A stretch of DNA of 64,000 nucleotides, taken from assembly GCF_006716425.1 (NCBI RefSeq), contig NZ_VFOZ01000001.1, forward strand, positions 248,001 to 312,000, written 5' to 3'. This document shows positions 1-64,000 of this stretch, piece by piece. How positions within the stretch are numbered: position 1 is the stretch's first letter; every line of letters starts with the position of its first letter. Position numbers and translations under genes: made by a program. The DNA is from Actinoallomurus bryophytorum. GTDB taxonomy: Bacteria > Actinomycetota > Actinomycetes > Streptosporangiales > Streptosporangiaceae. Below the pieces are notes generated by a model. That model was not told where the DNA came from, ran no database searches, and worked only from the letters and a program-made list of their open reading frames with translations.

Positions 1-70
1 TCATGCCCCGCTTGTTGCGGACTTCCTTGACGCGTACCGCCACGATCTCGCTCACCTCGTGATTCAACAT
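1..70 (-). CDS. XRE-type regulator, N-terminus only
   Basis: Only the first 23 codons are in the window (ATG at 70, reading leftward). The peptide begins MLNHEVSEIVAVRVKEVRNK and continues RGM, which is the usual run into the first helix of an XRE/Cro helix-turn-helix repressor. It is divergent from the excisionase gene at 186, the classic layout of a repressor facing an early operon in an integrative element. An 8-bp-arm palindrome covers its start codon, which suggests autoregulation. The rest of the protein lies outside, so the family call rests on a short stretch and on context. Confidence 0.5.
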   Translation of the reverse strand, partial: MLNHEVSEIVAVRVKEVRNKRGM

Positions 71-165
71 ATCGTTGAATCTACCAGCCACATTGACAAC
101 GGTCTAGCACTACTGGGAACCTACGGGTAGTCAACGTTTCGACGTCTCGACACAACGAATCGTTG
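61..165. promoter_or_regulatory. two related palindromes between XRE gene and excisionase gene
   Basis: The first site, 61-81, is GATTCAAC-5 nt-GTTGAATC, perfect, and covers the XRE start codon. The second, 153-165, is CAACGA-A-TCGTTG, perfect, 20 bp before the excisionase ATG. Both share a TCAAC...TCGTTGA core. Such paired sites in a divergent promoter region are likely operators for the XRE protein. The binding itself is inferred. Confidence 0.55.
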
Positions 166-185
166 AGTAGTGAACGGGAGCCCAG

Positions 186-374
186 ATGGACGAAAAGCAC
201 CTGACCCCCGAGGACCTCGCCGAGCGTGTCGGCGTCCCGGTGAAGACGATCTATGGATGGAACTCGCGCGGCGATGGCCCGCGGTACATGAAGATCGGCC
301 GTCACGTGCGCTACAGGCTGGCCGACGTCGTGACGTGGGAGAACTCCCGGTACGCGGGAGCCGCGGCCCGGTGA
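186..374 (+). CDS. xis: excisionase-like HTH protein (Xis)
   Basis: The 62-aa protein is a single MerR/HTH_17-type DNA-binding domain: LTPEDLAERVGVPVKTIYGW, then a basic wing with YMKIGRHVRY. That is the size and fold of excisionases of actinomycete integrative elements, which bend att DNA and direct the integrase toward excision. It starts at ATG 186, six bases after a GGGAG ribosome site. Its stop overlaps the GTG of the next gene by four bases, so it heads the element's early operon. The integrase is not in the window. A transcriptional regulator of the same fold cannot be excluded. Confidence 0.75.
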   Translation: MDEKHLTPEDLAERVGVPVKTIYGWNSRGDGPRYMKIGRHVRYRLADVVTWENSRYAGAAAR

Positions 375-610
375 CCACAGACACGAAGGCCCGGTCCCCA
401 CGGCAGGGAACCGGGCCAGACGAAGACGATCAGCCGGGCGGGCATCACGCTGACCAGAGCGTACCTCGCCTCGATGACGTTCGCCCGCCAGTGCTGCGGG
501 CCTGGGCCTCGGCCTGCTGGCACCTCGCCGACGTCGGCGTGCGCCCGCTACCACCGCGGTACGTCGAAGCGGCACTTCGACGTCGGGGGTGGTGGCCCCG
601 TGACGAGTGA
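371..610 (+). CDS. small hypothetical protein of the early operon
   Basis: This is a 79-aa protein with GTG start at 371, overlapping the excisionase stop (GTGA). The first half is polar and probably disordered (TDTKARSPRQGTGPDEDDQPGG). The second half has a compact hydrophobic stretch around WASACWHLADVGV and ends RRRGWWPRDE. I recognise no family. Its end overlaps the start of the replication gene at 600, so it is translationally coupled on both sides. The start was chosen because of that overlap; the longer upstream extension runs through the excisionase gene in another frame. Confidence 0.5.
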   Translation: MTTDTKARSPRQGTGPDEDDQPGGHHADQSVPRLDDVRPPVLRAWASACWHLADVGVRPLPPRYVEAALRRRGWWPRDE

Positions 611-2198
611 GCCAGACGGTCCGCTGATCGCCGATATCGACGCCGAGCGCGCGGTGCTCGGCGCGTGCATGACCTCGGCCGCGGCTGTCGAGCGGGCCAT
701 CGACGTCCTCGACGGCTCGGACGACTTCGTGCGGCCCGCACACCGGATGATCTGGCGGGCGCTGGTCGACCTCACCGTGACCGGCCGACCGACCGACCCG
801 GTAGTCCTGCGGGACGAACTGCGACGCCGCGGCGAGATCGCGCGTGTGGGCGAGGGCGCCTACCTCGCCGAGCTGTACGCCGTCGCGCCGCCGGGTGTGG
901 AGATCGAGTATCACGCGGGCATCGTCGCCGGACTCGGCACGCGCCGCCGCGCGCTGGAGGTCGTCGAGCACGCCCGGCAGCGGCTGCAGAGCCCAGAGGC
1001 GGACGCGGCCGAGGTCGTCACCGACGTCATCGCCGCCCTCGATCTGACTCGACAGGAGCGCGCGGGCGCACTCGGCGGGCCGGAGTTCATCCTCCTCGAC
1101 GACTTCCTCGCCGTGGAGGATGAGCCGGCGTTCTACCGCGTTGACGGTCTCTGGCCGGTCGGTGGCCGGATCGTGGCCGCCGCACAGTTCAAGGCCGGGA
1201 AGACGACCATGCGGGACAACGTCGTGCGGGCCCTGGTCGACAAGGAGGAGTTCCTCGGCGCGTTCAGCGTCACCCCGCCCGAGGGCCGCGTCGTCATCAT
1301 CGACAACGAGCTCGACGAACGCATGCTCCGCCGCTGGCTCCGCGATCAGGGCATCGTGAACACCCGGCAGGTGGCCGTCCTGTCGCTGCGAGGGAAGGTC
1401 GGCACGTTCGACCTACGCGACCGCGCCGGCCGGGCCCGCTGGGCGACGAAGCTCCGCGCCATCGAGGCCAGCGTCGTCATCCTCGATTGCCTCCGCCCCG
1501 TCCTCGACGCGCTCGGCCTGAGCGAGGACAAGGACGCCGGACAGTTCCTCGTCGCCTTCGACGCACTCCTCGATGAGGCCGGCGTGTCCGAGGGCCTGGT
1601 GAACCACCACATGGGCCACAACGGCGAACGCTCCCGAGGAGACAGCCGCATCCTCGACTGGCCCGACGTCACGTGGCGCCTCGTACGCGAGAAAGGCGAG
1701 GACGGCGAGACGCTCGCCGACGCGCGCCGCTACTTCTCCGCGTACGGCCGCGACGTCGACGTACCCGAGGGCCTGCTGACCTACGACCAGCCGCACCGAC
1801 GCCTCCTGCTCGCCGGCGGCACGCGCCGAGAGACCGCGGCCGATGCCGTGATCCCGGACATCCTCGACTACCTCACCGGGAACCCGGGCGCGTCCGGGCG
1901 CGCCGTCGAGTCGGCGCTGAGCCCGCACCCGCATAAGCGGCTCGACGTCCGTACGGCGCTCCGCCGGGCCATCGGACAGGGAAAGGTCGACACGGCGGAG
2001 GGTCCTCGACGGGCCATCCTGCACTTCGCCACCACCCCCGAAAACGCCAGTGCGCCGAGTGCGCCGAGTGTGCGCCAGCGCACTAGTGATGAGTGCGCCA
2101 GTGCGCCTATAGGGCGCACGGCGCACACACACCCCGAAGAGGGTCAGTGCGCCGCGGCGCACTCAGACGATCAGGGGCCGATCGATGACCCCCGATGA
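600..2198 (+). CDS. DnaB-N / RepA-like AAA ATPase (replication protein)
   Basis: The protein is 532 aa from GTG 600. Residues about 5-110 match the DnaB helicase N-terminal domain (DAERAVLGACM; HRMIWRALVDL). Residues about 180-400 form a RecA-type ATPase of the plasmid RepA/AAA_25 type, with Walker A FKAGKTT (Lys201) and Walker B VVIIDNE (Asp235). The conserved NHHMGHNGERSRGDSRILDW block follows. It probably acts as helicase or primosome loader at the element's origin. The last ~50 residues are low complexity because the DNA there is a tandem/inverted repeat array. It sits directly after xis, as replication genes do in pSAM2-type elements. Its biochemical activity is inferred from family. Confidence 0.8.
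   Translation: MTSEPDGPLIADIDAERAVLGACMTSAAAVERAIDVLDGSDDFVRPAHRMIWRALVDLTVTGRPTDPVVLRDELRRRGEIARVGEGAYLAELYAVAPPGVEIEYHAGIVAGLGTRRRALEVVEHARQRLQSPEADAAEVVTDVIAALDLTRQERAGALGGPEFILLDDFLAVEDEPAFYRVDGLWPVGGRIVAAAQFKAGKTTMRDNVVRALVDKEEFLGAFSVTPPEGRVVIIDNELDERMLRRWLRDQGIVNTRQVAVLSLRGKVGTFDLRDRAGRARWATKLRAIEASVVILDCLRPVLDALGLSEDKDAGQFLVAFDALLDEAGVSEGLVNHHMGHNGERSRGDSRILDWPDVTWRLVREKGEDGETLADARRYFSAYGRDVDVPEGLLTYDQPHRRLLLAGGTRRETAADAVIPDILDYLTGNPGASGRAVESALSPHPHKRLDVRTALRRAIGQGKVDTAEGPRRAILHFATTPENASAPSAPSVRQRTSDECASAPIGRTAHTHPEEGQCAAAHSDDQGPIDDPR
2049..2163. repeat. iteron-like AGTGCGCC array inside the rep gene
   Basis: About ten copies of AGTGCGCC or its complement GGCGCACT/GGCGCACA lie within 115 bp: direct at 2049, 2058, 2092, 2100 and 2146, variant at 2067, and inverted at 2077, 2112, 2120 and 2156. 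The last pair makes a perfect 18-bp palindrome (2146-2163). Another pair, 2101-2119, is GTGCGCC-TATAG-GGCGCAC. This is what an origin bound by an initiator looks like, and pSAM2-like elements place their origin within rep. Origin function is an inference. Confidence 0.55.
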
Positions 2199-2376
2199 CC
2201 TCGCTGCGGACGTGGTCGCCGTGGTCGACGCCCGGCTCGCCGAGCGCCTCGCCGAGCACGCCCGACGCCGCGAGGCCGAGCGTGTCGCGCGGGCCCGCCG
2301 GAGCGCTGTCCGTGCGGCCGGCCTCCGCCAGCGCCACGCCGCGAAGCTCGCACGCATCCAGAACGAGAGGAACTGA
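2185..2376 (+). CDS. small basic coiled-coil-like protein
   Basis: This is a 63-aa protein starting at ATG 2185, overlapping the end of the replication gene by 14 bases. It is almost entirely one charged Ala/Arg/Glu helix (ADVVAVVDARLAERLAEHARR and onward) with a basic C-terminus. No known domain is apparent. Position and overlap say it is co-translated with the replication protein. DNA binding or assembly of the replication complex are possible roles, but nothing in the sequence proves either. Confidence 0.45.
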   Translation: MTPDDLAADVVAVVDARLAERLAEHARRREAERVARARRSAVRAAGLRQRHAAKLARIQNERN

Positions 2377-2378
2377 TC

Positions 2379-2615
2379 ATGACCATCCACATCACCGTGC
2401 CGCGCCTGCCCGCCGGCGCCGCCTCGAACTTCGCCGGCCTCGGCGGCCTGCTCGCCGTCGTCGTCGCCGTGGGCGGCCTGGTCGGCGTCTGGTGGGCCGT
2501 CCTCGCCGCCGGGATCGTCACGACCGCCCTGGCGGCCATCGCCCAGATGAACGCCGAGGCCGAGCAGGCCGCACCCGCGCGGCCGTACGCGATGCCCGAA
2601 CCGGCACAGAGATAG
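2379..2615 (+). CDS. small membrane protein
   Basis: The protein is 78 aa and starts at ATG 2379, two bases after the previous stop. Residues about 18-50 are strongly hydrophobic (GLGGLLAVVVAVGGLVGVWW, then AVLAAGIVTTALAAIA) and form one or two membrane helices. The C-terminal tail is short and polar. Small membrane proteins of this type are common in the transfer/replication operons of actinomycete integrative elements. I cannot name a family or assign a role. Confidence 0.55.
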   Translation: MTIHITVPRLPAGAASNFAGLGGLLAVVVAVGGLVGVWWAVLAAGIVTTALAAIAQMNAEAEQAAPARPYAMPEPAQR

Positions 2616-2627
2616 AGGAGAGACCCC

Positions 2628-2912
2628 ATGACCGCTCAAGCGAGCGCGAAAGCCGTCACCGGGACTGGCGCGGTTCAGGCCGGTCCCTGCACGCTCCGCG
2701 GCCTGTCGCTGCGGGACACCAGCGGCTCGGGCAACACGGTGAAGATCTACGACAACGCCTCAGCCGCGTCGGGCACCGTGCTGTACGCCTACGCCCTGGG
2801 AACGTCCGGAGCCACCACCCCGCCGGTCACGATCGATGGCGGTCTGCGCGCCGTAAACGGCCTGTACCTGTCCACCACCGGTTCGGTCGAAGGGTCGGTG
2901 TGGATCGCGTGA
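2628..2912 (+). CDS. phage-like beta-rich small protein
   Basis: This is a 94-aa protein with a good ribosome site (GAGGAG at 2615-2620). The sequence is Gly/Ser/Thr rich with alternating beta strands: LRGLSLRDTSGSGNTVKIYDN, ASGTVLYAYALG, VNGLYLSTTGSVEGSVWIA. I recall this pattern from small proteins encoded among virion genes of tailed phages, where they are unassigned or decoration-like. No other virion gene is visible nearby, so it may be a borrowed module or a satellite component. The family link is from memory of the pattern, not a search. Confidence 0.5.
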   Translation: MTAQASAKAVTGTGAVQAGPCTLRGLSLRDTSGSGNTVKIYDNASAASGTVLYAYALGTSGATTPPVTIDGGLRAVNGLYLSTTGSVEGSVWIA

Positions 2913-3310
2913 ACGTCCCCGACACCGCACCCCGACCGCCCGAGGGTCTGCGCGGCGAGGACCTCGCCGAGTGGGCGAAGGCCGACCAGAGCAACGGCCA
3001 AGAACGCGCACACGTGCTCTGGCTCACCGTCGCCACCGAGCCCGGGCAGAACCTGCTCGCTACGCGCCTTGCCGATCTCCTCGGCTGGCCCGAGCCCGAC
3101 GCCTCACCCGAGCGGATCCTCGCGACGGTCGACAAGTCGGCCGCGTTCCCGCCCGGCCGGGTCCTGCACACCGAACGGAACCGGCCCGCGTGGGCGCAGC
3201 GACCCGAGCTGATTGCCGCTCTCGAGCAGCGCTGCCAGTCGGCCGGCCCGAACGCCTACACGTCGGCACCCGTCGACCCCGGCCGGATCGACAAGGGCCT
3301 GTTCCGGTGA
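2909..3310 (+). CDS. hypothetical protein
   Basis: The protein is 133 aa from GTG 2909, overlapping the previous stop as GTGA. It is soluble and proline-rich, with a central region LAEWAKADQSNGQERAHVLW, then ATRLADLLGWPEP and a C-terminal WAQRPELIAALEQRCQ. No catalytic motif or known fold stands out. The tight coupling to the phage-like gene before it suggests a shared module. The start rests on the four-base overlap. Confidence 0.45.
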   Translation: MNVPDTAPRPPEGLRGEDLAEWAKADQSNGQERAHVLWLTVATEPGQNLLATRLADLLGWPEPDASPERILATVDKSAAFPPGRVLHTERNRPAWAQRPELIAALEQRCQSAGPNAYTSAPVDPGRIDKGLFR

Positions 3311-3411
3311 CCGTCCGGTGGGCCGCCCTCCGCGGTCGGCGCACCCTCGCAGGACTCGACGCGAACGCGCCGCGCATGGTGCGCGGCGCCCCACGAATGA
3401 AGGAGACACCC

Positions 3412-3984
3412 ATGTCCACGCCAGTGCTTCCCGTCCGGCCGGTTCGCCCGCGCATCCCCGCGCCCGAACTCCTCGAACGCGCCGCCGAGTACGGCTTCCC
3501 CGTGCGGGACGTGAACGACGTCTGGCTGACCCGCGACGGCGACCTCGTCATCTCCAGCGGCGCCGGCGTCGAGCACATCTGCGTGCCCGAAGACCGGCCG
3601 GACGGCGCCGGGCAGCACGGCGTACTGCTGCACCGTGCCGCACCGGGCTACGCCGAACCGCGCGGCTCACGGAAGTTCGTGCCCCGCGACACCGGCCCGG
3701 TGAACGAGCCGTGGACCATCGCCGATCTCGAGTGGGCGGGCCGTCAGCTTGTCGCGCCCGCGGCCGAGGGGATCGCGGACGGGTTCGGTGGCTTCCGCTC
3801 GTGGCTGTTCGCCGAGGACGACGCGCCCGTACGGGCGTACCGGTTGTGGCAGGAGATCGCCAAGCGGAACCGCGGCGGCATCACGATGGCCGAGGCCGTC
3901 GCGAACTTCCCCACCGCCGCGCTGTGCCGCCAGCTCATCGCCGACTCGCGGTGGCTGTCCGTGGACGAAGCGGCCGCGCTGTGA
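3412..3984 (+). CDS. hypothetical protein of the mobile element
   Basis: The protein is 190 aa. The start at ATG 3412 is chosen because AAGGAG lies 6 bases upstream. An in-frame GTG at 3307 would add an Arg-rich stretch with no family character. Residues 15-70 read as a small alpha/beta region (ELLERAAEYGFPVRDVNDVW, LTRDGDLVISSGAGVEHICV). The C-terminal half is helical, with WLFAEDDAPVRAYRLWQEIA. I do not recognise a family. Its stop overlaps the GTG of the next gene. Confidence 0.5.
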   Translation: MSTPVLPVRPVRPRIPAPELLERAAEYGFPVRDVNDVWLTRDGDLVISSGAGVEHICVPEDRPDGAGQHGVLLHRAAPGYAEPRGSRKFVPRDTGPVNEPWTIADLEWAGRQLVAPAAEGIADGFGGFRSWLFAEDDAPVRAYRLWQEIAKRNRGGITMAEAVANFPTAALCRQLIADSRWLSVDEAAAL

Positions 3985-4307
3985 CCCCCGAACAGGCTGT
4001 GCACGCCCGCGGGATGCGTGCCATGTCCCGCGACGTGGTCGCCGTGCTCGACGTCGCCCAGGTCCTCCTCGAGCGGATCAACGTCGCACTCGCCGCCCCC
4101 GACCGGCACGCGATCAACAAGCCGTGCTGGCAGTGGGAGCGCCTCGTGGACGTACGGACCGCGGTGATCGGACTCCTGGACCCCGTCAGTGGCCCGCGCA
4201 TGATCGCTGAGAACGAGATCGCGGGATGTACGCAGATGCTCATCGCGGCCGGCCTCGAGCTGCCCGCGCCCGAAGAGAGGACCACCACCCATGCCCCGAT
4301 TCACTGA
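3981..4307 (+). CDS. hypothetical helical protein
   Basis: The protein is 108 aa from GTG 3981 (GTGA overlap with the gene before). The core is helical: MSRDVVAVLDVAQVLLERIN, then CWQWERLVDVRTAVIGLLD and MIAENEIAGCTQMLIAAGLE. No motif points to a function. The last 17 bases overlap the start of the next gene, whose ribosome site (GAAGAGAGG) lies inside this one, so the two are probably translated together. Confidence 0.4.
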   Translation: MTPEQAVHARGMRAMSRDVVAVLDVAQVLLERINVALAAPDRHAINKPCWQWERLVDVRTAVIGLLDPVSGPRMIAENEIAGCTQMLIAAGLELPAPEERTTTHAPIH

Positions 4308-4548
4308 CGAGCAGATCACCGCCATCAGCGAGGCCGCCACCCTGGAAGGACGGGACGCCGCGAGCGCGCTGCTCGCCACCGTCTGCCCAACGCCGGACAT
4401 CCTCATCGAGGCCCTCGCCGCAGCGAAGGCCGTACGCGCTGGGGAGTCCGTCGACCTCGGCGACGGCGAGTACCTCGCACGCGACCGCGGCACGGCCGGC
4501 GGCGCCGTCCTCGGCCGGACGGACGTCGAACGCGACTTCGGCGCATGA
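4291..4548 (+). CDS. small hypothetical protein
   Basis: The protein is 85 aa with ATG at 4291 and a purine-rich ribosome site just upstream. It is acidic and helical (FTDEQITAISEAATLEGRDA, then ILIEALAAAKAVRAGESVDL). It has no recognised domain. It overlaps both neighbours, by 17 bases on the left and by four on the right with the HELGH metallopeptidase-like gene. A chaperone or regulator of that protein is conceivable from position alone. Confidence 0.45.
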   Translation: MPRFTDEQITAISEAATLEGRDAASALLATVCPTPDILIEALAAAKAVRAGESVDLGDGEYLARDRGTAGGAVLGRTDVERDFGA

Positions 4549-5390
4549 CCGCACTCGACCGCGTGGCGTGGGGTGAGGTGCTCGGCGACCTGCTGACCGC
4601 CTCACCCCGCGAGGTGCGCGCCGCCGCGGCGCGCTGCGTGGCGCGGTCGACGTTCCTCGGCCTCGGCCCGATGACGCTCGCTGTCCTGGCGTTGCAGATG
4701 TCACCGGGGACCGTACGGCGCGCCCTGAGCGATCACGCGACGCTCGACGTCGACGGCATCGACCGCACCTTGATATGGCTGCACGAGGCCGCACGGCTCG
4801 CCCTAGCTACAGTCCAGCCACCGGCCCCCGCGCGGCCGTTCCCGCCCGGTGTCGTCGCCGACGTCGACCCGGAGCTGTACGGCCTGCCACTGCTCGAGGC
4901 CGCCGTCGAGCACGCACGCGCCACCACCGGGCGCCTCGGCGTCTACCTCGCCGACCTCGGCCCGGCCATCTCCGGACGCTGCACGTACCGCGCGCACGTC
5001 GACGTCGACGGCCAGCAGGCCGAGGCCATCGTGATCGAGCTGACGGCCGGACACACCACCGGCCAGTGGCTGCACGAGCTCGGCCACGCCCTCGACCCGC
5101 GCCGCGACCCGCGCACATCCGAGGAGGCCGAGGCGTACGCCGATCGACTCGCCGAGGGCCTCGGCGCCCTGGCACCACGCGCCTCGTACGGCCTCGTACG
5201 GGCACAGGCCGAGGAGACCTACAGCGAGGTACGGGCAGCCTTCCAGCGCCACCGCCACGCCCCCGTCGAGCACGCCCAGGAGGAGGGGGTCATCAGTAGT
5301 GACGCCCCCGACAAGGCGGGGGCTGACTGGCCGGCGCCTGGCCTGATGAGCCTGCTCGCCTTCGCCTCGCTGCCCCTGGTCGCCACCTGA
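4545..5390 (+). CDS. ImmA/IrrE-like putative zinc metallopeptidase
   Basis: The protein is 281 aa from ATG 4545 (ATGA overlap). The key feature is H177-E178-L-G-H181, followed 12 residues later by EEAEAYADRLAEGL (193-206). A zinc-binding HExGH helix followed by a Glu-rich E-x-E-A helix that can give the third ligand is the arrangement of ImmA/IrrE peptidases. In ICEBs1, ImmA cleaves the XRE repressor ImmR to trigger excision. This element also carries an XRE-type gene at its left edge, so a similar switch is a reasonable hypothesis. The N-terminal 90 residues are helical and unassigned. It is longer than a minimal ImmA (about 170 aa), and the homology is judged by eye only. Confidence 0.55.
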   Translation: MTALDRVAWGEVLGDLLTASPREVRAAAARCVARSTFLGLGPMTLAVLALQMSPGTVRRALSDHATLDVDGIDRTLIWLHEAARLALATVQPPAPARPFPPGVVADVDPELYGLPLLEAAVEHARATTGRLGVYLADLGPAISGRCTYRAHVDVDGQQAEAIVIELTAGHTTGQWLHELGHALDPRRDPRTSEEAEAYADRLAEGLGALAPRASYGLVRAQAEETYSEVRAAFQRHRHAPVEHAQEEGVISSDAPDKAGADWPAPGLMSLLAFASLPLVAT

Positions 5391-5393
5391 GCA

Positions 5394-5491
5394 GAGGCCG
5401 AGGTGCGTCAACCCTGCACACGTCACAGGCAAGGTCGAAGAGACGTCTCATCCTTCTGACGTCAATGATGCGGCCCGCGCACCTCGGCCTC
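5394..5491. repeat. 14-bp perfect inverted repeat after the operon
   Basis: GAGGCCGAGGTGCG at 5394-5407 pairs exactly with CGCACCTCGGCCTC at 5478-5491. The 70-nt interior holds further dyads (CCTG...CAGG, AGACGTCT). It begins three bases after the metallopeptidase stop codon, so it could be a long terminator-like hairpin or the start of a structured RNA or replication locus. Confidence 0.55.
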
Positions 5492-5553
5492 ATAGGTCAC
5501 ACACAGTGATAGGCGCGTGAGCGGTGACAATCACTGCACGTGATCGACGTTAG

Positions 5554-5648
5554 TGCAGGTCAGGGCGTTGCGCGTATCAATGCAGGTCAGGGCATCGGAC
5601 GTTTGTGCAGGTCAGGGCCGTGAGCATGGCATCGTCGCAGGTCAGGGG
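5554..5648 (+). repeat. four direct repeats TGCAGGTCAGGGC
   Basis: Copies start at 5554, 5581, 5606 and 5636. The last has one change at each end. Spacings are 27, 25 and 30 bp, between two and three helical turns, as in plasmid iterons or conjugal clt/oriT loci. The DNA here is less GC-rich than the genes around it. No gene is read through this stretch. Which protein binds it is unknown. Confidence 0.6.
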
Positions 5649-5930
5649 CCCCCCATCAAAGTCCATTGGATCATGACAGGTGGGAGACCTCGTCCGTCTC
5701 CCTTTTCTCTCCCCGTGGTCCATAACGTTCCGTAACTGGCCGGGAGGGAGCACGCAGCGGAAACTACTTAGAGCCATGTGTAAAAACGGGAGCCAGTGCG
5801 CGAGGTCTCCCGCCGTCACTCATATGGACTTCGACCCGGGGGGGCATTATCACTCTGCGTGGGGAGAGTTTTCGGTGCCGTTCGAGTGAGGTGCGCCGCC
5901 GTCACGCAGAGGGACATTGGGCCGGGGGGT
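5647..5930. repeat. three copies of a ~45-bp module, one inverted
   Basis: 5647-5692 and 5801-5845 form a long imperfect inverted repeat. Shared blocks are GCCCCCC, TC(A/G)AAGTCCAT and TGAC-GG-GGGAGACCTCG. A third, weaker copy at 5897-5930 is in the same direction as the second (CGCCGTCAC, then GGGGGG). Together with the iterons this makes a ~550-bp structured non-coding locus in the middle of the element. Confidence 0.5.
5682..5706 (+). terminator. hairpin with T tract
   Basis: GGGAGAC (5682-5688), a 7-nt loop and GTCTCCC (5696-5702) are followed by TTTT. It looks like an intrinsic terminator for transcripts coming from the left operon. It uses part of the inverted module described at 5647-5692, so it may have a second role. 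Confidence 0.55.
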
Positions 5931-5940
5931 AACAGCAGAA

Positions 5941-5979
5941 GGCCGGCCGCCTCCCTGGGGGATGGGAGAGCGGCCGGCC
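5941..5979. terminator. 10-bp perfect hairpin GGCCGGCCGC/GCGGCCGGCC
   Basis: The arms are 5941-5950 and 5970-5979 with a 19-nt loop. It lies just past the stop codon of the leftward DUF397 gene and between convergent transcription units, so it is probably a (bidirectional) terminator. No clear T tract is present. Confidence 0.55.
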
Positions 5980-5991
5980 AGTTGTGCCGGG

Positions 5992-6105
5992 TCAGGCGTT
6001 GGCGAACCAGTCCTGCCCGTCGCAGAGTTCGGCGACCTGGACGCAGTTACCGCCGCCCTGCTCGTCGCCGGTACCGCTGTAGCTCGACGTCTTCCATGTC
6101 GTCAT
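5992..6105 (-). CDS. truncated DUF397 protein
   Basis: This is a 37-aa protein, too short to be found easily. It begins MTTWKTSSYSGTGDEQGGGN and continues CVQVAEL. The W-x-(K/T)-S-S-Y-S-G...NCV(E/Q)VA motif is the signature of DUF397, an actinobacterial family that usually partners XRE regulators. Normal members run about 60-75 aa and continue through a D-S-K...W segment. This one ends CDGQDWFANA, so the C-terminal half is missing or replaced. Start ATG 6105 has a GAGAGGGG ribosome site. It is likely a remnant or a minimal partner of a regulator in the element. Confidence 0.65.
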   Translation of the reverse strand: MTTWKTSSYSGTGDEQGGGNCVQVAELCDGQDWFANA

Positions 6106-6130
6106 GCCGTTCCCCTCTCTCTCGTTGTCG

Positions 6131-6207
6131 CCGCGTCCCGAGGACATTCGCAGCCTCGGGACGCGGCGCCTGGGACCCCGGCACGAGGGGTGAACAACGT
6201 GCCGGGG
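6131..6207. terminator. two consecutive perfect hairpins
   Basis: The first is CCGCGTCCCGAGG (6131-6143) with CCTCGGGACGCGG (6154-6166), 13 bp. The second is CCCCGGCACG (6176-6185) with CGTGCCGGGG (6198-6207), 10 bp. They lie between the small leftward gene at 6280 and the DUF397 gene, upstream of the latter. They could end the upstream transcript or structure the DUF397 5' leader. Confidence 0.5.
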
Positions 6208-6279
6208 CCGTCTGGGGGGACGAGGCAGGGGCGCGGCTCCTTCCCCAAGGTTTGACCGCGACGCCCCCACCTCATCCGA

Positions 6280-6390
6280 TCAGGGGGGCGGTGGCTTCGG
6301 GTCGTCCTCGGGCGCGTCCTCGGCATCGTCGCACTCGGCCTGAGCCTCTTGATAGCGCAGATACATGATCTCCAGCCAGGGTGAGCTCAC
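6280..6390 (-). CDS. very small acidic hypothetical protein
   Basis: This is a 36-aa ORF from GTG 6390 reading leftward: VSSPWLEIMYLRYQEAQAEC, then a DDAEDAPEDDP acidic run ending in four prolines. It starts inside the stop codon of the gene upstream (GTGA overlap), the same junction type used throughout this element, which is the main reason to think it is translated. There is no family and no motif. Confidence 0.35.
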   Translation of the reverse strand: MSSPWLEIMYLRYQEAQAECDDAEDAPEDDPKPPPP

Positions 6391-6536
6391 TGGCCGGCGT
6401 CCTCGTCGTCCTCGTCGTCCGGCTCCAGGTCGTCCGGGTCGTGGCGCACAGGCTCGTGGCGCAGCATCTGCATGGCGTGCGTGAACTCCTCGGGAGTCAT
6501 GGGCTCCCGGCCGCCGGGCCCGCTGTTGGCGATCAT
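6387..6536 (-). CDS. small acidic hypothetical protein
   Basis: This is a 49-aa protein from ATG 6536. It contains MTPEEFTHAMQMLRHEPVRH and an Asp/Glu tail (DDEDDEDAGQ). It overlaps the gene upstream by four bases (ATGA) and the one downstream by four (GTGA), so three small genes form one leftward operon 6790-6280. Very acidic small proteins on mobile elements are sometimes DNA mimics or anti-defence factors. There is no evidence for that here beyond composition. Confidence 0.5.
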   Translation of the reverse strand: MIANSGPGGREPMTPEEFTHAMQMLRHEPVRHDPDDLEPDDEDDEDAGQ

Positions 6537-6790
6537 CGGACCGCCGCGGCGCTGAGGTCCATGACCCGCTGGGACACCGAACCGTCTTCGTCCCAGATCT
6601 CCACCAGGTCGGTCTTGTAGATGCCCTCGGCGCCGGTCGTGTACTCGATCCGGAATGCCGCGCGGAAGCTGGGCGGGTAGTCGCGACCGATCACGTAGCG
6701 CTCGGTCTTGCCATCGATGCGGATCTTGTCACCGGGCTGGATGTCCGTCGCGAACGTCGGCACCCATCGACCGGGGAAGGGTTCGGCCAT
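6533..6790 (-). CDS. hypothetical beta-rich protein
   Basis: The protein is 85 aa from ATG 6790: MAEPFPGRWVPTFATDIQPG, DKIRIDGKTERYVIGRDYPP, then FRIEYTTGAEGIYKTDLVEIW. The pattern suggests a small beta-barrel such as those that carry nucleic-acid or ligand binding, but no family is recognised. It is the first gene of the leftward operon and is divergent from the GntR regulator at 6878. The intergenic palindrome could control both. Confidence 0.5.
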   Translation of the reverse strand: MAEPFPGRWVPTFATDIQPGDKIRIDGKTERYVIGRDYPPSFRAAFRIEYTTGAEGIYKTDLVEIWDEDGSVSQRVMDLSAAAVR

Positions 6791-6799
6791 GTCCGCACC

Positions 6800-6853
6800 G
6801 TACGTCTGGTGTGCTACCCCCGTCTACCCCCTGGGGTAGCTATGGTACGTCTG
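6800..6853. promoter_or_regulatory. operator region of the GntR regulator
   Basis: CTACCCCCTGGGGTAG (6824-6839) is a perfect 16-bp palindrome, with an extra half site CTACCCC at 6814-6820. It is flanked by direct repeats GTACGTCTG at 6800 and 6845. It lies between the divergent genes at 6790 and 6878. GntR proteins of pSAM2-type elements (KorSA) bind such sites and repress their own and transfer genes. That role is inferred here. Confidence 0.55.
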
Positions 6854-6877
6854 TGCTGGTCACCTAACGTTTTGATC

Positions 6878-7123
6878 ATGAGCATCGACCGGGATGGACC
6901 CATCCCGCCGTACCGGCAGATAGCGGGGATTCTGCGCGAGCGCATCGAGTCCGGCGAGATCCCGCCAGGCCGGCGCATCCCGAGTCTGGTCGAGCTGGAG
7001 CAGGAGTTCGAGGTGGCGCGGGACACACTCCGCAAGGCCATCCAGGTGCTGAAGGATGAGGGCCTGGTCGAGACCGTCACCGGCATGGGCATCTTCGTCA
7101 TCGAGCAGTCCGGCAAGAGCTGA
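6878..7123 (+). CDS. short GntR-family regulator
   Basis: The protein is 81 aa from ATG 6878. It is a GntR winged helix only: MSIDRDGPIPPYRQIAGILR, ERIESGEIPPGRRIPS, then LEQEFEVARDTLRKAIQVLK and the wing GLVETVTGMGIFVIE. There is no ligand-binding C-terminal domain. That compact form is typical of regulators on actinomycete integrative and conjugative elements. A longer in-frame start at 6809 would read through the operator palindrome and is rejected. A strong hairpin follows the stop. Confidence 0.8.
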   Translation: MSIDRDGPIPPYRQIAGILRERIESGEIPPGRRIPSLVELEQEFEVARDTLRKAIQVLKDEGLVETVTGMGIFVIEQSGKS

Positions 7124-7128
7124 GACGC

Positions 7129-7166
7129 GAACGGGTTCCCTCTCTACTGATGAGGGGAACCCGTTC
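7129..7166. terminator. bidirectional hairpin between convergent genes
   Basis: GAACGGGTTCCC (7129-7140) and GGGAACCCGTTC (7155-7166) form a 12-bp perfect stem with a 14-nt loop. It is placed between the GntR gene and the convergent gene ending at 7182, so it can serve both. Confidence 0.7.
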
Positions 7167-7181
7167 TGTCGGTGGCGCCTG

Positions 7182-7385
7182 CTACTCCGAAGACCACGTC
7201 CCGTCCTCGATCGCCGTGAGCTCGGCCATGTAGCCGTCGAACTTCTCCGGATCGGACACGGCGAGGCCCTCCAGGTAGACGAAACAGCGTGCGTACCGGG
7301 CGACCTGCTCGTCGGTCAGCGACGGTATGGCTCGGAGCTCCCGCCGATAGTCCTCGACGCGCTCCGCGTGCGTCCGGCCGCTCAT
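7182..7385 (-). CDS. small hypothetical protein
   Basis: The protein is 67 aa from ATG 7385. It is helical and charged: HAERVEDYRRELRAIPSLTD, EQVARYARCFVYLEGLAVSD, PEKFDGYMAELTAIEDG. No family is recognised. It overlaps the DUF2637 gene upstream by four bases (ATGA), so the two are translated together. A cytosolic partner of that membrane protein is a possibility from context only. Confidence 0.5.
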   Translation of the reverse strand: MSGRTHAERVEDYRRELRAIPSLTDEQVARYARCFVYLEGLAVSDPEKFDGYMAELTAIEDGTWSSE

Positions 7386-8014
7386 GACCGCGCCTGCCCG
7401 GTGAGTGCGGTCAGGTGCGCGTGTACTTCCTTGGCGCGCGGCTGCCCGATGCGGAGACCAGCCTTCAGCCGGCGGAGGCTCGGGACCTCGCCGCCGGCCA
7501 GCTGCTCGCCGAACACGTCCCGAGCGCGGGTCAGGTACGGCTCGATCTCAACGGGTGCGGTGGTCCTCGCCAACGGTTCGCTGCTCAGCGCCACGTACCG
7601 GTGGAGCGTGCGCAGGAGCACGAGCAGGCCGACCATCGAGGCGAGCGGCGGTACGGCCGCGGTGGCTTGCGTCGCGAAGTCGTGCACCTCGACGTGTCCC
7701 ACGTTGAAAACCAGCGAGGCGCACCAGCCGGACGCGGCGACGGCCGCGGGCACGATCAGGTCCAGCCACGACATGAGCGACCGGCGCAACCGGTGCCCAT
7801 CGATGGCGAGCAGGAACAGGCCGAGTTCACCGACGCCGATGAACAGGTCGACCATCAGCGGGAAGGACTGCGCCTTCCAGCCGTGCAGGCCGTGCTCGGT
7901 CGCCCAGCCGTACAGCCCCGCGTAGGACTGCGCGAAGCCGTCCCCGGTGGCGACCAGGACCGCCACGCCCATCAGGGCGACGGTGACCGTACGGGCGATG
8001 GTCCGGGCGCTCAT
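7382..8014 (-). CDS. DUF2637 membrane protein (Spd-like)
   Basis: The protein is 210 aa from ATG 8014. Four membrane helices are visible: TVALMGVAVLVATGDGFAQS, PLMVDLFIGVGELGLFLLAI, LIVPAAVAASGWCASLVFNV and AAVPPLASMVGLLVLLRTL. The cytosolic C-terminal tail (about 140-210) is winged-helix-like (EVPSLRRLKAGLRIGQPRAK). DUF2637 proteins are frequent on actinomycete plasmids and integrative elements, where some are linked to plasmid spread between mycelial compartments. It supports an AICE origin for this region even though TraB is not in view. Confidence 0.7.
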   Translation of the reverse strand: MSARTIARTVTVALMGVAVLVATGDGFAQSYAGLYGWATEHGLHGWKAQSFPLMVDLFIGVGELGLFLLAIDGHRLRRSLMSWLDLIVPAAVAASGWCASLVFNVGHVEVHDFATQATAAVPPLASMVGLLVLLRTLHRYVALSSEPLARTTAPVEIEPYLTRARDVFGEQLAGGEVPSLRRLKAGLRIGQPRAKEVHAHLTALTGQARS

Positions 8015-8247
8015 CGGACCGCCTCGGCGTCGAGCTCCCGCGCGGCGGCACTCGCCAGGTCGCGGGCGATCTCGTGCGCGTCGTCGAGGAGCGTCTCTCC
8101 GAACCGGGCCCGCAGCAGCAGATCGGCGGCGGCGAGCAGATCGTACTCGGCGTGGGTCAGCTGTCCGCGCGCGTCCGCCTTCACGCGGTCGAGGCCGTCG
8201 ATGGCCGCGCGCGCCCAGGCGGGCACGGCGGTGGCCGGCGCGCTCAC
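8011..8247 (-). CDS. small hypothetical protein
   Basis: The protein is 78 aa from GTG 8247. It overlaps the previous gene (GTGA) and the next (ATGA). It is all helix: AWARAAIDGLDRVKADARGQ, LTHAEYDLLAAADLLLRARF, then DDAHEIARDLASAAARELDA. There is no domain match by eye. The start was chosen for the four-base overlap; the longer ORF upstream is an out-of-frame reading of the neighbour. Confidence 0.45.
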   Translation of the reverse strand: MSAPATAVPAWARAAIDGLDRVKADARGQLTHAEYDLLAAADLLLRARFGETLLDDAHEIARDLASAAARELDAEAVR

Positions 8248-8552
8248 AGCTCGCCCTCGGCGAGCATGGCCTGCACGGTGCGCTGGAGCGCCGCGACGCG
8301 CTGCATGATGACGTCGCCCGCGGCGGTGTGGGCGTCCCAGTCCGCCCGGATCGCCTCCCACTCGCGGTTGATGTCCGCGACGGTCATCCTCGGCGCCGTG
8401 TCGGTGGAGTGCTCGCCGCAGAACGGCACGTCACCGTGGTCCGCGGTGACGTAGGCGATGACGGCCAGCCGGCCGCAGCTGCAGGTCTCGCCGGGGCGCG
8501 CCGTGCGTTCGCCGCCCGCCGGCGGGGTGATGTTCGTAGACTCGGGTGCCAT
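8244..8552 (-). CDS. small protein with possible Cys/His metal site
   Basis: The protein is 102 aa from ATG 8552. Residues 23-49 contain C-S-C-G then a beta region and F-C-G-E-H (CSCGRLAVIAYVTADHGDVP, FCGEHS), which could bind one zinc like a minimal zinc ribbon. The C-terminal half is a long helix (DINREWEAIRADWDAHTAAG, VAALQRTVQAMLAEGEL). It is the first gene of the leftward operon that includes DUF2637. Function is unknown. Confidence 0.5.
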   Translation of the reverse strand: MAPESTNITPPAGGERTARPGETCSCGRLAVIAYVTADHGDVPFCGEHSTDTAPRMTVADINREWEAIRADWDAHTAAGDVIMQRVAALQRTVQAMLAEGEL

Positions 8553-8584
8553 GGGGTTCGGCCTCTCGCCAGGTTGGATCCCTA

Positions 8585-8618
8585 GGCCCCGTCCGGTGCT
8601 CGAACACCGGGTGGGGCC
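8585..8618. promoter_or_regulatory. strong hairpin in the leftward operon leader
   Basis: GGCCCC-GT-CCGGTG (8585-8598) pairs with CACCGG-GT-GGGGCC (8605-8618). It lies 33 bp before the ATG at 8552, so it would sit in the 5' leader of the operon. It could alternatively isolate the two divergent promoters. Confidence 0.5.
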
Positions 8619-8687
8619 GCTTACTTGCAATGGCAGATAATCACGTTGCGCTATGCCCGTCAAGGCTTTTGGGCTAGCATTCCTGCC

Positions 8688-8858
8688 ATGGCAGAAAAGA
8701 AGCCTCGCGGCCGACCGGCCACCGGTCAGACGCCGAACCGTACAGTGCGCGTACCGGATGAGGTCTGGGACGACGCGAAGGCGAAGGCCGAGGCCGAGGG
8801 CAAGAACGTCAGCGACGTCGTCAACGACTGCCTTCGGCGCTACCTCCGCAAGAAATGA
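8688..8858 (+). CDS. ribbon-helix-helix regulator
   Basis: The protein is 56 aa from ATG 8688. After a basic tail (MAEKKPRGRPATGQTPNRTV) comes RVPDEVWDDAKAKAEAEGKN and VSDVVNDCLRRYLRKK, the strand plus two helices of an Arc/CopG ribbon-helix-helix protein. The palindrome TGCCATGGCA (8684-8693) covers its start codon, and a close copy (TGCAATGGCAGA) lies about 60 bp upstream, so it probably represses itself. It is divergent from the DUF2637 operon and likely controls it. A longer in-frame start at 8625 has no ribosome site. Confidence 0.7.
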   Translation: MAEKKPRGRPATGQTPNRTVRVPDEVWDDAKAKAEAEGKNVSDVVNDCLRRYLRKK

Positions 8859-8905
8859 TCTCGATCCCTGTTCCGTCTCCGTTCCGCCGGACGCTGAGTA
8901 GAGCC

Positions 8906-8935
8906 GGGAAACGATGGGAAACGTTGGGAAGTAAA
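8906..8935 (+). repeat. three 10-bp tandem repeats near the element's right edge
   Basis: GGGAAACGAT, GGGAAACGTT, GGGAAGTAAA follow one another with a period of exactly 10 bp. This falls in the gap 8859-9113 that separates the mobile element from chromosomal-looking genes, so the attachment site may be here. The left end is outside the window and no duplicate can be checked. No tRNA is recognisable. Confidence 0.4.
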
Positions 8936-9053
8936 GCGCCTGTTCACGAGGCGTATTGCGGGACTCTCCGCAGGTCGCGGCGCCCCCGTGTGGAGTTCGA
9001 GATGTACTACGACTGCTGATCGAAGCCCGTCCAGGGCACATCTGGACGTGTGA

Positions 9054-9092
9054 GGCCACCGGCCCTGCCCCTTCCGGGCGGGGCCGGTGGCC
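9054..9092. terminator. large hairpin downstream of the MFS gene
   Basis: GGCCACCGGCCC-T-GCCCC (9054-9071) pairs with GGGCGGGGCCGGTGGCC (9076-9092). It lies 22 bp past the leftward MFS stop codon. It is a terminator for that gene and probably also a barrier to readthrough from the mobile element. Confidence 0.7.
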
Positions 9093-9113
9093 TTTCGCAT
9101 GGACGGCCGGCTC

Positions 9114-10331
9114 CTACTCTCCGTGGACGACCCTGCCGGACGCCTCGCCCAGGGGACCCCACGCCGCCGCCGCGACCGAGAGCATGGCCGCGCAGGCGAT
9201 CCAGTACGGCGCGGTGACGCCCAGGCTCTGGGCGAGCACACCGCCCAGGAGCAGCCCGAGCGTGGCACCGCCCGCCTCGAGCAGCGTCTGGACACCGGCG
9301 ACCCTGCCGAGCAGCCGGTCGGGCACGGCCCGCTGACGCAACGTCGTCACGATCACTCCCCAGACCATCGTGTGCACCCCGAAGACGACGAGGATCGCCG
9401 CGGCGAGCCAGGGCTTCCTCGTGACCGCGAGTGTCAGGTGGGTGAGCGCCTCGACGAACAGCCCCGCGCGGAGCACCGAGGTGGTGCCGAACCACCTCTG
9501 GAGACGGCCGGCGACGAACGTACCGGTCAGGCCTCCCACCGCGAAGGTGGTGAGCAGAAGGCCGTAACCGACGCCCGACAGACCCAGCCGCTCGCGCGCG
9601 TACAGGACGAAGACCGCGAAGGCTCCGCAGAAGGCGACGTTCGCGATCCCCATCGACAGTGCCAGGCAGCGCAGGAGCCGCCTCGACCACAACCAGCGGA
9701 CGCCCTCGGCGATGTCGCCGCGCAGGGTCCCGCGCGACCGTGGCTCGGCCGGGACGGACCGCATCCCGGCCACCAGTACGCTCGCCGCCACGAACGAGAC
9801 GGCGTCCACGCCGAACGGCAGCGCCGCCGCGCCGGCGAAAAGCCAGGCGCCCAGTGGCTTGGCGACGAACTGGTTGCCGACCGTGAAGGTGGCCATCAGC
9901 CGGGCGTTGGCCGCCGCGAGACTGCCGGGCGCCACGATGGCCGGTAACCGGGCGACGGCGGCCGTGTCGGCGATCGTCTCGCAGGCGCCGAGCAGGAAGA
10001 ACACGGCGTAGACGAGAAGGATGCCCACCGTCCCCGTCGCCACGGCGGCACACAGCCCGGCGAGCGCGGCGGCACGGACGACGTCGATGACGACGATCAG
10101 CCGCCGCCGGTCGAGGCGATCCGCCAGGACGCCGCCGACGAGTGAGAACAGCAGCCAGGACAGCGACTGGACGAACGCCGCGCCGGCGACGAGCACGGGG
10201 TCACGGGTGAGAGAGGCGACGAGCAGCGGGCCGGCGACCACGGTGACGCCATCGCCGACGTTGGAGACGGCCGAGGCCGTCCAGAGCCTGGTGAAGTCCG
10301 CGCCGAGACGCGCGGACGCCCGCGTACGCAA
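9114..10331 (-). CDS. MFS drug exporter (EntS/MFS_3 type)
   Basis: The protein is 405 aa with twelve predicted helices and the usual inter-helix motif GGVLADRLDRRRLIV after helix 2. It belongs to the MFS_3 group that exports siderophores and macrolide-like drugs. The start is TTG 10331 because GAGGAG lies at the right distance; no ATG is nearby. The ribosome site is buried in a hairpin (10337-10385), and a leader ORF with its own AGGAG site precedes it, so induction by translational attenuation is likely. Substrate cannot be told from sequence. Confidence 0.85.
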   Translation of the reverse strand: MRTRASARLGADFTRLWTASAVSNVGDGVTVVAGPLLVASLTRDPVLVAGAAFVQSLSWLLFSLVGGVLADRLDRRRLIVVIDVVRAAALAGLCAAVATGTVGILLVYAVFFLLGACETIADTAAVARLPAIVAPGSLAAANARLMATFTVGNQFVAKPLGAWLFAGAAALPFGVDAVSFVAASVLVAGMRSVPAEPRSRGTLRGDIAEGVRWLWSRRLLRCLALSMGIANVAFCGAFAVFVLYARERLGLSGVGYGLLLTTFAVGGLTGTFVAGRLQRWFGTTSVLRAGLFVEALTHLTLAVTRKPWLAAAILVVFGVHTMVWGVIVTTLRQRAVPDRLLGRVAGVQTLLEAGGATLGLLLGGVLAQSLGVTAPYWIACAAMLSVAAAAWGPLGEASGRVVHGE

Positions 10332-10336
10332 GGGGA

Positions 10337-10385
10337 GCTCCTCGGAGAAGTGCGGTCATGGGGGACCGCCTCGAGGGCGAGGAGC
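10337..10385 (-). promoter_or_regulatory. SD-sequestering hairpin before the MFS exporter
   Basis: Read leftward, GCTCCTCG (10385-10378) pairs with CGAGGAGC (10344-10337), which contains the exporter's GAGGAG ribosome site. An inner stem GCGGTC/GACCGC sits between the arms. The start codon TTG lies six bases beyond the structure. Folded, it would hide the ribosome site; a stalled ribosome on the leader ORF could change folding. Confidence 0.6.
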
Positions 10386-10413
10386 CGTGGGAGAGAGCCG
10401 CGCGGACGGCGGC

Positions 10414-10470
10414 TCAGAGCTCGGCCGGCTCCCGCGTCGAGGCGAGGACCCTGACCATGCCGAGGCGCAT
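10414..10470 (-). CDS. 18-aa leader peptide of the MFS exporter
   Basis: ATG 10470 is preceded by AGGAG at 5 bases. It encodes MRLGMVRVLASTREPAEL and a stop, 28 bases before the SD-sequestering hairpin and 82 bases before the exporter start. Short peptides in this position upstream of efflux or ribosome-methylation genes act as sensors: a translation inhibitor stalls the ribosome on them and opens the downstream ribosome site. The reading frame, its own good SD and its position support the call. The inducer is unknown. Confidence 0.55.
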   Translation of the reverse strand: MRLGMVRVLASTREPAEL

Positions 10471-10626
10471 GCGGACTCCTGTCTTCCGACCGGCTACACC
10501 GGTGACGGTACGTGGCCTCCGGGTGACGGGACAACACCATTTTCGGCCCGCATAGCACGCGATCATTTATGGATGATCATCCCCCGGCCCTAGGAAGGGG
10601 ATGCGAGCTGACATACCGTCCCTACC

Positions 10627-11112
10627 ATGGACACGCCGCTGATACTGCTCGACGTGGACGGTGTTCTCAACCCCCTGCAGCGCTCCCCCGGGTATCAGCG
10701 CTACCGGGCGACGCCCAACGGCATCACGTACCGGCTCCTGCTCAACCCCCGGCACGGACCATTGCTGACCGGGCTTGCGGAGGCGACGGGCGCGGAGCTG
10801 ATCTGGGCCAGCTACTGGACCGACACGGCCAACGACTGGATCGGGCCCCGCGTCGGGCTGCCCATCCTGCGGTCGGTCCCCATCCCCCCGCGGGACCCCC
10901 GGTACACCTACGGGGGGTGGAAGGCCCGCCACGTCGCCGAATGGGTCGGCGAACGACCCTTCGTCTGGCTCGAGGACGAACCGGACGTGAGCGACGCGCT
11001 CGCCGCCGGGCCGGAGCTCGGCCCGCACCTCATCGTGCCGGTCGATCCCCAGGAGGGGCTGACCGACCTCCACGTGGAGCAGGCGCGCGACTGGCTGGAA
11101 CAACTCCGATAG
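10627..11112 (+). CDS. HAD-like protein
   Basis: The protein is 161 aa from ATG 10627. It opens with LILLDVDGVLNPL, the DxDG nucleophile motif of HAD hydrolases (motif I). Then come WASYWTDTANDWIG in the place of motif II and FVWLEDEPDVSDALAAGPEL near the acidic motif IV. Members of this small cap-less group are mostly uncharacterised phosphatases. The neighbours on both sides are unrelated, and the upstream gap is only ~150 bp with the divergent leader peptide. Confidence 0.7.
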   Translation: MDTPLILLDVDGVLNPLQRSPGYQRYRATPNGITYRLLLNPRHGPLLTGLAEATGAELIWASYWTDTANDWIGPRVGLPILRSVPIPPRDPRYTYGGWKARHVAEWVGERPFVWLEDEPDVSDALAAGPELGPHLIVPVDPQEGLTDLHVEQARDWLEQLR

Positions 11113-11153
11113 CGGCATGGTTACGGGCATCGGGTCGACACAAGGGAGTGATC

Positions 11154-11552
11154 ATGACTTCGGTCCGGGTTGAACGCACGGACGACGGGGGCTTCGTCGC
11201 CCGGAACGGCCGTGGCGCCGAGGTCGCCATCGGCGGCGCGAGCGACGACGGCGTCTTCAGCCCGGTGGAGCTCCTGCTGGCCGCCCTCGGCGGCTGCGAG
11301 ATCGTGACGGTCGAGCCGCTGACCGCCGACCGCGGCCACCGGCTCGTGAAGCTCGCGGCCACGGTCGAGGCCGAGAAGGTCGCGCCCACCCGGCTCGGCA
11401 CGATCACGGTCACCTACGACGTCGAACTCCCCCCGGGCGATGACGACGCCGCCAAGGTCTTCACCGACGTCGCCCACCGCGTACACGAGAAGCACTGCAC
11501 GGTCGGGCGAGCGCTGCGCGAGGTGACGGCCACCGAGCAGGTGCTGCCGTAG
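11154..11552 (+). CDS. OsmC family protein
   Basis: The protein is 132 aa from ATG 11154 with AAGGGAG eight bases upstream. The OsmC/Ohr fold is shown by FSPVELLLAALGGCEIVTVE, with the first reactive Cys, and KHCTVGRALREVTA, with the second. Ohr-like members detoxify organic peroxides using these two cysteines; general OsmC members have the same pair. The gap to the HAD gene is only 41 bp in the same direction, so they may be co-transcribed. Which peroxide or thiol it uses is not clear. Confidence 0.8.
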   Translation: MTSVRVERTDDGGFVARNGRGAEVAIGGASDDGVFSPVELLLAALGGCEIVTVEPLTADRGHRLVKLAATVEAEKVAPTRLGTITVTYDVELPPGDDDAAKVFTDVAHRVHEKHCTVGRALREVTATEQVLP

Positions 11553-12119
11553 CCGCACCGTCCTGAGGCCGCGGTCCCGCCTCTGCCTGCCCGCCGAGCG
11601 GCCCGGGTCTCCGCCACGTGTTTCCAGCGATGGCGACCGGCGACCGGGCGGGCGTGGACTTCGGGGCCGCCGGGACGCCTCGGTCCTCGTGGGCGGCCCT
11701 CACGGCCCGGATGACCGCATCCGCGCCGGAACCCGGACTACTTACCGCCGACGGCGTCTCGTGGACCGCCCTGGCCCACGAGAGCACCGCCGCGGCACGC
11801 GCCACGGCCGCCGGACGGGACCGCGGCCGGACGCCAGAGCGTCAACGACGGCCTCCGGGCGCACCCCACTCACCGACGGCGGCGTCAACCTTGAGTACGC
11901 CGGCCGAGTCGCGGCCGGACCATTGCGGAGTCGGTGCGCCTCACCTGGGTGTACGACTCTCCGGCACTGTCGATCAATCGGATTGTCCTCGTTGACCATT
12001 CGGGCCATCCGGGCATCCGTATCCACCCTGAGGACTAGGGCTCGTACTCATATGGGCCGAGTCACAGACCATTCCTGTAGGTGATCACAAACGCAGAGGG
12101 TTCCTACAGGATTTAGAGC
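11553..12119. other. gap with decayed coding traces
   Basis: No intact gene is seen. 11618-11860 has rightward codon bias (ADGVSWTALAHESTAAARAT) and then loses frame. 11950-12038 reads VYDSPALSINRIVLVDHSGH and ends PGIRIHPED-stop in another frame. Both look like pieces of a broken gene. An 8-bp dyad, CCTGTAGG (12074-12081) with CCTACAGG (12103-12110), lies just before the PAP2 start and may be its operator or leader hairpin. Confidence 0.35.
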
Positions 12120-12950
12120 ATGGCCCAGCTTGCCGCACCATGCCCGGTCCGCCCGGCGCCGTACCATCCGCCCCGCGAGGCGTCGTGGTCTCCACGGCTC
12201 TGGTGGGAGATCGCCCTCATCGCCGTCTTCTACGGTGCGTACACGCTCGTGCGCGTACTGATACCCCACGACGAGGCCGCGGCATACGTCCACGCCGGTC
12301 AGGTTCTGCGGTTCGAGCACGCACTGGGCCCGAACGTCGAGCTGAGCCTCAACCACGCCCTCCTGCGCGTTCCCGCACTCGCCAAGGTCGCCAACATCTA
12401 CTACGCGACCGCGCACTTCGCCGTCACGCTGCTGGTTCTCGTATGGCTGTACCGGCGGCGGCCGGTGCACTACCGCTGGCTGCGCACGTCCCTGCTCGTC
12501 GCCACGGCCATCGCGCTGGTGGGGTTCTGGTTCTACCCGCTCGCTCCGCCGCGGTTCATCGGCGGGGCGGGGTTCGTCGACCCGGTGACGGCGTTCCACA
12601 GTTTCGGCCTGTACTCCTCGCCGCAGGCGGGGTCTCTCACCAACCAGTTCGCCGCGATGCCCTCGATGCACGCCGGGTGGGCGATCTGGTGTGCGGTGGC
12701 GGTGATCGTGAGCACCCGGCGGCCATTGATCATGGCAATCGCGGCCCTTTACCCAATCGTCACAATCACCGTGATCTTCTCAACCGCCAATCATTACCTG
12801 CTTGACGCCGTGGCAGGCGTCGCTGTGATGGCGTTCGCCCTGTTCGTAGGCCTTATCCTCCATCTGCGGGAGAACCGGCCAAGTCCAGCGAAGGATCACG
12901 AAGTGACAAACAAGACAACTATTGTCGAGAGCCTCGGCCGCTCGATCTGA
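12120..12950 (+). CDS. PAP2-family lipid phosphatase/transferase-like membrane protein
   Basis: The protein is 276 aa with about six membrane helices. It carries the PAP2_3-type motifs: FAAMPSMHAGWAIWC (His of the second phosphatase motif) and STANHYLLDAVAG (third motif His and Asp). The family includes inositol-phosphorylceramide synthase-like and lipid phosphate phosphatases acting at the outer face of the membrane. A near-tandem paralogue follows at 12955, and the lanthipeptide regulator lies 1.4 kb downstream, so a role in lipid remodelling or self-protection is possible but unproven. Confidence 0.75.
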   Translation: MAQLAAPCPVRPAPYHPPREASWSPRLWWEIALIAVFYGAYTLVRVLIPHDEAAAYVHAGQVLRFEHALGPNVELSLNHALLRVPALAKVANIYYATAHFAVTLLVLVWLYRRRPVHYRWLRTSLLVATAIALVGFWFYPLAPPRFIGGAGFVDPVTAFHSFGLYSSPQAGSLTNQFAAMPSMHAGWAIWCAVAVIVSTRRPLIMAIAALYPIVTITVIFSTANHYLLDAVAGVAVMAFALFVGLILHLRENRPSPAKDHEVTNKTTIVESLGRSI

Positions 12951-12954
12951 CACC

Positions 12955-13764
12955 ATGGAGATCATGTCGAGTTCGGCCGTAGCGCCAGTCGCCACGGGCG
13001 ACGTGATGGAGGCGCCAGGGGACCAGCCGGCCGGGAAACGTCCTCGGCTCTACCGCGAGATCCTCCTCATCGCCCTGTGTTACAGCGCGTACTCTCTCGT
13101 ACGCAACCTCGTGCCCACCACGCACACGCGGGCGCTGCGGTTCGGTCACCAGATCCTCGATTTCGAGCGGTTCCTGCACCTGGACCCCGAGCGGTGGATC
13201 AACCATCTGTTCATCCAGGTCCACTGGCTCGGCGTCGCCGGCAACTACTACTATTCGACGCTGCACTTCGTCGTCACGCCCGGCGTCCTCGCCTGGCTGT
13301 ACCTCCGGCACCAGGACCGCTACGTCTTCTACCGGCGGCTGATCTTCGCGACGACCGTGCTGGCGCTGATCGGGTTCTGGCTGCTCCCCCTCGCACCCCC
13401 ACGGATGCTGCCCGGTTTCGTGGACACCGTCCTGGCGTTCCACACCGAGGGCCTGTACGCCTCGGGCGCCTCACCGATCGGCTCGGTGTCGAACCAGTAC
13501 GCCGCGATGCCGTCCCTCCACACGGGCTGGGCCCTGTGGTGCGCGATCGCCGTCGCCGACGTCGTACGCCCCCGCTGGGCGAAGGTCCTCGCCTTCTGCT
13601 ACCCGGCCGCGACCATCATCGCCATCCTGGGCACGGCCAACCACTACTTCCTGGATGCCGTGGGCGGAGCGATCACCTTGGGCCTCGGCTACCTGGCCAC
13701 CCGCGGCGTACGGCTGGTGATCCCCCGGCTCGGCCCGGTCGCCCGCGTCTTCTCCCGCGACTGA
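12955..13764 (+). CDS. second PAP2-family membrane protein (paralogue)
   Basis: The protein is about 269 aa. It shares the layout and many blocks with the gene before it: LRFGHQILDFERFLHLDPER, YAAMPSLHTGWALWCAIAV, TANHYFLDAVGGAI. It starts at ATG 12955 or the ATG at 12964; the second has a GGAG three bases before it, the first has no clear site, and the choice changes three residues. Only 4 bp separate it from the first PAP2 gene, so they form an operon that arose by duplication. A 7-bp hairpin follows the stop (CCGCGGG/CCCGCGG, 13766-13784). Confidence 0.75.
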   Translation: MEIMSSSAVAPVATGDVMEAPGDQPAGKRPRLYREILLIALCYSAYSLVRNLVPTTHTRALRFGHQILDFERFLHLDPERWINHLFIQVHWLGVAGNYYYSTLHFVVTPGVLAWLYLRHQDRYVFYRRLIFATTVLALIGFWLLPLAPPRMLPGFVDTVLAFHTEGLYASGASPIGSVSNQYAAMPSLHTGWALWCAIAVADVVRPRWAKVLAFCYPAATIIAILGTANHYFLDAVGGAITLGLGYLATRGVRLVIPRLGPVARVFSRD

Positions 13765-14303
13765 CCCGCGGGACGCACCCGCGGCCACGCCCCGGCCCGT
13801 ATGGCAGGCCACACGCCGTAAGCCGTTACCGCCCACCCCGCAGCCGGTGCCGACCCTCGTATCCGTCACCGCCCCGGGCCGCCCTCCGGCCTTCGGCCAT
13901 TCCGTGCGCCATAGGCGCATCCCTTTCCCTCCACCCGCGCCGGAAATATCACTCTTAACGCACCCTTCCCGGATGCCGAGAACACCCCGCGCCGATCGAT
14001 CACCGTCGGTCACAATCGACATAACGGCGACCGAAACCCGGCGCTTGAAACGACCGCCGAAGACCACGCGCCGGTCCGCCATTACCGCAGGCCACCCCCC
14101 ATTGATCGTGATTGTCCATCAACGTCCGGGCCTGTATCGTACGAGCCCGAAACCCGTGACACGCAGGAGTGCTCGAAGCGCGCCCGCATGAACACGGCCA
14201 ACGGAAGTCAATAACGCCCCATTTGACCAATATCGAAGCGAATCCCCACCGTCGCCCCCAGAAGCCGGATCGCCGTACGACAAACGCAGCCTGGAGTTCA
14301 GTC
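13765..14303. other. intergenic region upstream of the lanthipeptide regulator
   Basis: This is 539 bp without an ORF that has coding character on either strand. Apart from the hairpin at 13766-13784 it holds AT-richer patches (around 13950 and 14200) where promoters of the SARP gene probably lie. I see no clear -10/-35 pair or repeat. Confidence 0.5.
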
Positions 14304-15095
14304 GTGCATGATCTAGATTTCCGCATACTCGGTCCGCTCGAGGTCACCGTCAATGCGCGGCGCGTTCCCGTGGCGGCGGGCAAACAGCGCGTCCTCCTCG
14401 CCACGCTGCTGCTCAGCGCCAACCGCACCGTGCCGATCGAGGAGCTGTCCGAGCGCCTGTGGGGCACGGACCCGCCCCGGGGCCCGCGCGGCGCGCTGCA
14501 CACCTACGTCACCCGCCTGCGGCAGACCCTCGACCGGCACGGCGACGGCGAGACGGGCCCGATCCGCACCTCGGCGGCCGGCTACGGCATCGAGGTCGCC
14601 GCGGGCGCACTCGACCTCATCCGCTTCCGCGAGATGGTCGGCCGGGCCCGTACGGCCGGGGAGCGCGGCGACCTCGCGGCGGAGTCGGCGGGCCTCACCG
14701 AGGCGCTCTCGCTGTGGCGCGGCCCGATACTCCCCGACGTGCGCTCGGACTCCCTGCACCGCGACGTCGTGCCCAGTCTGATCGAGGAGCACCTGCGGAC
14801 CCTCGAACGGCGCCACGAGGTCGACCTGGCGCTCGGCCGGCACGACCGGCTCGTCTGCGAGCTGCGCGCCCTGACCGGCAAGCACCCCTTCCACGAACGC
14901 TTCTGGAAGCAGCTGATGGTCGCGCTGTACCGCTGCGGACGGCCCGCCGAGGCGCTCGAGGCGTACGGCGAGGTGACCGCGTCCCTGCGCCGCAGGCTCG
15001 GCGTATGCCCCGGCCCCGAAGTACGCGATCTGCACACCGCGATCCTGCGCGACGACCCTCGCCTTTCGTCCACGCGACCTGAAGGCAAACTGTAA
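14304..15095 (+). CDS. cinR1-like: SARP-family transcriptional activator of the lanthipeptide cluster
   Basis: The protein is 263 aa from GTG 14304, eight bases after CTGGAG. The N-terminal half is an OmpR-type winged helix (FRILGPLEVTVNARRVPVAA, LSERLWGTDPPRGPRGALHT). The C-terminal half is the bacterial transcriptional activator domain (YVTRLRQTLDRHG; RLVCELRALTGKHPFHERFW; ALEAYGEVTASLRRRLGVCP). There is no ATPase domain, so it is a small SARP like CinR1 of the cinnamycin cluster. It stands immediately before the biosynthetic genes and in the same direction, and probably switches them on. SARP targets are usually direct heptamer repeats near the -35; none is obvious. Confidence 0.8.
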   Translation: MHDLDFRILGPLEVTVNARRVPVAAGKQRVLLATLLLSANRTVPIEELSERLWGTDPPRGPRGALHTYVTRLRQTLDRHGDGETGPIRTSAAGYGIEVAAGALDLIRFREMVGRARTAGERGDLAAESAGLTEALSLWRGPILPDVRSDSLHRDVVPSLIEEHLRTLERRHEVDLALGRHDRLVCELRALTGKHPFHERFWKQLMVALYRCGRPAEALEAYGEVTASLRRRLGVCPGPEVRDLHTAILRDDPRLSSTRPEGKL

Positions 15096-15110
15096 GCGCT
15101 CTGAAAGAAC

Positions 15111-15147
15111 CCCTTTCTACGTTGGGAACCGCCAACGAAGGAAAGGG
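15111..15147 (+). promoter_or_regulatory. two-tier stem-loop before the tandem leader repeats
   Basis: CCCTTTC (15111-15117) pairs with GAAAGGG (15141-15147), and inside it CGTTGG (15120-15125) pairs with CCAACG (15132-15137). It ends six bases before the first leader ATG and covers its purine-rich ribosome site. It may terminate SARP transcription or gate translation of the leader. Confidence 0.5.
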
Positions 15148-15152
15148 CACGC

Positions 15153-15288
15153 ATGAGCCAGCGGAGCGAGCGGATCAACAAACACAGCGCCCTGGTCACT
15201 CCTCCGACGAAGGAGGGCGCATGAGCGAGCGAAGCGAGCGAACCAACAAACACAGCGCCCTGGTCACTCCTCCGACGAAGGAGGGCAC
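15153..15288 (+). repeat. 68-bp tandem duplication carrying 23-codon mini-ORFs
   Basis: Two nearly identical 68-bp units start at 15153 and 15221. Each begins with ATG and reads MS(Q/E)RSER(I/T)NKHSALVT then PPTKEG(A/T) and a stop, 23 residues. The stop of one overlaps the ATG of the next (ATGA), and the second overlaps the ATG of the DurN-like gene at 15289. Each unit ends with CTCCTCCGACGAAGGAGGG, in which the ribosome site of the next ORF can pair with CTCC upstream. They look like a stacked translational leader. Start-linked GAGCGAAGCGAGCG sequences also occur in other actinomycetes as I recall them, so a dispersed repeat is the alternative. Confidence 0.6.
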
Positions 15289-15645
15289 ATGAGCGCGAAA
15301 GGACCGACGATCTACCCGGGCGTGGACGCGATCCGGCGGGTTCAGCAATTGATGATCTTCTGCTCTCTAATACCACCGGACGGGAAGCTGCGCGAGGTCC
15401 TTTCCCTCGCCCTCTCCCTGCACGAGGAGCCCGTTCTCTCACGGGTCACCCCGATGTCCGATACCCAGCCTCATGCCGCAAAGGCATGGCTTGAAGCCAT
15501 CTGGCTTGAAAACGGGCTGTCCGCCGAGGAAAAGGAGCTGGTCCGCTGGCAGAACGACAGTGAAAACATGGCGGCCGCCATCGCCGAGCTGCGGAACGCC
15601 GAAGGGCAGCTCGGCATGAGGCTCGTCGCCGAGACCACCCCATAG
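15289..15645 (+). CDS. durN-like: DurN/Cinorf7-like lysinoalanine-forming protein
   Basis: The protein is 118 aa, the size of Cinorf7/DurN (about 119). It lies just upstream of the precursor gene, the position of cinorf7 in the cinnamycin cluster. In that pathway this protein helps the side chain of Lys19 add to dehydroalanine 6, making the lysinoalanine bridge. The sequence is helical (VDAIRRVQQLMIFCSLIPPD; KAWLEAIWLENGLSAEEKEL; MAAAIAELRNAEGQL). The assignment rests mainly on length, position and the fact that the core keeps Ser6 and Lys19. A strong ribosome site GAAGGAGGG precedes ATG 15289. Confidence 0.7.
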   Translation: MSAKGPTIYPGVDAIRRVQQLMIFCSLIPPDGKLREVLSLALSLHEEPVLSRVTPMSDTQPHAAKAWLEAIWLENGLSAEEKELVRWQNDSENMAAAIAELRNAEGQLGMRLVAETTP

Positions 15646-15669
15646 ACCGACATTCACGTGGAGGCTTCA

Positions 15670-15906
15670 ATGTCCGAGACCCTGACACTCCAGGCCGTGG
15701 TCGACGGTGAGTTCCGTACCGAGCTGCTGGCCGACCCGGCCGCGTTCGGTCTGTCCGTCTCCGACCTGCCCGCTCCCGTCGAACAGCCGGACCAGGAGGC
15801 CCTGGGCTTCTGGACCGAGGGCGTCGCCGCGATGGAGATCTACGCCTGCCAGACCAGTTGCAGCTGGGGTCCGATCACGGCGGTCTGCGACGGCACCACC
15901 AAGTAG
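15670..15906 (+). CDS. cinA-like: cinnamycin-type lanthipeptide precursor
   Basis: The protein is 78 aa: a 59-aa leader and a 19-aa core, the same split as CinA. The leader contains VVDGEFRTELLADPAAFGLS and LGFWTEGVAAMEIYA, ending at Ala like the AFA of CinA. The core is CQTSCSWGPITAVCDGTTK; cinnamycin is CRQSCSFGPFTFVCDGNTK. Cys1, Ser4, Cys5, Ser6, Gly8, Pro9, Thr11, Val13, Cys14, Asp15, Gly16, Thr18 and Lys19 are all kept, so the same three (Me)Lan rings, lysinoalanine and hydroxy-Asp15 are expected. Residues 2, 3, 7, 10, 12 and 17 differ. ATG 15670 has GGAGG upstream. The product likely binds phosphatidylethanolamine, by analogy. Confidence 0.93.
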   Translation: MSETLTLQAVVDGEFRTELLADPAAFGLSVSDLPAPVEQPDQEALGFWTEGVAAMEIYACQTSCSWGPITAVCDGTTK

Positions 15907-15937
15907 ACCGGCACCCGGGGCCCACCCCCCGGACGCC

Positions 15938-15969
15938 GACGGTGGGCCGGCGGCCACCGGCCCACCGTC
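15938..15969 (+). terminator. attenuator hairpin between precursor and synthetase genes
   Basis: GACGGTGGGCCGG (15938-15950) pairs perfectly with CCGGCCCACCGTC (15957-15969), 13 bp with a 6-nt loop and no T tract. Partial terminators in this position let the precursor be made in excess over LanM, and also protect the precursor mRNA 3' end. Confidence 0.7.
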
Positions 15970-15999
15970 CCCTCGCTACCGCAGGAGCGCCTTCTCTCC

Positions 16000-18900
16000 A
16001 TGAGCGACCATTCCTTCCTCGATCTCGCCGCCCGCGCCGCCAACCTGTCCGAACGCACCCGGATCGTCGCCTCCCTGCGCGCCGCGGGCACGACGGTCGC
16101 GCCCGGCGTGCTCCCGCCGTTCGACGTGTGGAAGATCGACCGGCTGGCGGCCAGGCTCGCGCGGAAAGAGGCCATGCGGCGGACCGGTCCCGGCGGCCAC
16201 ACCACGGACCACATCGCGAGCGTGCTGACCGCCTACCGGCACCACGAGCTCGTCCTCAGCGACGCGAGCGAGGAGACCAGGGCCGTCTTCGCCGACGTCC
16301 ACGACTCGTGGCTGCCGGCCTACCAGGCCGCCCTGCGCCATCTCGACCGCCCGGCCGCGCCCGACGTGAGCTGGCGCCACTCCGAGGCCTACTACGGCCG
16401 GCTGGCCATCGCGTGCGAGCCGTTCCTGACCGAGCTCGGCCGCCGGCTCGACGTCGCGCGCGCGAGCCACCAAGGCCGGATCGGCCCCCAGGTCATCGAG
16501 GACTTCCAGCGTCACCTGCTGGACAGGTTCGAGCTGTCACTGGCCTGGGCCGTCGAGGCCGACGCCAACACCCACTGCGCACGTACCGGCATCGACAGGG
16601 ACGACGCGACGCGTGAGGAATACCTCGCCTACCTCGACACGACCTTCGCCGACGCCGCCGCCTACCACCGCTTCTATCTGAGGTTCCCGGTCCTCGGGCG
16701 CTGGCTCGCCGAGGTCACGTCCCTCCTCGCCGTCTTCGGCCGCGAGCTGATCGACCGTTTCGCCGCCGACCGCGCCGACATCGGCCGGGCGCTCCTGGGC
16801 GAGGACATCACGGCCTTCCTGTCGGTGCGCCTCGGGCTGTCCGACCACCACGCGGGGGCACGGAGCGTCGCCATCGCCGAGGTGGGACTGGCCGACGGCG
16901 GCACCGGGTCGTTCGTGTACAAGTCCCGCTGCATCCGGTCCGAGGCCGCCATGCAGGAGCTGCTCGGCCGGCTGCGCGACGACGGCGTCCTCGGCTTCGC
17001 GCCCCGGCCGGTGCTGCCGCGCCAGGCGTACGGCTACGAGGCGCTGATCCCGGCCGGCCGCAACCATCTGAGCACGCGGGAGGAGGTCGAACGCGTCTAC
17101 GCCGAGCTCGGCGGCTATCTCGGCGTCTTCTACGTGCTGGGCGGCGGCGACCTGCACTTCGAGAACATCCTGATCGCGGACGGGCACGCCTTCGTGTGCG
17201 ACTGCGAGACCGCTCTCGGCGTGCTCCCGCGCGGTCAGGCACGCCCGGCCGGCACCCTGCTCGACTCGGTCTTCAAGACGGGGCTGCTGGAGTGGCCGCG
17301 CACCACGACGTCGGCGACCGAGATGCGGATCAGCGGGTACGCCGGAGGCGAGGCGTACGACATGCCGACCGCCGTACCCCGTGTCAACGAACACCGGTTC
17401 AGCTTCCGCGCGTCCGTCACCCACCACTCGGGCGTACGCGTCGAGCCCGCCGGGTCCAACCGCGTCTTCCTCGGCGACCGGCTGATGCGGCCACAGGACT
17501 TCACCGACGCCATCATGGACGGCTTCGGCCGTGTCTACGCGTGGTTCGAGGAGCGGCCCGACGAGGCGGCGCGCGACGTGGGCGAGATCTTCTCCGGGGC
17601 CTCGGCGCGGTTCATCAACTGGGGCACCCAGATCTACGCGCAGCTGCTCCTCTCCGCCCGTCACCCCAAGTGCCTGGTCGACCCGCTGGAGGTCGACCTG
17701 CTGGTGAGCACCGTACGCACGTTCCCGCGCACCTGGGACACCGACGGCACGCTCGCCGAGCGCGAGCTGGACTCGATGTGGCGGCTCGACGTACCCATCT
17801 TCACCGCGGGGGCCGGTGACCGTCAGCTGGTGCACGACCACGCCGTACGCCTGCCGTCCTATCTCGAGGTCTCTCCCATCGAGGGCGCGGCGCAGCGCAT
17901 CGGACGTCTCTCCCGCGCCAACCGCGCCCAGCAGAGCCAGTACATCGCCGCCAGCCTGTCCTCCGGCGAGGTCGCCAGCCCGGCGTTCGTCACCGCCTCG
18001 ATCGAGTACGCCACCCGGATCGGGGAGCGGCTGTGCCGGATGCTCCGCGATCCGTCGGCGCCCGCGCCCTGGACCTCGTACGGGCTCACCGGCGACGGCA
18101 TGGCCGAGGTCGACGTCGACGGTGACCTCTACCACGGGTCGGCGGGCATCGCCCTGTTCCTCGCCTACCTCAACGACCTGGTGCCGCGCCCGGAGTTCCG
18201 CCGGGCCGCCGGGCGTGCCCTGTCCCACGCGGTCACGCACACCGACCGGCGGCGAGCCGGAGCGTTCCAGGGGCTCGGCGGGCTGATCTACGTGCTCACG
18301 CACCTGCATCACCTGTGGGAGGACCGCGGGCTGCTCGAGCTGGCGGTGCGGCTGAGCCACGAGCTGCCGGGGCCGATCGAGGCGGACACGCACTTCGACG
18401 TGCTCAGCGGCGCCGCCGGCCTCATCCCGGTGCTGCTGGGCCTCGGCCGCCAGACCAACGGCCAGAGCCTCGAACACGCCTGCCGCTGCGCGGACCTCCT
18501 GCTGCGCCACGCCGTCGAGGACGGCGACACGCTGAGCTGGCCGCCGGCCGATCCCGGCGAGGCGACCGCGAACCTCACCGGCTTCTCCCACGGCGCGGGC
18601 GGCATCGGGTGGGCACTGATCCAGCTCGGGGCCGCGATCGACGACCCGGCCTACGTCGACGCCGGACGGCGCGCCTTCACCTACGAGGCCCGTCACTTCG
18701 ACGAGCCCCGGCAGGACTGGTACGACCTGCGCACCAGCCCCGGCGGTGGCGCGCGCGACGGCCGCCACTTCGCCAACGCCTGGTGCAACGGCGCGGCCGG
18801 CATCGGGCTGAGCCGCATCGCGAGCTGGGCGACGCTCGGCCGCGACGACGAGCTGCTGTTACGCGAGGCCCACCAGGCGCTCGCCGCCACGATGCGGGGC

Positions 18901-19191
18901 TTCCCCCGGCTGATGAACGACACGCTGTGCCACGGCCGTACCGGCAACGCCGAGCTGTTCCTGCGGTTCGCCGTGCTGCGGGACGAGCCGGCGTTCCGGC
19001 TCGAGGCGAACGTCCAGGTGCAGGACCAGTGGCGGCATCTGGACGACGCCGAACACGGGGTCGGCGACGGTGGTTTCTTCCCGGGACTGATGCTCGGGAT
19101 GTCCGGCTTCGGCATGCACTTCCTGCGCCTGGCCCGCCCCGACCGGGTCCCGTCCGTGCTGCTCCTCGATCCCGCCCCCAGCCGACAATGA
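16000..19191 (+). CDS. cinM-like: class II lanthipeptide synthetase (LanM)
   Basis: The protein is 1063 aa, normal for LanM. The N-terminal ~600 residues are the DUF4135 dehydratase that phosphorylates Ser/Thr and eliminates phosphate. Its active region is visible as GGGDLHFENILIADG (Asp384) and CDCETAL (Asp401). The C-terminal ~350 residues are the LanC cyclase: GFSHGAGGIG (about 861-870), then zinc ligands Cys929 (WCNGAAGIG), Cys977 and His978 (LCHGRTGNAE). It should dehydrate Ser/Thr of the core and close the thioether rings. It follows the precursor by 93 bp and is in line with the hydroxylase and transporter genes, so one operon is likely. Confidence 0.93.
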   Translation: MSDHSFLDLAARAANLSERTRIVASLRAAGTTVAPGVLPPFDVWKIDRLAARLARKEAMRRTGPGGHTTDHIASVLTAYRHHELVLSDASEETRAVFADVHDSWLPAYQAALRHLDRPAAPDVSWRHSEAYYGRLAIACEPFLTELGRRLDVARASHQGRIGPQVIEDFQRHLLDRFELSLAWAVEADANTHCARTGIDRDDATREEYLAYLDTTFADAAAYHRFYLRFPVLGRWLAEVTSLLAVFGRELIDRFAADRADIGRALLGEDITAFLSVRLGLSDHHAGARSVAIAEVGLADGGTGSFVYKSRCIRSEAAMQELLGRLRDDGVLGFAPRPVLPRQAYGYEALIPAGRNHLSTREEVERVYAELGGYLGVFYVLGGGDLHFENILIADGHAFVCDCETALGVLPRGQARPAGTLLDSVFKTGLLEWPRTTTSATEMRISGYAGGEAYDMPTAVPRVNEHRFSFRASVTHHSGVRVEPAGSNRVFLGDRLMRPQDFTDAIMDGFGRVYAWFEERPDEAARDVGEIFSGASARFINWGTQIYAQLLLSARHPKCLVDPLEVDLLVSTVRTFPRTWDTDGTLAERELDSMWRLDVPIFTAGAGDRQLVHDHAVRLPSYLEVSPIEGAAQRIGRLSRANRAQQSQYIAASLSSGEVASPAFVTASIEYATRIGERLCRMLRDPSAPAPWTSYGLTGDGMAEVDVDGDLYHGSAGIALFLAYLNDLVPRPEFRRAAGRALSHAVTHTDRRRAGAFQGLGGLIYVLTHLHHLWEDRGLLELAVRLSHELPGPIEADTHFDVLSGAAGLIPVLLGLGRQTNGQSLEHACRCADLLLRHAVEDGDTLSWPPADPGEATANLTGFSHGAGGIGWALIQLGAAIDDPAYVDAGRRAFTYEARHFDEPRQDWYDLRTSPGGGARDGRHFANAWCNGAAGIGLSRIASWATLGRDDELLLREAHQALAATMRGFPRLMNDTLCHGRTGNAELFLRFAVLRDEPAFRLEANVQVQDQWRHLDDAEHGVGDGGFFPGLMLGMSGFGMHFLRLARPDRVPSVLLLDPAPSRQ

Positions 19192-19204
19192 CAAGGAGAC
19201 ACCG

Positions 19205-20113
19205 ATGTCCGTCGAGTCCAGCCGGGCCTTCCTGCGGATCGTCTACGACTCACCGGAGCTGAACCAGCAGCTGAAGGCCGTCACCGGCACCCAGGAGATC
19301 GTGCGGCTCGGGCTGCGCTACGGATACACCTTCGACGTGCCCGAGCTGATGGAGGCGTCGTCGTCCTTCACCACGGCGCCGGGCCGGGCACCGAAGGCGG
19401 CGCGGCGTACGGTGCCGCCGCCCCCGGAGTCCGGGCCGCTCCATCACGAATACCGGCTGGACGACCTGCCGGGACTCAAAGGCATGATCGACCAGCTCCC
19501 CCACCTCAAGATCAAACCGCCCTCGGTCGATCCGGCCCGGTTCTCGGGGTCCTTCCGCGAGGAGGACCTGCGGTCCACCTCGATGTCCCCGGCGGACCCG
19601 GCGTTCCAGGCGTGGCACGAGGCGATGACGAAGGCCCACTGGCGCGACCCGGCCCTGGGCTCGTCCGCGCCCCGGCGCGACTTCCACCTGGTCAACCTGG
19701 ACGAGCACGTCGACCATCCCGGCTACGACCGTTACCTCGAGGCCAAGCACCGCATGATCCGCACGCTCGAGGAGTTCTTCGGCTCCGAGGTCCGGTTCTC
19801 GGGCAGCCTCTGGTATCCCCCGTCGAGCTACCGGCTGTGGCACACCAACGAGACCCAGCCGGGCTGGCGGATGTACGTCATCGACTTCGACGAGGAGCCC
19901 GCCGGCACGTCCTTCTTCCGCTACATGGACCCGCGTACGGAGGAGATCGTGACGCTGGACGAACGCCCGCGGATGGTCCGCTTCTTCAAGGCCGAGCAGG
20001 ATCCCGGCAAGCTGTTCTGGCACTGCATCGTGAACCCCACGCAGCAGCACCGGTGGAGCTTCGGCTTCGTCGTCCCGGAGGACTGGATGACCGCGATCAC
20101 GCGGCAGATGTGA
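19205..20113 (+). CDS. cinX-like: CinX-like Asp hydroxylase (Fe(II)/2-oxoglutarate dependent)
   Basis: The protein is 302 aa; CinX is of similar size (about 325). It lies directly after lanM with AAGGAG before ATG 19205. The C-terminal double-stranded beta-helix carries H213-x-N-E216 (LWHTNETQPGWRMYVIDFDE) and late histidines H273 (FWHCIVNP) and H282 (QQHRWSFG), suitable for an HxE...H iron triad. In cinnamycin CinX hydroxylates Asp15 of the core, which is needed for binding the lipid headgroup amine. Asp15 is present in this core, so the role fits. Iron ligands are assigned by eye. Confidence 0.85.
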   Translation: MSVESSRAFLRIVYDSPELNQQLKAVTGTQEIVRLGLRYGYTFDVPELMEASSSFTTAPGRAPKAARRTVPPPPESGPLHHEYRLDDLPGLKGMIDQLPHLKIKPPSVDPARFSGSFREEDLRSTSMSPADPAFQAWHEAMTKAHWRDPALGSSAPRRDFHLVNLDEHVDHPGYDRYLEAKHRMIRTLEEFFGSEVRFSGSLWYPPSSYRLWHTNETQPGWRMYVIDFDEEPAGTSFFRYMDPRTEEIVTLDERPRMVRFFKAEQDPGKLFWHCIVNPTQQHRWSFGFVVPEDWMTAITRQM

Positions 20114-21150
20114 GGGACGGACGTGTTCGGGCTCAGGCAGCGTCCCGCGATCCCGCCGGCGTCCCCTTCCCCGCTCCGGGCATCCCGGCGATCCTGGCCG
20201 CCGGCGTCCGCAAGTCCTATCCGGGCGTGGAGGCCGTACGCGGCATCGACCTGACCGTCGCCCAGGGTGAGACGTTCGGCTTCCTCGGCCCGAACGGCGC
20301 GGGCAAGACCACCACCATCGCGATGCTGTGCACGCTGGCCATGCCCACGGCCGGCCGGATCGAGATCGCCGGCCACGACACGCGGACCGCACCCGGGCGC
20401 GTACGCCGCAGCCTCGGCCTGGTCTTCCAGGAGACCACCCTCGACGGCGACCTGACCGCCGAGGAGAACCTCCGCTTCCACGCCGACCTGTACGCCCTGC
20501 CCAAGGCGACGCTGCCGGCACGTGTCGACGCGATGCTGGACCTCGTCGACCTGACGGCCCGCCGCGACTCACTGGTCCGCACGTTCTCCGGTGGCATGCG
20601 CCGGCGCCTGGAGATCGCCCGCGGCCTGCTGCACCGCCCGAGAGTGCTGTTCCTGGACGAACCCACCATCGGCCTGGACCCGCGGGCACGCGCCCAGCTG
20701 TGGACCCACCTGACCGAGATCCGCGAACGCGAGGCGACCACGCTGTTCCTGACCACGCACTACCTCGAGGAGGCCGAACGCTGCGACCGCGTCGCCATCA
20801 TCGACGACGGCCGCATCGTGGCCCAGGGCACGCCCGCCGCGCTGAAGTCGGTGCTGGGCGCCGACCGGGTCGAGCTCCGCACCGGCGACGACACCGCGGC
20901 CGCCGCGGCACTACGCGCCGGGTTCGGCGTGCACGCCGTCGCGGGCCCCGGCGGAGTCCACGTCCAGGCCGAGGACGGCGCACGGCTGGTCCCCCGCCTG
21001 TGCGCGGGCCTGGACGTACCCGTGTACGCGGTGACGGTCACCCGTCCGACCCTCGACGACGTGTTCCTCCACCACACAGGCCACCGCATCCGCGACGTAC
21101 CTCGGGAGCCCACCCGTGACCACCCGCGACCGCCCGACCCCGGCCCCTGA
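20110..21150 (+). CDS. cinT-like: lanthipeptide ABC exporter, ATP-binding protein
   Basis: The protein is 346 aa. GTG 20110 overlaps the hydroxylase stop (GTGA), so it is translationally coupled. It is a complete ABC ATPase: Walker A LGPNGAGKTTTIAML, Q-loop VFQETTLDG, signature TFSGGMRRRLEIARG, Walker B VLFLDEPTIGLD and the H-loop TTHYLEEAE. The C-terminal ~90 residues are the regulatory tail of DrrA-type ATPases (VTRPTLDDVFLHHTG). With the permease at 21355 it forms a two-gene drug/lantibiotic exporter like CinTH. No peptidase domain is present, so leader removal must be done elsewhere. Confidence 0.88.
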   Translation: MRDGRVRAQAASRDPAGVPFPAPGIPAILAAGVRKSYPGVEAVRGIDLTVAQGETFGFLGPNGAGKTTTIAMLCTLAMPTAGRIEIAGHDTRTAPGRVRRSLGLVFQETTLDGDLTAEENLRFHADLYALPKATLPARVDAMLDLVDLTARRDSLVRTFSGGMRRRLEIARGLLHRPRVLFLDEPTIGLDPRARAQLWTHLTEIREREATTLFLTTHYLEEAERCDRVAIIDDGRIVAQGTPAALKSVLGADRVELRTGDDTAAAAALRAGFGVHAVAGPGGVHVQAEDGARLVPRLCAGLDVPVYAVTVTRPTLDDVFLHHTGHRIRDVPREPTRDHPRPPDPGP

Positions 21151-21354
21151 CCGCCGCGCCGGACGCCATGAGCGACACCCCGTCGTCCCGGACCCACGCC
21201 GCCCAGCATTCGAAGATCGCCGCGGCGAGGCCTCGGCCGGACGCCGCGAAGCCGGACAGGGATTCGTCAGGCGAGCCTGCGGCCCATCGCATCGCGGGGC
21301 CCCGGCGCCGCGGCCCGGACGGCACGCACGCGGCGAGTTCTGTGGAGAGCGCTC

Positions 21355-22221
21355 ATGACCCATGCCACGCACGCGCGGTACGACATGGACGGCGGGGAGC
21401 CCCGGCCGTTCCCAGCCGAGCTGCGTGCCGCCCGTATGGTCTGGCGGCGGGAGATGCTGCACTTCGTCCGCGACCGTACGGGCACTCTCGTCGCGTTGCT
21501 CCAGCCGTTGCTCTTCCTCTTCGTCCTCGGCGTCGGCCTGGGACGGCTGCTGGCCCTCGCCGGTGGGGGGCCGGCGGCGGACTACCTGACGTTCCTGTTC
21601 CCCGGTGTGCTCGTGATGGCGGCGCAGCCGGCCGCGATCTCGGTCGGCGCGTCCATCGTCTGGGACCGTGAGAGCGGCTTCCTCCGGGAGATGCTCGTCG
21701 CCCCCGTCCGGCGCGGCACGCTGCTGGCCGGCAAATGCCTCGGCGGCGCGACGGTGGCCACCTGCCAGGGCACGGTCGTGCTCGCCAGTGCCGGGCTGAT
21801 CCACGTCCCGTACCGGCCCGTCCTGTTCGCGCTGCTGCTGGCGGAGCTGGCCCTGACCGCGCTGGCGATGACGGTGCTGGGCGCGGTGGTCGCGGTCGTC
21901 ATCCGGCGTGCGCGCACGTTCACCACGGTGCTGAGCGTGCTGATGACTCCGCTGATCTTCCTGTCCGGGCTGATGTTCCCGGTCGCCGCGATGCCCACCT
22001 GGATGTCGTGGCTCACGCTGGCCGACCCGCTCACGTACGCGGTGGACGCCATGCGGGCCACGATCGGCGCCTATCGACCGCCGCGGACCTCCTCGGCACT
22101 GTTCGAACCGGTCGCCTGGGGTGGGGTGCACCCCTCTCCCCCGCTCGAGCTGGCCGTGGTCGCCGTCTTCACCGCGATAGCGCTGACCGTGGCCGCCCGG
22201 CGCTTCGGCCGCACCGGCTGA
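21355..22221 (+). CDS. cinH-like: lanthipeptide ABC exporter, membrane protein
   Basis: The protein is 288 aa, an ABC-2 type permease with six helices (LVALLQPLLFLFVLGVGLGR; LTFLFPGVLVMAAQPAAISV; VLSVLMTPLIFLSGLMFPVA). It has the typical WDRESGFLREMLVAPVRR coupling segment. It pairs with the ATPase gene before it. The 204 bp between them is unusual for an operon that is otherwise tightly spaced; that gap has a leftward reading SLSGFAASGRGLAAAIFECW that may be an inserted repeat. ATG 21355 has GGAG upstream. It is the last clear gene of the cluster. Confidence 0.85.
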   Translation: MTHATHARYDMDGGEPRPFPAELRAARMVWRREMLHFVRDRTGTLVALLQPLLFLFVLGVGLGRLLALAGGGPAADYLTFLFPGVLVMAAQPAAISVGASIVWDRESGFLREMLVAPVRRGTLLAGKCLGGATVATCQGTVVLASAGLIHVPYRPVLFALLLAELALTALAMTVLGAVVAVVIRRARTFTTVLSVLMTPLIFLSGLMFPVAAMPTWMSWLTLADPLTYAVDAMRATIGAYRPPRTSSALFEPVAWGGVHPSPPLELAVVAVFTAIALTVAARRFGRTG

Positions 22222-22341
22222 GACCGAAACGGAACACCCCCCGGAAGCCGGTAGGGGCCTGCACCGGAGCCGCCGGGCGACGAGGCATCCCGGACGTCGA
22301 ACGGCCCCTTTCCGATGCGGCCGGAGCGTACGCCGGCGGCC

Positions 22342-22914
22342 TCAGCGAGGCAGCTTGGCCGGGGTCCGTCCGAGGGTCCGGTGGTGGCGTACGGGTGCGG
22401 ACGTGAAGCCACGGGCGGCGGCCAGGATCTCCTCGACCGGCCTCGCCAGCTGCGCGGTGCGCACGAAGATCGGCCCGCCCACGCGGCCGATGCCGTCACG
22501 TGCGAACTTGCGTGGCAGGCCGCGCAGCTCCGCCAGGACCCGCTCCTGCTCCAGGGGGACGAACACGATCAGGTCGGCGCGGCCCGGCGTGTGGTCGATC
22601 CGGATCTGCGCGAGGTTGGACCAGGGAAGCGTGACCCGCGCCGAGTGCAGGGTGACACCGCGATCGGAGAAGGTGAGCAGCGGAGCGCCGCGCAGGGCGC
22701 GCACCACCGCACGAAGGTAGAGCGGAACGAGGGCGAGCGTCACCAGCCCGAAGACGGTGAACGCCGCGCTGGCGATGACCACGCCGGCATCCAGCGCGAG
22801 GAAGCCGGCGTACGCGGCCGCGAGCGGCAGCAGCACGACGAGAACGCCCGATGGGGCCAGCGCCGCGAGCCGGTATCCGACGGCGAATCGCCCGTCATCC
22901 GGGGAGTCCCCCAT
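22342..22914 (-). CDS. hypothetical membrane protein with PH-like domain
   Basis: The protein is 190 aa from ATG 22914 with AAGGGGG upstream. Two membrane helices lie at about residues 12-55 (LAPSGVLVVLLPLAAAYAGF; VVIASAAFTVFGLVTLALVP). A beta-rich soluble part follows (LLTFSDRGVTLHSARVTLPW, SNLAQIRIDHTPGRADLIVF). That is the layout of bacterial PH-domain membrane proteins, which are poorly understood. It lies convergent to the lanthipeptide cluster and just downstream of glnE (22-bp gap), so it is probably co-transcribed with glnE. Confidence 0.55.
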   Translation of the reverse strand: MGDSPDDGRFAVGYRLAALAPSGVLVVLLPLAAAYAGFLALDAGVVIASAAFTVFGLVTLALVPLYLRAVVRALRGAPLLTFSDRGVTLHSARVTLPWSNLAQIRIDHTPGRADLIVFVPLEQERVLAELRGLPRKFARDGIGRVGGPIFVRTAQLARPVEEILAAARGFTSAPVRHHRTLGRTPAKLPR

Positions 22915-22936
22915 GTCGCCCCCTTGACCGACGGGC

Positions 22937-25900
22937 TCAGTCGTTTCCGTCGTCTCCGTAGAAAATACGTTCGACCACCATACGGGCGTGACGTGCGCGG
23001 CGGCGGTAGTCCTCCAAGAGAGCACCGGACGTCGGGTAGCCGAGGAGGCTGGTCACCGCCGAGCGCTCGCGATGGTGCTCGGTCGGCAGCAGGTCCGAGG
23101 CGCGTCCGCGGACGAGCATGGTGGCGTTGCGGATGCGGGTGGCCATCTGCCAGGCCTCGGTCAGGGTCGAGGCGTCCTCGGAGTCGAGCAGACCGGCCTC
23201 GACCGCGGCGTCCAGTGCGGCGAGCGTCCTCGTCGTCCGCAAACCGGCCACCTCGTGCGCGTGCTGGAGCTGGAGCAGCTGCGCCACCCACTCGACGTCG
23301 GACAGGCCACCCGGTCCCAGCTTGGTGTGCAGCCGGCGGTCGACACCTCGCGGCAGGCGTTCGGCCTCCATGCGGGCCTTCAGCCGGCGGATCTGCCGGA
23401 GCGCGTTCTCGTCGATGCCGTCCTCGGGCCACCGCACGGGGTCGATCAGCTCCTGGAAGCGCGTGCGCAACCCCTCGTCCCCGATGACCGGCGCGGCGCG
23501 CAGCAGCGCCTGGCTCTCCCACGGCGCGGACCAGCGCCGGTAGTAGGACGCGTACGAGTCGAGGGTGCGGACGAGCGGCCCCTGGCGCCCCTCGGGCCGC
23601 AGTCCGGGGTCGATCACCAGAGGCGGGTCGGGGGCGGGCAGCGCGAGCAGCCTCCGCAGCTCTTCGGCCACCGCGTGCGCGGCGGCCGACGCCTCGCGAT
23701 CGGCCGCGCCGGGAAGCGGGTCGTGCACGAACATGACGTCGGCGTCGCTGCTGTAGCCGAGCTCGTAGCCCCCGTACCTCCCCATCGCCACGATCGCGAA
23801 CCTGGTCGGCAGCGGGCTGCGGCGTTCGGTCTCGATCCGGTCGACGGCGGCCCGCAGCGCGGCGTCGAGCGTGACCGTGGTGATCGAGGTGAGCGCCTCG
23901 GCGGTGGCGCGTTCGTCGAGGAGACCGAGCAGGTCGGCGACCGCCGTACGGAACAGCTCGCGGCGGCGCAGCCCGCGTACCGCGGCGACGGCGTCCACCG
24001 ACCGGTCCTGCAGCGCGCCCATGGCGGCGGCCGACTCCATGTACCTGCGCACCGCCGCCTGCGCCTCGGCGTGCAGCGCGTCGGATGGCCGTGGCGTGAG
24101 CCCGGACTCGCCGCCGAGCATGCCGACCGCCTCCGGCGCACGCAGGAGCAGATCGGTGGCGTACCGGCTGGAGGCCAGCACGTGTGCCATCCGCTCGGCC
24201 ACGGAGACGTCGTCGCGCAGCAGCCGGAGGTACCAGGGCGTGGTGCCGAGCGCGTCGCTGACCTGGCGAAATCCGAGCAACCCGGCGTCCGGGTCGGGCC
24301 CGTCCGCGAACCAGTCGAGCATCACCGGCAGCAGCGTACGCTGGATGGCCGCGCGGCGGGAGACGCCGGAGGTCAGTGCCTCCAGATGGCGGAGCGCGCC
24401 CGCGGGGTCGCCGAAACCGAGGGCCTCCAGGCGCGTACGTGCCGCCTCGTGGGTGAGGCGTGCCTCGTCGTCGGGCAGCCGCGCCACGGCCTGCAGCAGC
24501 GGGCGGTAGAACAGCTTCTCGTGCAGCCGGCGTACCTCGCGTGCGTGGCGGCGCCACTCGGCGGTGAACTCCCGTACGGGGTCGGCACGGAACCCCAGCG
24601 CGCGGCCCAGCCGCCGCAGCGCCGGCTCCTCCTCGGGCACGAGATGGGTACGCCGGAGCCGGTGGAGCTGGATCAGGTGCTCGACGCGCCGCAGGAACCG
24701 GTACGCGTTGCCGAGCGCGGCGGCGTCGCCCCGGCCGACGTACCCGCCCCAGGACAGCTTCTTCAGGGCGATCAGCGTGTTGGGTCCCCGGAGGTCCTCA
24801 TCGGCGCGGCCGTGCACGAGCTGGAGCAGCTGCACCGCGAACTCCACGTCGCGCAGCCCGCCCGGGCCCAGCTTCAGCTGCCGGCCGGCCTGTTCGGGCG
24901 CGATGTGCTCCTCCACCCGCCGGCGCATGGCCTGGACGTCCTCGACGAAGTTGTCCCGGCCGGCGGCGCGCCAGACGAGCGGCGCGAGCGTCTCGACGTA
25001 CTCCTCGCCGAGCTTGCGGTCCCCCGCGATCGGACGGGCCTTGAGCAGCGCCTGGAACTCCCAGGTCTTGGCCCAGCGCTCGTAGTAGGCCTGGTGGCTG
25101 GCGAGCGTACGGACGAGCGGTCCCGACTTGCCCTCCGGGCGCAGCGCCGCGTCGACCTCCCACAGCGCACCCTCGGTCGTACTGTCCGAGCACGCCCGCA
25201 TCATGCCGGACGCGAGTTTGGTCGCGGCCCGCAGCGCGGCCTCCTCGTCCTGGCCCGGCGCGGGCTCGGCGACGAAGACGACGTCCACGTCGCTGACGTA
25301 GTTGAGCTCGCGCCCGCCGCACTTGCCCATGCCGATCACGGCGAGACGGCACAGCTCGGCCTGGTCGCCGAGCTCGGCACGCGCGATGGCCAGGCCCGCC
25401 TCCAGCGCGGCCGAGGCGAGGTCGGCCAGTTCGGCGGCGACGTCCTCGACGTCCAGGACGTGGGTGAGGTCACGGGCGGCGAGGTGCAGCAGGGCCCTGC
25501 GGTACGCCACCCGCAGCGCGACCATCGCGTCCTCGGCGCCCGCACGTGGCGCGGGGTCGTCCGGGCCGGCGCCGACCGCGCGCAGCAGCGAGCCCCGCAG
25601 CTCCTCCGCGGTCGGGCGGCGTACGGCGCCGGGGCCGGACAGGACCTTCCAGTGGTCCGGATGCCGGGCCAGGTGGTCGGCGAGCGCCGCGCTCACCCCG
25701 AGCACGGACAGGAGCCGGTCCCGCGCGGCGGGGTCATCGGCCAGCTCCGGCTGGATGTCGATGGCCTCCAGGATCCGGAGCAGGCCGGTGAGCGCGAGGT
25801 CGGGGTCGGCCGCGATGCCCAGGGCGTCGAGTAGTGCGTCGTCGAGGTCGTGGCCCTCAAGCCGGTGCTCGGCACCGGCGGCGTCGGTGATCCCGAGCCG

Positions 25901-25942
25901 GGCCAGCCGCCCGGCGAGGCTCTCGAGTCGGCGTTCGCTCAC
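22937..25942 (-). CDS. glnE: glutamine synthetase adenylyltransferase/deadenylylase
   Basis: The protein is 1001 aa from GTG 25942. An in-frame GTG at 25972 would add ten residues. It has two nucleotidyltransferase halves, each with its motif: VIGMGKCGGRELNYVSDVDV near residue 220, and VAMGRYGGYELGYSSDADVM near 730. These are the deadenylylase and adenylylase active sites, with a helical linker between. GlnE turns glutamine synthetase off and on by AMP transfer to a Tyr, in response to nitrogen signals. In actinobacteria it is usually near glnA/glnA2; here glnA2 is 8 kb away, so genes have moved in between. Confidence 0.93.
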   Translation of the reverse strand: MSERRLESLAGRLARLGITDAAGAEHRLEGHDLDDALLDALGIAADPDLALTGLLRILEAIDIQPELADDPAARDRLLSVLGVSAALADHLARHPDHWKVLSGPGAVRRPTAEELRGSLLRAVGAGPDDPAPRAGAEDAMVALRVAYRRALLHLAARDLTHVLDVEDVAAELADLASAALEAGLAIARAELGDQAELCRLAVIGMGKCGGRELNYVSDVDVVFVAEPAPGQDEEAALRAATKLASGMMRACSDSTTEGALWEVDAALRPEGKSGPLVRTLASHQAYYERWAKTWEFQALLKARPIAGDRKLGEEYVETLAPLVWRAAGRDNFVEDVQAMRRRVEEHIAPEQAGRQLKLGPGGLRDVEFAVQLLQLVHGRADEDLRGPNTLIALKKLSWGGYVGRGDAAALGNAYRFLRRVEHLIQLHRLRRTHLVPEEEPALRRLGRALGFRADPVREFTAEWRRHAREVRRLHEKLFYRPLLQAVARLPDDEARLTHEAARTRLEALGFGDPAGALRHLEALTSGVSRRAAIQRTLLPVMLDWFADGPDPDAGLLGFRQVSDALGTTPWYLRLLRDDVSVAERMAHVLASSRYATDLLLRAPEAVGMLGGESGLTPRPSDALHAEAQAAVRRYMESAAAMGALQDRSVDAVAAVRGLRRRELFRTAVADLLGLLDERATAEALTSITTVTLDAALRAAVDRIETERRSPLPTRFAIVAMGRYGGYELGYSSDADVMFVHDPLPGAADREASAAAHAVAEELRRLLALPAPDPPLVIDPGLRPEGRQGPLVRTLDSYASYYRRWSAPWESQALLRAAPVIGDEGLRTRFQELIDPVRWPEDGIDENALRQIRRLKARMEAERLPRGVDRRLHTKLGPGGLSDVEWVAQLLQLQHAHEVAGLRTTRTLAALDAAVEAGLLDSEDASTLTEAWQMATRIRNATMLVRGRASDLLPTEHHRERSAVTSLLGYPTSGALLEDYRRRARHARMVVERIFYGDDGND

Positions 25943-26023
25943 CAACAAAAGGTATCGGGGCCGACCAGGCACTCATAGCAACCGACTGAGTGGATTTATC
26001 CGACCTGGCCGGTTGCGTCCTCT

Positions 26024-26440
26024 TCAGCGGCGGCGGAGGTCGTACGGCGGCCGCAGAACGCCGTCGGAGCCGATCCGTTCCCGCAGGTCCTCGGCGAAGC
26101 CGCGGACTCCGGTGGCACCGGCCGGGGCCAGGTGATGGCCCGCGCGATAGGCGGCCATGGCCCGGCCCGGGATCGCCTCCAGCAGCCGCCGTGTCGCTCC
26201 GATGTCGTGGCCGGGCTTGCGGATGTCGGTGCCGGTGCTCGCCGCGTGCACGATCACGCCGGCGCCGTCGGCCGCCGCGCGGAGGCCTTCTCCCGTCTCC
26301 AGGTCGCCGCGGAGGACCCGGGCACCGGCGATCTCACCGGCACCGCGGCTGAGCACCCGTACGTCCGCGGCCCCGGCCAGCCGGCCCACGAGCCTGCGGC
26401 CGAGGACCCCGGTCCCGCCGGTCACAAGAATCTCGGTCAT
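26024..26440 (-). pseudogene. internally deleted NmrA/SDR-like NAD(P)-binding protein
   Basis: The 138-aa frame from ATG 26440 starts normally: MTEILVTGGTGVLGRRLVGR gives the Rossmann GxxGxxG, then ADGAGVIVHAASTGTDIRKP. After DIGATRRLLEAI it jumps to PGRAMAAYRAGHHLAPAGAT, which in this family belongs near the C-terminus about 100 residues later. The catalytic/central part is missing, while the frame is intact. A member of this family is usually ~250 aa. So this is a deletion derivative, probably not functional. It lies between glnE and the divergent MFS/TetR pair. Confidence 0.6.
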
Positions 26441-26526
26441 GCACTGGCGACGTGGTGAGGCGCCCGGACGTGACATCGCCCGGGACCACGCGCGTACGGC
26501 GGGCTCCGGGCGATGTCGGGTGTGGC

Positions 26527-28113
26527 TCAGATGACCGGCTCGGCCAGGACCTCGGGGACCGGCTCCGCCGAGGGCGTGGTGCCGGGTCCGCCCCGCAGCG
26601 GGACCTCGCGGATGAACCAGGCGATCACGAAGCCGAGGAACGCGAGCACCGCGCCGCCGATCATCGTGCCGTGCAGGCCGCTGGTGATGCCCGACTTGAA
26701 CGCGTCCTGGACCGCCACCGGGAGGCTCTTCAGCATGGACGGCGTCACGTGGACGCCGCCGGAGGCGATCGAGTGGCCGGCCTTCTCTCCGAGCCGGCCG
26801 GACAGGGTGTTCTCCAGACGGCTGGTGAAGATCGAGCCGAGCAGGGCGATGCCCAGCGAACCGCCGATCGTACGGAACAGGGTGACCGAACCGCTGGCCG
26901 CGCCCATGTCGCGCAGTTCCACGCTGTTCTGCGTGATGAGCGTGGTGTTCTGCATGATGAAGCCCATGCCGAGCCCGGCCACGAGGGTGAGCGCCGAGGC
27001 TTCGACGGTGCTGGTGCCCACCTGCAGCAGGAGCATGAGCAGCATGCCGGCGGTCAGTGCCGCGCCACCCAAGATCGGGTAGATGCGGTAACGGCCGTTG
27101 CGCATGATGAGCTGCCCGACGGTGAGCATCACGACGAGCATGCCGAACATCAGCGGCAGCAGCAGGAGCCCGCTGGCGGTCGCCGACGCGCCCTGGACGT
27201 CCTGCATGTACTGCGGCAGGAAGTTCACCGCGCCGAACATGGCGGCGCCGACGAGGAAGCTCAGGATCTGGGCGAGCGTGAAGTTGCGGTCGCGGAACAG
27301 CCGCAGCGGCAGGATGGGTTCCGGCACGCGTCCCTCGACGTACACGAACCCGGCCAGCGCGACGATGCTCAGCACGGCCAGCCCGATGATCTGGGTCGAG
27401 GCCCAGGGGTACTCCGTGCCGCCCCAGGACGCCACCAGCGTCAGGGCGACGATGCCGACGGTGAGCAGCAGCGCGCCCCAGTAGTCGATCTTGGCCTTGA
27501 TGTGGGGGGTGTGCAGGTGCATGCCGAGCCCGGTGACGAGCAGCGCGACCGCGCCGAGCGGTACGTTCACGTAGAAGGCCCAGCGCCAGCTCAGGCTGTC
27601 GGTGAGGAAGCCGCCGAGCAGCGGGCCACCGACGAAGGCGATCGGCATCATGCCGCCGATGATCGCCTGGAAACGGCCCCGCTCACGCGGTGGCACCAAG
27701 TCGCCGATGATCGCGAACGCGCCGACCATCAGGCCGCCGGCGCCCAGGCCCTGGACGGCGCGGAAGCCGATGAGCTCGTTGATGTTCTGCGAGAGCCCGG
27801 ACAGCATGGAGCCGATCAGGAAGATCACGATCGAGGCCATGAACATGCCCTTGCGGCCGAACAGGTCGCCGAGCTTGCCCCAGATCGGTGTCGCCGCGGC
27901 CGTCGCCAGGGTGTAGGCCGTGACGACCCACGACAGGCGGTTGATGCCGCCGAGTTCACCGACGATCGTGGGCAGCGCCGTGCCCAGCATCAGGTTGTCG
28001 AGCATCGCCAGGAACATGCCGAGCATCAGCCCGATGATCGCGATGTAGATCGATCGGTTGGAAGTCACTGGCGCGGAGTCCGGTCTGGACTCCACGGTAT
28101 TGGTCCCCGACAT
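26527..28113 (-). CDS. MFS drug exporter, DHA2 (14-helix) family
   Basis: The protein is 528 aa from ATG 28113, with fourteen helices. It has DHA2 hallmarks: LDNLMLGTALPTIVGELGG in helix 1, WGKLGDLFGRKGMFM in loop 2-3 and FVGGPLLGGFLTDSLSWRWA (motif C). This family pumps many antibiotics and dyes using the proton gradient. It is divergent from the TetR gene at 28242, with three candidate operator sites between, so it is most likely repressed by that TetR and induced by its substrate. The substrate is unknown. Confidence 0.88.
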   Translation of the reverse strand: MSGTNTVESRPDSAPVTSNRSIYIAIIGLMLGMFLAMLDNLMLGTALPTIVGELGGINRLSWVVTAYTLATAAATPIWGKLGDLFGRKGMFMASIVIFLIGSMLSGLSQNINELIGFRAVQGLGAGGLMVGAFAIIGDLVPPRERGRFQAIIGGMMPIAFVGGPLLGGFLTDSLSWRWAFYVNVPLGAVALLVTGLGMHLHTPHIKAKIDYWGALLLTVGIVALTLVASWGGTEYPWASTQIIGLAVLSIVALAGFVYVEGRVPEPILPLRLFRDRNFTLAQILSFLVGAAMFGAVNFLPQYMQDVQGASATASGLLLLPLMFGMLVVMLTVGQLIMRNGRYRIYPILGGAALTAGMLLMLLLQVGTSTVEASALTLVAGLGMGFIMQNTTLITQNSVELRDMGAASGSVTLFRTIGGSLGIALLGSIFTSRLENTLSGRLGEKAGHSIASGGVHVTPSMLKSLPVAVQDAFKSGITSGLHGTMIGGAVLAFLGFVIAWFIREVPLRGGPGTTPSAEPVPEVLAEPVI

Positions 28114-28141
28114 GGATAGCCTCTCCCTAGATGGTCGGCCT

Positions 28142-28217
28142 GCTTACTTGCCGACCGGCTAGCAAGCTTACTTGCCGTACGGTAGGGTATGTCAACCTAG
28201 CCGGGCGACAAGTAAGT
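28142..28217. promoter_or_regulatory. three CTTACTTG sites between MFS and TetR genes
   Basis: GCTTACTTGCCG occurs at 28142 and 28166 in the same direction, 24 bp apart. A third copy in reverse (GACAAGTAAG) lies at about 28207-28216. The sites cover the divergent promoter region, so they are likely operators for the TetR protein. Confidence 0.6.
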
Positions 28218-28241
28218 TTATTCCCAGGGGTGGAGACGAGG

Positions 28242-28820
28242 ATGGGCGAGCGACGGAGCGGCACGCGCGAGAGGATCCAGGCGGTCGCGGTCGAGCTGTT
28301 CGCCGAGCACGGCTACGAGAAGACCTCGCTGCGCGAGATCGCCGAGCGGCTCGACGTGACCAAAGCCGCGCTGTACTACCACTTCAACACCAAAGAGGCG
28401 ATCGTCGTCAGCCTCTTCGAGGACCTCATCGCGGGCATCGACGAGATCATCAACTGGGGCATGGACCAGCCGCTCACGCTGGAGACGCGCCAGGAGCTCA
28501 TCCGCCGCTACGGCCGGCTGGCCCGCGAGCGGCCGAAGAGCATGATGCGGTTCATCCAGGAGAGCAAGACCACGATGCAGGAGCTGGCGCCGGGCGAAAA
28601 GCTCCAGTGCCGCTTCCGCACGCTGTCCGGCATGCTGCACGCCCCGGACGCGCCGCTGGACGAGCAGCTGAAGTCGGCAGTCGCCCTGATCACGGCCAGC
28701 GCCTCGGTGTTCATGCTCAAAGATGCCGAAGCGACCGACGACGAGAGGTACGAGGCCGGTCTCAAGCTCGCGCTCGAACTCCTCTCGAGCGAACCCGCGC
28801 CCCAGAGCACCATGAGGTAG
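28242..28820 (+). CDS. TetR-family repressor
   Basis: The protein is 192 aa from ATG 28242 (GACGAGG upstream). An in-frame start at 28131 would read through the operator sites. The N-terminal HTH is TRERIQAVAVELFAEHGYEK, TSLREIAERLDVTKAALYYH, FNTKEAIVVSL. The C-terminal half is a ligand-binding helical domain with TetR_C-type AVALITASASVFM. It is divergent from the DHA2 exporter and is probably its substrate-sensing repressor. The transcript ends at a T6 terminator at 28946. Confidence 0.85.
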   Translation: MGERRSGTRERIQAVAVELFAEHGYEKTSLREIAERLDVTKAALYYHFNTKEAIVVSLFEDLIAGIDEIINWGMDQPLTLETRQELIRRYGRLARERPKSMMRFIQESKTTMQELAPGEKLQCRFRTLSGMLHAPDAPLDEQLKSAVALITASASVFMLKDAEATDDERYEAGLKLALELLSSEPAPQSTMR

Positions 28821-28909
28821 CGCGCGCCGCTCGTCCTCGATGACCCGGCGGGTTCACGACATCTCGCCCTTGGCGCCGCGGGCGGACCTGCCGATATTCG
28901 ATCAACGAG

Positions 28910-28951
28910 GCCTTCCTGGACCGGTCAGGACACCGCCGGGGAGGCTTTTTT
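28910..28951 (+). terminator. terminator of the TetR gene
   Basis: GCCTTCC (28910-28916) pairs with GGGAGGC (28939-28945), one G-U, and is followed directly by TTTTTT (28946-28951). This is the clearest intrinsic terminator in the window. Confidence 0.75.
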
Positions 28952-28963
28952 CGTGCCCGGGGG

Positions 28964-29722
28964 TCACACCTTCCGTACGGTCACGCCCGCCGTGGCCAGT
29001 GCGTCCGTCTCGTCGTGCGGGGCGGCCCGGTCGGTGACGACGGCGTGCAGAGCGGAGGCGGGGGCGACGAAGGCGAGGGCGGTGCGGGAGAGCTTGTCGG
29101 CCTCCGCGACGGCGATGACGCGGCGGGCCGACGCGATCGCCGCACGCTTGACGGCGGCGTCGTCCAGGTCGTACGCGGTGAGGCCGTTCGTCGCGTTCAG
29201 TCCGCAGCAGCCGATGACCGCGGTGTCGAAACGCAGGGCGGCCAGCGACGCCTGGGCCAGGGGGCCGGTCAGCGTCAGCTCGCCCGGCCGCGCCTGGCCA
29301 CCGGGCACCAGCAGCGTCAGTTGCGATGCCCTGCTCAGCGCGTTCGCCGCGTGCAGGGACAGCGGCATCACGGTCAGACGGCGGTGCTCCAGCGCGTGAG
29401 CCACTTCGAGGCAGGTGGTGCCGCTGTCCAGGACGACGGACTCTCCGTCGGCGATCAGCCCGGCGACCTCGGCGGCGATGCGCCGCTTGACCTCCAGCCC
29501 CTCCTGCGCCCGCATGGCGAACGGCGGGCCCTCGCCGCGCAGCAGCAGGCTTCGCGCTCCTCCGCGGTAGCGCTCCAGGACTCCCTGGTCGGCCAGGATC
29601 TCCAGGTCGCGGCGGATGGTCATCTCCGAGGCACCGGTCAGGGCGGCCAGCTCCGCGACGCCGATCCGGCCCGCCTCGCGTACCGCGTCGATGATCTGTC
29701 TCAGTCGATCTGTACTCGCCAC
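28964..29722 (-). CDS. DeoR/GlpR-family regulator
   Basis: The protein is 252 aa from GTG 29722. The DeoR HTH is near the N-terminus (DRLRQIIDAVREAGRIGVAE; LTGASEMTIRRDLEILADQG). The sugar-phosphate-binding domain has the VLDSGTTCLEVAHAL motif, and AVIGCCGLNATNGLTAYDLD follows. Earlier starts (ATG 29740/29737) fall inside the palindrome at 29732-29748, so GTG 29722 is preferred. It is divergent from an MFS transporter whose expression it probably controls according to a sugar phosphate. Confidence 0.8.
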   Translation of the reverse strand: MASTDRLRQIIDAVREAGRIGVAELAALTGASEMTIRRDLEILADQGVLERYRGGARSLLLRGEGPPFAMRAQEGLEVKRRIAAEVAGLIADGESVVLDSGTTCLEVAHALEHRRLTVMPLSLHAANALSRASQLTLLVPGGQARPGELTLTGPLAQASLAALRFDTAVIGCCGLNATNGLTAYDLDDAAVKRAAIASARRVIAVAEADKLSRTALAFVAPASALHAVVTDRAAPHDETDALATAGVTVRKV

Positions 29723-29731
29723 ATCGCGATA

Positions 29732-29748
29732 GAACATCATTGATGTTC
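29732..29748. promoter_or_regulatory. 17-bp perfect palindrome in DeoR/MFS promoter region
   Basis: GAACATCA-T-TGATGTTC at 29732-29748, placed 10 bp before the DeoR GTG and about 48 bp before the MFS start. It is a likely operator for the DeoR protein acting on both genes. Confidence 0.6.
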
Positions 29749-29795
29749 GAAAGTCAAACTTACGCACATGAATATTGTTGGCTATGTTCGTACGC

Positions 29796-31034
29796 ATGGA
29801 GAGATCACTACGGGCCGGTCGGCTGGCGACGTTCGCCTATTTCGCGCTGAACGGCTTCCTCATGGGGATGTGGGTCGTCCACATCCCCGCCGTCGAGCAC
29901 CGCGCCGGGATAAGCCATGCCGTACTCGGCTGGCTGTTGCTGCTGCTGGGCGGGGGTGCCTTCGCGGGCATGCAGGTCATCGGCCCGCTCACCGACCGCT
30001 TCGGCGCCCGCGCCGTCGTTCCGGCCGGCGCGGCGCTGTGCAGTGCGGCCGTCGTCCTTCCGGGCCTGGCCACCAACGCCTGGACGCTGGGGACGGCGCT
30101 TCTGGTGCTCGGCCTGGGCAACGGCTGCCTGGACGTCAGCATGAACGCTCATGCCGTCCAGGTCGAGCGCGGCTACCGGCGGCCCGTCATGTCGGCCTTC
30201 CACGCTTCCTTCTCCATCGGCGGTGTCCTCGCCGCGCTGGCCGGCGCACGTACGCTCAGCTGGGGCTGGAGTCCGGTGGTGACCCTCGGCTTGGCGGCGG
30301 CCCTCGGCCTCGCCGGCACCGCTCTGGTCGCCCCCGCGCTGCTGCGGCCTGAGCGCGCCGACGCCGTCAAGACGCCCGCCGCCGTGGCCAGGCCCCGGCG
30401 CCGGACTCCGCGGCGTATCTGGGTGCTGGCCGCTCTCGCGCTGATGCTCATGCTCTGCGAAGGTGTGGCCAACGACTGGAGCGTGCTGGACCTGCGGGAC
30501 GTCCTCGATGCGCACGCCGCGACCGCGGCGCTCGCCTACGGCGCCTTCTCCACCGCGATGACCGTGGGCCGGTTGCTCGCCGACCGGGTGGCCGCGCGTT
30601 TCGGGCCGGTGGCCATCGTCCGCTACGGCGCGTCCGTGGCCGCGCTCGGCCTGACGGCGGCGGCGCTCTCCCCCTGGATCCCCCTCGCCCTGGCCGGGTG
30701 GGCCGTGTTCGGGATCGGGATGTCCGGCTGCGTCCCTCAGCTCTTCAGCGCCGCGGGCCACACCGACCAGAACGCCGCCGGGGCCAACGTCTCGCGCGTC
30801 GCCGGCCTCGGCTACCTCGGCATGCTCGCCGGGCCCGCCGTCATCGGACCACTGACCCACTTCATCCCGCTCAACCTCACCTTCTTCCTCCCCGTGGCGT
30901 TCTGCGTCATCGCCGCCTGCGCGGCCGGCGTCCTGCGTTCCCGGCCCTCGGCCGCACATACGGATGACGAGTCCGGCGTGCGCGACCCGAGGGTCGAACT
31001 CTCGGGAGGCACTCGGGAAAGGAGGACCGCATGA
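29796..31034 (+). CDS. MFS transporter (sugar-permease-like)
   Basis: The protein is 412 aa from ATG 29796, with twelve helices. It lacks drug-pump motif C and has the compact form of fucose/YbjJ-type transporters: FAYFALNGFLMGMWVVHIPA in helix 1, DVSMNAHAVQVERGYRRPVM after helix 4. It is divergent from a DeoR-type regulator, which usually senses a sugar phosphate, so uptake or export of a carbohydrate is the best guess. Alternative in-frame starts at 29775 and 29784 add a few residues. Confidence 0.75.
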   Translation: MERSLRAGRLATFAYFALNGFLMGMWVVHIPAVEHRAGISHAVLGWLLLLLGGGAFAGMQVIGPLTDRFGARAVVPAGAALCSAAVVLPGLATNAWTLGTALLVLGLGNGCLDVSMNAHAVQVERGYRRPVMSAFHASFSIGGVLAALAGARTLSWGWSPVVTLGLAAALGLAGTALVAPALLRPERADAVKTPAAVARPRRRTPRRIWVLAALALMLMLCEGVANDWSVLDLRDVLDAHAATAALAYGAFSTAMTVGRLLADRVAARFGPVAIVRYGASVAALGLTAAALSPWIPLALAGWAVFGIGMSGCVPQLFSAAGHTDQNAAGANVSRVAGLGYLGMLAGPAVIGPLTHFIPLNLTFFLPVAFCVIAACAAGVLRSRPSAAHTDDESGVRDPRVELSGGTRERRTA

Positions 31035-31170
31035 CCTGCCAGGGGCGTGGGACCGTCCTCCCCCCACTCGACGCGGGTCGCGTGTCCCTTCCACGGCCTG
31101 TGTATTCTGGCCACCTCTCGCATCCGTTCCACATCGTGAAACAGTCGGCCATCACAGCTCGAAAAGAGAA

Positions 31171-31707
31171 GTGGGCTTGGCGTCTCAGCGCTTGGGCATA
31201 TTCGGGGCTCTCTCCTTTTTGTTGCGGACCGCGAAGCGGACACATCCTCGTCCGATCAGCGAAGAACGCGAGGCCAGAGCGGTGGAGGTCGTGGCCAGCC
31301 ACATGCACGACCACTGGCGCACCCCTCGCAGACTGGCGGATGGAGGGTACGAGCCTCGGCCGAAGAAGACCGAGGACCAAGAATGGATAGCGCAAAACGG
31401 CACGGACGACGTGGATATCGCCAACACGGCCTATGAGGATCTGCCCGCCGACTGGCAGAAGGAGACCAGGGCCTCGGCCTTGGTCGCCGTTGGAGTGACG
31501 GCCGACGGCCTACGGAACGGACAGAGGGTCGGCGAAAGCGCGTTCGTGGAGTCCGCGAGCGCCAAGGTCCACGAGGCCTGGCTGGAGCGGAACGGCGATT
31601 GGGCGCCACCTGAACAGCGGTTGCCCTACCACCGGCTGTCCGAACCGGAGAAGGCCAAGGACCGGGTGTTCGTCCTCAAGGCGCTGGAAATTCTCGGCGT
31701 CCGCTGA
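31171..31707 (+). CDS. protein with RyR-type domains
   Basis: The protein is 178 aa from GTG 31171. After a short hydrophobic start (LGIFGALSFLLRTA), residues 30-110 include ASHMHDHWRTPRRLADGGYE, then DIANTAYEDLPADWQKETRA. Residues 125-175 repeat a related pattern: KVHEAWLERNGDWAPPEQRL, PYHRLSEPEKAKDRVFVLKA. H-x-x-W...Y-x-x-L-(P/S)...DR is the pattern of the RyR (ryanodine-receptor) domain, also found in bacteria and phages with unknown ligand. The domain call is by eye. It stands alone between MFS and hydrolase genes. Confidence 0.5.
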   Translation: MGLASQRLGIFGALSFLLRTAKRTHPRPISEEREARAVEVVASHMHDHWRTPRRLADGGYEPRPKKTEDQEWIAQNGTDDVDIANTAYEDLPADWQKETRASALVAVGVTADGLRNGQRVGESAFVESASAKVHEAWLERNGDWAPPEQRLPYHRLSEPEKAKDRVFVLKALEILGVR

Positions 31708-31790
31708 TCAGTGGATCTCGGCGCTGAATGCGGGCTCCGGCAAGGCGAGACCACTCCCCGGACGCACCCCCCGAGAGGGCGACCGCATGA

Positions 31791-31821
31791 CCGCTGAGGG
31801 CCGCTCTGCGGCCCTCAGCGG
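31791..31821. terminator. 14-bp perfect hairpin after the hydrolase gene
   Basis: CCGCTGAGGGCCGC (31791-31804), loop TCT, GCGGCCCTCAGCGG (31808-31821). It lies just past the leftward hydrolase stop (31835), with the RyR-type gene ending on the other side at 31707, so it can serve both directions. Confidence 0.75.
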
Positions 31822-31834
31822 GCGGGGCAACCCG

Positions 31835-32545
31835 TCAGATCTTGAGCAAGGCCTCGGTGACCTCGTCCGGGCGGGTCAGCATCGACTCGTGCCCGCCGGA
31901 CACCATCACCGGCGTCAGGCCGATCCGGGCGGCGAACTCGGCACCCGGCCGGGCCAGGGTCCGGTCGTCCTCGCTGAGGATGTATCCGGCCGGCACCCCC
32001 AGGCCGGTGACGTCGTCGACATCGAGCGCGTCGAGGAAGTAGCCGCCCGGCTGCGGGACGAGGAGTTCGAAGAACAGGTCCTGTGCCCCCTCATCGGCCT
32101 CCGGCATGAAGCTCGGGACCTGCTCGCGGGCCATGCCGATGGTGCCGTCCGGACTGGCCTCGATCGCGGCCCGGATCAGCCCCGCGTACTCGGCGTTCTC
32201 GTCCACCATCGCGGCGCCACGGGCCGGGACCACGGCGTTGTAGTAGACGACCTCGGCCAGCCGCCCCGCCAGTTCGTGCGCCGCCCCGGTGATCACGTAG
32301 CCGCCCCAGCTCTGCCCGACCAGGACGACCTCGCTGAGATCGCGGCGCTCGACCTCGGTCACGACGTGATCGACCGCGTCCGACAGCCGGAGTCCCGCAC
32401 GCTCGTCGCCGTCGGCCAGGCCGGGCAGCGTGATCGTCACCGCTGCGTGGCCGGCCTCCCGCAGCCGCCGGGCGACCGGCTGCCAGGCCCAGCCGCCCTG
32501 CCAGGCCCCGGGTACGAGGACGAAGGTGGGGGAGGTGAAGGTCAT
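31835..32545 (-). CDS. alpha/beta hydrolase
   Basis: The protein is 236 aa from ATG 32545. The fold is clear: FVLVPGAWQGGWAWQPVA (oxyanion region), VVLVGQSWGGYVITGAA (nucleophile Ser in G-x-S-x-G) and GGHESMLTRPDEV (catalytic His). It belongs to the small esterase-like group (salicylate esterase-type). It lies 102 bp downstream of an ECF sigma factor in the same direction and may be its target. The substrate is unknown. Confidence 0.8.
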   Translation of the reverse strand: MTFTSPTFVLVPGAWQGGWAWQPVARRLREAGHAAVTITLPGLADGDERAGLRLSDAVDHVVTEVERRDLSEVVLVGQSWGGYVITGAAHELAGRLAEVVYYNAVVPARGAAMVDENAEYAGLIRAAIEASPDGTIGMAREQVPSFMPEADEGAQDLFFELLVPQPGGYFLDALDVDDVTGLGVPAGYILSEDDRTLARPGAEFAARIGLTPVMVSGGHESMLTRPDEVTEALLKI

Positions 32546-32647
32546 GACGATGGTGCCTCTCTGTGGAGATACGAAGGGTCACCAACACGATGCGCGCGGG
32601 GGCCGCGGAGTTCGCACCCGCGCGGATGAATCTTCTCGCCGGTCCGG

Positions 32648-33580
32648 TCAGGCGGCGTGCGGTTCCGAGAACAGCCGGAGCCGGCCCACCCGGCCGGTGT
32701 CCAGCCACATCAGCCAGGCCGAGCCGGCCGGGCAGTGGTAGGGGTCCTCCGGAGGGTTGAGCGTGTCGGTCTCCCAGATCACGATCTGCCGGCTGGCCAC
32801 CACGGTGGTCAGCCGCTGCTCGACGCCGGCACCGGCACTGCGGTCGAGCAGCTCGATGACCGGATCGACGCCGAGCGTGTGCCGTCCGTCCGGCCATGTC
32901 GTCCGCAGCCCCGGATGCCACGCGTCACGCAGGGTCGCGGCGTACTCCCGCGGCCCGGGCAGCAGGACCTGCTCGGCCTCACGACGGCGAGCGGTGGTGA
33001 TCACGTCGACGTCGGCGTGCGCCTGCGCGCCGGCCTCGCGCAGATGGCGGGCGAGCGTGGATCGGGCCTTGCTCAGCCGACTGCGGACCGTACCGACCGG
33101 AATCCCGCAGATGGCTCCGATCTGGTCGTAGGTCCTCACCCGGGTGAAGTAGCGCAGCAGGGTGACCACTCGCAGTGGCTCCGAGAGCTGCTCGACGGCA
33201 TGCCACACCCAGTCCCGTGCAGCGTGATCCTCGACCAGCAGCGCCGGGTCGGCCGCCATGGCCAGGCGGGGCGAGGGCAGCCGCTCGGCCACCGGCACCG
33301 GCAGGTTGGCCCGGACGTGCATCCTGCAGCAGTTCCGCGCGATCATCTTCAGCCACGGCCCGACCGCGCCCGGATCGCGCAGATCCCGGATCCGCCCCAG
33401 CGCCGTCAGCATGGCGTCCTGCACGGCGTCCTCCGCGTCACTGGGCCTGCCCAGGACGCTCAGCGCCACCGCGAACATCGCCGGCCGGTACCGCTCGAAC
33501 AACGCTCCGAGCGCCGCCACGTCACCGGCCTGAGCATCGCGGACGAGCATGAGGTCGGCGTCGCGGTGCGGGTCGGACAT
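32648..33580 (-). CDS. ECF sigma factor with C-terminal extension
   Basis: The protein is 310 aa from ATG 33580. Region 2 is at about 12-80 (LMLVRDAQAGDVAALGALFE; DAEDAVQDAMLTALGRI). Region 4 is at about 130-185 (LSEPLRVVTLLRYFTRVRTY; GAICGIPVGTVRSRLSKARS). The remaining ~110 residues resemble a SnoaL/NTF2-like domain (YAATLRDAWHPGLRTTWPDG; VEQRLTTVVASRQIVIWETD), as in ECF41-like and related factors that use the extension in place of an anti-sigma factor. No anti-sigma gene is present next to it. Confidence 0.8.
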   Translation of the reverse strand: MSDPHRDADLMLVRDAQAGDVAALGALFERYRPAMFAVALSVLGRPSDAEDAVQDAMLTALGRIRDLRDPGAVGPWLKMIARNCCRMHVRANLPVPVAERLPSPRLAMAADPALLVEDHAARDWVWHAVEQLSEPLRVVTLLRYFTRVRTYDQIGAICGIPVGTVRSRLSKARSTLARHLREAGAQAHADVDVITTARRREAEQVLLPGPREYAATLRDAWHPGLRTTWPDGRHTLGVDPVIELLDRSAGAGVEQRLTTVVASRQIVIWETDTLNPPEDPYHCPAGSAWLMWLDTGRVGRLRLFSEPHAA

Positions 33581-33655
33581 GCGGTGAGTGTCCCACGGCG
33601 ACCTCGAGTGCTCCCCCACCAGGGGTCTCTTCGCCACCGACGACCTGAGCAGCGC

Positions 33656-35017
33656 TTACAGCACCGCGAGGTAGCGACGGCGCTCGTACTCCGTCACCTG
33701 GCGCCGGTAGTCCTCCCACTCGGCGCGCTTGTTGCGGAGGAAGAAGTCGAAGACGTGTTCGCCGAGCACCTCGGCGACGAGCTCGCTGCGTTCCATCGCG
33801 GCGATCGCCTCGTCCAGGCTCTGCGGCAGCGGCTCGATGCCCATCGCGCGGCGCTCACCCGGGGTCAGCGCCCACACGTCGTCCTCGGCGCCGGGCGGGA
33901 GCTCGTACCCCTCCTCGATGCCCTTGAGACCGGCCCCGAGGATCACCGCGAAGGCGAGGTACGGGTTGCACGCGGTGTCCAGCGAGCGGAACTCGATGCG
34001 GGTCGCGTGGCCCTTCTGCGGCTTGTACATCGGCACGCGTACGAGGGCCGAGCGGTTGTTGTGCCCCCAGCAGATGTACGGTGGCGCCTCGCCACCGGCA
34101 CCCGCGGAGGCGCCGACGCCGCCCCACAGCCGCTTGTAGGAGTTGACCCACTGGTTGGTGACCGCGGTGATCTCGGCCGCGTGCCGCAGCACGCCGGAGA
34201 TGAACGCCCGGCCGACCTTGGAGAGCTGGAACTCCGCCCCCGGCTCGTAGAAGGCGTTGCGGTCGCCCTCGAACAGCGACATGTGGGTGTGCATGCCCGA
34301 GCCGGGCTGGTCGGTGAACGGCTTGGGCATGAAGGAGGCGAACACGCCGTGCTCCAGCGCGACCTCCTTCATCACCAGCCGGAACGTCATGATGTTGTCG
34401 GCGGTGGTGAGCGCGTCGGCGTAGCGCAGGTCGATCTCCTGCTGGCCCGGGCCGCCCTCGTGGTGGCTGAACTCCACCGAGATGCCCATCGACTCCAGCA
34501 TCATGATCGCGGCGCGCCGGAAGTCGTGGGCGGCGCGGTGCGGGGTGTGGTCGAAGTAGCCGCCCGAGTCGGCCGGCTCGGGCTCTGCTCCCTCTGCCAC
34601 CTGCTCCTTGAGCAGGTAGAACTCCAGCTCAGGGTGGGTGTAGAAGGTGAAGCCGAGGTCGGCGGCACGGGCGAGCGTGCGCTTGAGGACGTAGCGGGGG
34701 TCGGCGAAGCTCGGCGTGCTGTCCGGCATGAGGATGTCGCAGAAGATCCGCGCGGTGCCGGGCGACTCGGACCGCCAGGGCAGCACCTGGAAGGTCGAGG
34801 GGTCCGGCTTGGCCAGCATGTCGGCCTCGTGGATCCGCGCGAAGCCCTCGATCGAGGACCCGTCGAAGCCGATGCCCTCCGCGAAGGCCTGCTCGAGCTC
34901 GGCAGGCGCGACAGCAACCGACTTGAGGAACCCGAGCACGTCGGTGAACCAGAGCCGGATGAAACGGATGTCGCGCTCCTCCAGAGTGCGGAGCACGAAC
35001 TCCTGCTGACGATCCAA
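33656..35017 (-). CDS. glnA2: glutamine synthetase type I, GlnA2-like
   Basis: The protein is 453 aa from ATG 35017. It has the GS signatures GIGFDGSSIEGFARIHEADM, the metal/glutamate region KPFTDQPGSGMHTHMSLF and the ATP-binding loop (CNPYLAFAVILGAG). It is shorter than GlnA (about 470 aa). The usual adenylylation loop is replaced by GYELPPGAEDDVW, so control by GlnE is doubtful. That is typical for actinobacterial GlnA2. A GlnR-like site lies upstream at 35077-35092. Confidence 0.88.
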   Translation of the reverse strand: MDRQQEFVLRTLEERDIRFIRLWFTDVLGFLKSVAVAPAELEQAFAEGIGFDGSSIEGFARIHEADMLAKPDPSTFQVLPWRSESPGTARIFCDILMPDSTPSFADPRYVLKRTLARAADLGFTFYTHPELEFYLLKEQVAEGAEPEPADSGGYFDHTPHRAAHDFRRAAIMMLESMGISVEFSHHEGGPGQQEIDLRYADALTTADNIMTFRLVMKEVALEHGVFASFMPKPFTDQPGSGMHTHMSLFEGDRNAFYEPGAEFQLSKVGRAFISGVLRHAAEITAVTNQWVNSYKRLWGGVGASAGAGGEAPPYICWGHNNRSALVRVPMYKPQKGHATRIEFRSLDTACNPYLAFAVILGAGLKGIEEGYELPPGAEDDVWALTPGERRAMGIEPLPQSLDEAIAAMERSELVAEVLGEHVFDFFLRNKRAEWEDYRRQVTEYERRRYLAVL

Positions 35018-35076
35018 AGCCGATCCCTTCGTAAGCCAGGAGACGCCGATGGCAACTTACATTCTGCCGTCTCCGT

Positions 35077-35092
35077 GTTACCCCCACGTTAC
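35077..35092 (-). promoter_or_regulatory. possible GlnR box upstream of glnA2
   Basis: On the leftward strand the sequence is GTAAC-6 nt-GTAAC, matching the spacing of the actinobacterial GlnR site (gTnAC-n6-GaAAC) with one mismatch in the second half. It lies 60-75 bp before the glnA2 start. Regulation by nitrogen through GlnR is inferred. Confidence 0.4.
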
Positions 35093-35122
35093 GGGTACCC
35101 ACGAGGTCACCGGGACGGCGCC

Positions 35123-35884
35123 TCAGACCTCCTCGACCTCGCCGACACTGGCGGCGGCCGGATCGAGAACGCGGGACAGGAACGTACGTGCGCGGTCGGT
35201 GGCCGGCGAGCCGATCACCTCGGCGGCCGGGCCCTCCTCCACGATCACGCCACCGTCCATGAAGATCACCCGGTCGGCGACCTCACGGGCGAAGCTCATC
35301 TCGTGGGTGACGACCATCATCGTCATTCCCTCGACGGCGAGTCCGCGCATGACGGCGAGCACGTCGCCGACGAGCTCGGGGTCCAGGGCGGAGGTCGGCT
35401 CGTCGAAGAGCATCACCGACGGGCCCATGGCCAGGGCGCGGGCGATCGCGACGCGCTGCTGCTGGCCGCCGGACAGCTGTGCCGGATAGGCGTCGACCTT
35501 GTCGCTGAGCCCGACGCGTTCCAGGTTGACCCGCGCCACCTTCTCCGCCTCGGCCGCGGACCGGCGCAGCACCTTGCGCTGAGAGATGGTCACGTTGGCC
35601 AGCACGGATAGGTGCGGGAAGAGGTTGAACTGCTGGAACACCATGCCGATGCGGCGGCGTACGGCGTCGAGGTCGCATTCGGGGTCGGTCAGCTCGACGC
35701 CGTCGACGATCACCGTGCCCGAGGTCGGCGCCTCCAGGAGGTTCACGCAGCGCAGGAGGGTCGATTTGCCCGACCCGGACGGCCCGATGACACAGACCAC
35801 CTCGCCGGCCTCGACCTCCAGGTCGATACCGCGCAGCACCTCGAGGTCGCCGAACGACTTGTGCAGGTCGCGTACCTCGATCAT
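35123..35884 (-). CDS. amino-acid ABC transporter ATP-binding protein
   Basis: The protein is 253 aa from ATG 35884. It has a full ABC ATPase set: [35 protein letters not shown] (typical of polar amino acid systems), [34 protein letters not shown] and [16 protein letters not shown]. Its start overlaps the permease stop by four bases. With the permease and binding protein it makes a glutamate/glutamine-type importer, consistent with the neighbouring glutamine synthetase gene. Confidence 0.9.
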
Positions 35885-36702
35885 CGCTGTCCCCTCTTCT
35901 GCCGAGCCTCCAGACGCCGCGCCAGATAGCTCAGCGGGATGGTGATGATCAGATAGCAGAACGCCGCGATGATGATGGGCGTGGAGTTGCCCTGCTGGCT
36001 GGCCACGTCGTTGGCGTACTTGGACAGCTCACGCTGCTGCAGCGTGATGCCGAGGAAGAGAGCCAGCGAGGAGTCCTTGAAGAGCAGGACGAGCTCGTTG
36101 GTGAGCGGCGGGATCACGATCCGCAGCGCCTGCGGGACGACGATCGAGCGCATCGCCCTGCCCTGCGACATGCCCAGCGTGCGCGCGGCCTCCATCTGAC
36201 CGCGCGGCACCGCCTCGATGCCGGCCCGGATCGTCTCGGCCATGTACGCGGCCGACACCAGGCCGAGGGCGAGCGCCGCCTGGCCGTACACCCCGCCGGG
36301 CAGGTTCGTGCCCGGGAAGGCGAGGGGCACGCCCGTGCCGACGAAGACGAAGATCAACAGTGCCGGCAGCCCGCGGAACACCTCGATGTAGCCGAGCGCG
36401 AACCAGCGGTACGGCGCCGCCGACGACAGCCGCATCAGCGCCAGCACCAGACCGCCGGCCAGGCCGAGCGTGAACCCGGTGATCGTGAAGATCAGGGTGT
36501 TGCGCAGGCCGATCGTGATGACATCGGGGAAGAGCCCCTTGGCGATGTCCCAGTTAGCGAAGTTGGTGTGGATCTCGTGCCAGTCCGCCGAGGCCAGCAG
36601 GGCGACGACGATGACGAGGAAGATGCCGTACTCGCCGCCGAGGACGAGTTGTCTCCGGCGGCGCCGCGTGAGCCGGGGCGCCGCCCCTTCGGCTGTCGTC
36701 AC
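35881..36702 (-). CDS. amino-acid ABC transporter permease
   Basis: The protein is 273 aa from ATG 36702. After a basic N-terminus there are about five helices and the HisM/GlnP coupling motif [20 protein letters not shown], followed by [14 protein letters not shown]. The C-terminus ([21 protein letters not shown]) fits the polar amino acid permease family. It overlaps the ATPase gene and lies three bases from the binding-protein gene, so the three are one operon. It is a single permease, which would act as a homodimer. Confidence 0.88.
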
Positions 36703-36705
36703 GGC

Positions 36706-37512
36706 TCAGGCACCCGCGGGGAGCGGGCCGATCCACTTCTCGTAGATCTTCTTGTACTCGCCGTCCTGCTTGGACTCGTCGATGGCCTGGTTGATCATCG
36801 CGAGGAGCTTGGGGTTGTGGCCCTTGCGGACCGCGAAGCCGTACTGCTCACCGGTGTTGAGATTGGCCGCGACGCCGTACGCGGAGTTCGCCGGGTCCTT
36901 CAGCCACCCCTGCACGACCGGGTAGTCCTCGACGATGACGTCCACCTGGCCGCTGCGCAGGCCGTTGAGCAGGCTCGCCGAGTCCTTGAACGACTTGGGG
37001 TCGAAGCCCTTGCCCTGGACGTACTCCTCGCCGGTGGTCTGGGCCTGCGACCCGACCTTGAGCTTCTTGGCCTTGACGTCGTCGAGCGAGGTGAACGTGG
37101 TGCCCTTCTTGGCCATGAGCGCCTGCGTGGCGTTGAAGTAGGGCTTGGAGAAGTCGATGAACTTGGCCCGGTCCGGCTTGATCGTCATACCGGCGGCGGC
37201 GAGGTCGCACTTGCCCGCGTTGAGCGCCGATCCGGTCTTGATCGTCTCGAAGGGCGTGTCGATCACCTGCTGGGTCACGCCGAGCTTCTTGGCCACCAGG
37301 TCGATCACGTCGACGTCGAAGCCGACGACCTTGCCACCCTGTGCGGACTGGAACGGGGGGTACGGCAGGTGGGTGCAGGTGGTCAGGTGCCCCTTCTTCA
37401 CAAGCTTGGCACCCTGGACCGTCACCTCCTTGCCTCCGTTACCGCACGCCGCGACGATGAGGGCGGTCACGCAGAGCCCGGCGCTGGCGGCCAGCCGGCG
37501 ACGTAGAGACAC
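36706..37512 (-). CDS. amino-acid ABC transporter substrate-binding lipoprotein
   Basis: The protein is 268 aa from GTG 37512. A signal peptide with lipobox (VTALIVAACGNGGKE) anchors it outside. It is a type 2 periplasmic fold of SBP family 3: TCTHLPYPPFQSAQGGKVVG, FDVDVIDLVAKKLGVTQQVI, CDLAAAGMTIKPDRAKFIDF (the Arg that holds the ligand carboxylate). It is the first gene of the importer operon. A close paralogue is at 39200-40006, beyond a PBP gene. The substrate is probably a polar amino acid such as glutamine or glutamate. Confidence 0.88.
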   Translation of the reverse strand: MSLRRRLAASAGLCVTALIVAACGNGGKEVTVQGAKLVKKGHLTTCTHLPYPPFQSAQGGKVVGFDVDVIDLVAKKLGVTQQVIDTPFETIKTGSALNAGKCDLAAAGMTIKPDRAKFIDFSKPYFNATQALMAKKGTTFTSLDDVKAKKLKVGSQAQTTGEEYVQGKGFDPKSFKDSASLLNGLRSGQVDVIVEDYPVVQGWLKDPANSAYGVAANLNTGEQYGFAVRKGHNPKLLAMINQAIDESKQDGEYKKIYEKWIGPLPAGA

Positions 37513-37587
37513 AGTTCCTCCAGGATCCCTGTAAGCAATGCCCGAGACTATGTCATATCTGCCACTACCAGGAGAGACGACGCCAGG

Positions 37588-39114
37588 TCACGGCTTCGCC
37601 ACGGTGAGGAACCGTGCGGCGATCGGGGCGGCGACCTTGCCGCCCTCTCCCCCGCGCTCGACGTAGACCGCGAACGCGAGGTCGCCGCGGTAACCGATGA
37701 ACCACGCGTGCGTGTGACCGGCGGAGCCGTACTCCGCGGTGCCGGTCTTGCCGTGGGTGCCGGCGGGCAGATGGGCGTGCGCGGCCGTCCCGTAGCTCAC
37801 GACGGCGCCCATCATCGAACGGAGTCCACCGGCGACCGCGGCGGGGAGCCGCCTGGCCTCTCGGTGGCCGACCAGGTGCTCGACGACCAGCCTCGGCGAC
37901 CGGTACGTGCCGTCGCCCACCGCGGCGGCGACGACGGCCATGTCGAGGGTGGTGGCCTGCACCTTCCCTTGGCCGATGGACGCCTCGGCGAGAGCATTGC
38001 CCTGGGCGTCCTTGGGAAAGTCGCCGGAGTAGGCCGCGACACCGGGGTCGAAGTGGGAGCCGAACCCGAACGCCTTCGCGGCGTCCGCCAGCCGGTGCGT
38101 GCCCGCCGTGACGCCGAGCCTGGCGAAGGTCGTGTTGCAGGACTCAGCGAAGGCGCGCGTGAGCGGCACCGAGCCGAGGGCGAAGTCGCCGGCGTTGTGG
38201 ATCGTGCGCTGCGCCGCCACGGTGACCGCCGGGCAGGCGACGGAGGCACCGGGCGACATTCCCCCGTCCAGGACGGCGGCGCCGGTGATCACCTTGAACG
38301 TCGACCCCGGCGGGTTCAGGCCGAGCAGGGCGCCCTTCGGCTCCTCCAGCCGGTCGGCGATCGCGACGATCTCGCCGGTGGAGGGCCGCAGCGCCACGAG
38401 CGCGGCGGGCGCCGATCCCACCGCGCGGTCGGCGGCCGTCTGCAGCCGCCGGTCGAGGGTCGTACGGACCGGTTTTGCATGGTCGCCGCCGAGGAGCTTG
38501 ACCCGCTGCGCCGCCCGTCCGGGGTTCCACAGCTCGACCGCCCAGCCGGGATCGCCGGCGTCGTCGGGGCCGAACCGGTCGGCGACGTCGGCGAGGTAGG
38601 GCTGGACGCTGCTGTCGGCGGGCAGCTGCTTGCCGTCGGCGGCCACCGGCGCGGACGGGGCCGCGGCGAGCCGGGCGAGCACCAGTTGCCCGCCGTCGGC
38701 GAGCGAGGGGTACAGGGTGGCCGGCGACCAGCGCACCCACCAGCGCCCGTGCCGGCGGCCGAGCCGCAGGACCGCGTGGAAACTCCAGGTGCCGATGCCG
38801 GATAACTCGCGTTCGACCTTGTAGTCCACTGACGCGGTGTTCCCCTGGCGTACCGGCCGGGCGGGCTCGAACCCCACCGCCTGTACGTGCAGGGCCTTGG
38901 ACAACGTGCGGTGCTGGTAGGCGAAGTCGGCGGGCGGGTCGTCGACCAGGCGCCGCATCCCGTCGTTGTCGCCCCTGCCCCAGGCGGCGAAGTATCTCCG
39001 CGCCGCCTCTTCGGGCGTGGCCGACCCGCCCGGCGGCCGCAGCGCGGCGCACGAGAACGCCGCCGCCAGGACGAGCACGACGACTCCCCCGACAAGGACA
39101 AGGACTCTGCGCAT
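37588..39114 (-). CDS. class B penicillin-binding protein
   Basis: The protein is 508 aa from ATG 39114, which has GGGGAG nine bases upstream (a GTG at 39120 is too close). The signal region may be lipoprotein type (VLVLAAAFSCAAL). Residues 35-150 are an NTF2-like MecA N-terminal domain (ARRYFAAWGRGDNDGMRRLV). The transpeptidase has NPPGSTFKVITGAA (active Ser near 271), a Ser-Cys-Asn motif (ESCNTTFARLG) and HGKTGTAEYG near 455. It cross-links peptidoglycan. Homologues include PBPs linked to beta-lactam tolerance. It lies between two binding-protein genes. Confidence 0.88.
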   Translation of the reverse strand: MRRVLVLVGGVVVLVLAAAFSCAALRPPGGSATPEEAARRYFAAWGRGDNDGMRRLVDDPPADFAYQHRTLSKALHVQAVGFEPARPVRQGNTASVDYKVERELSGIGTWSFHAVLRLGRRHGRWWVRWSPATLYPSLADGGQLVLARLAAAPSAPVAADGKQLPADSSVQPYLADVADRFGPDDAGDPGWAVELWNPGRAAQRVKLLGGDHAKPVRTTLDRRLQTAADRAVGSAPAALVALRPSTGEIVAIADRLEEPKGALLGLNPPGSTFKVITGAAVLDGGMSPGASVACPAVTVAAQRTIHNAGDFALGSVPLTRAFAESCNTTFARLGVTAGTHRLADAAKAFGFGSHFDPGVAAYSGDFPKDAQGNALAEASIGQGKVQATTLDMAVVAAAVGDGTYRSPRLVVEHLVGHREARRLPAAVAGGLRSMMGAVVSYGTAAHAHLPAGTHGKTGTAEYGSAGHTHAWFIGYRGDLAFAVYVERGGEGGKVAAPIAARFLTVAKP

Positions 39115-39199
39115 GCCCACCGGCTCCCCTGTGCGACCACGCCAACTTGATCAGCCGGTGCCGTCCTTGGGCGAGGAGGGTGGCCTGTTCCGGCCAGAA

Positions 39200-40006
39200 T
39201 CAGCCGGCGTCCGGCGGCATCGGGCCCATCCACTTCTCGTAGATCCGCTGGTACGCGCCGTCGCCGCGGCTGCCGGCGATGACCTGGTCGATCAGCCGCA
39301 GCAGGCCCGGGTTGCGGGTCTTGCGCACCGCGAAGCCGTACCGCTCGCGAGTACGCAGGCCCGCGACGATCGTGAAGTCGGCGTTGTCCTGGTCGGTCAG
39401 CCAGTAGCGCACCACCGGGTCGTCCTGCACGAGGACGTCGACCTGGCCCGTACGGAGCGCGCCGAGCTCGGTCACGGAGTTCTCGTACGCCTTGAGCGTC
39501 CAGCCGCGCGTCCGCGCGTACTCCTGGGCCGTGGTGCCCACGACGACGCCGACCCGCAGCCCGTCCGCGGCGATGTCGTCGGCCTTCAGCCGTGGCTGCC
39601 TGCGTGCCATCAGCACGAGCCCCGAGTTGAAGTAGGGGCGGGAGAAGTCGATCGCGGCCGCCCGGTGACTGTTGATCGTCATACCGGCCGCGGCGACGTC
39701 ACACTCGCCGCCCGCGAACACCTTGCCGGACGTGATCGCGGTGAAGTCGGTGTCGACGACCTTCTGGCGGAGGTGCAGCCGCCGCGCCACGAGGTCCATC
39801 AGGTCGACGTCGAAGCCGACCACCCTGCCCCGGCGCTCGAACTGGAACGGGGCGTACGGCAGATGGGTGCAGGTGGTCAGCACGCCCCGGGCGACCAGGC
39901 GAACGCCCTGGACGGTATCGCCGCCCGCGCCGGTGCCACAGGCGGCCAGCGATAAGGCCGCGACCGCGAGAACAACGGCCGGCCGCGACGGACCGATGGG
40001 GTGCAC
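39200..40006 (-). CDS. second amino-acid substrate-binding lipoprotein (paralogue)
   Basis: The protein is 268 aa from GTG 40006, the same length as the gene at 36706 and alike throughout: TCTHLPYAPFQFERRGRVVG, FDVDLMDLVARRLHLRQKVV, CDVAAAGMTINSHRAAAIDF, YEKWMGPMPPDAG at the end. The lipobox is ALSLAACGTG. There is no permease or ATPase of its own, so it may feed the importer at 35123-37512. It differs at several pocket-lining positions, suggesting another ligand. The duplicate is separated from the operon by the PBP gene. Confidence 0.85.
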   Translation of the reverse strand: MHPIGPSRPAVVLAVAALSLAACGTGAGGDTVQGVRLVARGVLTTCTHLPYAPFQFERRGRVVGFDVDLMDLVARRLHLRQKVVDTDFTAITSGKVFAGGECDVAAAGMTINSHRAAAIDFSRPYFNSGLVLMARRQPRLKADDIAADGLRVGVVVGTTAQEYARTRGWTLKAYENSVTELGALRTGQVDVLVQDDPVVRYWLTDQDNADFTIVAGLRTRERYGFAVRKTRNPGLLRLIDQVIAGSRGDGAYQRIYEKWMGPMPPDAG

Positions 40007-40209
40007 GGGGGCCTCCGAGGGGTTCGGATCTTCGGCGGGCGGGCAGGGACGACCCGGTCACTGAGGTGAGTCAACCAGTTGCGGGGCGTTACTTCCAGTC
40101 GACCGCCCATGGACGGACACCGGCCCCACGACCGGGCGCCGGGGCCGGGGAGCGGCGGACCGGGGTCGCAGGCCAGGGATCTCAGGTTCCGGGGGGGCGG
40201 GGGTCCAGG

Positions 40210-40321
40210 GGCGGAGGCCCGCAGAGGCGGAGACCCGCAGAGGCGGAGACCCGGAGAGGCGGAGACCCGGAGAGGCGGAGACCCGGAGAGGCGGAGACCC
40301 GGAGAGGCGGAGACCCGGAGA
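40210..40321 (+). repeat. 16-bp minisatellite, seven units
   Basis: The unit GGCGGAGACCCGGAGA repeats seven times without gaps. The first two units have C in place of the second G of CCGG, and the first also has GGCCC for GACCC. The period of 16 is not a multiple of three, so it is not a coding repeat. Confidence 0.85.
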
Positions 40322-40532
40322 GCGGCCGGGCGAAGGCCATGGGGTGACCCGAGGACGAGGGGCCGGAGTGCGGCGCAGGAGAGGCCGGAGGGTGAGAGCC
40401 CCGAAATCCGGGGTCTGGAGGCCCCTGGACGAGATCCCAAAGCCGCAGACCCAGGCCGAAGGCCAGAGAGCCCAGCCCACATAGCCGAGGCCAGAGGGCC
40501 AGGGGATGCCTGGGAAACGCCCGGCCGACCGA

Positions 40533-40715
40533 GCCGGGCCTACCCTGCCGCAGACGCTGGGCCAGCGTCCTCACACAACCCCGCCCCGACCACCCACTCA
40601 CCATCCCTCCATCCCGCCGCACCCCACCAATGCACCGCAGCTCGCGCCGGGCCTACCCTGCCGCCCACGCCGGCCCAGCGTCCTCACACAACCCCACCCC
40701 AACCACCCACTACCT
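40533..40715 (+). repeat. 113-bp direct duplication
   Basis: GCCGGGCCTACCCTGCCGC starts at 40533 and again at 40646. About 70 bp after each start remain alike (CAGCGTCCTCACACAACCCC, then ACCACCCACT). The second unit has several changes. It is non-coding. Confidence 0.7.
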
Positions 40716-40914
40716 GACCACCCCGCCACACCCACAAAAGCACCGCAACACGCCACGATCGCCGCCAGATGGTCACCGCCCGCTGGTGCGCCCGCCGCGT
40801 CACCGGCCCCCCTGCGCACGCCGACCGTGACCACCATCGCCCAGCGCCCACCTGCCTTTGCCACGCGCGGAAACGCCGTCGAAAAATGTCGTACCCCCCA
40901 GGGACCATGCTCCT

Positions 40915-42153
40915 ATGACGTGCGTTGAAGAGCAGGTGAGCGCTCCCCCGCCGACGCGCCTTCCCGGTTTCCTTCACACGCGCGTCGGTGGGCTGCCACG
41001 TGCGTTCTGGGCGCTGTGGGCGGGCTCCTTCGTCAACCGGCTCGGCACGATGGTCGAGCCGTTCCTCGCCTTCTACCTCACCGGCGTGCGCGGGTTCTCG
41101 CTCGCCGCCACCGGTGCCGTGCTGGCCCTGTTCGGGCTGGGGTCGGTGATCTCGCAGGTGCTGGGCGGCGTGCTGGCCGACCGCGTCGGGCGGCGTGCCA
41201 CGCTGACCGGCGGCATGCTGGCGACCGCCGCGGCGATGCTCGCGCTCGGCTACGTCACGACGACGCCCGTCGTGATCGCGGTCGTGTTCGTGCTCGGCGT
41301 GACCATCGACATGTACCGCCCGGCCTCCCAGGCGCTGGTGGCGGACCTGGTCGCGCCGGCCGACCGGCCGCGCGCCTACGGTCTGCTGTTCTGGGCGATC
41401 AACCTCGGCTTCGCCGTCGCGATGGTGCTGGGCGGCACGCTGTCACGCGCGGGCTTCTCCTGGCTCTTCTGGGTCGACGCGGCCACGTGCGCCGTGTACG
41501 CGGTCCTCATCTGGCGTGCCGTTCCCGAGACCCGCGTACGCCGGGCCGACCGCGAGCCGGGCGGGTTCGCCGACGTGCTGCGCGACCGGGTGGCGGTCGC
41601 CTCGGTCCTCATCGTGTTCGGGTACGCGTTCGTCTACCTCCAGGCGTACTCCACACTTCCCCTCGCGATGGGCCACGGCGGGCTGCCGCCACAGGCGTAC
41701 GGCCTGGCCATGGCGGTGAACGGCATCGGCATCGTGATCATCCAGCCGGTCGCCGTGGGCTGGCTGCAACGCCACGACGCGAGCCGCGTACTGGCCGCCG
41801 GCATGGGCGTCGTGGGGCTCGGCTTCGGGCTCACCGCGCTGGCGGGCTCGACCCTGACCTTCGCCGCGACGGTGCTGGTGTGGACGGTCGGTGAGGTGCT
41901 GTTCGCGGCCGTCTCCATGGCGATCGTCGCCGATCTCGCGCCGCCCCATCTCCGCGGACGCTACGGCGGGCTCTATGGGACGGCCTTCTCGGTCGCGGCT
42001 CTGCTCGGCCCGCTCGGGGGCAGTTGGCTGCTCGGGCATGGCACGTGGCTGCCGTGGCTGACCTGCGCGATCCTGTGCGCGGCCTCGGGCACCGGGGCCC
42101 TCGCGCTCGCGCCCGCCGTACGACGGAGGCGAAGCGAAGCCTTGACCGTTTAG
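40915..42153 (+). CDS. MFS transporter
   Basis: The protein is 412 aa from ATG 40915; an upstream in-frame extension reads C-rich repeat DNA. It has twelve helices with the motif GGVLADRVGRRATLTGGML after helix 2, and RPASQALVADLVAPADRPRA after helix 4 (multidrug MdtH/YceL-like). It is likely a proton-coupled efflux pump. A second MFS gene follows after 55 bp in the same direction but is from another subfamily, so they are neighbours rather than recent duplicates. No regulator is adjacent. Confidence 0.82.
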   Translation: MTCVEEQVSAPPPTRLPGFLHTRVGGLPRAFWALWAGSFVNRLGTMVEPFLAFYLTGVRGFSLAATGAVLALFGLGSVISQVLGGVLADRVGRRATLTGGMLATAAAMLALGYVTTTPVVIAVVFVLGVTIDMYRPASQALVADLVAPADRPRAYGLLFWAINLGFAVAMVLGGTLSRAGFSWLFWVDAATCAVYAVLIWRAVPETRVRRADREPGGFADVLRDRVAVASVLIVFGYAFVYLQAYSTLPLAMGHGGLPPQAYGLAMAVNGIGIVIIQPVAVGWLQRHDASRVLAAGMGVVGLGFGLTALAGSTLTFAATVLVWTVGEVLFAAVSMAIVADLAPPHLRGRYGGLYGTAFSVAALLGPLGGSWLLGHGTWLPWLTCAILCAASGTGALALAPAVRRRRSEALTV

Positions 42154-42208
42154 CTCCCAAATGCCTAACTTCGAAAGTTGATACCCGAAGAAACGGCGCG
42201 CGAGCCGA

Positions 42209-43477
42209 ATGGTGCAAGCATCAAGCTCGGCCGATACGGCGAGCCGGCTGAGAGTCCTTCGCGAGCGGAACTTCCGCTGGTTCTTCCTGGGCCAGTGTGC
42301 CTCGATGCTCGGCGACGGGATGGTCCCGCCGGCACTCGCCTTCGCCATCCTCGGACTCACCGGACGCGTATCCGACCTCGGGCTGGTACTGGCCGCCGGG
42401 ACGGCGTCACAGGTGCTGTTCATGCTCGCCGGCGGGGTGATCGCCGACTGGCTGCCGCGCAACGCGCTGATGCTCGGTTCGGACCTGCTGCGCACCGTCA
42501 GCCAGGGCATCATGGCCCTGCTGCTGATCACCGGCACCGCGCGTGTCTGGCACCTCCTCGTCCTGCAGGTGGTGCACGGCCTGGCGGCGGCACTGTTCAT
42601 GCCCGCGGTGCCGGGCCTGATCCAGTCCACCACCACCCCCGAACAGCGGCAGCCCGCCAACGCGCTCCGTGTGCTCGCCATGTCCGGCTCTCTCATCGTG
42701 GGCCCGGCCCTGGCGGGCATCCTGGTCGTGGCCCTGGGGCCGGGCTGGGCGATCGCCATCGACGCGGTGACGTTCGCGGCCAGTGCCGCGTGTCTCTCCC
42801 GGGTCCGGCTGGGCGACCAGGTCCGCCGGGGCCGCTACCGCTTCGGCCGCGACCTGGCCGACGGGTGGCGTGAGTTCCGGTCGCGCCGATGGGTGTGGAG
42901 CATCATCCTCGCCGCGTCCGTGATGAACCTCCTCTACGCCGGATTCTTGGTACTGGGACCCGCGGTCAGCGTGCGCGCCTTCGGCGGCGCCGGCGCGTGG
43001 GCGCTCATCTCCGCCACGTTCGGCACGGGATGCCTGGGCGGCAGCCTCGTCGCACTGTGCGTACGCCCGCGGTTCCCGCTGCGGTCGGCCCTGATCGTGA
43101 TGGTGGCGTTCGCGTGGCCGACCCTCACACTGGCGGCGGGCCTGACCGTGGGCGTGGTGGCGGCCGCGGCGTTCTGCGGCGGGATGGTGATGATGGTCTT
43201 CAACACGCTGTGGGAGACCACCCTGCAGCAACACATCCCGGCCACCTCACTGTCGCGGGTGAGCGCCTACGAATGGGCCGGCGCGGTCGCGTGCCAGCCG
43301 CTCGGACTGGTGCTCGTCGCACCGGTGGTCGGCCGACTCGGCCTGCACGCGACGTTGTGGACCGCGGGAGCGCTTCAGATCCTCGTGGCCCTCTTCCCCC
43401 TGCTCGTACCCGAGGTCCGCACCCTCCCCTCCCCCGCGCGGGAGCCCGTCTACGCCTCACCCTCCAACCGGACCTAG
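42209..43477 (+). CDS. MFS transporter (EntS/MFS_3 type)
   Basis: The protein is 422 aa from GTG/ATG 42209 with twelve helices: FRWFFLGQCASMLGDGMVPP, GGVIADWLPRNALMLGSDLL, VHGLAAALFMPAVPGLIQST. It is related to the exporter at 9114-10331. Its TAG stop codon lies in the CTAG at 43474-43477, where a MITE-like element begins, so the insertion spared the coding frame. It is likely an exporter of a natural product or siderophore; the substrate is unknown. Confidence 0.82.
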   Translation: MVQASSSADTASRLRVLRERNFRWFFLGQCASMLGDGMVPPALAFAILGLTGRVSDLGLVLAAGTASQVLFMLAGGVIADWLPRNALMLGSDLLRTVSQGIMALLLITGTARVWHLLVLQVVHGLAAALFMPAVPGLIQSTTTPEQRQPANALRVLAMSGSLIVGPALAGILVVALGPGWAIAIDAVTFAASAACLSRVRLGDQVRRGRYRFGRDLADGWREFRSRRWVWSIILAASVMNLLYAGFLVLGPAVSVRAFGGAGAWALISATFGTGCLGGSLVALCVRPRFPLRSALIVMVAFAWPTLTLAAGLTVGVVAAAAFCGGMVMMVFNTLWETTLQQHIPATSLSRVSAYEWAGAVACQPLGLVLVAPVVGRLGLHATLWTAGALQILVALFPLLVPEVRTLPSPAREPVYASPSNRT

Positions 43478-43754
43478 CGTCTGCCTCACAGCCATGCTGT
43501 CGCCGTGTGGCGCCGCCCTGGATGGCGCCGACTGGGTGGCACCATCCTGGATGGCGCCGCTCCGGGGTTGCACCACCCGGGTTATCCACAGAACCCCGCT
43601 CTACTTCCGCCCGCCGCTATTCCCGCTGGACAATAAAAGTGGGATGGCACCCCCCGGGCGGGTGGGCTCCAGGTGGGTGGGCTCCAGGTGGGTGGGCTCC
43701 ACGACGGTGGGCTCCACGACGGGGCAGGCCCAGACCGAGGACTTCGAGACAGCT
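43478..43754 (+). mobile_element. MITE-like element, copy A
   Basis: This ~277-bp non-coding element lies between CTAG (43474-43477) and CTAA (43755-43758). It shares most of its length with the inverted copy B at 53813-54069: GCCGTGTGGCGCCGC near one end, a core GGTTATCCACAGAACCCCGC and onward to TTCCGCCCGCCG, the block AGTGGGATGGCACCCCC, then 15-16-bp GGTGGGCTCCA repeats, and the end CTTCGAGACAG. There is no ORF of its own. Its terminal CTGTCTCGAAG resembles the IS end at 54074, so it may be moved by an IS5-type transposase. Confidence 0.7.
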
Positions 43755-43989
43755 CTAAGGACCAGGTCTAAAACTGTCGGACGGATGGCGTTCGCGGTGA
43801 ATGGTGTCCGGGCGGCGCGTCGGGAGGCGGAGGGGGAGAGGTCGGCCGGCGCGGCGTCGTCTGGGTGCCGCGTGGCAGGACAGGACAGATACGCGCTGGT
43901 ACGGAAGATGACGCAGGTGGAGGCCTTGCGCTCTCCTGGCGCCGACGCCGTCCGCACCGGCGTCGGCGGGCCGGTCTAGGCTCGATGCC

Positions 43990-45834
43990 GTGGCACAGTT
44001 GCGCATCGCTCTCGCACAGGTCAACGGGACCGTCGGTGACCTCACCGGGAACGCCGACCTGATCCTCGAGTGGACCCGGCGCGCCGCCGAGCGCGGCGCC
44101 CATCTCATCGTCTTCCCGGAGATGTTCCTGACCGGGTACCCGGTGGAGGACCTTGTCCTGCGCAAGTCCTTCGTCGACGCCTCCATCGAGACCCTCCAGG
44201 CGACGGCGCGGCGGCTCGCCGATGAAGGGCTCGGCGGCATTCCGGTCGTCGCCGGCTACCTCGACCGGCGCAGCGACGTCGTCGACCGGGTCGGCCAGCC
44301 GGCCGGTGCCCCGCTCGACGCGGCCGCGGTGCTGTACGAGGGACGGGTCGTGGTCCGTACGGCAAAGCACCATCTGCCCAACTACGGCGTCTTCGACGAA
44401 TACCGCTACTTCGTGCGCGGGGACCGGCTTCCGGTCTTCCGCCTGCACGGCACCGACGTCGCCGTCGCGGTCTGTGAGGACCTGTGGCAGGACGGCGGGC
44501 CGGTCGCGCTGGCCCGCGAGGCCGGGGCGCAGCTGCTCGTCGTGCCGAACGCCTCGCCGTACGAGCGCAACAAGGACGACGTACGCCTGGAGCTGTGCGC
44601 CCGGCGGGCACGCGAGGCGGGCTGCGCGCTCGCGTACGTCAACCTGGTCGGCGGCCAGGACGAGCTGGTCTTCGACGGCGACTCGGTCGTCGTGTCCGGC
44701 TCGGGTGAGCTGCTCGCCCGCGGACCGCAGTTCGCCGAGGATCTGCTGGTGACGGACCTCGAGCTGCCCGAGGCACCCGCGGCGTTCGAGCCCGGCGAGA
44801 CGCCGGCCGACGCGCACGACGGCACCACGATCACGATCGAGCGGGTGCTCCTGTCCTCCGATCCCGTGGCCCCGTACCCGGCCGAGACTCCGCCCGTCGC
44901 CGAGCCTCTGGGCGACCTGGGCGAGGTGTACGGCGCGTTGGTGCTCGGCGTACGCGACTACGCCCGCAAGAACGGCTTCGGCTCGGTGATCCTCGGCCTG
45001 TCGGGCGGCATCGACTCCGCACTGGTGGCCACGATCGCCGCCGACGCCCTCGGGCCGGACAACGTACACGCGGTGCTGATGCCGAGCCGCTACTCCAGCG
45101 ACCACTCGATCACCGACGCGGAGGACCTGGTCAAACGTCAGGGCATCCACGGCCGTACGGTGCCGATCCGCGGGATGGTCGACGCGTACGAAGCCGAGCT
45201 CGACCTGACCGGCCTCGCCGCGGAGAACCTCCAGGCACGGGTACGCGGCAACATCCTCATGGGACTGTCCAACGAGCACGGCCATCTCGTGCTCACGACG
45301 GGCAACAAGAGCGAGCTGGCGACCGGCTATTCGACGCTGTACGGCGACTCGGCCGGCGGCTTCGGTCCGATCAAGGACGTGCCGAAGGTGACCGTGTTCG
45401 CGCTCTGCCGGTGGCGCAACGAGCAGCCGGCCGGCCTGCCACCGCTCGTACGCGCCTCGGCGACGCCGCCGATCCCGCAGAACATCATCGACAAGCCGCC
45501 GTCGGCCGAGCTGCGTCCGGGCCAGCTGGACACCGACTCGCTGCCGCCGTACGAGATCCTCGACGCGTTGCTCGACGACTACGTCGAGAAGGACATGGGC
45601 CACGACGCGCTGATCGCGGCGGGCCACGACCAGGAGCTGGTCGAACGGATCATCCGGCTGGTCGACGCGGCGGAGTACAAGCGCCGCCAGTATCCGCCCG
45701 GTCCCAAGATCACGCCGAAGAACTTCGGCCGCGACCGCCGCCTCCCGATCACCAACCGCTGGCGCGAGATCGCCGCGCCGGGCACACCCGACCCGGCACG
45801 GGTCAGCACACGGCAGAACGCCCGCGACGCCTGA
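43990..45834 (+). CDS. nadE: glutamine-dependent NAD+ synthetase
   Basis: The protein is 614 aa from GTG 43990. The N-terminal ~270 residues are a nitrilase-type amidase that frees ammonia from glutamine: HLIVFPEMFLTGYPVEDL (Glu), AKHHLPNYGVFDEYRYF (Lys), VAVCEDLWQDGG (Cys). The C-terminal part is the synthetase with the PP-loop LGLSGGIDSALVATIAADAL and the TGNKSELATGYSTLYGDSAG block. It makes NAD from deamido-NAD and ATP, an essential step. The length fits the shorter fused type. It follows MITE copy A by about 235 bp. Confidence 0.93.
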   Translation: MAQLRIALAQVNGTVGDLTGNADLILEWTRRAAERGAHLIVFPEMFLTGYPVEDLVLRKSFVDASIETLQATARRLADEGLGGIPVVAGYLDRRSDVVDRVGQPAGAPLDAAAVLYEGRVVVRTAKHHLPNYGVFDEYRYFVRGDRLPVFRLHGTDVAVAVCEDLWQDGGPVALAREAGAQLLVVPNASPYERNKDDVRLELCARRAREAGCALAYVNLVGGQDELVFDGDSVVVSGSGELLARGPQFAEDLLVTDLELPEAPAAFEPGETPADAHDGTTITIERVLLSSDPVAPYPAETPPVAEPLGDLGEVYGALVLGVRDYARKNGFGSVILGLSGGIDSALVATIAADALGPDNVHAVLMPSRYSSDHSITDAEDLVKRQGIHGRTVPIRGMVDAYEAELDLTGLAAENLQARVRGNILMGLSNEHGHLVLTTGNKSELATGYSTLYGDSAGGFGPIKDVPKVTVFALCRWRNEQPAGLPPLVRASATPPIPQNIIDKPPSAELRPGQLDTDSLPPYEILDALLDDYVEKDMGHDALIAAGHDQELVERIIRLVDAAEYKRRQYPPGPKITPKNFGRDRRLPITNRWREIAAPGTPDPARVSTRQNARDA

Positions 45835-46191
45835 GCCGGTTCGGCCGGGCCGCGGCGGCTGCGGACGTACGGGTCGACGGTGGACCTGTCGCGCCGGGAC
45901 CGCGCCCGTGAGCGCTACGAGCAGGCGTGCCGGTGAGGCCGCCCGGCCTCGCCGTCGCGCCGACTCGGTGCGAGGGGCGTTCCCGCGCTGCTCCCGCTCG
46001 CCGAAGTAGTCCCCGAGAACGTCCAAATCGAGCATCGGCGTGGTCGCGCCGCGACGGCGGCGGCCACGGCGCGCATGTGGTGGAGCGCGTCGACCTCGCC
46101 GTCGGACCAGTGCCACCCAATGCCGCGCGGGCGTACCGACGACGGCGTCCAGGGCTGCGACGCGCGAGGCGCCATCGGCGGAGGCGGAGGC
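45835..46191. other. gap with broken coding traces
   Basis: This 357-bp region has no intact gene. Rightward, 45865-45952 reads STVDLSRRDRARERYEQACR-stop like a gene tail. Leftward, around 46130-45920, GIGWHWSDGEVDALHHMRAV shifts frame into MLDLDVLGDYFGEREQRGNA. They look like remnants of at least two broken genes. Confidence 0.35.
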
Positions 46192-48255
46192 TCAGAGGTG
46201 GTGCGCCTCGCCGGGCCACGCCTCCATGAGGCGCTCGCCACCGCCGGGAAGCTCGATCTCGCACCAGACGACCTTGCCCTGACCGGCGAGCCGGGCGCCC
46301 CAGCGTTTCGCGAGGCGGTGGACGACCTGGAGGCCGCGGCCGTTCTCGTCGTCCTCGGCGGCCTGGCGGGCCCGCGGCAGCGCGTCCGAGCCGTCGCGTA
46401 CCTCGAAGACGAGCGTGCGGTCGAGCAGCATCCTCAGGCCGATGTCGCCGTTGGCGTACCGCAGGGCGTTGGTGACGAGCTCGGACACGAGCAGCTCGGC
46501 GGTGAAGGACAGCTCCTGCAGCTCCCACGACTCCAGCGTGCTGCGCACCCGGCCGCGCGCGTCGCGTACGGCCGACGGGCGGGCCGGGAGGGTCATGGAG
46601 ACCACGTGCTCTTCCGGCAGGCGCCGGAGGCGGGCGATGAGTACGGCGATGTCGTCGCGGTCGTGGTCGGAGTAGGCGCCGTCGAGGGTCGACTTGGCGA
46701 GATCCTCGAGCGGGCTGAGCAGCGCCTCCGGCCCGAACACGCGGCGCAGCCGTGCGAGCCCGTCGTCGATGTCCTGGCCGCGGTTCTCCACCAGGCCGTC
46801 GGTGTAGAGCACGAGGATGCCGCCGTCGCCGATGGTGAAGGTGCGGGTCTCGATCATGCCTTCGCCGACACCGAGCGGCGGCGCCGGCGAGACGTCGAGG
46901 AACTCACTCGTGCCGCCGGGTTGCAGCAGCAACGGCGGAAGGTGGCCGGCGGAGGCGATCTCGCACGTGCCGTCGGTCGCGTCGTACACCGCGTACACGC
47001 AGGTCGCGAAGGCGGGTTCGCGCTCGCCGATGCCGTGCATCAGGTCGTCGACCTGCTGGAGGCCGTCGGCGGGCGACAGCTCCAGGTTGACGATCGTCTG
47101 GAGCGCCGTACGCAGCCGGCCCATCGTGACGGCGGCGCGTACACCGTGACCGGCCACGTCGCCGACGATCAGGGCGACGCGTCCGCCGGGCAGGGCGATG
47201 GCGTCGTACCAGTCGCCGCCGACCTCGATGAGCTGGTTGCCGGGCAGGTAGCGGTGGCGGATCTCGACGCTGGAGGGCGCGGTGAGTCCGGTCGGCAGCA
47301 TGCTGCGCTGGAGCGTGAGCGCGGTCGCACGTTCACGGCTGTAGCGGCGCGCGTTGTCGATGTAGAGGGCGGCGCGGGCGGCGAAGTCCATCCCGATCTC
47401 GACGTCGTACGCGTCGAAGGCGCGGTGGGCGTCGCTGCGGGTGCACACGATGAAGCCGAGTGTCGTGCCCCTGGCGATCAGCGGCAGCAGGACCATGGAG
47501 ACGCCGTCGAGCAGCCGGGCCACGGGCGCCCGCCGCCACGCCCGCGCGATGCGGCGTGCGGCGTCGCTGTCGAGGTGGGTCTCGAGGATCGGCCCGCCGG
47601 TCGCCATGCAGCGCGCGTACGGCGTGCCGGGCGGGTACGCGAGGACCTCACCGGCCGGGAACGCGGCGCTCCAGCTGGGAAAGTCGTTGTCGGCGGCGAC
47701 CGCCAGCCGGTGCAGCACCGCCGTGCCCTCCGGGGAGAAGGACGGCACCTCGTCGGCGCCCATGATGCTCTCCCTGATGAGCACCCCGGCGGAGTTGCAG
47801 AAATGCGGGACGACCACACCGACGAGCTCCTGCGCCATCTGCTCGAGGTCGAGCATCGCGCTGATACGGGGCAGCGCGTCGTCCAGGAGTGCCCATCTCA
47901 TCAGGGCCGGGTCGGTGAAACGCTCCAGGTCGGTCACGGCGACCCGGATCATCATCAGCCCGCCGCCCTCACCCTCGCGCGCGTGCATGGGGACGACGGT
48001 GACCACGGCGTCGTGGGCCACACCGTCTTCTTCCTGGACACTGAGGACCGCGGTGCGTTCCTGGTTGGTGTCCAGCGCGTCGAGCAGCCCGGCGAGGGCC
48101 TCTTTGCCGTCAACGGCGAACAGATCGGCCGCGTCGGTGCCGACGATGTCCTCAGAAGCGCGGCCGACCACACCCGGGGCGTTCTGACCGCATTGGAGGA
48201 TCTCGCCGGAGCGGCCGATGCCGAGCACGAGTGTTCTCGCCGAAGAATCGGCCAT
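46192..48255 (-). CDS. SpoIIE-type PP2C phosphatase with PAS, GAF and HATPase domains
   Basis: The protein is 687 aa from ATG 48255. Residues 1-110 are PAS-like (LGIGRSGEILQCGQNAPGVV). Residues about 130-310 are GAF-like. Residues about 320-540 are the SpoIIE phosphatase (EVGGDWYDAIALPGGRVALI; VGDVAGHGVRAAVTMGRLRT; GILVLYTDGLVENRG). Residues about 565-685 are an RsbW-like kinase (LLVSELVTNALRYANGDIGL; GRGLQVVHRLAKRWG). Such proteins control sigma factors through anti-sigma-factor antagonists. Upstream is AT-rich DNA with GACAAA-5 nt-TTTGTC, a likely promoter/operator. Confidence 0.85.
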   Translation of the reverse strand: MADSSARTLVLGIGRSGEILQCGQNAPGVVGRASEDIVGTDAADLFAVDGKEALAGLLDALDTNQERTAVLSVQEEDGVAHDAVVTVVPMHAREGEGGGLMMIRVAVTDLERFTDPALMRWALLDDALPRISAMLDLEQMAQELVGVVVPHFCNSAGVLIRESIMGADEVPSFSPEGTAVLHRLAVAADNDFPSWSAAFPAGEVLAYPPGTPYARCMATGGPILETHLDSDAARRIARAWRRAPVARLLDGVSMVLLPLIARGTTLGFIVCTRSDAHRAFDAYDVEIGMDFAARAALYIDNARRYSRERATALTLQRSMLPTGLTAPSSVEIRHRYLPGNQLIEVGGDWYDAIALPGGRVALIVGDVAGHGVRAAVTMGRLRTALQTIVNLELSPADGLQQVDDLMHGIGEREPAFATCVYAVYDATDGTCEIASAGHLPPLLLQPGGTSEFLDVSPAPPLGVGEGMIETRTFTIGDGGILVLYTDGLVENRGQDIDDGLARLRRVFGPEALLSPLEDLAKSTLDGAYSDHDRDDIAVLIARLRRLPEEHVVSMTLPARPSAVRDARGRVRSTLESWELQELSFTAELLVSELVTNALRYANGDIGLRMLLDRTLVFEVRDGSDALPRARQAAEDDENGRGLQVVHRLAKRWGARLAGQGKVVWCEIELPGGGERLMEAWPGEAHHL

Positions 48256-48728
48256 GACTGACGAACCCTTCCGTTGTCCCGTCGCCGCATCCTTGCATCA
48301 GGTCAAGTATGTCGAATTCGCCGCTAAATACGAGACAAACCAAATTTGTCGACTCCAGGCTGCGAGACAACCGTCACCAGTTGATCACAGATCCTGTCCT
48401 TCCACCCTCGATCCCGTGGCCCCCCACGCGGGCGGCTGGGGTGGGCCCGGCCCCTCCCGGACGTCGCACGGCCGCCCTCGCGGCGAACCGCTACCAGAAC
48501 AGGACCATATCCCTTTGGAGCAGGGCTTCACCGTGCATGGAAAAGGTCGCATCCGTCACTGTGCGACCGGTCCGCCGCTGGAATGCCGGAACCGCCCCTG
48601 ACGACCGACGCCACGGTGCCGTGAGGCGGCACGGTACGAGGGTGCCGATCGGGGACCGGTGAGCTGGGCCGGCGGACAGCTCCTGGCCGCCCTACCCGGC
48701 ACGTCCTGCCCCTGGCCAGGCGCAGGAC
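48256..48728. other. promoter region and gap before the satellite arrays
   Basis: 48256-48400 is AT-rich with a dyad GACAAA-CCAAA-TTTGTC and probably holds the promoter of the leftward SpoIIE-type gene. 48400-48728 has no coding character and grades into the 26-bp array. Confidence 0.45.
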
Positions 48729-48858
48729 GATCGGTTCGGCCCGGAGGGCGGGACGGTCGGTTCGGCCCGGAGGACGGGGCGGTCGGTTCGGCCCGGAGGA
48801 CGGGGCGGTCGGTTCGGCCCGGAGGACGGGGCGGTCGGTTCGGCCCGGAGGACGGATG
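48729..48858 (+). repeat. 26-bp tandem repeat, five units
   Basis: The unit GGTCGGTTCGGCCCGGAGGA-CGGGGC repeats at 48729, 48755, 48781, 48807 and 48833. The middle three are identical; the first and last have a few changes. The unit resembles part of the 94-bp repeat that follows. Confidence 0.85.
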
Positions 48859-48884
48859 GTGAGCCCCGGCCGGAGGACGGGGCG

Positions 48885-49435
48885 GTCGCACAGCGATCCG
48901 CCAGGCCGCAGCGCATGCCCAGGACACGCAGTGCGGGGCCCGAAGGGCAAGGTCGGCGGCCCGTCCCAGAGGACGGGGGTGGTCGCAACTGCCAGGCCGC
49001 AGCCCGCAGCCCGCCCCCCGCCACAATCCGGCCCGAAGGGCAGGTGGCCCGCCCCAGCCGGAAGGCGAGGCGGTCACACAGCAACCCGCCAAGCCGGAGC
49101 GCACGCCCGCGCCACACAGTCCGGCCAGAAGGCCCGGCGGCCGGCCCCGGCCCGGAACCCAGGGCCGCCACACAGCAACCCGCCAAGCCACAGCGCACGC
49201 CCACGCCACACAGTCCGGCCCGGCGGGCAGGCGGCCGATCATGGCCCGGAAGGCGGGGCGGTCACACAACAACCCGGCAGGCCGCAACGCACGCCCACGC
49301 CACACAGTCCGGCCAGAAGGGCAGGCGGCCGACCCCGGCCCGGAACCCAGGGCCACCACACACCAACCCGCCAAACCACAGCGCACGCCCACGCCACGCA
49401 AGCCGGTCCGACGGGCAGGCCGGCCCTGGGGTGAG
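48885..49435 (+). repeat. 94-bp tandem repeat, about six units
   Basis: CACACAGCAACCC or a close variant starts at 49075, 49169, 49263 and 49357, exactly 94 bp apart. Weaker copies lie at about 48888 and 48982. Each unit includes CGCACGCCCACGCCACACAG, TCCGGCC and GGGCAGGCGGCC. Copies are more degraded on the left. No coding role is visible; the array runs right up to the TetR stop at 49436. Confidence 0.8.
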
Positions 49436-50056
49436 TCAGTTCGTACCGATGCCGGCGAGGAGGGCGTCGATCACTTTGCCCGGGAAGTCGTCCGGCACCG
49501 GGCCCGCGCCCCAGGCGCGGGCGCGGTGGGCGACCGCGCCCATGATGAGCCAGAGCGTCACCTCGACGTCGAGGTCCGCTCTCAGCTCGCCCGACTCGAT
49601 GCCGCGGCGCAGCACCCGGCGGATGACGTCGCGGCGCGGTTCGATGACCTCGCGGTTGAAGCGGGCGATCAGCTCCGGGTACCGCTCGGCCCCGCTCATG
49701 ATGCTCCAGTAGCAGTCGAGCCGCTTCTTGTCGCTCTTGTCCGTCATGAAGGCCCGTGCGATGGCGACGAGGTCGTCCCGTACCGAGTCGCCGACCGGTA
49801 CGGGGAACGGCTCCTTCAGCGCGGCCAGGGCGTCGATGATCAGCGCTTCCTTGTTGGGCCAGCGCCGGTAGATCGTCGTCTTGCCGACGGCCGCTCGTGC
49901 GGCGACGGCTTCGATCGAGACGCCGGCCACGCCGCCCTCCTCGGCGAGCAGGTCGACCGTCGCTTCGATGATCGCCCTGTCCGCGCGCTCACTGCGGGGG
50001 CGTCCGGGTGGACGCACGGTGAGCTTCGTGACCGGTCCGTCACTCGTCTGAGTCAT
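49436..50056 (-). CDS. TetR-family regulator
   Basis: The protein is 206 aa from ATG 50056. HTH: RSERADRAIIEATVDLLAEE, GVSIEAVAARAAVGKTTIYR, RWPNKEALIIDAL. The C-terminal domain is of the TetR_C type seen in efflux regulators (FNREVIEPRRDVIRRVLRRG; VTLWLIMGAVAHRAR). It is 14 bp downstream of the DHA2 exporter gene in the same direction, so it is probably its co-transcribed repressor; a dyad before the exporter (51652-51672) is a candidate site. The array of 94-bp repeats begins right after its stop. Confidence 0.85.
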   Translation of the reverse strand: MTQTSDGPVTKLTVRPPGRPRSERADRAIIEATVDLLAEEGGVAGVSIEAVAARAAVGKTTIYRRWPNKEALIIDALAALKEPFPVPVGDSVRDDLVAIARAFMTDKSDKKRLDCYWSIMSGAERYPELIARFNREVIEPRRDVIRRVLRRGIESGELRADLDVEVTLWLIMGAVAHRARAWGAGPVPDDFPGKVIDALLAGIGTN

Positions 50057-50070
50057 CGCGGTTCACCGTC

Positions 50071-51630
50071 TCACACCTCGATGTGCTCTGGCTGCGAGGC
50101 GGACGGCTCCAGGACCTCATCGGACCCTTTTCCCGGCATCCACTTGAGTACGACGAAGACGCCGAGCAGGGCGACCGCGGATGAGATCGCCGAGGTCACA
50201 TGCATGGCGTGCACGAACGACTGGTGTGCGGGGGCGAGGATCGTCCGGCCGGCCGGGCCGAGCCTTTCGGCCACTCCCCCGGTGGCGCCGATCGACTCCC
50301 CCGCGGCGTCGCGCAGCTTCGCGGGCAGGGCCGCCAGGTGCGGCTTCATGTCGGACCGGTAGATCGAGGAGACCAGTGAGCCGAGTACGGCGACGCCGAG
50401 CGCGATCGCGACCTGACGGGCGATGTTGTTGATCGCCGATCCGGATCCCGCCTGTTCGCGTGGCAGTACCGCCATGACCGCGGTGGTGGCCGGCGGCATG
50501 ACCATGCCCATTCCGGCGCCCTGGACGAAGAACGTGACCTCGAGCAGCCAGATCGGGCTGTCCACGGTGGCGGTCAGGTGGTAGCTCAGCAGGGCGAGCG
50601 CGACCATGAACAGCCCGGTCGCGGCCACTCGCCGGGCCCCGAAGCGCGCGACGAACGTGGCGCTGCGCGGTGCGACGAGCAGCTGCCCCACCGCCAGCGG
50701 CAGGGACAGCAGGCCCGCGCGCAGTGGGCTGAAGCCGCGGACGCTCTGCAGGTACAGCGAGATGAACAGGACGACGCCGCCGAGCGCGAAGAAGACGAGT
50801 CCGATCGCGCCGACCGACGCCGACAGGCGGCCGTCGCGGAACAGCCTGACGTTCAGCGACGGGTGTTCGATGCGCGACTCGTACCAGACGAACGCGCCGA
50901 GGAGCACGATGCCGGCGATGACCGCGCCGTACACCTGCGGGGCGGTGACGGTGGCCTTCTCTCCGCCCTCGATGATCCCGTAGGTCAGCAGCACCAGACC
51001 GGCGATCGACAGCAGCACGCCGCCGAAGTCGATCTTCATGTGCCGTCCGCGGGACTCGGGGACGAGCAGGGAGACGGCGATCACTCCGACCACGACGATC
51101 GGGACGTTGATCAGGAAGACCGAACCCCACCAGAAGTGGTCGAGCAGCAGCCCGCCGGTGATCGGCCCGATCGCGATCCCGATGCCGACCGCCCCGGCCC
51201 AGATGCCGATGGCGCGGCCCCGCTCCTCGGGCTCGAAGACGTTGGCGATGATCGACAGCGTCTGCGGCATGACCGCCGCGCCGCCGAGGCCCATTGCCGC
51301 GCGGGCCAGGATGAGCTGGCCGGGCGTCTGGGCGTACGAGGAGACCAGGGACGACAGGCCGAACATCACCATGCCGATGACCAGCATGCGCCGGTGGCCG
51401 ATCCGGTCGCCCAGGACGCCGAAGGTGAACAGCAGGCCCGCGAAGACGAGCGTGTAGGCGTTGATCGCCCACTCGAGCTGCCCCTGCGAGGCGCCCAGGC
51501 CCTGTCGCGGATCCGCGATGGTCTTCAGGGCGACGTTGAGCACGGTGTTGTCGAGGACGATGACAAGAAGGCAGATGACCAGGACGTACAGGATCGTCCA
51601 ACGCCTCTTGTGGATGGTCTGCGGATCCAT
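50071..51630 (-). CDS. MFS drug exporter, DHA2 family
   Basis: The protein is 519 aa from ATG 51630 with fourteen helices: [20 protein letters not shown] in helix 1, [20 protein letters not shown], and the motif C region [20 protein letters not shown]. It ends with a hydrophilic tail. The family exports varied drugs. It forms an operon with the TetR gene at 49436. A 6-bp-arm dyad lies just before the start. It is about the same size as the exporter at 26527 but from another branch. Confidence 0.88.
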
Positions 51631-51651
51631 GTAGACCCTTCACGGTATATC

Positions 51652-51672
51652 GATACGATGCTGTTGCGTATC
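51652..51672. promoter_or_regulatory. dyad upstream of the DHA2/TetR operon
   Basis: GATACG (51652-51657), nine bases, CGTATC (51667-51672). A second small palindrome TATCGATA overlaps its left arm. It sits 22 bp before the exporter start, where a TetR operator would be expected. Confidence 0.5.
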
Positions 51673-51828
51673 AGAACACCTCCGGCCATGGATCTCTTCC
51701 CGGCAATACGCGACGATCCCGTTTCGTTACTCGACCCGAAATTTCGGGGCTGTTCGCGCCGTTACGTCCGTGAAATCATCGGTGACGTCCGGGGACGCCA
51801 GAGCGGCGCCTCGAGGCTGGAGGTATCG

Positions 51829-52674
51829 ATGTCTGCATCTCAGAGTCAGCCGACCGCGCTCTACGGCGGCGGCCAGACCGGACGCCGCGTGACCGTACGC
51901 GACCTCGCGACGGCAAAGGAACGCGGCGAGAAGTGGCCCATGCTCACCGCGTACGACGCGCTGACCGCGCGGGTGTTCGACGACGCCGGGATTCCGGTCC
52001 TGCTCGTCGGCGACTCCGGGGGCATGGTGGTCCTGGGCTACGACTCCACGATCCCGGTGACCGTCGACGAACTGCTCCCGCTCACCGCCGCCGTCGTACG
52101 CGGCACGTCGCGCGCGCTGGTCGTCGCGGACATGCCGTTCGGCTCGTACCAGACCGGCCCGGAGGAGGCGCTGCGCAACGCGGCGCGTTTCCTCAAGGAG
52201 GCCGGCGCCCACGCGGTCAAGCTCGAGGGCGGCGAGCGCGTGCTCCCGCAGGTCGAGACACTGGTCGCGGCCGGCATCCCGGTCATGGCCCACCTCGGCC
52301 TCACGCCCCAGTCGGTGAACGCCTTCGGCGGCTACCGGGTCCAGGGGCGCGGCGAGGCGGGCGAACGCCTGATGTCCGACGCCAAGGCCATGGAGGCGGC
52401 GGGCGCGTTCTCGCTCGTGCTCGAGTGCGTGCCGGCGGAACTCGCCGAGCGGGTGACCCACGCGCTGTCGATCCCGGTCATCGGCATCGGGGCCGGGTCC
52501 GGCACCGACGCCCAGGTGCTCGTCTGGCAGGACATGGCCGGGCTCACGCCGCAGACCGCCAAGTTCGTCAAGCGGTACGCCGACGTGGCCGGGGTGCTGC
52601 GCTCCGCCGTCGAGGAGTACGCCGCCGACGTCGTGTCCGGCGCGTTCCCGGCCGAAGAGCACTCCTACCGCTGA
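51829..52674 (+). CDS. panB: 3-methyl-2-oxobutanoate hydroxymethyltransferase
   Basis: The protein is 281 aa from ATG 51829 with CTGGAGG upstream. PanB signatures: [40 protein letters not shown] (metal Asp), [31 protein letters not shown] and [20 protein letters not shown]. It transfers a hydroxymethyl group from methylene-tetrahydrofolate to ketoisovalerate, the first step to pantothenate and CoA. A panE-like reductase for the next step is at 55756-56706 on the other strand. A 12-bp hairpin follows the stop. Confidence 0.93.
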
Positions 52675-52690
52675 GTCGGCCGCCCGCGAA

Positions 52691-52732
52691 CCGTGATCAT
52701 GCAATAGGTTGCGGTGTATCGCATGATCACGG
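52691..52732 (+). terminator. 12-bp perfect hairpin after panB
   Basis: CCGTGATCATGC (52691-52702) pairs with GCATGATCACGG (52721-52732), loop of 18 nt. No T tract. It may end the panB message or be an operator for the following gene, 46 bp downstream. Confidence 0.55.
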
Positions 52733-52777
52733 AGCGGACGCTTCGGCGCCGCACGACGCCGGAGGACGCACGCCGAC

Positions 52778-53812
52778 ATGACCCTCTCCCCGGGGCCGCC
52801 ACCTTGGCCGATTCCGCCGTCGTGGACCGTCACGACCCCGTCGGCGGCGACCGGGCCGCCGCCTCCGGCGGAGCCGGTGACGCCGCCGTCCGGCCCACCG
52901 CACCGGACCGTCGCTCTGCTCGCCCCGGACGACGCCGGCGTACGTGACGTCCTCGGCGCCGTACCGGGAGTGCGGGTGGACGCGAGGTCGATACCCGCCC
53001 CTGCCCCGGGCTTCGCCGGCGTACGTGACCTGGCGGACGCCGCGGCGCGCGCGCTGAGCGAGGGCGCGGACGGCGTCGTGATCGTGGCGGGCACGGAGGC
53101 GCCGGACGAGACGGCATGGGCACTGGACCTGCTGCACCCCGGCGACGCGCCTCTTGTGCTCGCCGCCAACCCCGACCACACCACGGACGTCGCGGACGCG
53201 ATCAGCGTCGCGGCCGCCGCGCCGTACCGCGCCGGCTGCCTGCTCGTCACACGCGGCGAGATCCACGCGGCACGGCACGTCCGCCGCATCGGCACCGACG
53301 CGCTCGTTCTGGCCTCGCCCGGTGCCGGTCCGATGGGACACGTGACCGCCGGAGTGGTACGCCTGGCATGGCGCCCGCCGGAGCGGCTGACGTTGCGCGG
53401 CGGCACCGACGGCACCGCTGGAGGCACCGCTGGAGGCACCGCTGGAGGCACCAATGGTGGCACCCACGGCGGGCCCGGCGGAGGCTCTCCGCGTGTCGGC
53501 CTGCACACCGTGACCCTGGGCGACGACGGTGAGCTGCTCGGCGCCCTGGCCGAACGCTGTGACGGCCTGATCGTGACGGCCACCGCGACGGGCGGCGTGC
53601 CGCCCGAGGCCGCGGGCGCCCTCGCCGGGGCGTCGGCGCGCATCCCGGTCGTGCTCGTCTCCCCCATCGCCCACAGCTCGCTACCGGTGACCAGGCTGGA
53701 CCCGCTGAAGGCCCGTGTGCTGATGCACCTGCTCCTCGCCGCGGGCCGGGACCGCGATGCCGTCATCGCCGCCTTCGCGGCCGCCGAGCGGCCCGGCCCG
53801 GCACAGCTCTAG
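52778..53812 (+). CDS. asparaginase-like protein with a Gly/Thr repeat linker
   Basis: The protein is 344 aa from ATG 52778 (GGAGG at 52761). After a Pro-rich N-terminus, residues 45-200 follow the asparaginase fold: VVIVAGTEAPDETAWALDLL in place of the T-D-(T/E) active segment, GEIHAARHVRRIGTDALVLA, then SPGAGPMGHV. The first catalytic motif (T-G-G-T) is missing. A linker of GGT-repeats (about 208-235) is encoded by 12-bp repeats. The C-terminal domain (about 240-330) is the second asparaginase lobe. It may be a non-catalytic or altered enzyme. Its TAG stop lies in the CTAG that borders MITE copy B. Confidence 0.6.
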   Translation: MTLSPGPPPWPIPPSWTVTTPSAATGPPPPAEPVTPPSGPPHRTVALLAPDDAGVRDVLGAVPGVRVDARSIPAPAPGFAGVRDLADAAARALSEGADGVVIVAGTEAPDETAWALDLLHPGDAPLVLAANPDHTTDVADAISVAAAAPYRAGCLLVTRGEIHAARHVRRIGTDALVLASPGAGPMGHVTAGVVRLAWRPPERLTLRGGTDGTAGGTAGGTAGGTNGGTHGGPGGGSPRVGLHTVTLGDDGELLGALAERCDGLIVTATATGGVPPEAAGALAGASARIPVVLVSPIAHSSLPVTRLDPLKARVLMHLLLAAGRDRDAVIAAFAAAERPGPAQL

Positions 53813-54069
53813 GCCTGTCTCGAAGTCCCAGCTCTGGGACCCGCCCCGTCGTGGAGCCCACCCGTCGTGGAGCCCACCCGTCGTGGAGCCCACCCGTCGT
53901 GGATCCCACCCGCCCGGGGGTGCCATCCCACTCTCATTGTCCAGCCAGAACAACGGCGGGCGGAAGTAGAGCGGGGTTCTGTGGATAACCTCGGGCGGCG
54001 CCGCCCAAGCGCCGCCCACGCGCCACCCAAGCGGCGCCACACGGCAACGGCATGACCTTGGGACAGGCC
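53813..54069 (-). mobile_element. MITE-like element, copy B (inverted relative to A)
   Basis: This ~257-bp non-coding element is bordered by CTAG at 53809-53812 and at 54070-54073. Its ends are GCCTGTCTCGAAG at the left and CTTGGGACAGGCC at the right, which form terminal inverted repeats (CCTGTC(T/C)C(G/A)AAG). It holds four 16-bp units CCGTCGTGGAGCCCAC and the core shared with copy A in reverse, including TGTGGATAA (53980-53988), a DnaA-box-like word. An IS5-family element lies directly next to it, sharing the CTAG. Confidence 0.75.
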
Positions 54070-54082
54070 CTAGAGCCTGTCC

Positions 54083-54703
54083 TCAAAGCCATATGAGCAG
54101 GGTGGCCAGGTCGATCATCCCTTGGTAGGACTGGGCGGTCTTGTCATAGCGGGTGGCGATGGCGCGGTACTGCTTGAGGCGGCCGAAGCAGCGTTCGACG
54201 ACGTTGCGCCGGCGGTAGACGCGGGGGTCGAAGGCGGGTGGCCGGCCCCCTTGTGAGCCGCGGCGCCGACGGCCGGCTTGCTGGTCGACTCGTTCGGGGA
54301 TGGTCGCAGCGATACCACGGCGGCGCAGGTAGGCGCGGATCGCGCGGGAGCTGTAACCCTTATCGGCGATCACCCGCACCGGACGCCGCCAAGGCCGCCC
54401 GGGCCGCTGCGCGGGGTGACGGCGGATGCAGATCCCGGCCATCACCTGCTCGAACATGGTGCAGTCATTGACGTTCCCGCCCGTCAGCACGACCGACAGG
54501 GGCCGACCGTGACCATCACAGGCAAGATGGATCTTTGTCGTGACACCGCCCCGGGACCGGCCGATAGCATGATCAACTGGTTCGGCCTGCCCGACCGGCG
54601 ATTGTGCCCCCTGTGCGGCCGGCCGCCAGACGACGGGCTCCGGCGGCGTGCTGATGGGCCCGCACGATGGAGGAATCCACCGACACCTCCCGGTCCAGTT
54701 CAT
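54083..54703 (-). CDS. IS5-family transposase, OrfB (catalytic part)
   Basis: The open frame of about 206 codons has no proper start of its own. It contains the later part of the DDE transposase: HAIGRSRGGVTTKIHLACDG, VIADKGYSSRAIRAYLRRRG (second Asp) and RNVVERCFGRLKQYRAIATR, then YDK (Glu). The first Asp is in OrfA. It lies +1 relative to OrfA, with overlap 54573-54703. The likely shift point is the C-A-GGGGG-C run. Either a programmed frameshift makes the full protein or the copy is broken by an indel. Confidence 0.8.
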   Translation of the reverse strand: MNWTGRCRWIPPSCGPISTPPEPVVWRPAAQGAQSPVGQAEPVDHAIGRSRGGVTTKIHLACDGHGRPLSVVLTGGNVNDCTMFEQVMAGICIRRHPAQRPGRPWRRPVRVIADKGYSSRAIRAYLRRRGIAATIPERVDQQAGRRRRGSQGGRPPAFDPRVYRRRNVVERCFGRLKQYRAIATRYDKTAQSYQGMIDLATLLIWL

Positions 54704-54971
54704 CGATCGCCTCGGCGATCACCTGCGCCTTAGAGACCAGCATCGTGAGCGTGCCGTTACGAGACCAGCGCCAAAACCGGTTGTAGACCGTCTTCCACGG
54801 CCCGTACCGCTCCGGCAGATCCCGCCAGGCCACCCCGGTCTTGGCCTTGAACAACATCCCATTGATCACCCGCCGGTCATCCACCCGCGGCCGCCCAGCA
54901 GCACCCGAAACAGGCAGCAACGGCTCAATCACCTGCCACTGCTCATCACTCAACTCATGCCTACGCACCAC
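54573..54971 (-). CDS. IS5-family transposase, OrfA (N-terminal part)
   Basis: The protein is 132 aa from ATG 54971: MVRRHELSDEQWQVIEPLLP, the DUF4096 insertion-domain start, GRPRVDDRRVINGMLFKAKT, GVAWRDLPERYGPWKTVYNR, then VSVDSSIVRAHQHAAGARR with the first catalytic Asp. After ARR the reading moves into the other frame in intact relatives. The last ~25 residues of this ORF (LAAGRTGGTIAGRAGRTS) are then out of family. See OrfB for the frameshift. Confidence 0.8.
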   Translation of the reverse strand: MVRRHELSDEQWQVIEPLLPVSGAAGRPRVDDRRVINGMLFKAKTGVAWRDLPERYGPWKTVYNRFWRWSRNGTLTMLVSKAQVIAEAIDELDREVSVDSSIVRAHQHAAGARRLAAGRTGGTIAGRAGRTS

Positions 54972-55018
54972 AAACCAAGATCAAACCAGACCAACCCAGC
55001 CAGCTTTGAGGACACGCC

Positions 55019-55759
55019 CTAGCCCGAAATGGCCAGTGACGCGGTGAGCACCTCGCGCGCCTCCGTGAGAGAGGGGCCGTACCACTCCAGGTGACGCCCG
55101 CTCACCAGCGCCACCGGCAGGTCCGGAAACGCCTCCGGGCCGTCGGCGGCGCCGAACGCGTACGGCTCGTCGGGCAGGATGACCACGTCCGGGCGGTGGT
55201 GGAGCATCCGCTCCACCGGCACCTTCGGGTACCGCTCGGCGTCGCCGGCGTACAGGTTCGCGACGCCGAGCCGCGCCAGAACGTCGCCGGCGAAGGTCTC
55301 GCGCCCCAGCACCATCCAGGGCCGCCGCCAGATCGGGACGACCGCCGTACGCGACGCCGGCGGCGGCGACTCCAGGACGTCCGCCCAGGCCGCGCGAGCG
55401 CCGGCCAGCCAGGACGGCTCGTCAAGGCCGCACGCGGCCAGCATCGCGCCCAGGCCGGTCAGCGCCTCGGGCAGGGTGCGGATGACCGTCACCCAGACCG
55501 GGATCCCGGCCGCGCGCAGGATCTCCAGGTCGGCCGGGCGGTTCTCCTCGAAGTTGGCCACGACCAGGTCAGGCTCCAGCGCGATGATCCGGTCCGTGTC
55601 GGGGTTCTTGGTGCCCCGCACCCGTACGACGTCCAGCCCGGCCGGGTGCGTGCACCAGTCGGTGGCACCGGCCAGGAGCCCCGGCGCGGTCGTGGCGATC
55701 GCCTCGGTCAGCGACGGCACGAGCGACACGACGCGCCGCACGCGCCCGGGCGGGCTCAC
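55019..55759 (-). CDS. BtuF-like metal/cobalamin-binding protein, no signal peptide
   Basis: The protein is 246 aa from GTG 55759, overlapping the panE-like stop (GTGA). It has a type III binding-protein fold with helical backbone: RVVSLVPSLTEAIATTAPGL, TDWCTHPAGLDVVRVRGTKN, PDLVVANFEENRPADLEILR, then YPKVPVERMLHHRPDVVILP. The family includes BtuF for vitamin B12. No export signal is visible, as is common for the cytosolic actinobacterial relatives of unknown role. Its TAG stop is in the CTAG bordering the IS. Confidence 0.75.
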   Translation of the reverse strand: MSPPGRVRRVVSLVPSLTEAIATTAPGLLAGATDWCTHPAGLDVVRVRGTKNPDTDRIIALEPDLVVANFEENRPADLEILRAAGIPVWVTVIRTLPEALTGLGAMLAACGLDEPSWLAGARAAWADVLESPPPASRTAVVPIWRRPWMVLGRETFAGDVLARLGVANLYAGDAERYPKVPVERMLHHRPDVVILPDEPYAFGAADGPEAFPDLPVALVSGRHLEWYGPSLTEAREVLTASLAISG

Positions 55760-56706
55760 GTCTCCAGGCGCGCGAGGAACTCCTCCGCCGTCATCAGGCC
55801 CGGGCTCAGGCCCTCGCGCGCCATCCGGTTCGCCAGGCTCCGCAGCAGCTCGTTCACGGGGGTCGGCACGCCGTGCTCGCGGCCGAGCAGGACGATCTCG
55901 CCGTTGAGGTAGTCGACCTCGATCGTGCCGGTGCCGCGCTGCAGGCTCTGGTGTGTCGAGCCGCCGAGCCGGTCGCGGCCACGGACCGGCCTGGCCCGCG
56001 CGAGCACGGTGACGCCGCGCTCGGCCTCGATGCCCGCCACGCGCAGGCAGGCGGCGCCCTCCTCGCGGGCCATGCGGGCGATCTCACGGCCGGCCTCGCC
56101 GGGGCCGATGACGGCCTCGACCGCGTTGCCGAGATTGGTCACCAGCTTGCCGTACTTGAAGCGCATGACGTCCGGGCGTACCTCCGCCTCGAACCCCGCG
56201 CCGGTGAACGCCTCGGCCAGCGCGACCGCGGTCGAGTCCTCACCGCGGGGGTACCGGCCGACGTCCAGCCGGCCGAAGACCGGTGCCATGTACGTCTCGA
56301 CGACGCCGGGTTCGAGGAAGGACGCCGGCAGCAGCACGCAGACGCCGTACACCTCGGGGAAGCGCCGCAGGGCGAGGCGTTCGTTCTCAACGCCGTTCTG
56401 CGCGGAGGCGATGACGACGTCCGGCGGGGCGACCGCGGACAGCTCGGTCAGGGCGGCCGCGGTGTCCTGCGTCTTCATGGCCAGGAGCACGACGTCGCCG
56501 CCCGCGAACTTCACCTCGGCGGGCCGGTCGGCGACCGGAACGGGCAGAGTGAGGCTCTCGTCGGGGGTCTCGAGCCGCAGTCCGCGGTCGCGGATCGCCT
56601 CGTAGTGCGCGCCGCGGGCGATGAGCGTGACGTCGTGCCCCTGCTGGAACAGCCGGGCGCCGATGACGCCGCCGATCGCGCCCGCCCCGTAGACGACGAA
56701 CCTCAT
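55756..56706 (-). CDS. panE: ketopantoate reductase-like (PanE/ApbA) oxidoreductase
   Basis: The protein is 316 aa from ATG 56706. The Rossmann motif is MRFVVYGAGAIGGVIGARLF. The family region is VLLAMKTQDTAAALTELSAV, IASAQNGVENERLALRRFPE, then the helical half with RFKYGKLVTNLGNAVEAVIG (active-site Lys) and GREHGVPTPVNELLRSLANR. It would reduce ketopantoate to pantoate with NADPH; panB is 3 kb away. ATGA and GTGA overlaps couple it to npdG upstream and the BtuF-like gene downstream. Related 2-keto acid reductases share the fold, so the substrate is not certain. Confidence 0.8.
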   Translation of the reverse strand: MRFVVYGAGAIGGVIGARLFQQGHDVTLIARGAHYEAIRDRGLRLETPDESLTLPVPVADRPAEVKFAGGDVVLLAMKTQDTAAALTELSAVAPPDVVIASAQNGVENERLALRRFPEVYGVCVLLPASFLEPGVVETYMAPVFGRLDVGRYPRGEDSTAVALAEAFTGAGFEAEVRPDVMRFKYGKLVTNLGNAVEAVIGPGEAGREIARMAREEGAACLRVAGIEAERGVTVLARARPVRGRDRLGGSTHQSLQRGTGTIEVDYLNGEIVLLGREHGVPTPVNELLRSLANRMAREGLSPGLMTAEEFLARLET

Positions 56707-57383
56707 ACGCCGGTCACCCGGACGCCCGCGTGCGTCTTGTAGCGCCGGTTGACAGAGATGAGGTTGGCGGTCAGGGCCTCGACCTGGTGCGCGTTGCGGA
56801 GCCGGCCACCGTACAGACCGCGCACCCCGGCGATCCGCGCGGCCAGCGCCTGCACGATCCCGGTGGCCTCGCGGTCCTCGCCGAGCACCAGCACGTCGAG
56901 CTCGACCTCGTCGACCTCGGGGTCGAGGAGGACGACCGCGGAGACGTGGTGGAAGGCGGCGACGACGGTGCTGCCGGTCAGCACGGCCGCCGCCTGCTGG
57001 GCGGCGCTGCCCTCCTCCACCGGCAGTGCGTAGGCGCCCTGCTTGTCGAAGCCGAGGGGGTTGACGCAGTCGACGACGATCTTGCCGGCGAGGTCGTCGC
57101 GCAGCGACTCGAGCAGCGCCTTGTGGCCGTCCCACGGCACGGCGACGATCACCACGTCGGCCTCGCGCGCGGCGACGGGGTTCTCCTCGCCGCGTGCGCT
57201 CAGCCCGTCGCCGAGGCTCTGGGCCGCCTGGTGGGCGCGGTCGGCGCTGCGCGAGCCGATGATGACGTGATGTCCGGCGAGCGCGAAGCGGCGGGCCAGG
57301 CCCTTGCCCTGGTCTCCGGTGCCGCCGAGGATCCCGATGGACAGGCCGCTGACGTCCGGTGGTTCAGCCTGCGATGTGGTCAT
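56703..57383 (-). CDS. npdG: NADPH-dependent F420 reductase
   Basis: The protein is 226 aa from ATG 57383. Its N-terminus binds NADPH (GLSIGILGGTGDQGKGLARR; HHVIIGSRSADRA). The rest matches actinobacterial Fno: DVVIVAVPWDGHKALLESLR, DCVNPLGFDKQGAYALPVEE, then VAAFHHVSAVVLLDPEVDEV, GVRGLYGGRLRNAHQVEALT. It moves hydride between NADPH and coenzyme F420 and so shows that this organism uses F420. It is the first gene of a three-gene operon with the panE-like and BtuF-like genes. Confidence 0.9.
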   Translation of the reverse strand: MTTSQAEPPDVSGLSIGILGGTGDQGKGLARRFALAGHHVIIGSRSADRAHQAAQSLGDGLSARGEENPVAAREADVVIVAVPWDGHKALLESLRDDLAGKIVVDCVNPLGFDKQGAYALPVEEGSAAQQAAAVLTGSTVVAAFHHVSAVVLLDPEVDEVELDVLVLGEDREATGIVQALAARIAGVRGLYGGRLRNAHQVEALTANLISVNRRYKTHAGVRVTGV

Positions 57384-57407
57384 GACAGCGATCCTGCCAG
57401 GGCCCGA

Positions 57408-58157
57408 TCACCCCGTCTGTGTCCGGGGTGCCGCGGCCATGGCGGCCCCGACGATCCCGGCGGCGTTGTGCAGTTCGGCGGGAACGACGGTGGCGCGCAC
57501 GTCCTTCAGGTGCGGCAGGAAGTGCTCGGCGTGCCGGCTGACGCCGCCGCCCACGATGATCAGCGACGGCCACACCAGGTCCTCGATGCGGTGGAGGTAC
57601 TCATCGAGCTTTTCGGCCCACTTCGACCAGCTCCACTCGTGTACCTCTCGTGCGTGCGCGGAGGCCCGCTCCTCGGCGTCCTTGCCACGGATCTCGATGT
57701 GCCCCAGCTCGGTGTTGGGCACCAGCCTGCCCTCGGTGAACAGCGCGGTGCCGATACCGGTGCCGAGCGTGACGAGGAGCACGGTGTCCTGCCGGCCGCG
57801 CCCGGCGCCGTGCGTCATCTCCGCGACGCCCGCGGCGTCCGCGTCGTTCAGCAGCGTGATCGGCACGCCGCTCTCCTTCGCGAACAGGTCGCGCGCCTGC
57901 AGGCCGCGCCACTCGTCGCTGAGGTTGGCGGCGCTGTGGGTGACGCCGTCGATGACGACGCCGGGGAAGGTCACGCCGACCGGCCCGTCCCAGTCGAAGT
58001 GACGCACAATGCCCGCGACGGCCTTGGCGACCTCACGAGGCTCGGCGGGCGCCGGTGTGTCCACCTTCAGCCGGTCACGGGTGAACTCGCCGGTCTGGAC
58101 CTCCACGGGCGCGCCCTTGATGCCGCTGCCGCCGATGTCGATGCCGAGTATCTCCAT
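57408..58157 (-). CDS. ppgK: polyphosphate glucokinase
   Basis: The protein is 249 aa from ATG 58157. ROK fold: MEILGIDIGGSGIKGAPVEV (phosphate loop), VGVTFPGVVIDGVTHSAANL, LLNDADAAGVAEMTHGAGRG (catalytic Asp), LVTLGTGIGTALF and a late glycine-rich IIVGGGVSRHAEHFLPHL. The length (about 250) and the ELGHIEIRGKDAEERAS insert match actinobacterial PpgK, which phosphorylates glucose with polyphosphate or ATP. It lies 24 bp upstream of npdG and may share its transcript. Confidence 0.9.
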   Translation of the reverse strand: MEILGIDIGGSGIKGAPVEVQTGEFTRDRLKVDTPAPAEPREVAKAVAGIVRHFDWDGPVGVTFPGVVIDGVTHSAANLSDEWRGLQARDLFAKESGVPITLLNDADAAGVAEMTHGAGRGRQDTVLLVTLGTGIGTALFTEGRLVPNTELGHIEIRGKDAEERASAHAREVHEWSWSKWAEKLDEYLHRIEDLVWPSLIIVGGGVSRHAEHFLPHLKDVRATVVPAELHNAAGIVGAAMAAAPRTQTG

Positions 58158-58282
58158 ATGTCATGCGTACACCACGAGACGCCTCCGCGCCCGCACCGGA
58201 TTCGTCCGGTACGTGACAGACGACTTTTCTGGATGCCGCAGATGAGGGTGAGAGCTCCTGGCTGGTACGGCACGATGGAGTC

Positions 58283-58864
58283 ATGGACGCGAGTCAGGTC
58301 ACGGCCCTGCGCGGGTTGCTGTCGGCGACCGGCTGGCCGGAGCGCACGCAGGACTTCGCCCGCGCCCTGCGCGCCTCCGCCAAGGTGCCGGGGAGCCTGC
58401 TGCTGTTCGGGCCGCCCGACGACGAGCCGTGGCATCTGGCCGCCCACCTCGACGACGAGAGCCGTCTCAACTCGCTGCCGGAGATCTCCCCCACGCTCGT
58501 GCGCTGGGCACCGCCGCCCGGCGCCCCCTCCCACCTGCGGATCGGGCTCGACCGGCTGGAGGCGGCGCGGCGCGGTGAGTCGCTGCTCGTGGTCTCGGAG
58601 GAGGCCGCTCCGGAGGGGCTCCTGGAGCGGGTCGACGACGCGCGCCGGGTCGGCGCCACGATCTTCACGATGGACGGCGACGACCACGAGCTGCGCGGGC
58701 TGGCACACGAGTCGCTGAGCGTCCCGTCGAGCGACACACTGGTCTCCTTCGACGCCGCCCAGCACCTCGTCAGCGCGGCGGCCGGCGAGCCGCGGTCGAG
58801 GCGCGGCCTGCGCGACCGGCTGGCCGACCTCCTCGACACGATCACCGGCCCGCCGGCCGGCTGA
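58283..58864 (+). CDS. hypothetical protein
   Basis: The protein is 193 aa from ATG 58283, alpha/beta in appearance: GWPERTQDFARALRASAKVP, GSLLLFGPPDDEPWHLAAHL, LVRWAPPPGAPSHLRIGLDR, then RVGATIFTMDGDDHELRGLA. It is conserved-looking (good codon bias, no low complexity), and I recall similar proteins beside map in other actinobacteria, but no function is assigned. It is divergent from ppgK and convergent with the small gene at 58878. Confidence 0.6.
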   Translation: MDASQVTALRGLLSATGWPERTQDFARALRASAKVPGSLLLFGPPDDEPWHLAAHLDDESRLNSLPEISPTLVRWAPPPGAPSHLRIGLDRLEAARRGESLLVVSEEAAPEGLLERVDDARRVGATIFTMDGDDHELRGLAHESLSVPSSDTLVSFDAAQHLVSAAAGEPRSRRGLRDRLADLLDTITGPPAG

Positions 58865-58877
58865 CTACCGCGCGCCG

Positions 58878-59051
58878 TCAGTCGTCGTTCTTGGACTCCC
58901 AATCCTCGTTGCGCTCCTTGGCACGCTGCAGGGCGTTCGTGGCCTCGTTCTCGCTGTCGTACGGACCCATCCGGTCACGGTCCGGACACCCTGGGCCCTG
59001 CTCGACCCGCTTGTGCTTGAGGCAGTAGAACCACTTGCCGTCGTCGCTCAT
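58878..59051 (-). CDS. small conserved actinobacterial protein
   Basis: The protein is 57 aa from ATG 59051 with AGGAG at 8 bases. It begins MSDDGKWFYCLKHKRVEQGP and continues GCPDRDRMGPYDSENEATNA, LQRAKERNEDWESKNDD. The W-F-(Y)-C-x-x-H-K-x-V-E...G-C-(P) pattern with D-R(L/M)-GPY-x-(S/T)-x-x-(E/Q)-A is a small conserved family that I associate with the neighbourhood of map in actinobacteria. The two Cys and His may bind metal. It is divergent from map. Confidence 0.7.
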   Translation of the reverse strand: MSDDGKWFYCLKHKRVEQGPGCPDRDRMGPYDSENEATNALQRAKERNEDWESKNDD

Positions 59052-59109
59052 CGCCGTCTCCTGATCATGTTGTCATCGTGCCCGTAGGGGCCAACTACAC
59101 TCCAACACC

Positions 59110-59958
59110 ATGACGACGCAACTCCGGCCCGGCCACGTCTCACCGATCCGCAGTGTTCCCGCGGAGATTCCGCGGCCGGAGTACGTCGGCAAGAAGTTCC
59201 CCCGCACCGGTGAGCCCGACGTCAAGACGCCGGAGATCATCGAGAGGATGCGGGTGGCCGGCCGGATCGCGGCACAGGCGATGGCCGAGGTCGCCAAGAA
59301 CATCACCCCCGGTGTCACCACCGACGAGCTGGACCGCATCGGCCACGAGTACATGCTCGACCACGGCGCCTATCCCTCCACGCTCGGCTACCGCGGCTTC
59401 CCCAAGTCGCTGTGCACCTCGCTGAACGAGGTGATCTGCCACGGCATCCCCGACGACACGGTCGTACGCGACGGCGACATCATCAACATCGACATCACCG
59501 CGTTCAAGGACGGCGTGCACGGCGACACCGACGCGACATACCTGGTCGGCGACGTGGACGAGGAGTCGCGGCTGCTCGTCGAGCGCACCCGCGAGACACT
59601 CGCGCGCGCCATCAAGGCGGTGCGCCCCGGCCGGCGGCTCAACGTCATCGGCCGGGTCATCGAGTCCTACGCCAAGCGGTTCGGGTACGGCGTGGTCCGC
59701 GACTTCACCGGCCATGGCATCGGCACGACCTTCCACTCCGGCCTGATCGTGCCGCACTACGACGACGCCGGCGCCGCGACCCTCATCGAGCCGGGCATGA
59801 CGTTCACCATCGAGCCGATGCTCACGCTCGGCACGATCGAGTACGACATCTGGCCGGACAACTGGACGGTCGTGACGAAGGACCGCAAGCGGACCGCGCA
59901 GTTCGAGCACACGCTCCTGGTCACCGACGACGGCGCGGAGATCCTCACCCTGCCGTGA
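59110..59958 (+). CDS. map: methionine aminopeptidase, type I
   Basis: The protein is 282 aa from ATG 59110. An N-terminal extension of ~40 residues ([20 protein letters not shown]) is typical for this actinobacterial class and may bind the ribosome. Metal ligands lie in [20 protein letters not shown] (two Asp), [20 protein letters not shown] (His), [12 protein letters not shown] (Glu) and [17 protein letters not shown] (Glu); the substrate His is in [20 protein letters not shown] region. It removes the initiator Met from new proteins and is essential where it is the only copy. Confidence 0.92.
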
Positions 59959-59992
59959 GATAACGGGCGCCGCGGCGGGTACGTACCGCGCC

Positions 59993-60961
59993 GTGGCGGA
60001 CAGGCTGGGCACTTACCGGAGCAAGCGCGACAGCCGCCGTACGCCCGAGCCGGTCCCCGAGCAGGGCCCGCTCCCCGAGGGCCGCGACGACACGTTCGTG
60101 ATCCAGGAGCACCACGCGCGGCGGCTCCACTGGGACTTCCGCCTCGAACGCGACGGCGTGCTCGTCTCGTGGGCGCTTCCCAAGGGTGTGCCGGACGACC
60201 CGAAGACCAACCACCTCGCCGTGCACACCGAGGACCACCCGCTGGAGTACGCCTCCTTCGCCGGCGAGATCCCCGCGGGCGAGTACGGCGGCGGCCAGGT
60301 GAAGATCTGGGACCGCGGGACGTACGAGACCGAGAAGTGGGCCGAGCGCGAGGTCAAGATCGTGCTGCACGGCGAGCGCGTCTCCGGGCGCTACGTGCTG
60401 TTCCCCACCAAGGGCAAGAACTGGATCATCCACCGGATGGACCCGCCGGTCTCCCCCGACGCCGACCCGATGCCCGGCGACGTACGCCCGGTGCTACCCG
60501 CCGAACGCAAACGCCTGCCGCAGCGTAAGGACGAGTACGGCTATGAGTTCGCCTGGGGCGGGCGCCGCCTGATCATGTACGCCGACCGCGGGCCGGCACA
60601 GGCGCGCGACGTGAACGGCGACCAGGCCCGCGCGCCCCGGGGCCTCGGCGAGGCGCTCGGGTCCCGCCGCGCGGTACTCGACGGCGAGATGACCGGCACG
60701 GGTGCCGACGAGACGTACATGATCTTCGATCTGCTGTACCTGGACGGGCGCGCGCTGTTCGACGAGCCCTACGAACGGCGCCGCGAGCTCCTGGGTGAGC
60801 TGGGGCTCTCCGGACCGCGCTGGCAGACCGCCCCGTCGTTCGACGACGGCGGCGCGGTCCGCGAGGCCGCACGCGAACAGGGTCTGCCCGGCATCGTCGC
60901 CAAGCGTCTCGACGCCCCGTATGACCAGGCCAAGGCCGACTGGCGCCTGATCGCCGTCTGA
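59993..60961 (+). CDS. ligD-like: LigD-type 3'-phosphoesterase fused to a degenerate ligase domain
   Basis: The protein is 322 aa from GTG 59993. Residues 30-160 are the LigD phosphoesterase: DDTFVIQEHHARRLHWDFRL (catalytic His), WALPKGVPDDPKTNHLAVHT, EDHPLEYASFAGEIPAGEYG, RYVLFPTKGKNWIIHRM. It trims 3'-phosphates in end joining. Residues 175-322 follow the ATP-dependent ligase adenylation domain, but motif I reads YEFAWGGRRL where active ligases have E-x-K-W-D-G. The AMP-accepting Lys is Ala and the Asp is Gly. Motif III-like MIFDLLYLDGRAL and the motif IV stretch LPGIVAKRLDAPY remain. There is no polymerase domain or OB fold. Confidence 0.85.
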   Translation: MADRLGTYRSKRDSRRTPEPVPEQGPLPEGRDDTFVIQEHHARRLHWDFRLERDGVLVSWALPKGVPDDPKTNHLAVHTEDHPLEYASFAGEIPAGEYGGGQVKIWDRGTYETEKWAEREVKIVLHGERVSGRYVLFPTKGKNWIIHRMDPPVSPDADPMPGDVRPVLPAERKRLPQRKDEYGYEFAWGGRRLIMYADRGPAQARDVNGDQARAPRGLGEALGSRRAVLDGEMTGTGADETYMIFDLLYLDGRALFDEPYERRRELLGELGLSGPRWQTAPSFDDGGAVREAAREQGLPGIVAKRLDAPYDQAKADWRLIAV

Positions 60962-61081
60962 GTCCTGCTGACCGACGGTAAACGCGCGGATCTTCTCCGG
61001 CGCGTCGCGCGGTGTTGAAGGCCCCCGGTTGGTTAAAGTCCCGCGCGTGGCATTTAAGCGGGTAAAGCGAGTGATGTACGG

Positions 61082-61828
61082 ATGATGGGGCATACCCACG
61101 CCCTTGCGGGGGCTGTCGCGTGGCTGGGGCTGGTGCCCGCGCTGTCGGAGTACGGGATGAAGATGACGCCTGGTCAGGTCGTGGCCGGCTCCATCGTCTG
61201 CGCGGGGGCGGCGCTGCTGCCCGACATGGACCACCAGTCCGGCTCGATCTCCCAGGCGCTCGGACCGGTCACCAAGGTGCTGACCAAGTTCGTCGCCTGG
61301 ATCTCCGGGGGGCATCGGCACGCGACGCACTCGCTGCTGTTCATGCTGATCGCGATGTTCGGCTGCGACCTTCTCTCCCAGTACTTCCGACCCGGCTGGT
61401 GGGTGATCCTCTTCCTGCTCATCGGCCTGGGACTGCGCGGCATCGGCATCCACATCCCCGAACGCGAGCACTTCAACTTCGTGCTGAACGGCGCGATCGC
61501 CGGGGGCATCACGTACGTGATGATCGGCATGCGCTTCGCCGGGCCCGGGATCGACCTGTACGTGAACGACTACCGGCTGGGCTGGGCCGGTCTGGCGGTG
61601 GGGCTCGGCTGCTTCATGCATGTCTTCACCGACTGCCTCACCCCAGAGGGCTGTCCGGTGTTCTGGCCCGTCAAGACCAGGTTCGAGGTCCCGATCGTGC
61701 CGCGTACCGATGGCGTCGTGGAGAAGTGGGTGGTGACGCCGATCCTCACCCTCGGCATGGTGCTCCTGGCGGTCCGCTCGGCGGCCGGCCACTACGCGGC
61801 GCACTGGCTGGAGCACAACCGCGGCTGA
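61082..61828 (+). CDS. membrane-bound metal-dependent hydrolase (DUF457/YdjM type)
   Basis: The protein is 248 aa from ATG 61082. The N-terminus MMGHTHALAGAVAWLGLVPA, then ALLPDMDHQSGSISQALGPV and GGHRHATHSLLFML, has the His/Asp pattern of the YdjM/DUF457 family. About five membrane helices follow (WVILFLLIGLGLRGIGIHIP; GWAGLAVGLGCFMHVFTDCL). Late conserved residues HVFTDCLTPEGCPVFWPV complete the family signature. In E. coli the relative is SOS-induced. Lipid or membrane-linked hydrolysis is suspected, but the substrate is unknown. Confidence 0.75.
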   Translation: MMGHTHALAGAVAWLGLVPALSEYGMKMTPGQVVAGSIVCAGAALLPDMDHQSGSISQALGPVTKVLTKFVAWISGGHRHATHSLLFMLIAMFGCDLLSQYFRPGWWVILFLLIGLGLRGIGIHIPEREHFNFVLNGAIAGGITYVMIGMRFAGPGIDLYVNDYRLGWAGLAVGLGCFMHVFTDCLTPEGCPVFWPVKTRFEVPIVPRTDGVVEKWVVTPILTLGMVLLAVRSAAGHYAAHWLEHNRG

Positions 61829-61939
61829 GCGGAATCCCGGCTGAACACAACCGGCCGGGGGCCTTGGTCCGGCAAAGGATGACCTGGTCAGGCGTGCCGC
61901 ACGGCTTGCCCTCCACGCTTGCTGGGAACAGCAAGGGGC

Positions 61940-62986
61940 ATGGAGCGAGAAAAGCGGCGCGCCGTGGCGCTGGTCGCCGGGCTGACGCTGGTCGCCGGCT
62001 GCGGCAACGGCGTGCGGAGACAGGCGGCACCGGCGGCGGTGACCGCGGGCGCACCTGGCTCCGGCGACGTCCTCGAGCGGCAGTACGAGCAGGTCGTGAA
62101 GACCGTGCTGCCGTCCGTCGTGCAGATCAACACCGACTCCGGGCTGGGGTCCGGCGTCGTGTACGACACCAAGGGCGACATCGTCACCAACGACCACGTC
62201 GTCGCCGGCGCGCGGCGGCTCCAGGTGACCACGCCCAGCTCCAAGTCGCCGCTGCCCGCGACGCTCATCGGGGAGTTCTCCGCCAACGACCTGGCCGTCG
62301 TACGAGTGAAGAACGCGCACCTGACCCCGGCCACGTTCGGCGACTCCAGCCGCCTGGCGGTCGGGCAGATCGTGATGGCGATGGGCAACCCGCTGGGCCT
62401 GTCGGGAAGCGTCACCAACGGCATCGTCTCCGCGCTGGGCCGTACGGTCACCTCACAGCGTGAGGGGTCCTTCCCCGGCGCGACGATCGCCGGTGCCGTG
62501 CAGACCAGCGCGCCCATCAACCCGGGCAACAGCGGCGGCGCCCTGGTCACCCTGACCAACCAGGTCGTCGGCATCCCGACGCTGACCGTCTCGGACCCGC
62601 AGATCGGCGGCGCGGCGGCCGGCATCGGGTTCGCCATCCCGAGCAACACCGTCAAGCTGATCGCCAACCAGCTCATCGCGTCGGGGCGGGTGAAGGAGTC
62701 CGGGCGGGCCGCGATCGGCGTCAAGGTACGGACCGTGGTCGACGTGCAGGGCAACGTCACGGGCGTCGGGGTGGTGTCGGTGACGCGGGGCGGGCCCGCG
62801 GCGAAGGCCGGGATCGCGGCGGACGACGTCATCCTGTACGTGGGCGGCGTCCGCACGCCGACGACCACCGCGCTGGCCGAGGCGCTCGCCACCCTCAAGC
62901 CCGGCGAGAAGGTCAGGGTGGAGATCCAGCGTCCCGACGGCTCGAAGAAGATCGTGACCCTCACGCTCGGCCAGCTTCCGGGCTGA
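61940..62986 (+). CDS. HtrA/DegP-like serine protease, lipoprotein
   Basis: The protein is 348 aa from ATG 61940 (AAGGGG upstream). It has a lipoprotein signal (VALVAGLTLVAGCGNG). The trypsin-like domain has IVTNDHVVAGARRLQVTTPS (His), FSANDLAVVRVKNAHLTPAT (Asp) and INPGNSGGALVTLTNQVVGI (Ser). A PDZ domain is at about 265-345 (GVVSVTRGGPAAKAGIAADD; GEKVRVEIQRPDGSKKIVTL). It degrades or refolds damaged proteins outside the membrane. It is the usual length for the one-PDZ type. Confidence 0.9.
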   Translation: MEREKRRAVALVAGLTLVAGCGNGVRRQAAPAAVTAGAPGSGDVLERQYEQVVKTVLPSVVQINTDSGLGSGVVYDTKGDIVTNDHVVAGARRLQVTTPSSKSPLPATLIGEFSANDLAVVRVKNAHLTPATFGDSSRLAVGQIVMAMGNPLGLSGSVTNGIVSALGRTVTSQREGSFPGATIAGAVQTSAPINPGNSGGALVTLTNQVVGIPTLTVSDPQIGGAAAGIGFAIPSNTVKLIANQLIASGRVKESGRAAIGVKVRTVVDVQGNVTGVGVVSVTRGGPAAKAGIAADDVILYVGGVRTPTTTALAEALATLKPGEKVRVEIQRPDGSKKIVTLTLGQLPG

Positions 62987-63006
62987 CCGCCGGCACCGTC
63001 GCACCG

Positions 63007-63555
63007 TCAGCGACGCTGGATGACCAGTTTGTTGTGCCGGAAGTCCAGCACGACGTTGCCGAAGCGGCACAGCTCGTCGGAGCCCAGCAGCCCGGCGACG
63101 CCGATGCCCAGGTCCACGACCGACAGCGACGAGCCGTGCATGGGCAGGCCGCCGAGTGTCCAGCGGTGCACTTTCACCACCGGCACCATGCCGCTTCCCG
63201 TCACTCCCTGGACCGGATGCTGCTGCCCGGTGTGCGGCAGGCCCAGGCGGCGTACGAGGCTGCGGTCCACCGAGGAGTTGGAGGATCCGGTGTCGAGGAC
63301 GAACTCATAGGGCCCGCGGCCGTTGACGCGCATGGGGACGTACACGAGCGTGCCGCCGTTGCCGCGCACGACCCGCATCGGCAGGGTGATCGGCGCGGGC
63401 CTGAGCGCCGCCGGCGTGGGCACCGGCGCCGTGACCGTCACCCGGGGGGTCGCCTCCCCCCGGCTCCGCACCGCGTCGACCTGTGCGTCGGCGCAGCCCA
63501 CGGCGATCTGAAGCGCTGCCGTCAGCAGTAGTCCGGTGAACACGGTGCGGGACAC
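63007..63555 (-). CDS. retropepsin-like aspartyl protease, lipoprotein
   Basis: The protein is 182 aa from GTG 63555. The longer ORF reading from 63627 adds an Arg-rich stretch, so the later start is preferred. It has a signal with lipobox (LLTAALQIAVGCADA). The catalytic motif is YEFVLDTGSSNSSVDRSLVR, with a second lobe strand VAGLLGSDELCRFGNVVLDF. Single-domain secreted retropepsin-like proteins are widespread in actinobacteria, with unknown targets. It is convergent with the HtrA-like gene (20-bp gap), both encoding outer-surface proteases. Confidence 0.75.
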   Translation of the reverse strand: MSRTVFTGLLLTAALQIAVGCADAQVDAVRSRGEATPRVTVTAPVPTPAALRPAPITLPMRVVRGNGGTLVYVPMRVNGRGPYEFVLDTGSSNSSVDRSLVRRLGLPHTGQQHPVQGVTGSGMVPVVKVHRWTLGGLPMHGSSLSVVDLGIGVAGLLGSDELCRFGNVVLDFRHNKLVIQRR

Positions 63556-63607
63556 AGGACGGACCTTCCCGCGTGCGGGTCGCCTTACCCGTGATCGTCT
63601 GACCTGG

Positions 63608-64000
63608 TCATCCCTCGATTCCGGCATTCCCCCCGGCCACCTCGGCGCGGACGCGTTCGATCACGGGGGCGAACGTCTCCATGTACGGGCCGTGGACGGT
63701 GTAATAGCTGAAGCCGAAGCGCCCGCGGTTACGGATGATCTGCCCGGCCATCTCCTCGACCGTCCCGACGAGGACGAAGGGCGTGTCGAGAAGCTCGTCG
63801 GTGGTCATCATCGGTCCGTACCGGTCCAGGACGGCCTCCGCGGCGGCCCGGCGGTCGGCGGTCTCCAGCACCAGCTGGGCCAGCACGTGCCATTCGATCC
63901 GGCTGGCCCGCTCACCCGCGACTTTGCGCGCGTACCGCACCCGCTCGGCGGCCTCCTCGGCGGTGCCGATGCGGAAGGTCCCGGGCGGCTGCCCCTTGAT
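63608..64000 (-). CDS. LLM-type flavin/F420 oxidoreductase, C-terminal part
   Basis: The gene enters from the right edge. 131 codons, the last being the stop, are visible: IKGQPPGTFRIGTAEEAAER, VRYARKVAGERASRIEWHVL, then TTDELLDTPFVLVGTVEEMA, GQIIRNRGRFGFSYYTVHGP. The pattern -LVG-x-x-E-x-A-x-x-(L/I)...(F/Y)G-x-(S/T)Y-x-(T/V) is the end of luciferase-like monooxygenase (LLM) proteins, which use F420 or FMN. The organism has npdG, so an F420 enzyme is plausible. The N-terminal two thirds lie outside the window. Confidence 0.75.
   Translation of the reverse strand: MKGQPPGTFRIGTAEEAAERVRYARKVAGERASRIEWHVLAQLVLETADRRAAAEAVLDRYGPMMTTDELLDTPFVLVGTVEEMAGQIIRNRGRFGFSYYTVHGPYMETFAPVIERVRAEVAGGNAGIEG

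What the first reader, a model, noticed from the sequence alone, without database searches (positions are those of the whole stretch)
14304..22221. A new cinnamycin-type lanthipeptide cluster
Seen: a SARP gene, a 118-aa DurN-sized protein, a 78-aa precursor with a 19-residue core aligning without gaps to cinnamycin, LanM with zinc ligands C929/C977/H978, a CinX-like oxygenase and an ABC exporter. The order is the same as cinorf7-A-M-X-T-H. Known: this family binds phosphatidylethanolamine. Inferred: the cluster makes a new member with three thioether rings, lysinoalanine 6-19 and hydroxy-Asp15.
Basis: partly seen in the sequence, partly recalled or inferred. Interest (0 to 1): 0.92.

Follow-up and report, generated by a model that had tools for sequence, protein, structure and literature searches.

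The report
Cinnamycin-type antibiotic cluster in Actinoallomurus
This soil actinomycete carries the complete genes for a close relative of the antibiotic cinnamycin, which binds one particular membrane fat, and its genome seems unable to make that fat, which would explain why the usual self-protection gene is missing.

Summary
Confirmed: window 14304-22221 is an intact cinnamycin-type class II lanthipeptide cluster (SARP, DurN, precursor, LanM, CinX, ABC exporter) in an Actinoallomurus genome. The core CQTSCSWGPITAVCDGTTK keeps every residue that is modified in cinnamycin. It is not unique: 6 of 35 relatives found carry the identical core, including A. iriomotensis, already annotated 'cinnamycin family lantibiotic'. 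I found no compound described. It is a new member of a known family.

The two genes that make phosphatidylethanolamine (PE), psd and pssA, are also missing, as in 8 of 8 Actinoallomurus genomes. Among 32 distinct genomes with such clusters, all 10 that look PE-competent have a CinL-type methyltransferase (inside the cluster in 6); the 22 without psd have none above 40 bits. So the most likely immunity here is absence of the target (inferred, about 65%; part of the correlation is background).

Outside the window, four clusters with the same leader, LanM and exporter have a His-rich core without Ser6, Asp15 and Lys19, and lack both durN and cinX: a natural control for the assigned enzyme roles.

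The parts
14304..15095 (+). SARP activator gene (CinR1-type)
   Evidence: BTAD 1.3e-40 and Trans_reg_C 4e-8; 55% identical to the SARP beside the S. cinnamoneus cin cluster, the best of 13 matches in that genome
15079..15106 (+). three SARP-type hexamer repeats CTGAAG/CTGTAA/CTGAAA at 11-nt spacing (probable operator of the durN operon)
   Evidence: same repeats in A. iriomotensis L006, and in A. purpureus L007 in a slightly different register; 21 of 1065 windows of 120 nt score as high, so conservation and place carry the case
15153..15224 (+). 23-codon ORF, first copy of a 68-nt tandem duplication, ATGA-overlapped with the next ORF
   Evidence: not seen before durN in L006 or L007
15221..15292 (+). 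23-codon ORF, second copy, ATGA-overlapped with durN
   Evidence: a 29-base motif of it occurs once in the genome at 0 mismatches
15289..15645 (+). durN (cinorf7): lysinoalanine synthase
   Evidence: PF19375 4.7e-39; 6c0g 1.3e-47
15670..15906 (+). precursor peptide gene (cinA-type), 59-aa leader + 19-aa core
   Evidence: PF19398 3.3e-29, NF033431 2.5e-30; 35 database relatives
15847..15903 (+). core peptide CQTSCSWGPITAVCDGTTK
15938..15969 (+). GC-rich inverted repeat between precursor and LanM genes, at the place of the cin attenuator
   Evidence: I6; the 100 nt around it fold at -53.9 kcal/mol, z -3.45, 0 of 200 shuffles as stable
16000..19191 (+). LanM class II lanthipeptide synthetase, zinc ligands C929, C977, H978
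   Evidence: TIGR03897 1.1e-144; residues read; 62% identical to S. cinnamoneus CinM
19205..20113 (+). CinX-type Fe(II)/2-oxoglutarate Asp15 hydroxylase with an N-terminal Nif11 domain (residues 1-48) and an oxygenase domain (76-293)
20110..21150 (+). CinT-type ABC exporter ATPase, start overlapping the cinX stop
   Evidence: ABC_tran 1.3e-32; DrrA 5e-91, just under its cut-off
21355..22221 (+). CinH-type ABC exporter permease
   Evidence: ABC2_membrane 2.7e-32

Best explanation
The cluster makes and exports a 19-residue cinnamycin-type lanthipeptide. SARP switches on durN-A-M-X. LanM dehydrates Ser4, Ser6, Thr11 and Thr18 and closes the rings Cys1-Thr18, Ser4-Cys14 and Cys5-Thr11 (ring pairing recalled from cinnamycin). 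CinX hydroxylates Asp15, DurN joins dehydroalanine-6 to Lys19, the leader is cut after EIYA, and the ABC pair exports the product. Predicted monoisotopic mass 1900.79, [M+2H]2+ 951.40. The product should bind phosphatidylethanolamine (PE) in other bacteria. The producer needs no PE-methylating immunity module because it lacks the genes that make PE: absence of the target is the immunity. Shown here: the genes, their order, the residues and the gene absences. Inferred: the chemistry (by homology with tested Cin, Dur and Kya enzymes), PE binding, and a PE-free membrane (about 65% for the immunity part).
For: Family matches and gene order. Modification residues kept in 35 of 35 precursors counted, with 25 distinct cores. 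SARP repeats and hairpin where the studied cin cluster has its SARP repeats and attenuator. Natural control: 4 of 4 clusters with a His-rich core lacking Ser6, Asp15 and Lys19 show no durN or cinX, but keep LanM (64.5-66% identical) and exporter. Immunity: no psd in 8 of 8 Actinoallomurus genomes; pssA (TIGR00473) reaches only 33-37 bits there and 27-32 bits in 14 Actinomadura-type carriers, against 103-116 bits in 12 of 12 PE-competent genomes tested; best CinL hit in the own genome 22 bits. Across 32 distinct carriers, CinL-type methyltransferase at 156 bits or more in 10 of 10 that look PE-competent, and nothing above 40 bits in the 22 without psd. Substitutions I10/A12 and W7/A12 also occur in the S. 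africanus and Kutzneria clusters that do carry cinKRL, so these changes do not argue against PE as the target. Actinomadura membranes are described as holding non-nitrogenous phospholipids (passage in PMC8631618).
Against: No product, lipid or expression data. No lipid analysis of Actinoallomurus turned up in two searches (listings only). PmtA-like methyltransferases accompany PE synthesis in genomes without the cluster too: 8 of 8 same-genus controls and 9 of 10 other family members (62.8-161 bits), so the genome-wide correlation is partly background. Four of the 10 PE-competent carriers have no CinL in the cluster, and in two of the six that do (G113, G141) it is only 34-35% identical and without cinK or cinR. 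Carriers without psd come from few lineages. The core has two extra threonines (3, 17) whose fate is unknown. The leader peptidase is not identified.
Confidence: 0.82

Rival explanations
1. The product no longer targets PE. The pocket changes F10I and F12A (and F7W) give it another lipid partner, and that is why PE-methylating immunity is absent.
For: Positions 7, 10 and 12 differ from cinnamycin. The coerumycin paper gives the family motif as CxxxCSxGPFTxxCDGxTK, which this core breaks at position 10.
Against: A12 with I10 or with W7 occurs in clusters that carry cinKRL (L008, L009). Actinomadura-type clusters with a GPFTF core also lack CinL and psd, so absence of immunity follows the missing PE genes rather than the core. 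A review describes the phosphate contacts as backbone contacts (passage in PMC8183687).
Confidence: 0.1
2. Immunity is provided by something else: the exporter CinTH alone, or an unrecognised unlinked gene; the missing PE genes are a coincidence of lineage.
For: The exporter is present. Carriers without psd sit in few lineages. Four PE-competent carriers have no CinL in their cluster.
Against: In S. cinnamoneus the exporter does not suffice: single deletion of cinL, cinK or cinR gives sensitivity (PMC5408092). The split also holds for carriers outside the actinobacteria (Thermosporothrix and three cyanobacterial genomes; lineages recalled from the names).
Confidence: 0.2
3. The cluster is silent or decayed and makes nothing.
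For: Kyamicin was not detected from its native hosts in 13 liquid media.
Against: All frames are intact; start-stop overlaps, operator repeats and hairpin are present. Most cluster proteins are 78-87% identical to those of A. iriomotensis (short N-terminal LanM stretches 55-73%), in the same place beside glnE, which suggests maintained function. Silence in culture would not alter what is encoded.
Confidence: 0.15

Closest known systems
Cinnamycin cluster of Streptomyces cinnamoneus (cin; here L016 and L024)
   Same: N-A-M-X-T-H order, SARP, hexamer repeats before durN, hairpin between A and M, all modified residues
   Different: Core differs at positions 2, 3, 7, 10, 12 and 17; SARP upstream instead of far downstream; no cinK, cinR, cinL; host lacks psd and pssA, which S. 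cinnamoneus has
Kyamicin cluster (Saccharopolyspora; PMC6974636, sections read)
   Same: N-A-M-X-T-H and SARP; 302-aa CinX with Nif11 domain (P0119)
   Different: Kyamicin keeps KyaR, KyaK and KyaL (its Table 1); the window has none
Coerumycin cluster (Actinomadura coerulea; PMC12837462, sections and passages seen)
   Same: Compact cluster of five genes, none named as immunity gene in the section read; genus with PI-type lipids
   Different: Single transporter gene; family motif given with GPFT; the passages seen do not discuss how the producer protects itself
Actinoallomurus iriomotensis NBRC 103681 cluster (L006, P0010)
   Same: Identical 19-residue core; same place beside glnE; precursor 87% identical
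   Different: Two long insertions in its LanM; no 23-codon tandem ORFs before durN

Membership tests
Cinnamycin-type class II lanthipeptides | Precursor of the DurB-like/cinnamycin family | tested here: met
   PF19398 101 bits (cut-off 26.6) and NF033431 105 bits (cut-off 35)
Cinnamycin-type class II lanthipeptides | Core with C1, S/T4, C5, S6, G8, T11, C14, D15, G16, S/T18, K19 | tested here: met
   Read directly; same in 35 of 35 counted
Cinnamycin-type class II lanthipeptides | LanM synthetase beside the precursor | tested here: met
   TIGR03897 483 bits against cut-off 304; zinc ligands
Cinnamycin-type class II lanthipeptides | DurN/Cinorf7 lysinoalanine synthase | tested here: met
   PF19375 133 bits against cut-off 23.9; 6c0g
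Cinnamycin-type class II lanthipeptides | CinX Asp15 hydroxylase | tested here: met
   53% identical to S. cinnamoneus CinX; 2OG-oxygenase fold
Cinnamycin-type class II lanthipeptides | Binds phosphatidylethanolamine | not testable with these tools
   Inferred from the core only
Cinnamycin-type class II lanthipeptides | Three thioether rings, lysinoalanine and hydroxy-Asp in the product | not testable with these tools
   No mass spectrometry; predicted mass
cinKRL immunity system (PE monomethylation) | cinL PE methyltransferase with cinK and cinR in or near the cluster | tested here: not met
   No tblastn match (E 1e-6) to CinL, CinK or CinR in the 64-kb window; best genome-wide CinL hit 22 bits. 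Response regulators like CinR abound (130 matches in the genome) and are not informative
Fe(II)/2-oxoglutarate oxygenases with HxD..H triad | Asp/Glu two residues after the first His ligand | tested here: inconclusive
   Sequence reads H213-T-N215, invariant in 47 of 47 aligned CinX proteins; that H213 is the first ligand is judged from sequence and fold, not from a metal-bound structure

The most novel reading that the evidence does not exclude
Cinnamycin-type weapons are carried largely by bacteria that lack the target lipid. In PE-free hosts (Actinoallomurus, Actinomadura, Thermosporothrix, cyanobacteria) target absence is the whole immunity, and the PE-methyltransferase module belongs to PE-making hosts; host lipid chemistry would then decide where such clusters can live.
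Probability: 0.55. Interest if true: 0.65.

Novelty: new member of a known kind. Interest (0 to 1): 0.47.

Why it matters
PE-binding peptides of this family have been in clinical trials (duramycin; introduction of PMC6974636) and are used as lipid probes (passage in PMC10676316). A congener with Trp7, Ile10 and Ala12 would extend structure-activity data on the PE pocket. More generally, if the target-absence reading holds, it explains why many clusters of this family carry no immunity gene, predicts which hosts can carry and express them safely, and gives a simple genome test (pssA and psd).

Tried and rejected
The 23-codon tandem ORFs before durN looked like a dispersed genomic repeat, but the 29-base motif searched occurs once in the genome at 0 mismatches (no mismatches were allowed, so diverged copies are not excluded); no function proposed. 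CinR as a genome probe was useless: 107-130 matches in each of four genomes. The 83-91-aa ORFs upstream of three His-core precursors were read and set aside: they resemble each other but look to me like the antisense of another gene; not tested. Altered lipid specificity as the reason for the missing immunity was considered and judged unlikely (see rivals). A PDB sequence search gave no match for CinX alone; the alignment gave only a Nif11 protein, 9zn4, at 1e-3. The viral structure library gave only generic 2OG-oxygenase matches. Literature on Actinoallomurus polar lipids was not found (listed papers not opened).

Rows dropped before counting, and how classes were made: of 31 family genomes with a PF19398 match I read 24 as cinnamycin-type from the translations; left out were G227, G233 and G249 (His core) and G188, G323, G326 and G327 (weak partial matches). 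Those 7 are among the 273 'non-carriers'. Four genomes appeared under two handles and were counted once (G066=G303, G063=G086, G064=G120, G065=G096), judged from matching coordinates, contig lengths or scores. One search printed all genomes with a psd match and cut the list of those without; absence of psd in a carrier is read from its absence among the printed matches. For G067-G070 only psd was tested, not pssA; for G331 only pssA, not psd. L017 (Hormoscilla MAG) shows no durN or cinX in its 20-kb locus but is counted as a carrier.
Full report
What is there. The window lies at G000:C1:248001-312000 of a 9.47-Mb genome in 3 contigs, 95.8% complete. Its genus-mates G003 and G007 match, by coordinates of the precursor, Actinoallomurus iriomotensis NBRC 103681 (L006) and A. 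purpureus (L007), so the host is an Actinoallomurus. Window 14304-22221 holds, all on the + strand, SARP, durN, precursor, lanM, cinX, ABC ATPase and ABC permease, each matched by protein families and, for DurN, by a solved relative. A small unassigned gene and then glnE (22937-25972) follow on the other strand. In A. iriomotensis DNA on both sides of the cluster aligns as well; in A. purpureus only the cluster itself aligns within 10 kb.

The product. The core CQTSCSWGPITAVCDGTTK aligns without gaps to cinnamycin CRQSCSFGPFTFVCDGNTK (read from L016). In 35 precursors (the window's and 34 relatives; P0041 left out because its core is of the other type) there are 25 distinct cores. C1, C5, S6, G8, T11, C14, D15, G16 and K19 are identical in 35 of 35; position 4 is S or T and position 18 is T or S in 35; P9 is kept in 34. 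Outside that set, three precursors from the family scan (L064, L065, L078) have Thr at position 6. The window's own core recurs in P0007, P0008, P0010 (A. iriomotensis), P0011, P0016 and P0023. Predicted monoisotopic mass with four dehydrations and one oxygen is 1900.7906, [M+2H]2+ 951.4026. Thr3 and Thr17 are two hydroxyl residues more than in cinnamycin; the kyamicin paper (legend of its Fig. 1) names only positions 4, 6, 11 and 18 as dehydrated.

Regulation. Three hexamer repeats at 11-nt spacing lie before durN, as described for cinorf7 (PMC5408092, part 1 of 4), and are conserved in A. iriomotensis. The score alone is not rare: 21 of 1065 windows reach it. A strong hairpin sits between precursor and lanM, where the cin cluster has a tested attenuator.

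A natural control for the enzyme roles. The family scan found four clusters (L100-L103, from G001, G227, G233 and G249) with the same type of leader, a LanM 64.5-66% identical to the window's and the same exporter, but a 17-residue core CP(S/A/G)TH(H/Q)C(I/N)HT(H/Y)(V/A)C(R/H)(K/P)TY without Ser6, Asp15 or Lys19. In all four, tblastn (E 1e-4) found neither DurN nor CinX in the 16-18 kb fetched, while precursor, M, T and H were found. Loss of the modified residues together with the two enzymes supports the roles assigned by homology. These clusters are probably a distinct lanthipeptide group; I did not study them further.

Immunity. In S. cinnamoneus the peptide is survived because CinL (cinorf10) methylates PE under control of CinK and CinR; deletion of any of the three gives sensitivity (PMC5408092, parts 1-3 of 4 read). 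The window has no tblastn match to CinL, CinK or CinR at 1e-6, and the best CinL hit in the genome is 22 bits. I then asked whether the host makes PE. PS decarboxylase (PF02666) is absent in 8 of 8 Actinoallomurus genomes and present in 9 of 9 same-family genomes without the cluster that I tried first. In 297 genomes of the family it is present in 214. PS synthase (TIGR00473) scores 103-116 bits in 12 of 12 PE-competent genomes tested; in the 11 of these whose psd place is known the two genes are neighbours. The 8 Actinoallomurus genomes reach 33-37 bits and the 14 Actinomadura-type carriers 27-32 bits, against a cut-off of 107. Another route to PE that these two models would not see is not excluded.

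Carriers. Of 31 family genomes with a PF19398 match, I read 24 as cinnamycin-type. Of these, 18 lack psd (4 Actinoallomurus and 14 of genus g59, which holds A. oligospora, hence 'Actinomadura-type') and 6 have it. Among the other 273 genomes 65 lack psd (odds ratio 9.6, Fisher p 7e-7); because carriers sit in few genera this p is not a phylogenetic test. Adding the named genomes gives 32 distinct carriers: 10 PE-competent (psd in 9, pssA alone tested in G331) and 22 without psd. CinL-type methyltransferase: 10 of 10 PE-competent at 156 bits or more; of the 22 without psd none above 40 bits, three with 37-40 bits. Inside the cluster: 6 of 10 PE-competent (S. cinnamoneus, S. africanus, Kutzneria and the MAG of L010 with cinK and cinR; G113 and G141 with a CinL-like gene, 34-35% identical, directly behind cinH and without cinK or cinR), and none of 22. 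Against: 8 of 8 same-genus genomes without the cluster have such a methyltransferase at 146-172 bits, and 9 of 10 further PE-competent family members without the cluster have one at 63-161 bits (G008 has none). So the genome-wide part partly reflects ordinary PmtA-type enzymes of PE-making bacteria; the in-cluster part does not. Actinomadura membranes are described as containing non-nitrogenous phospholipids (introduction passage of PMC8631618), which agrees. For Actinoallomurus itself I found no lipid paper.

What is in print. Searches for Actinoallomurus with cinnamycin (4 papers) and with lantibiotic (15 papers, 14 listed) gave no cinnamycin-type compound from this genus: I saw the listings and passages of PMC10676316 and PMC10421486; a term search in PMC4539421 found no mention; the others were not opened. 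A search combining cinnamycin, immunity and PS decarboxylase (25 papers with at least 4 of 5 terms, 20 listed, none opened for this) listed one paper with the decarboxylase term, on viruses; none by title makes the target-absence argument. Most subscription journals are not in the library.

Verdict. The new and testable part is the link between missing PE synthesis and missing immunity.

Noticed in passing
L100:7269-12729, L101:9412-14879, L102:2646-8266, L103:3742-9279: Clusters with cinnamycin-type leader, LanM (64.5-66% identical) and exporter but a His-rich 17-residue core with Cys and Thr alternating every third residue, and without durN or cinX: probably an undescribed lanthipeptide group (Microbispora rosea has a precursor of this type, P0041). 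No literature search was made for it.
   Followed up: partly
window 19841-19849 (H213-T-N215 of CinX): The CinX family has H-T-N in place of the HxD iron motif, invariant in 47 of 47 aligned sequences, on a prolyl-hydroxylase-like fold.
   Followed up: partly
window 19205-19348: N-terminal Nif11 domain on the CinX hydroxylase, in 113 of 120 listed homologues; NCBI names many of these hydroxylases as leader-peptide precursors.
   Followed up: partly
L064, L065, L078: Actinomadura-type cinnamycin-like precursors with Thr instead of Ser at position 6, which would give a methyl-lysinoalanine if the same chemistry runs; a DurN homologue lies beside the one checked (L108, same genome as L064).
   Followed up: no
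L064, L065, L068, L070, L071, L074, L076, L077, L079: Cinnamycin-type precursors with one or two residues after Lys19 (such as ...TKG...STKN...TKGQ), so the lysinoalanine Lys would not be the C-terminus unless trimmed.
   Followed up: no
window 15141-15292: Tandem 68-nt duplication giving two ATGA-coupled 23-codon ORFs (MSQRSER.../MSERSER...) between the durN promoter and durN; absent there in A. iriomotensis and A. purpureus.
   Followed up: partly
L006:10509-10985 and 11154-11591: LanM of A. iriomotensis carries two long in-frame insertions near its N-terminus, rich in Pro, Thr and Ala; CinX homologues vary in length, up to 396 aa.
   Followed up: no
P0035, P0036, P0039: Core variants with a Lys at position 12 (CASSCSFGPVTKVCDGSTK and similar).
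   Followed up: no
L017:10001-10276: Cyanobacterial (Hormoscilla MAG) cinnamycin-like precursor with a 14-residue tail after Lys19; no durN or cinX found in the 20-kb locus.
   Followed up: no
window 48731-49425: Tandem repeats (26-nt x 6.1; 94-nt x 4.3) close together in one stretch.
   Followed up: no
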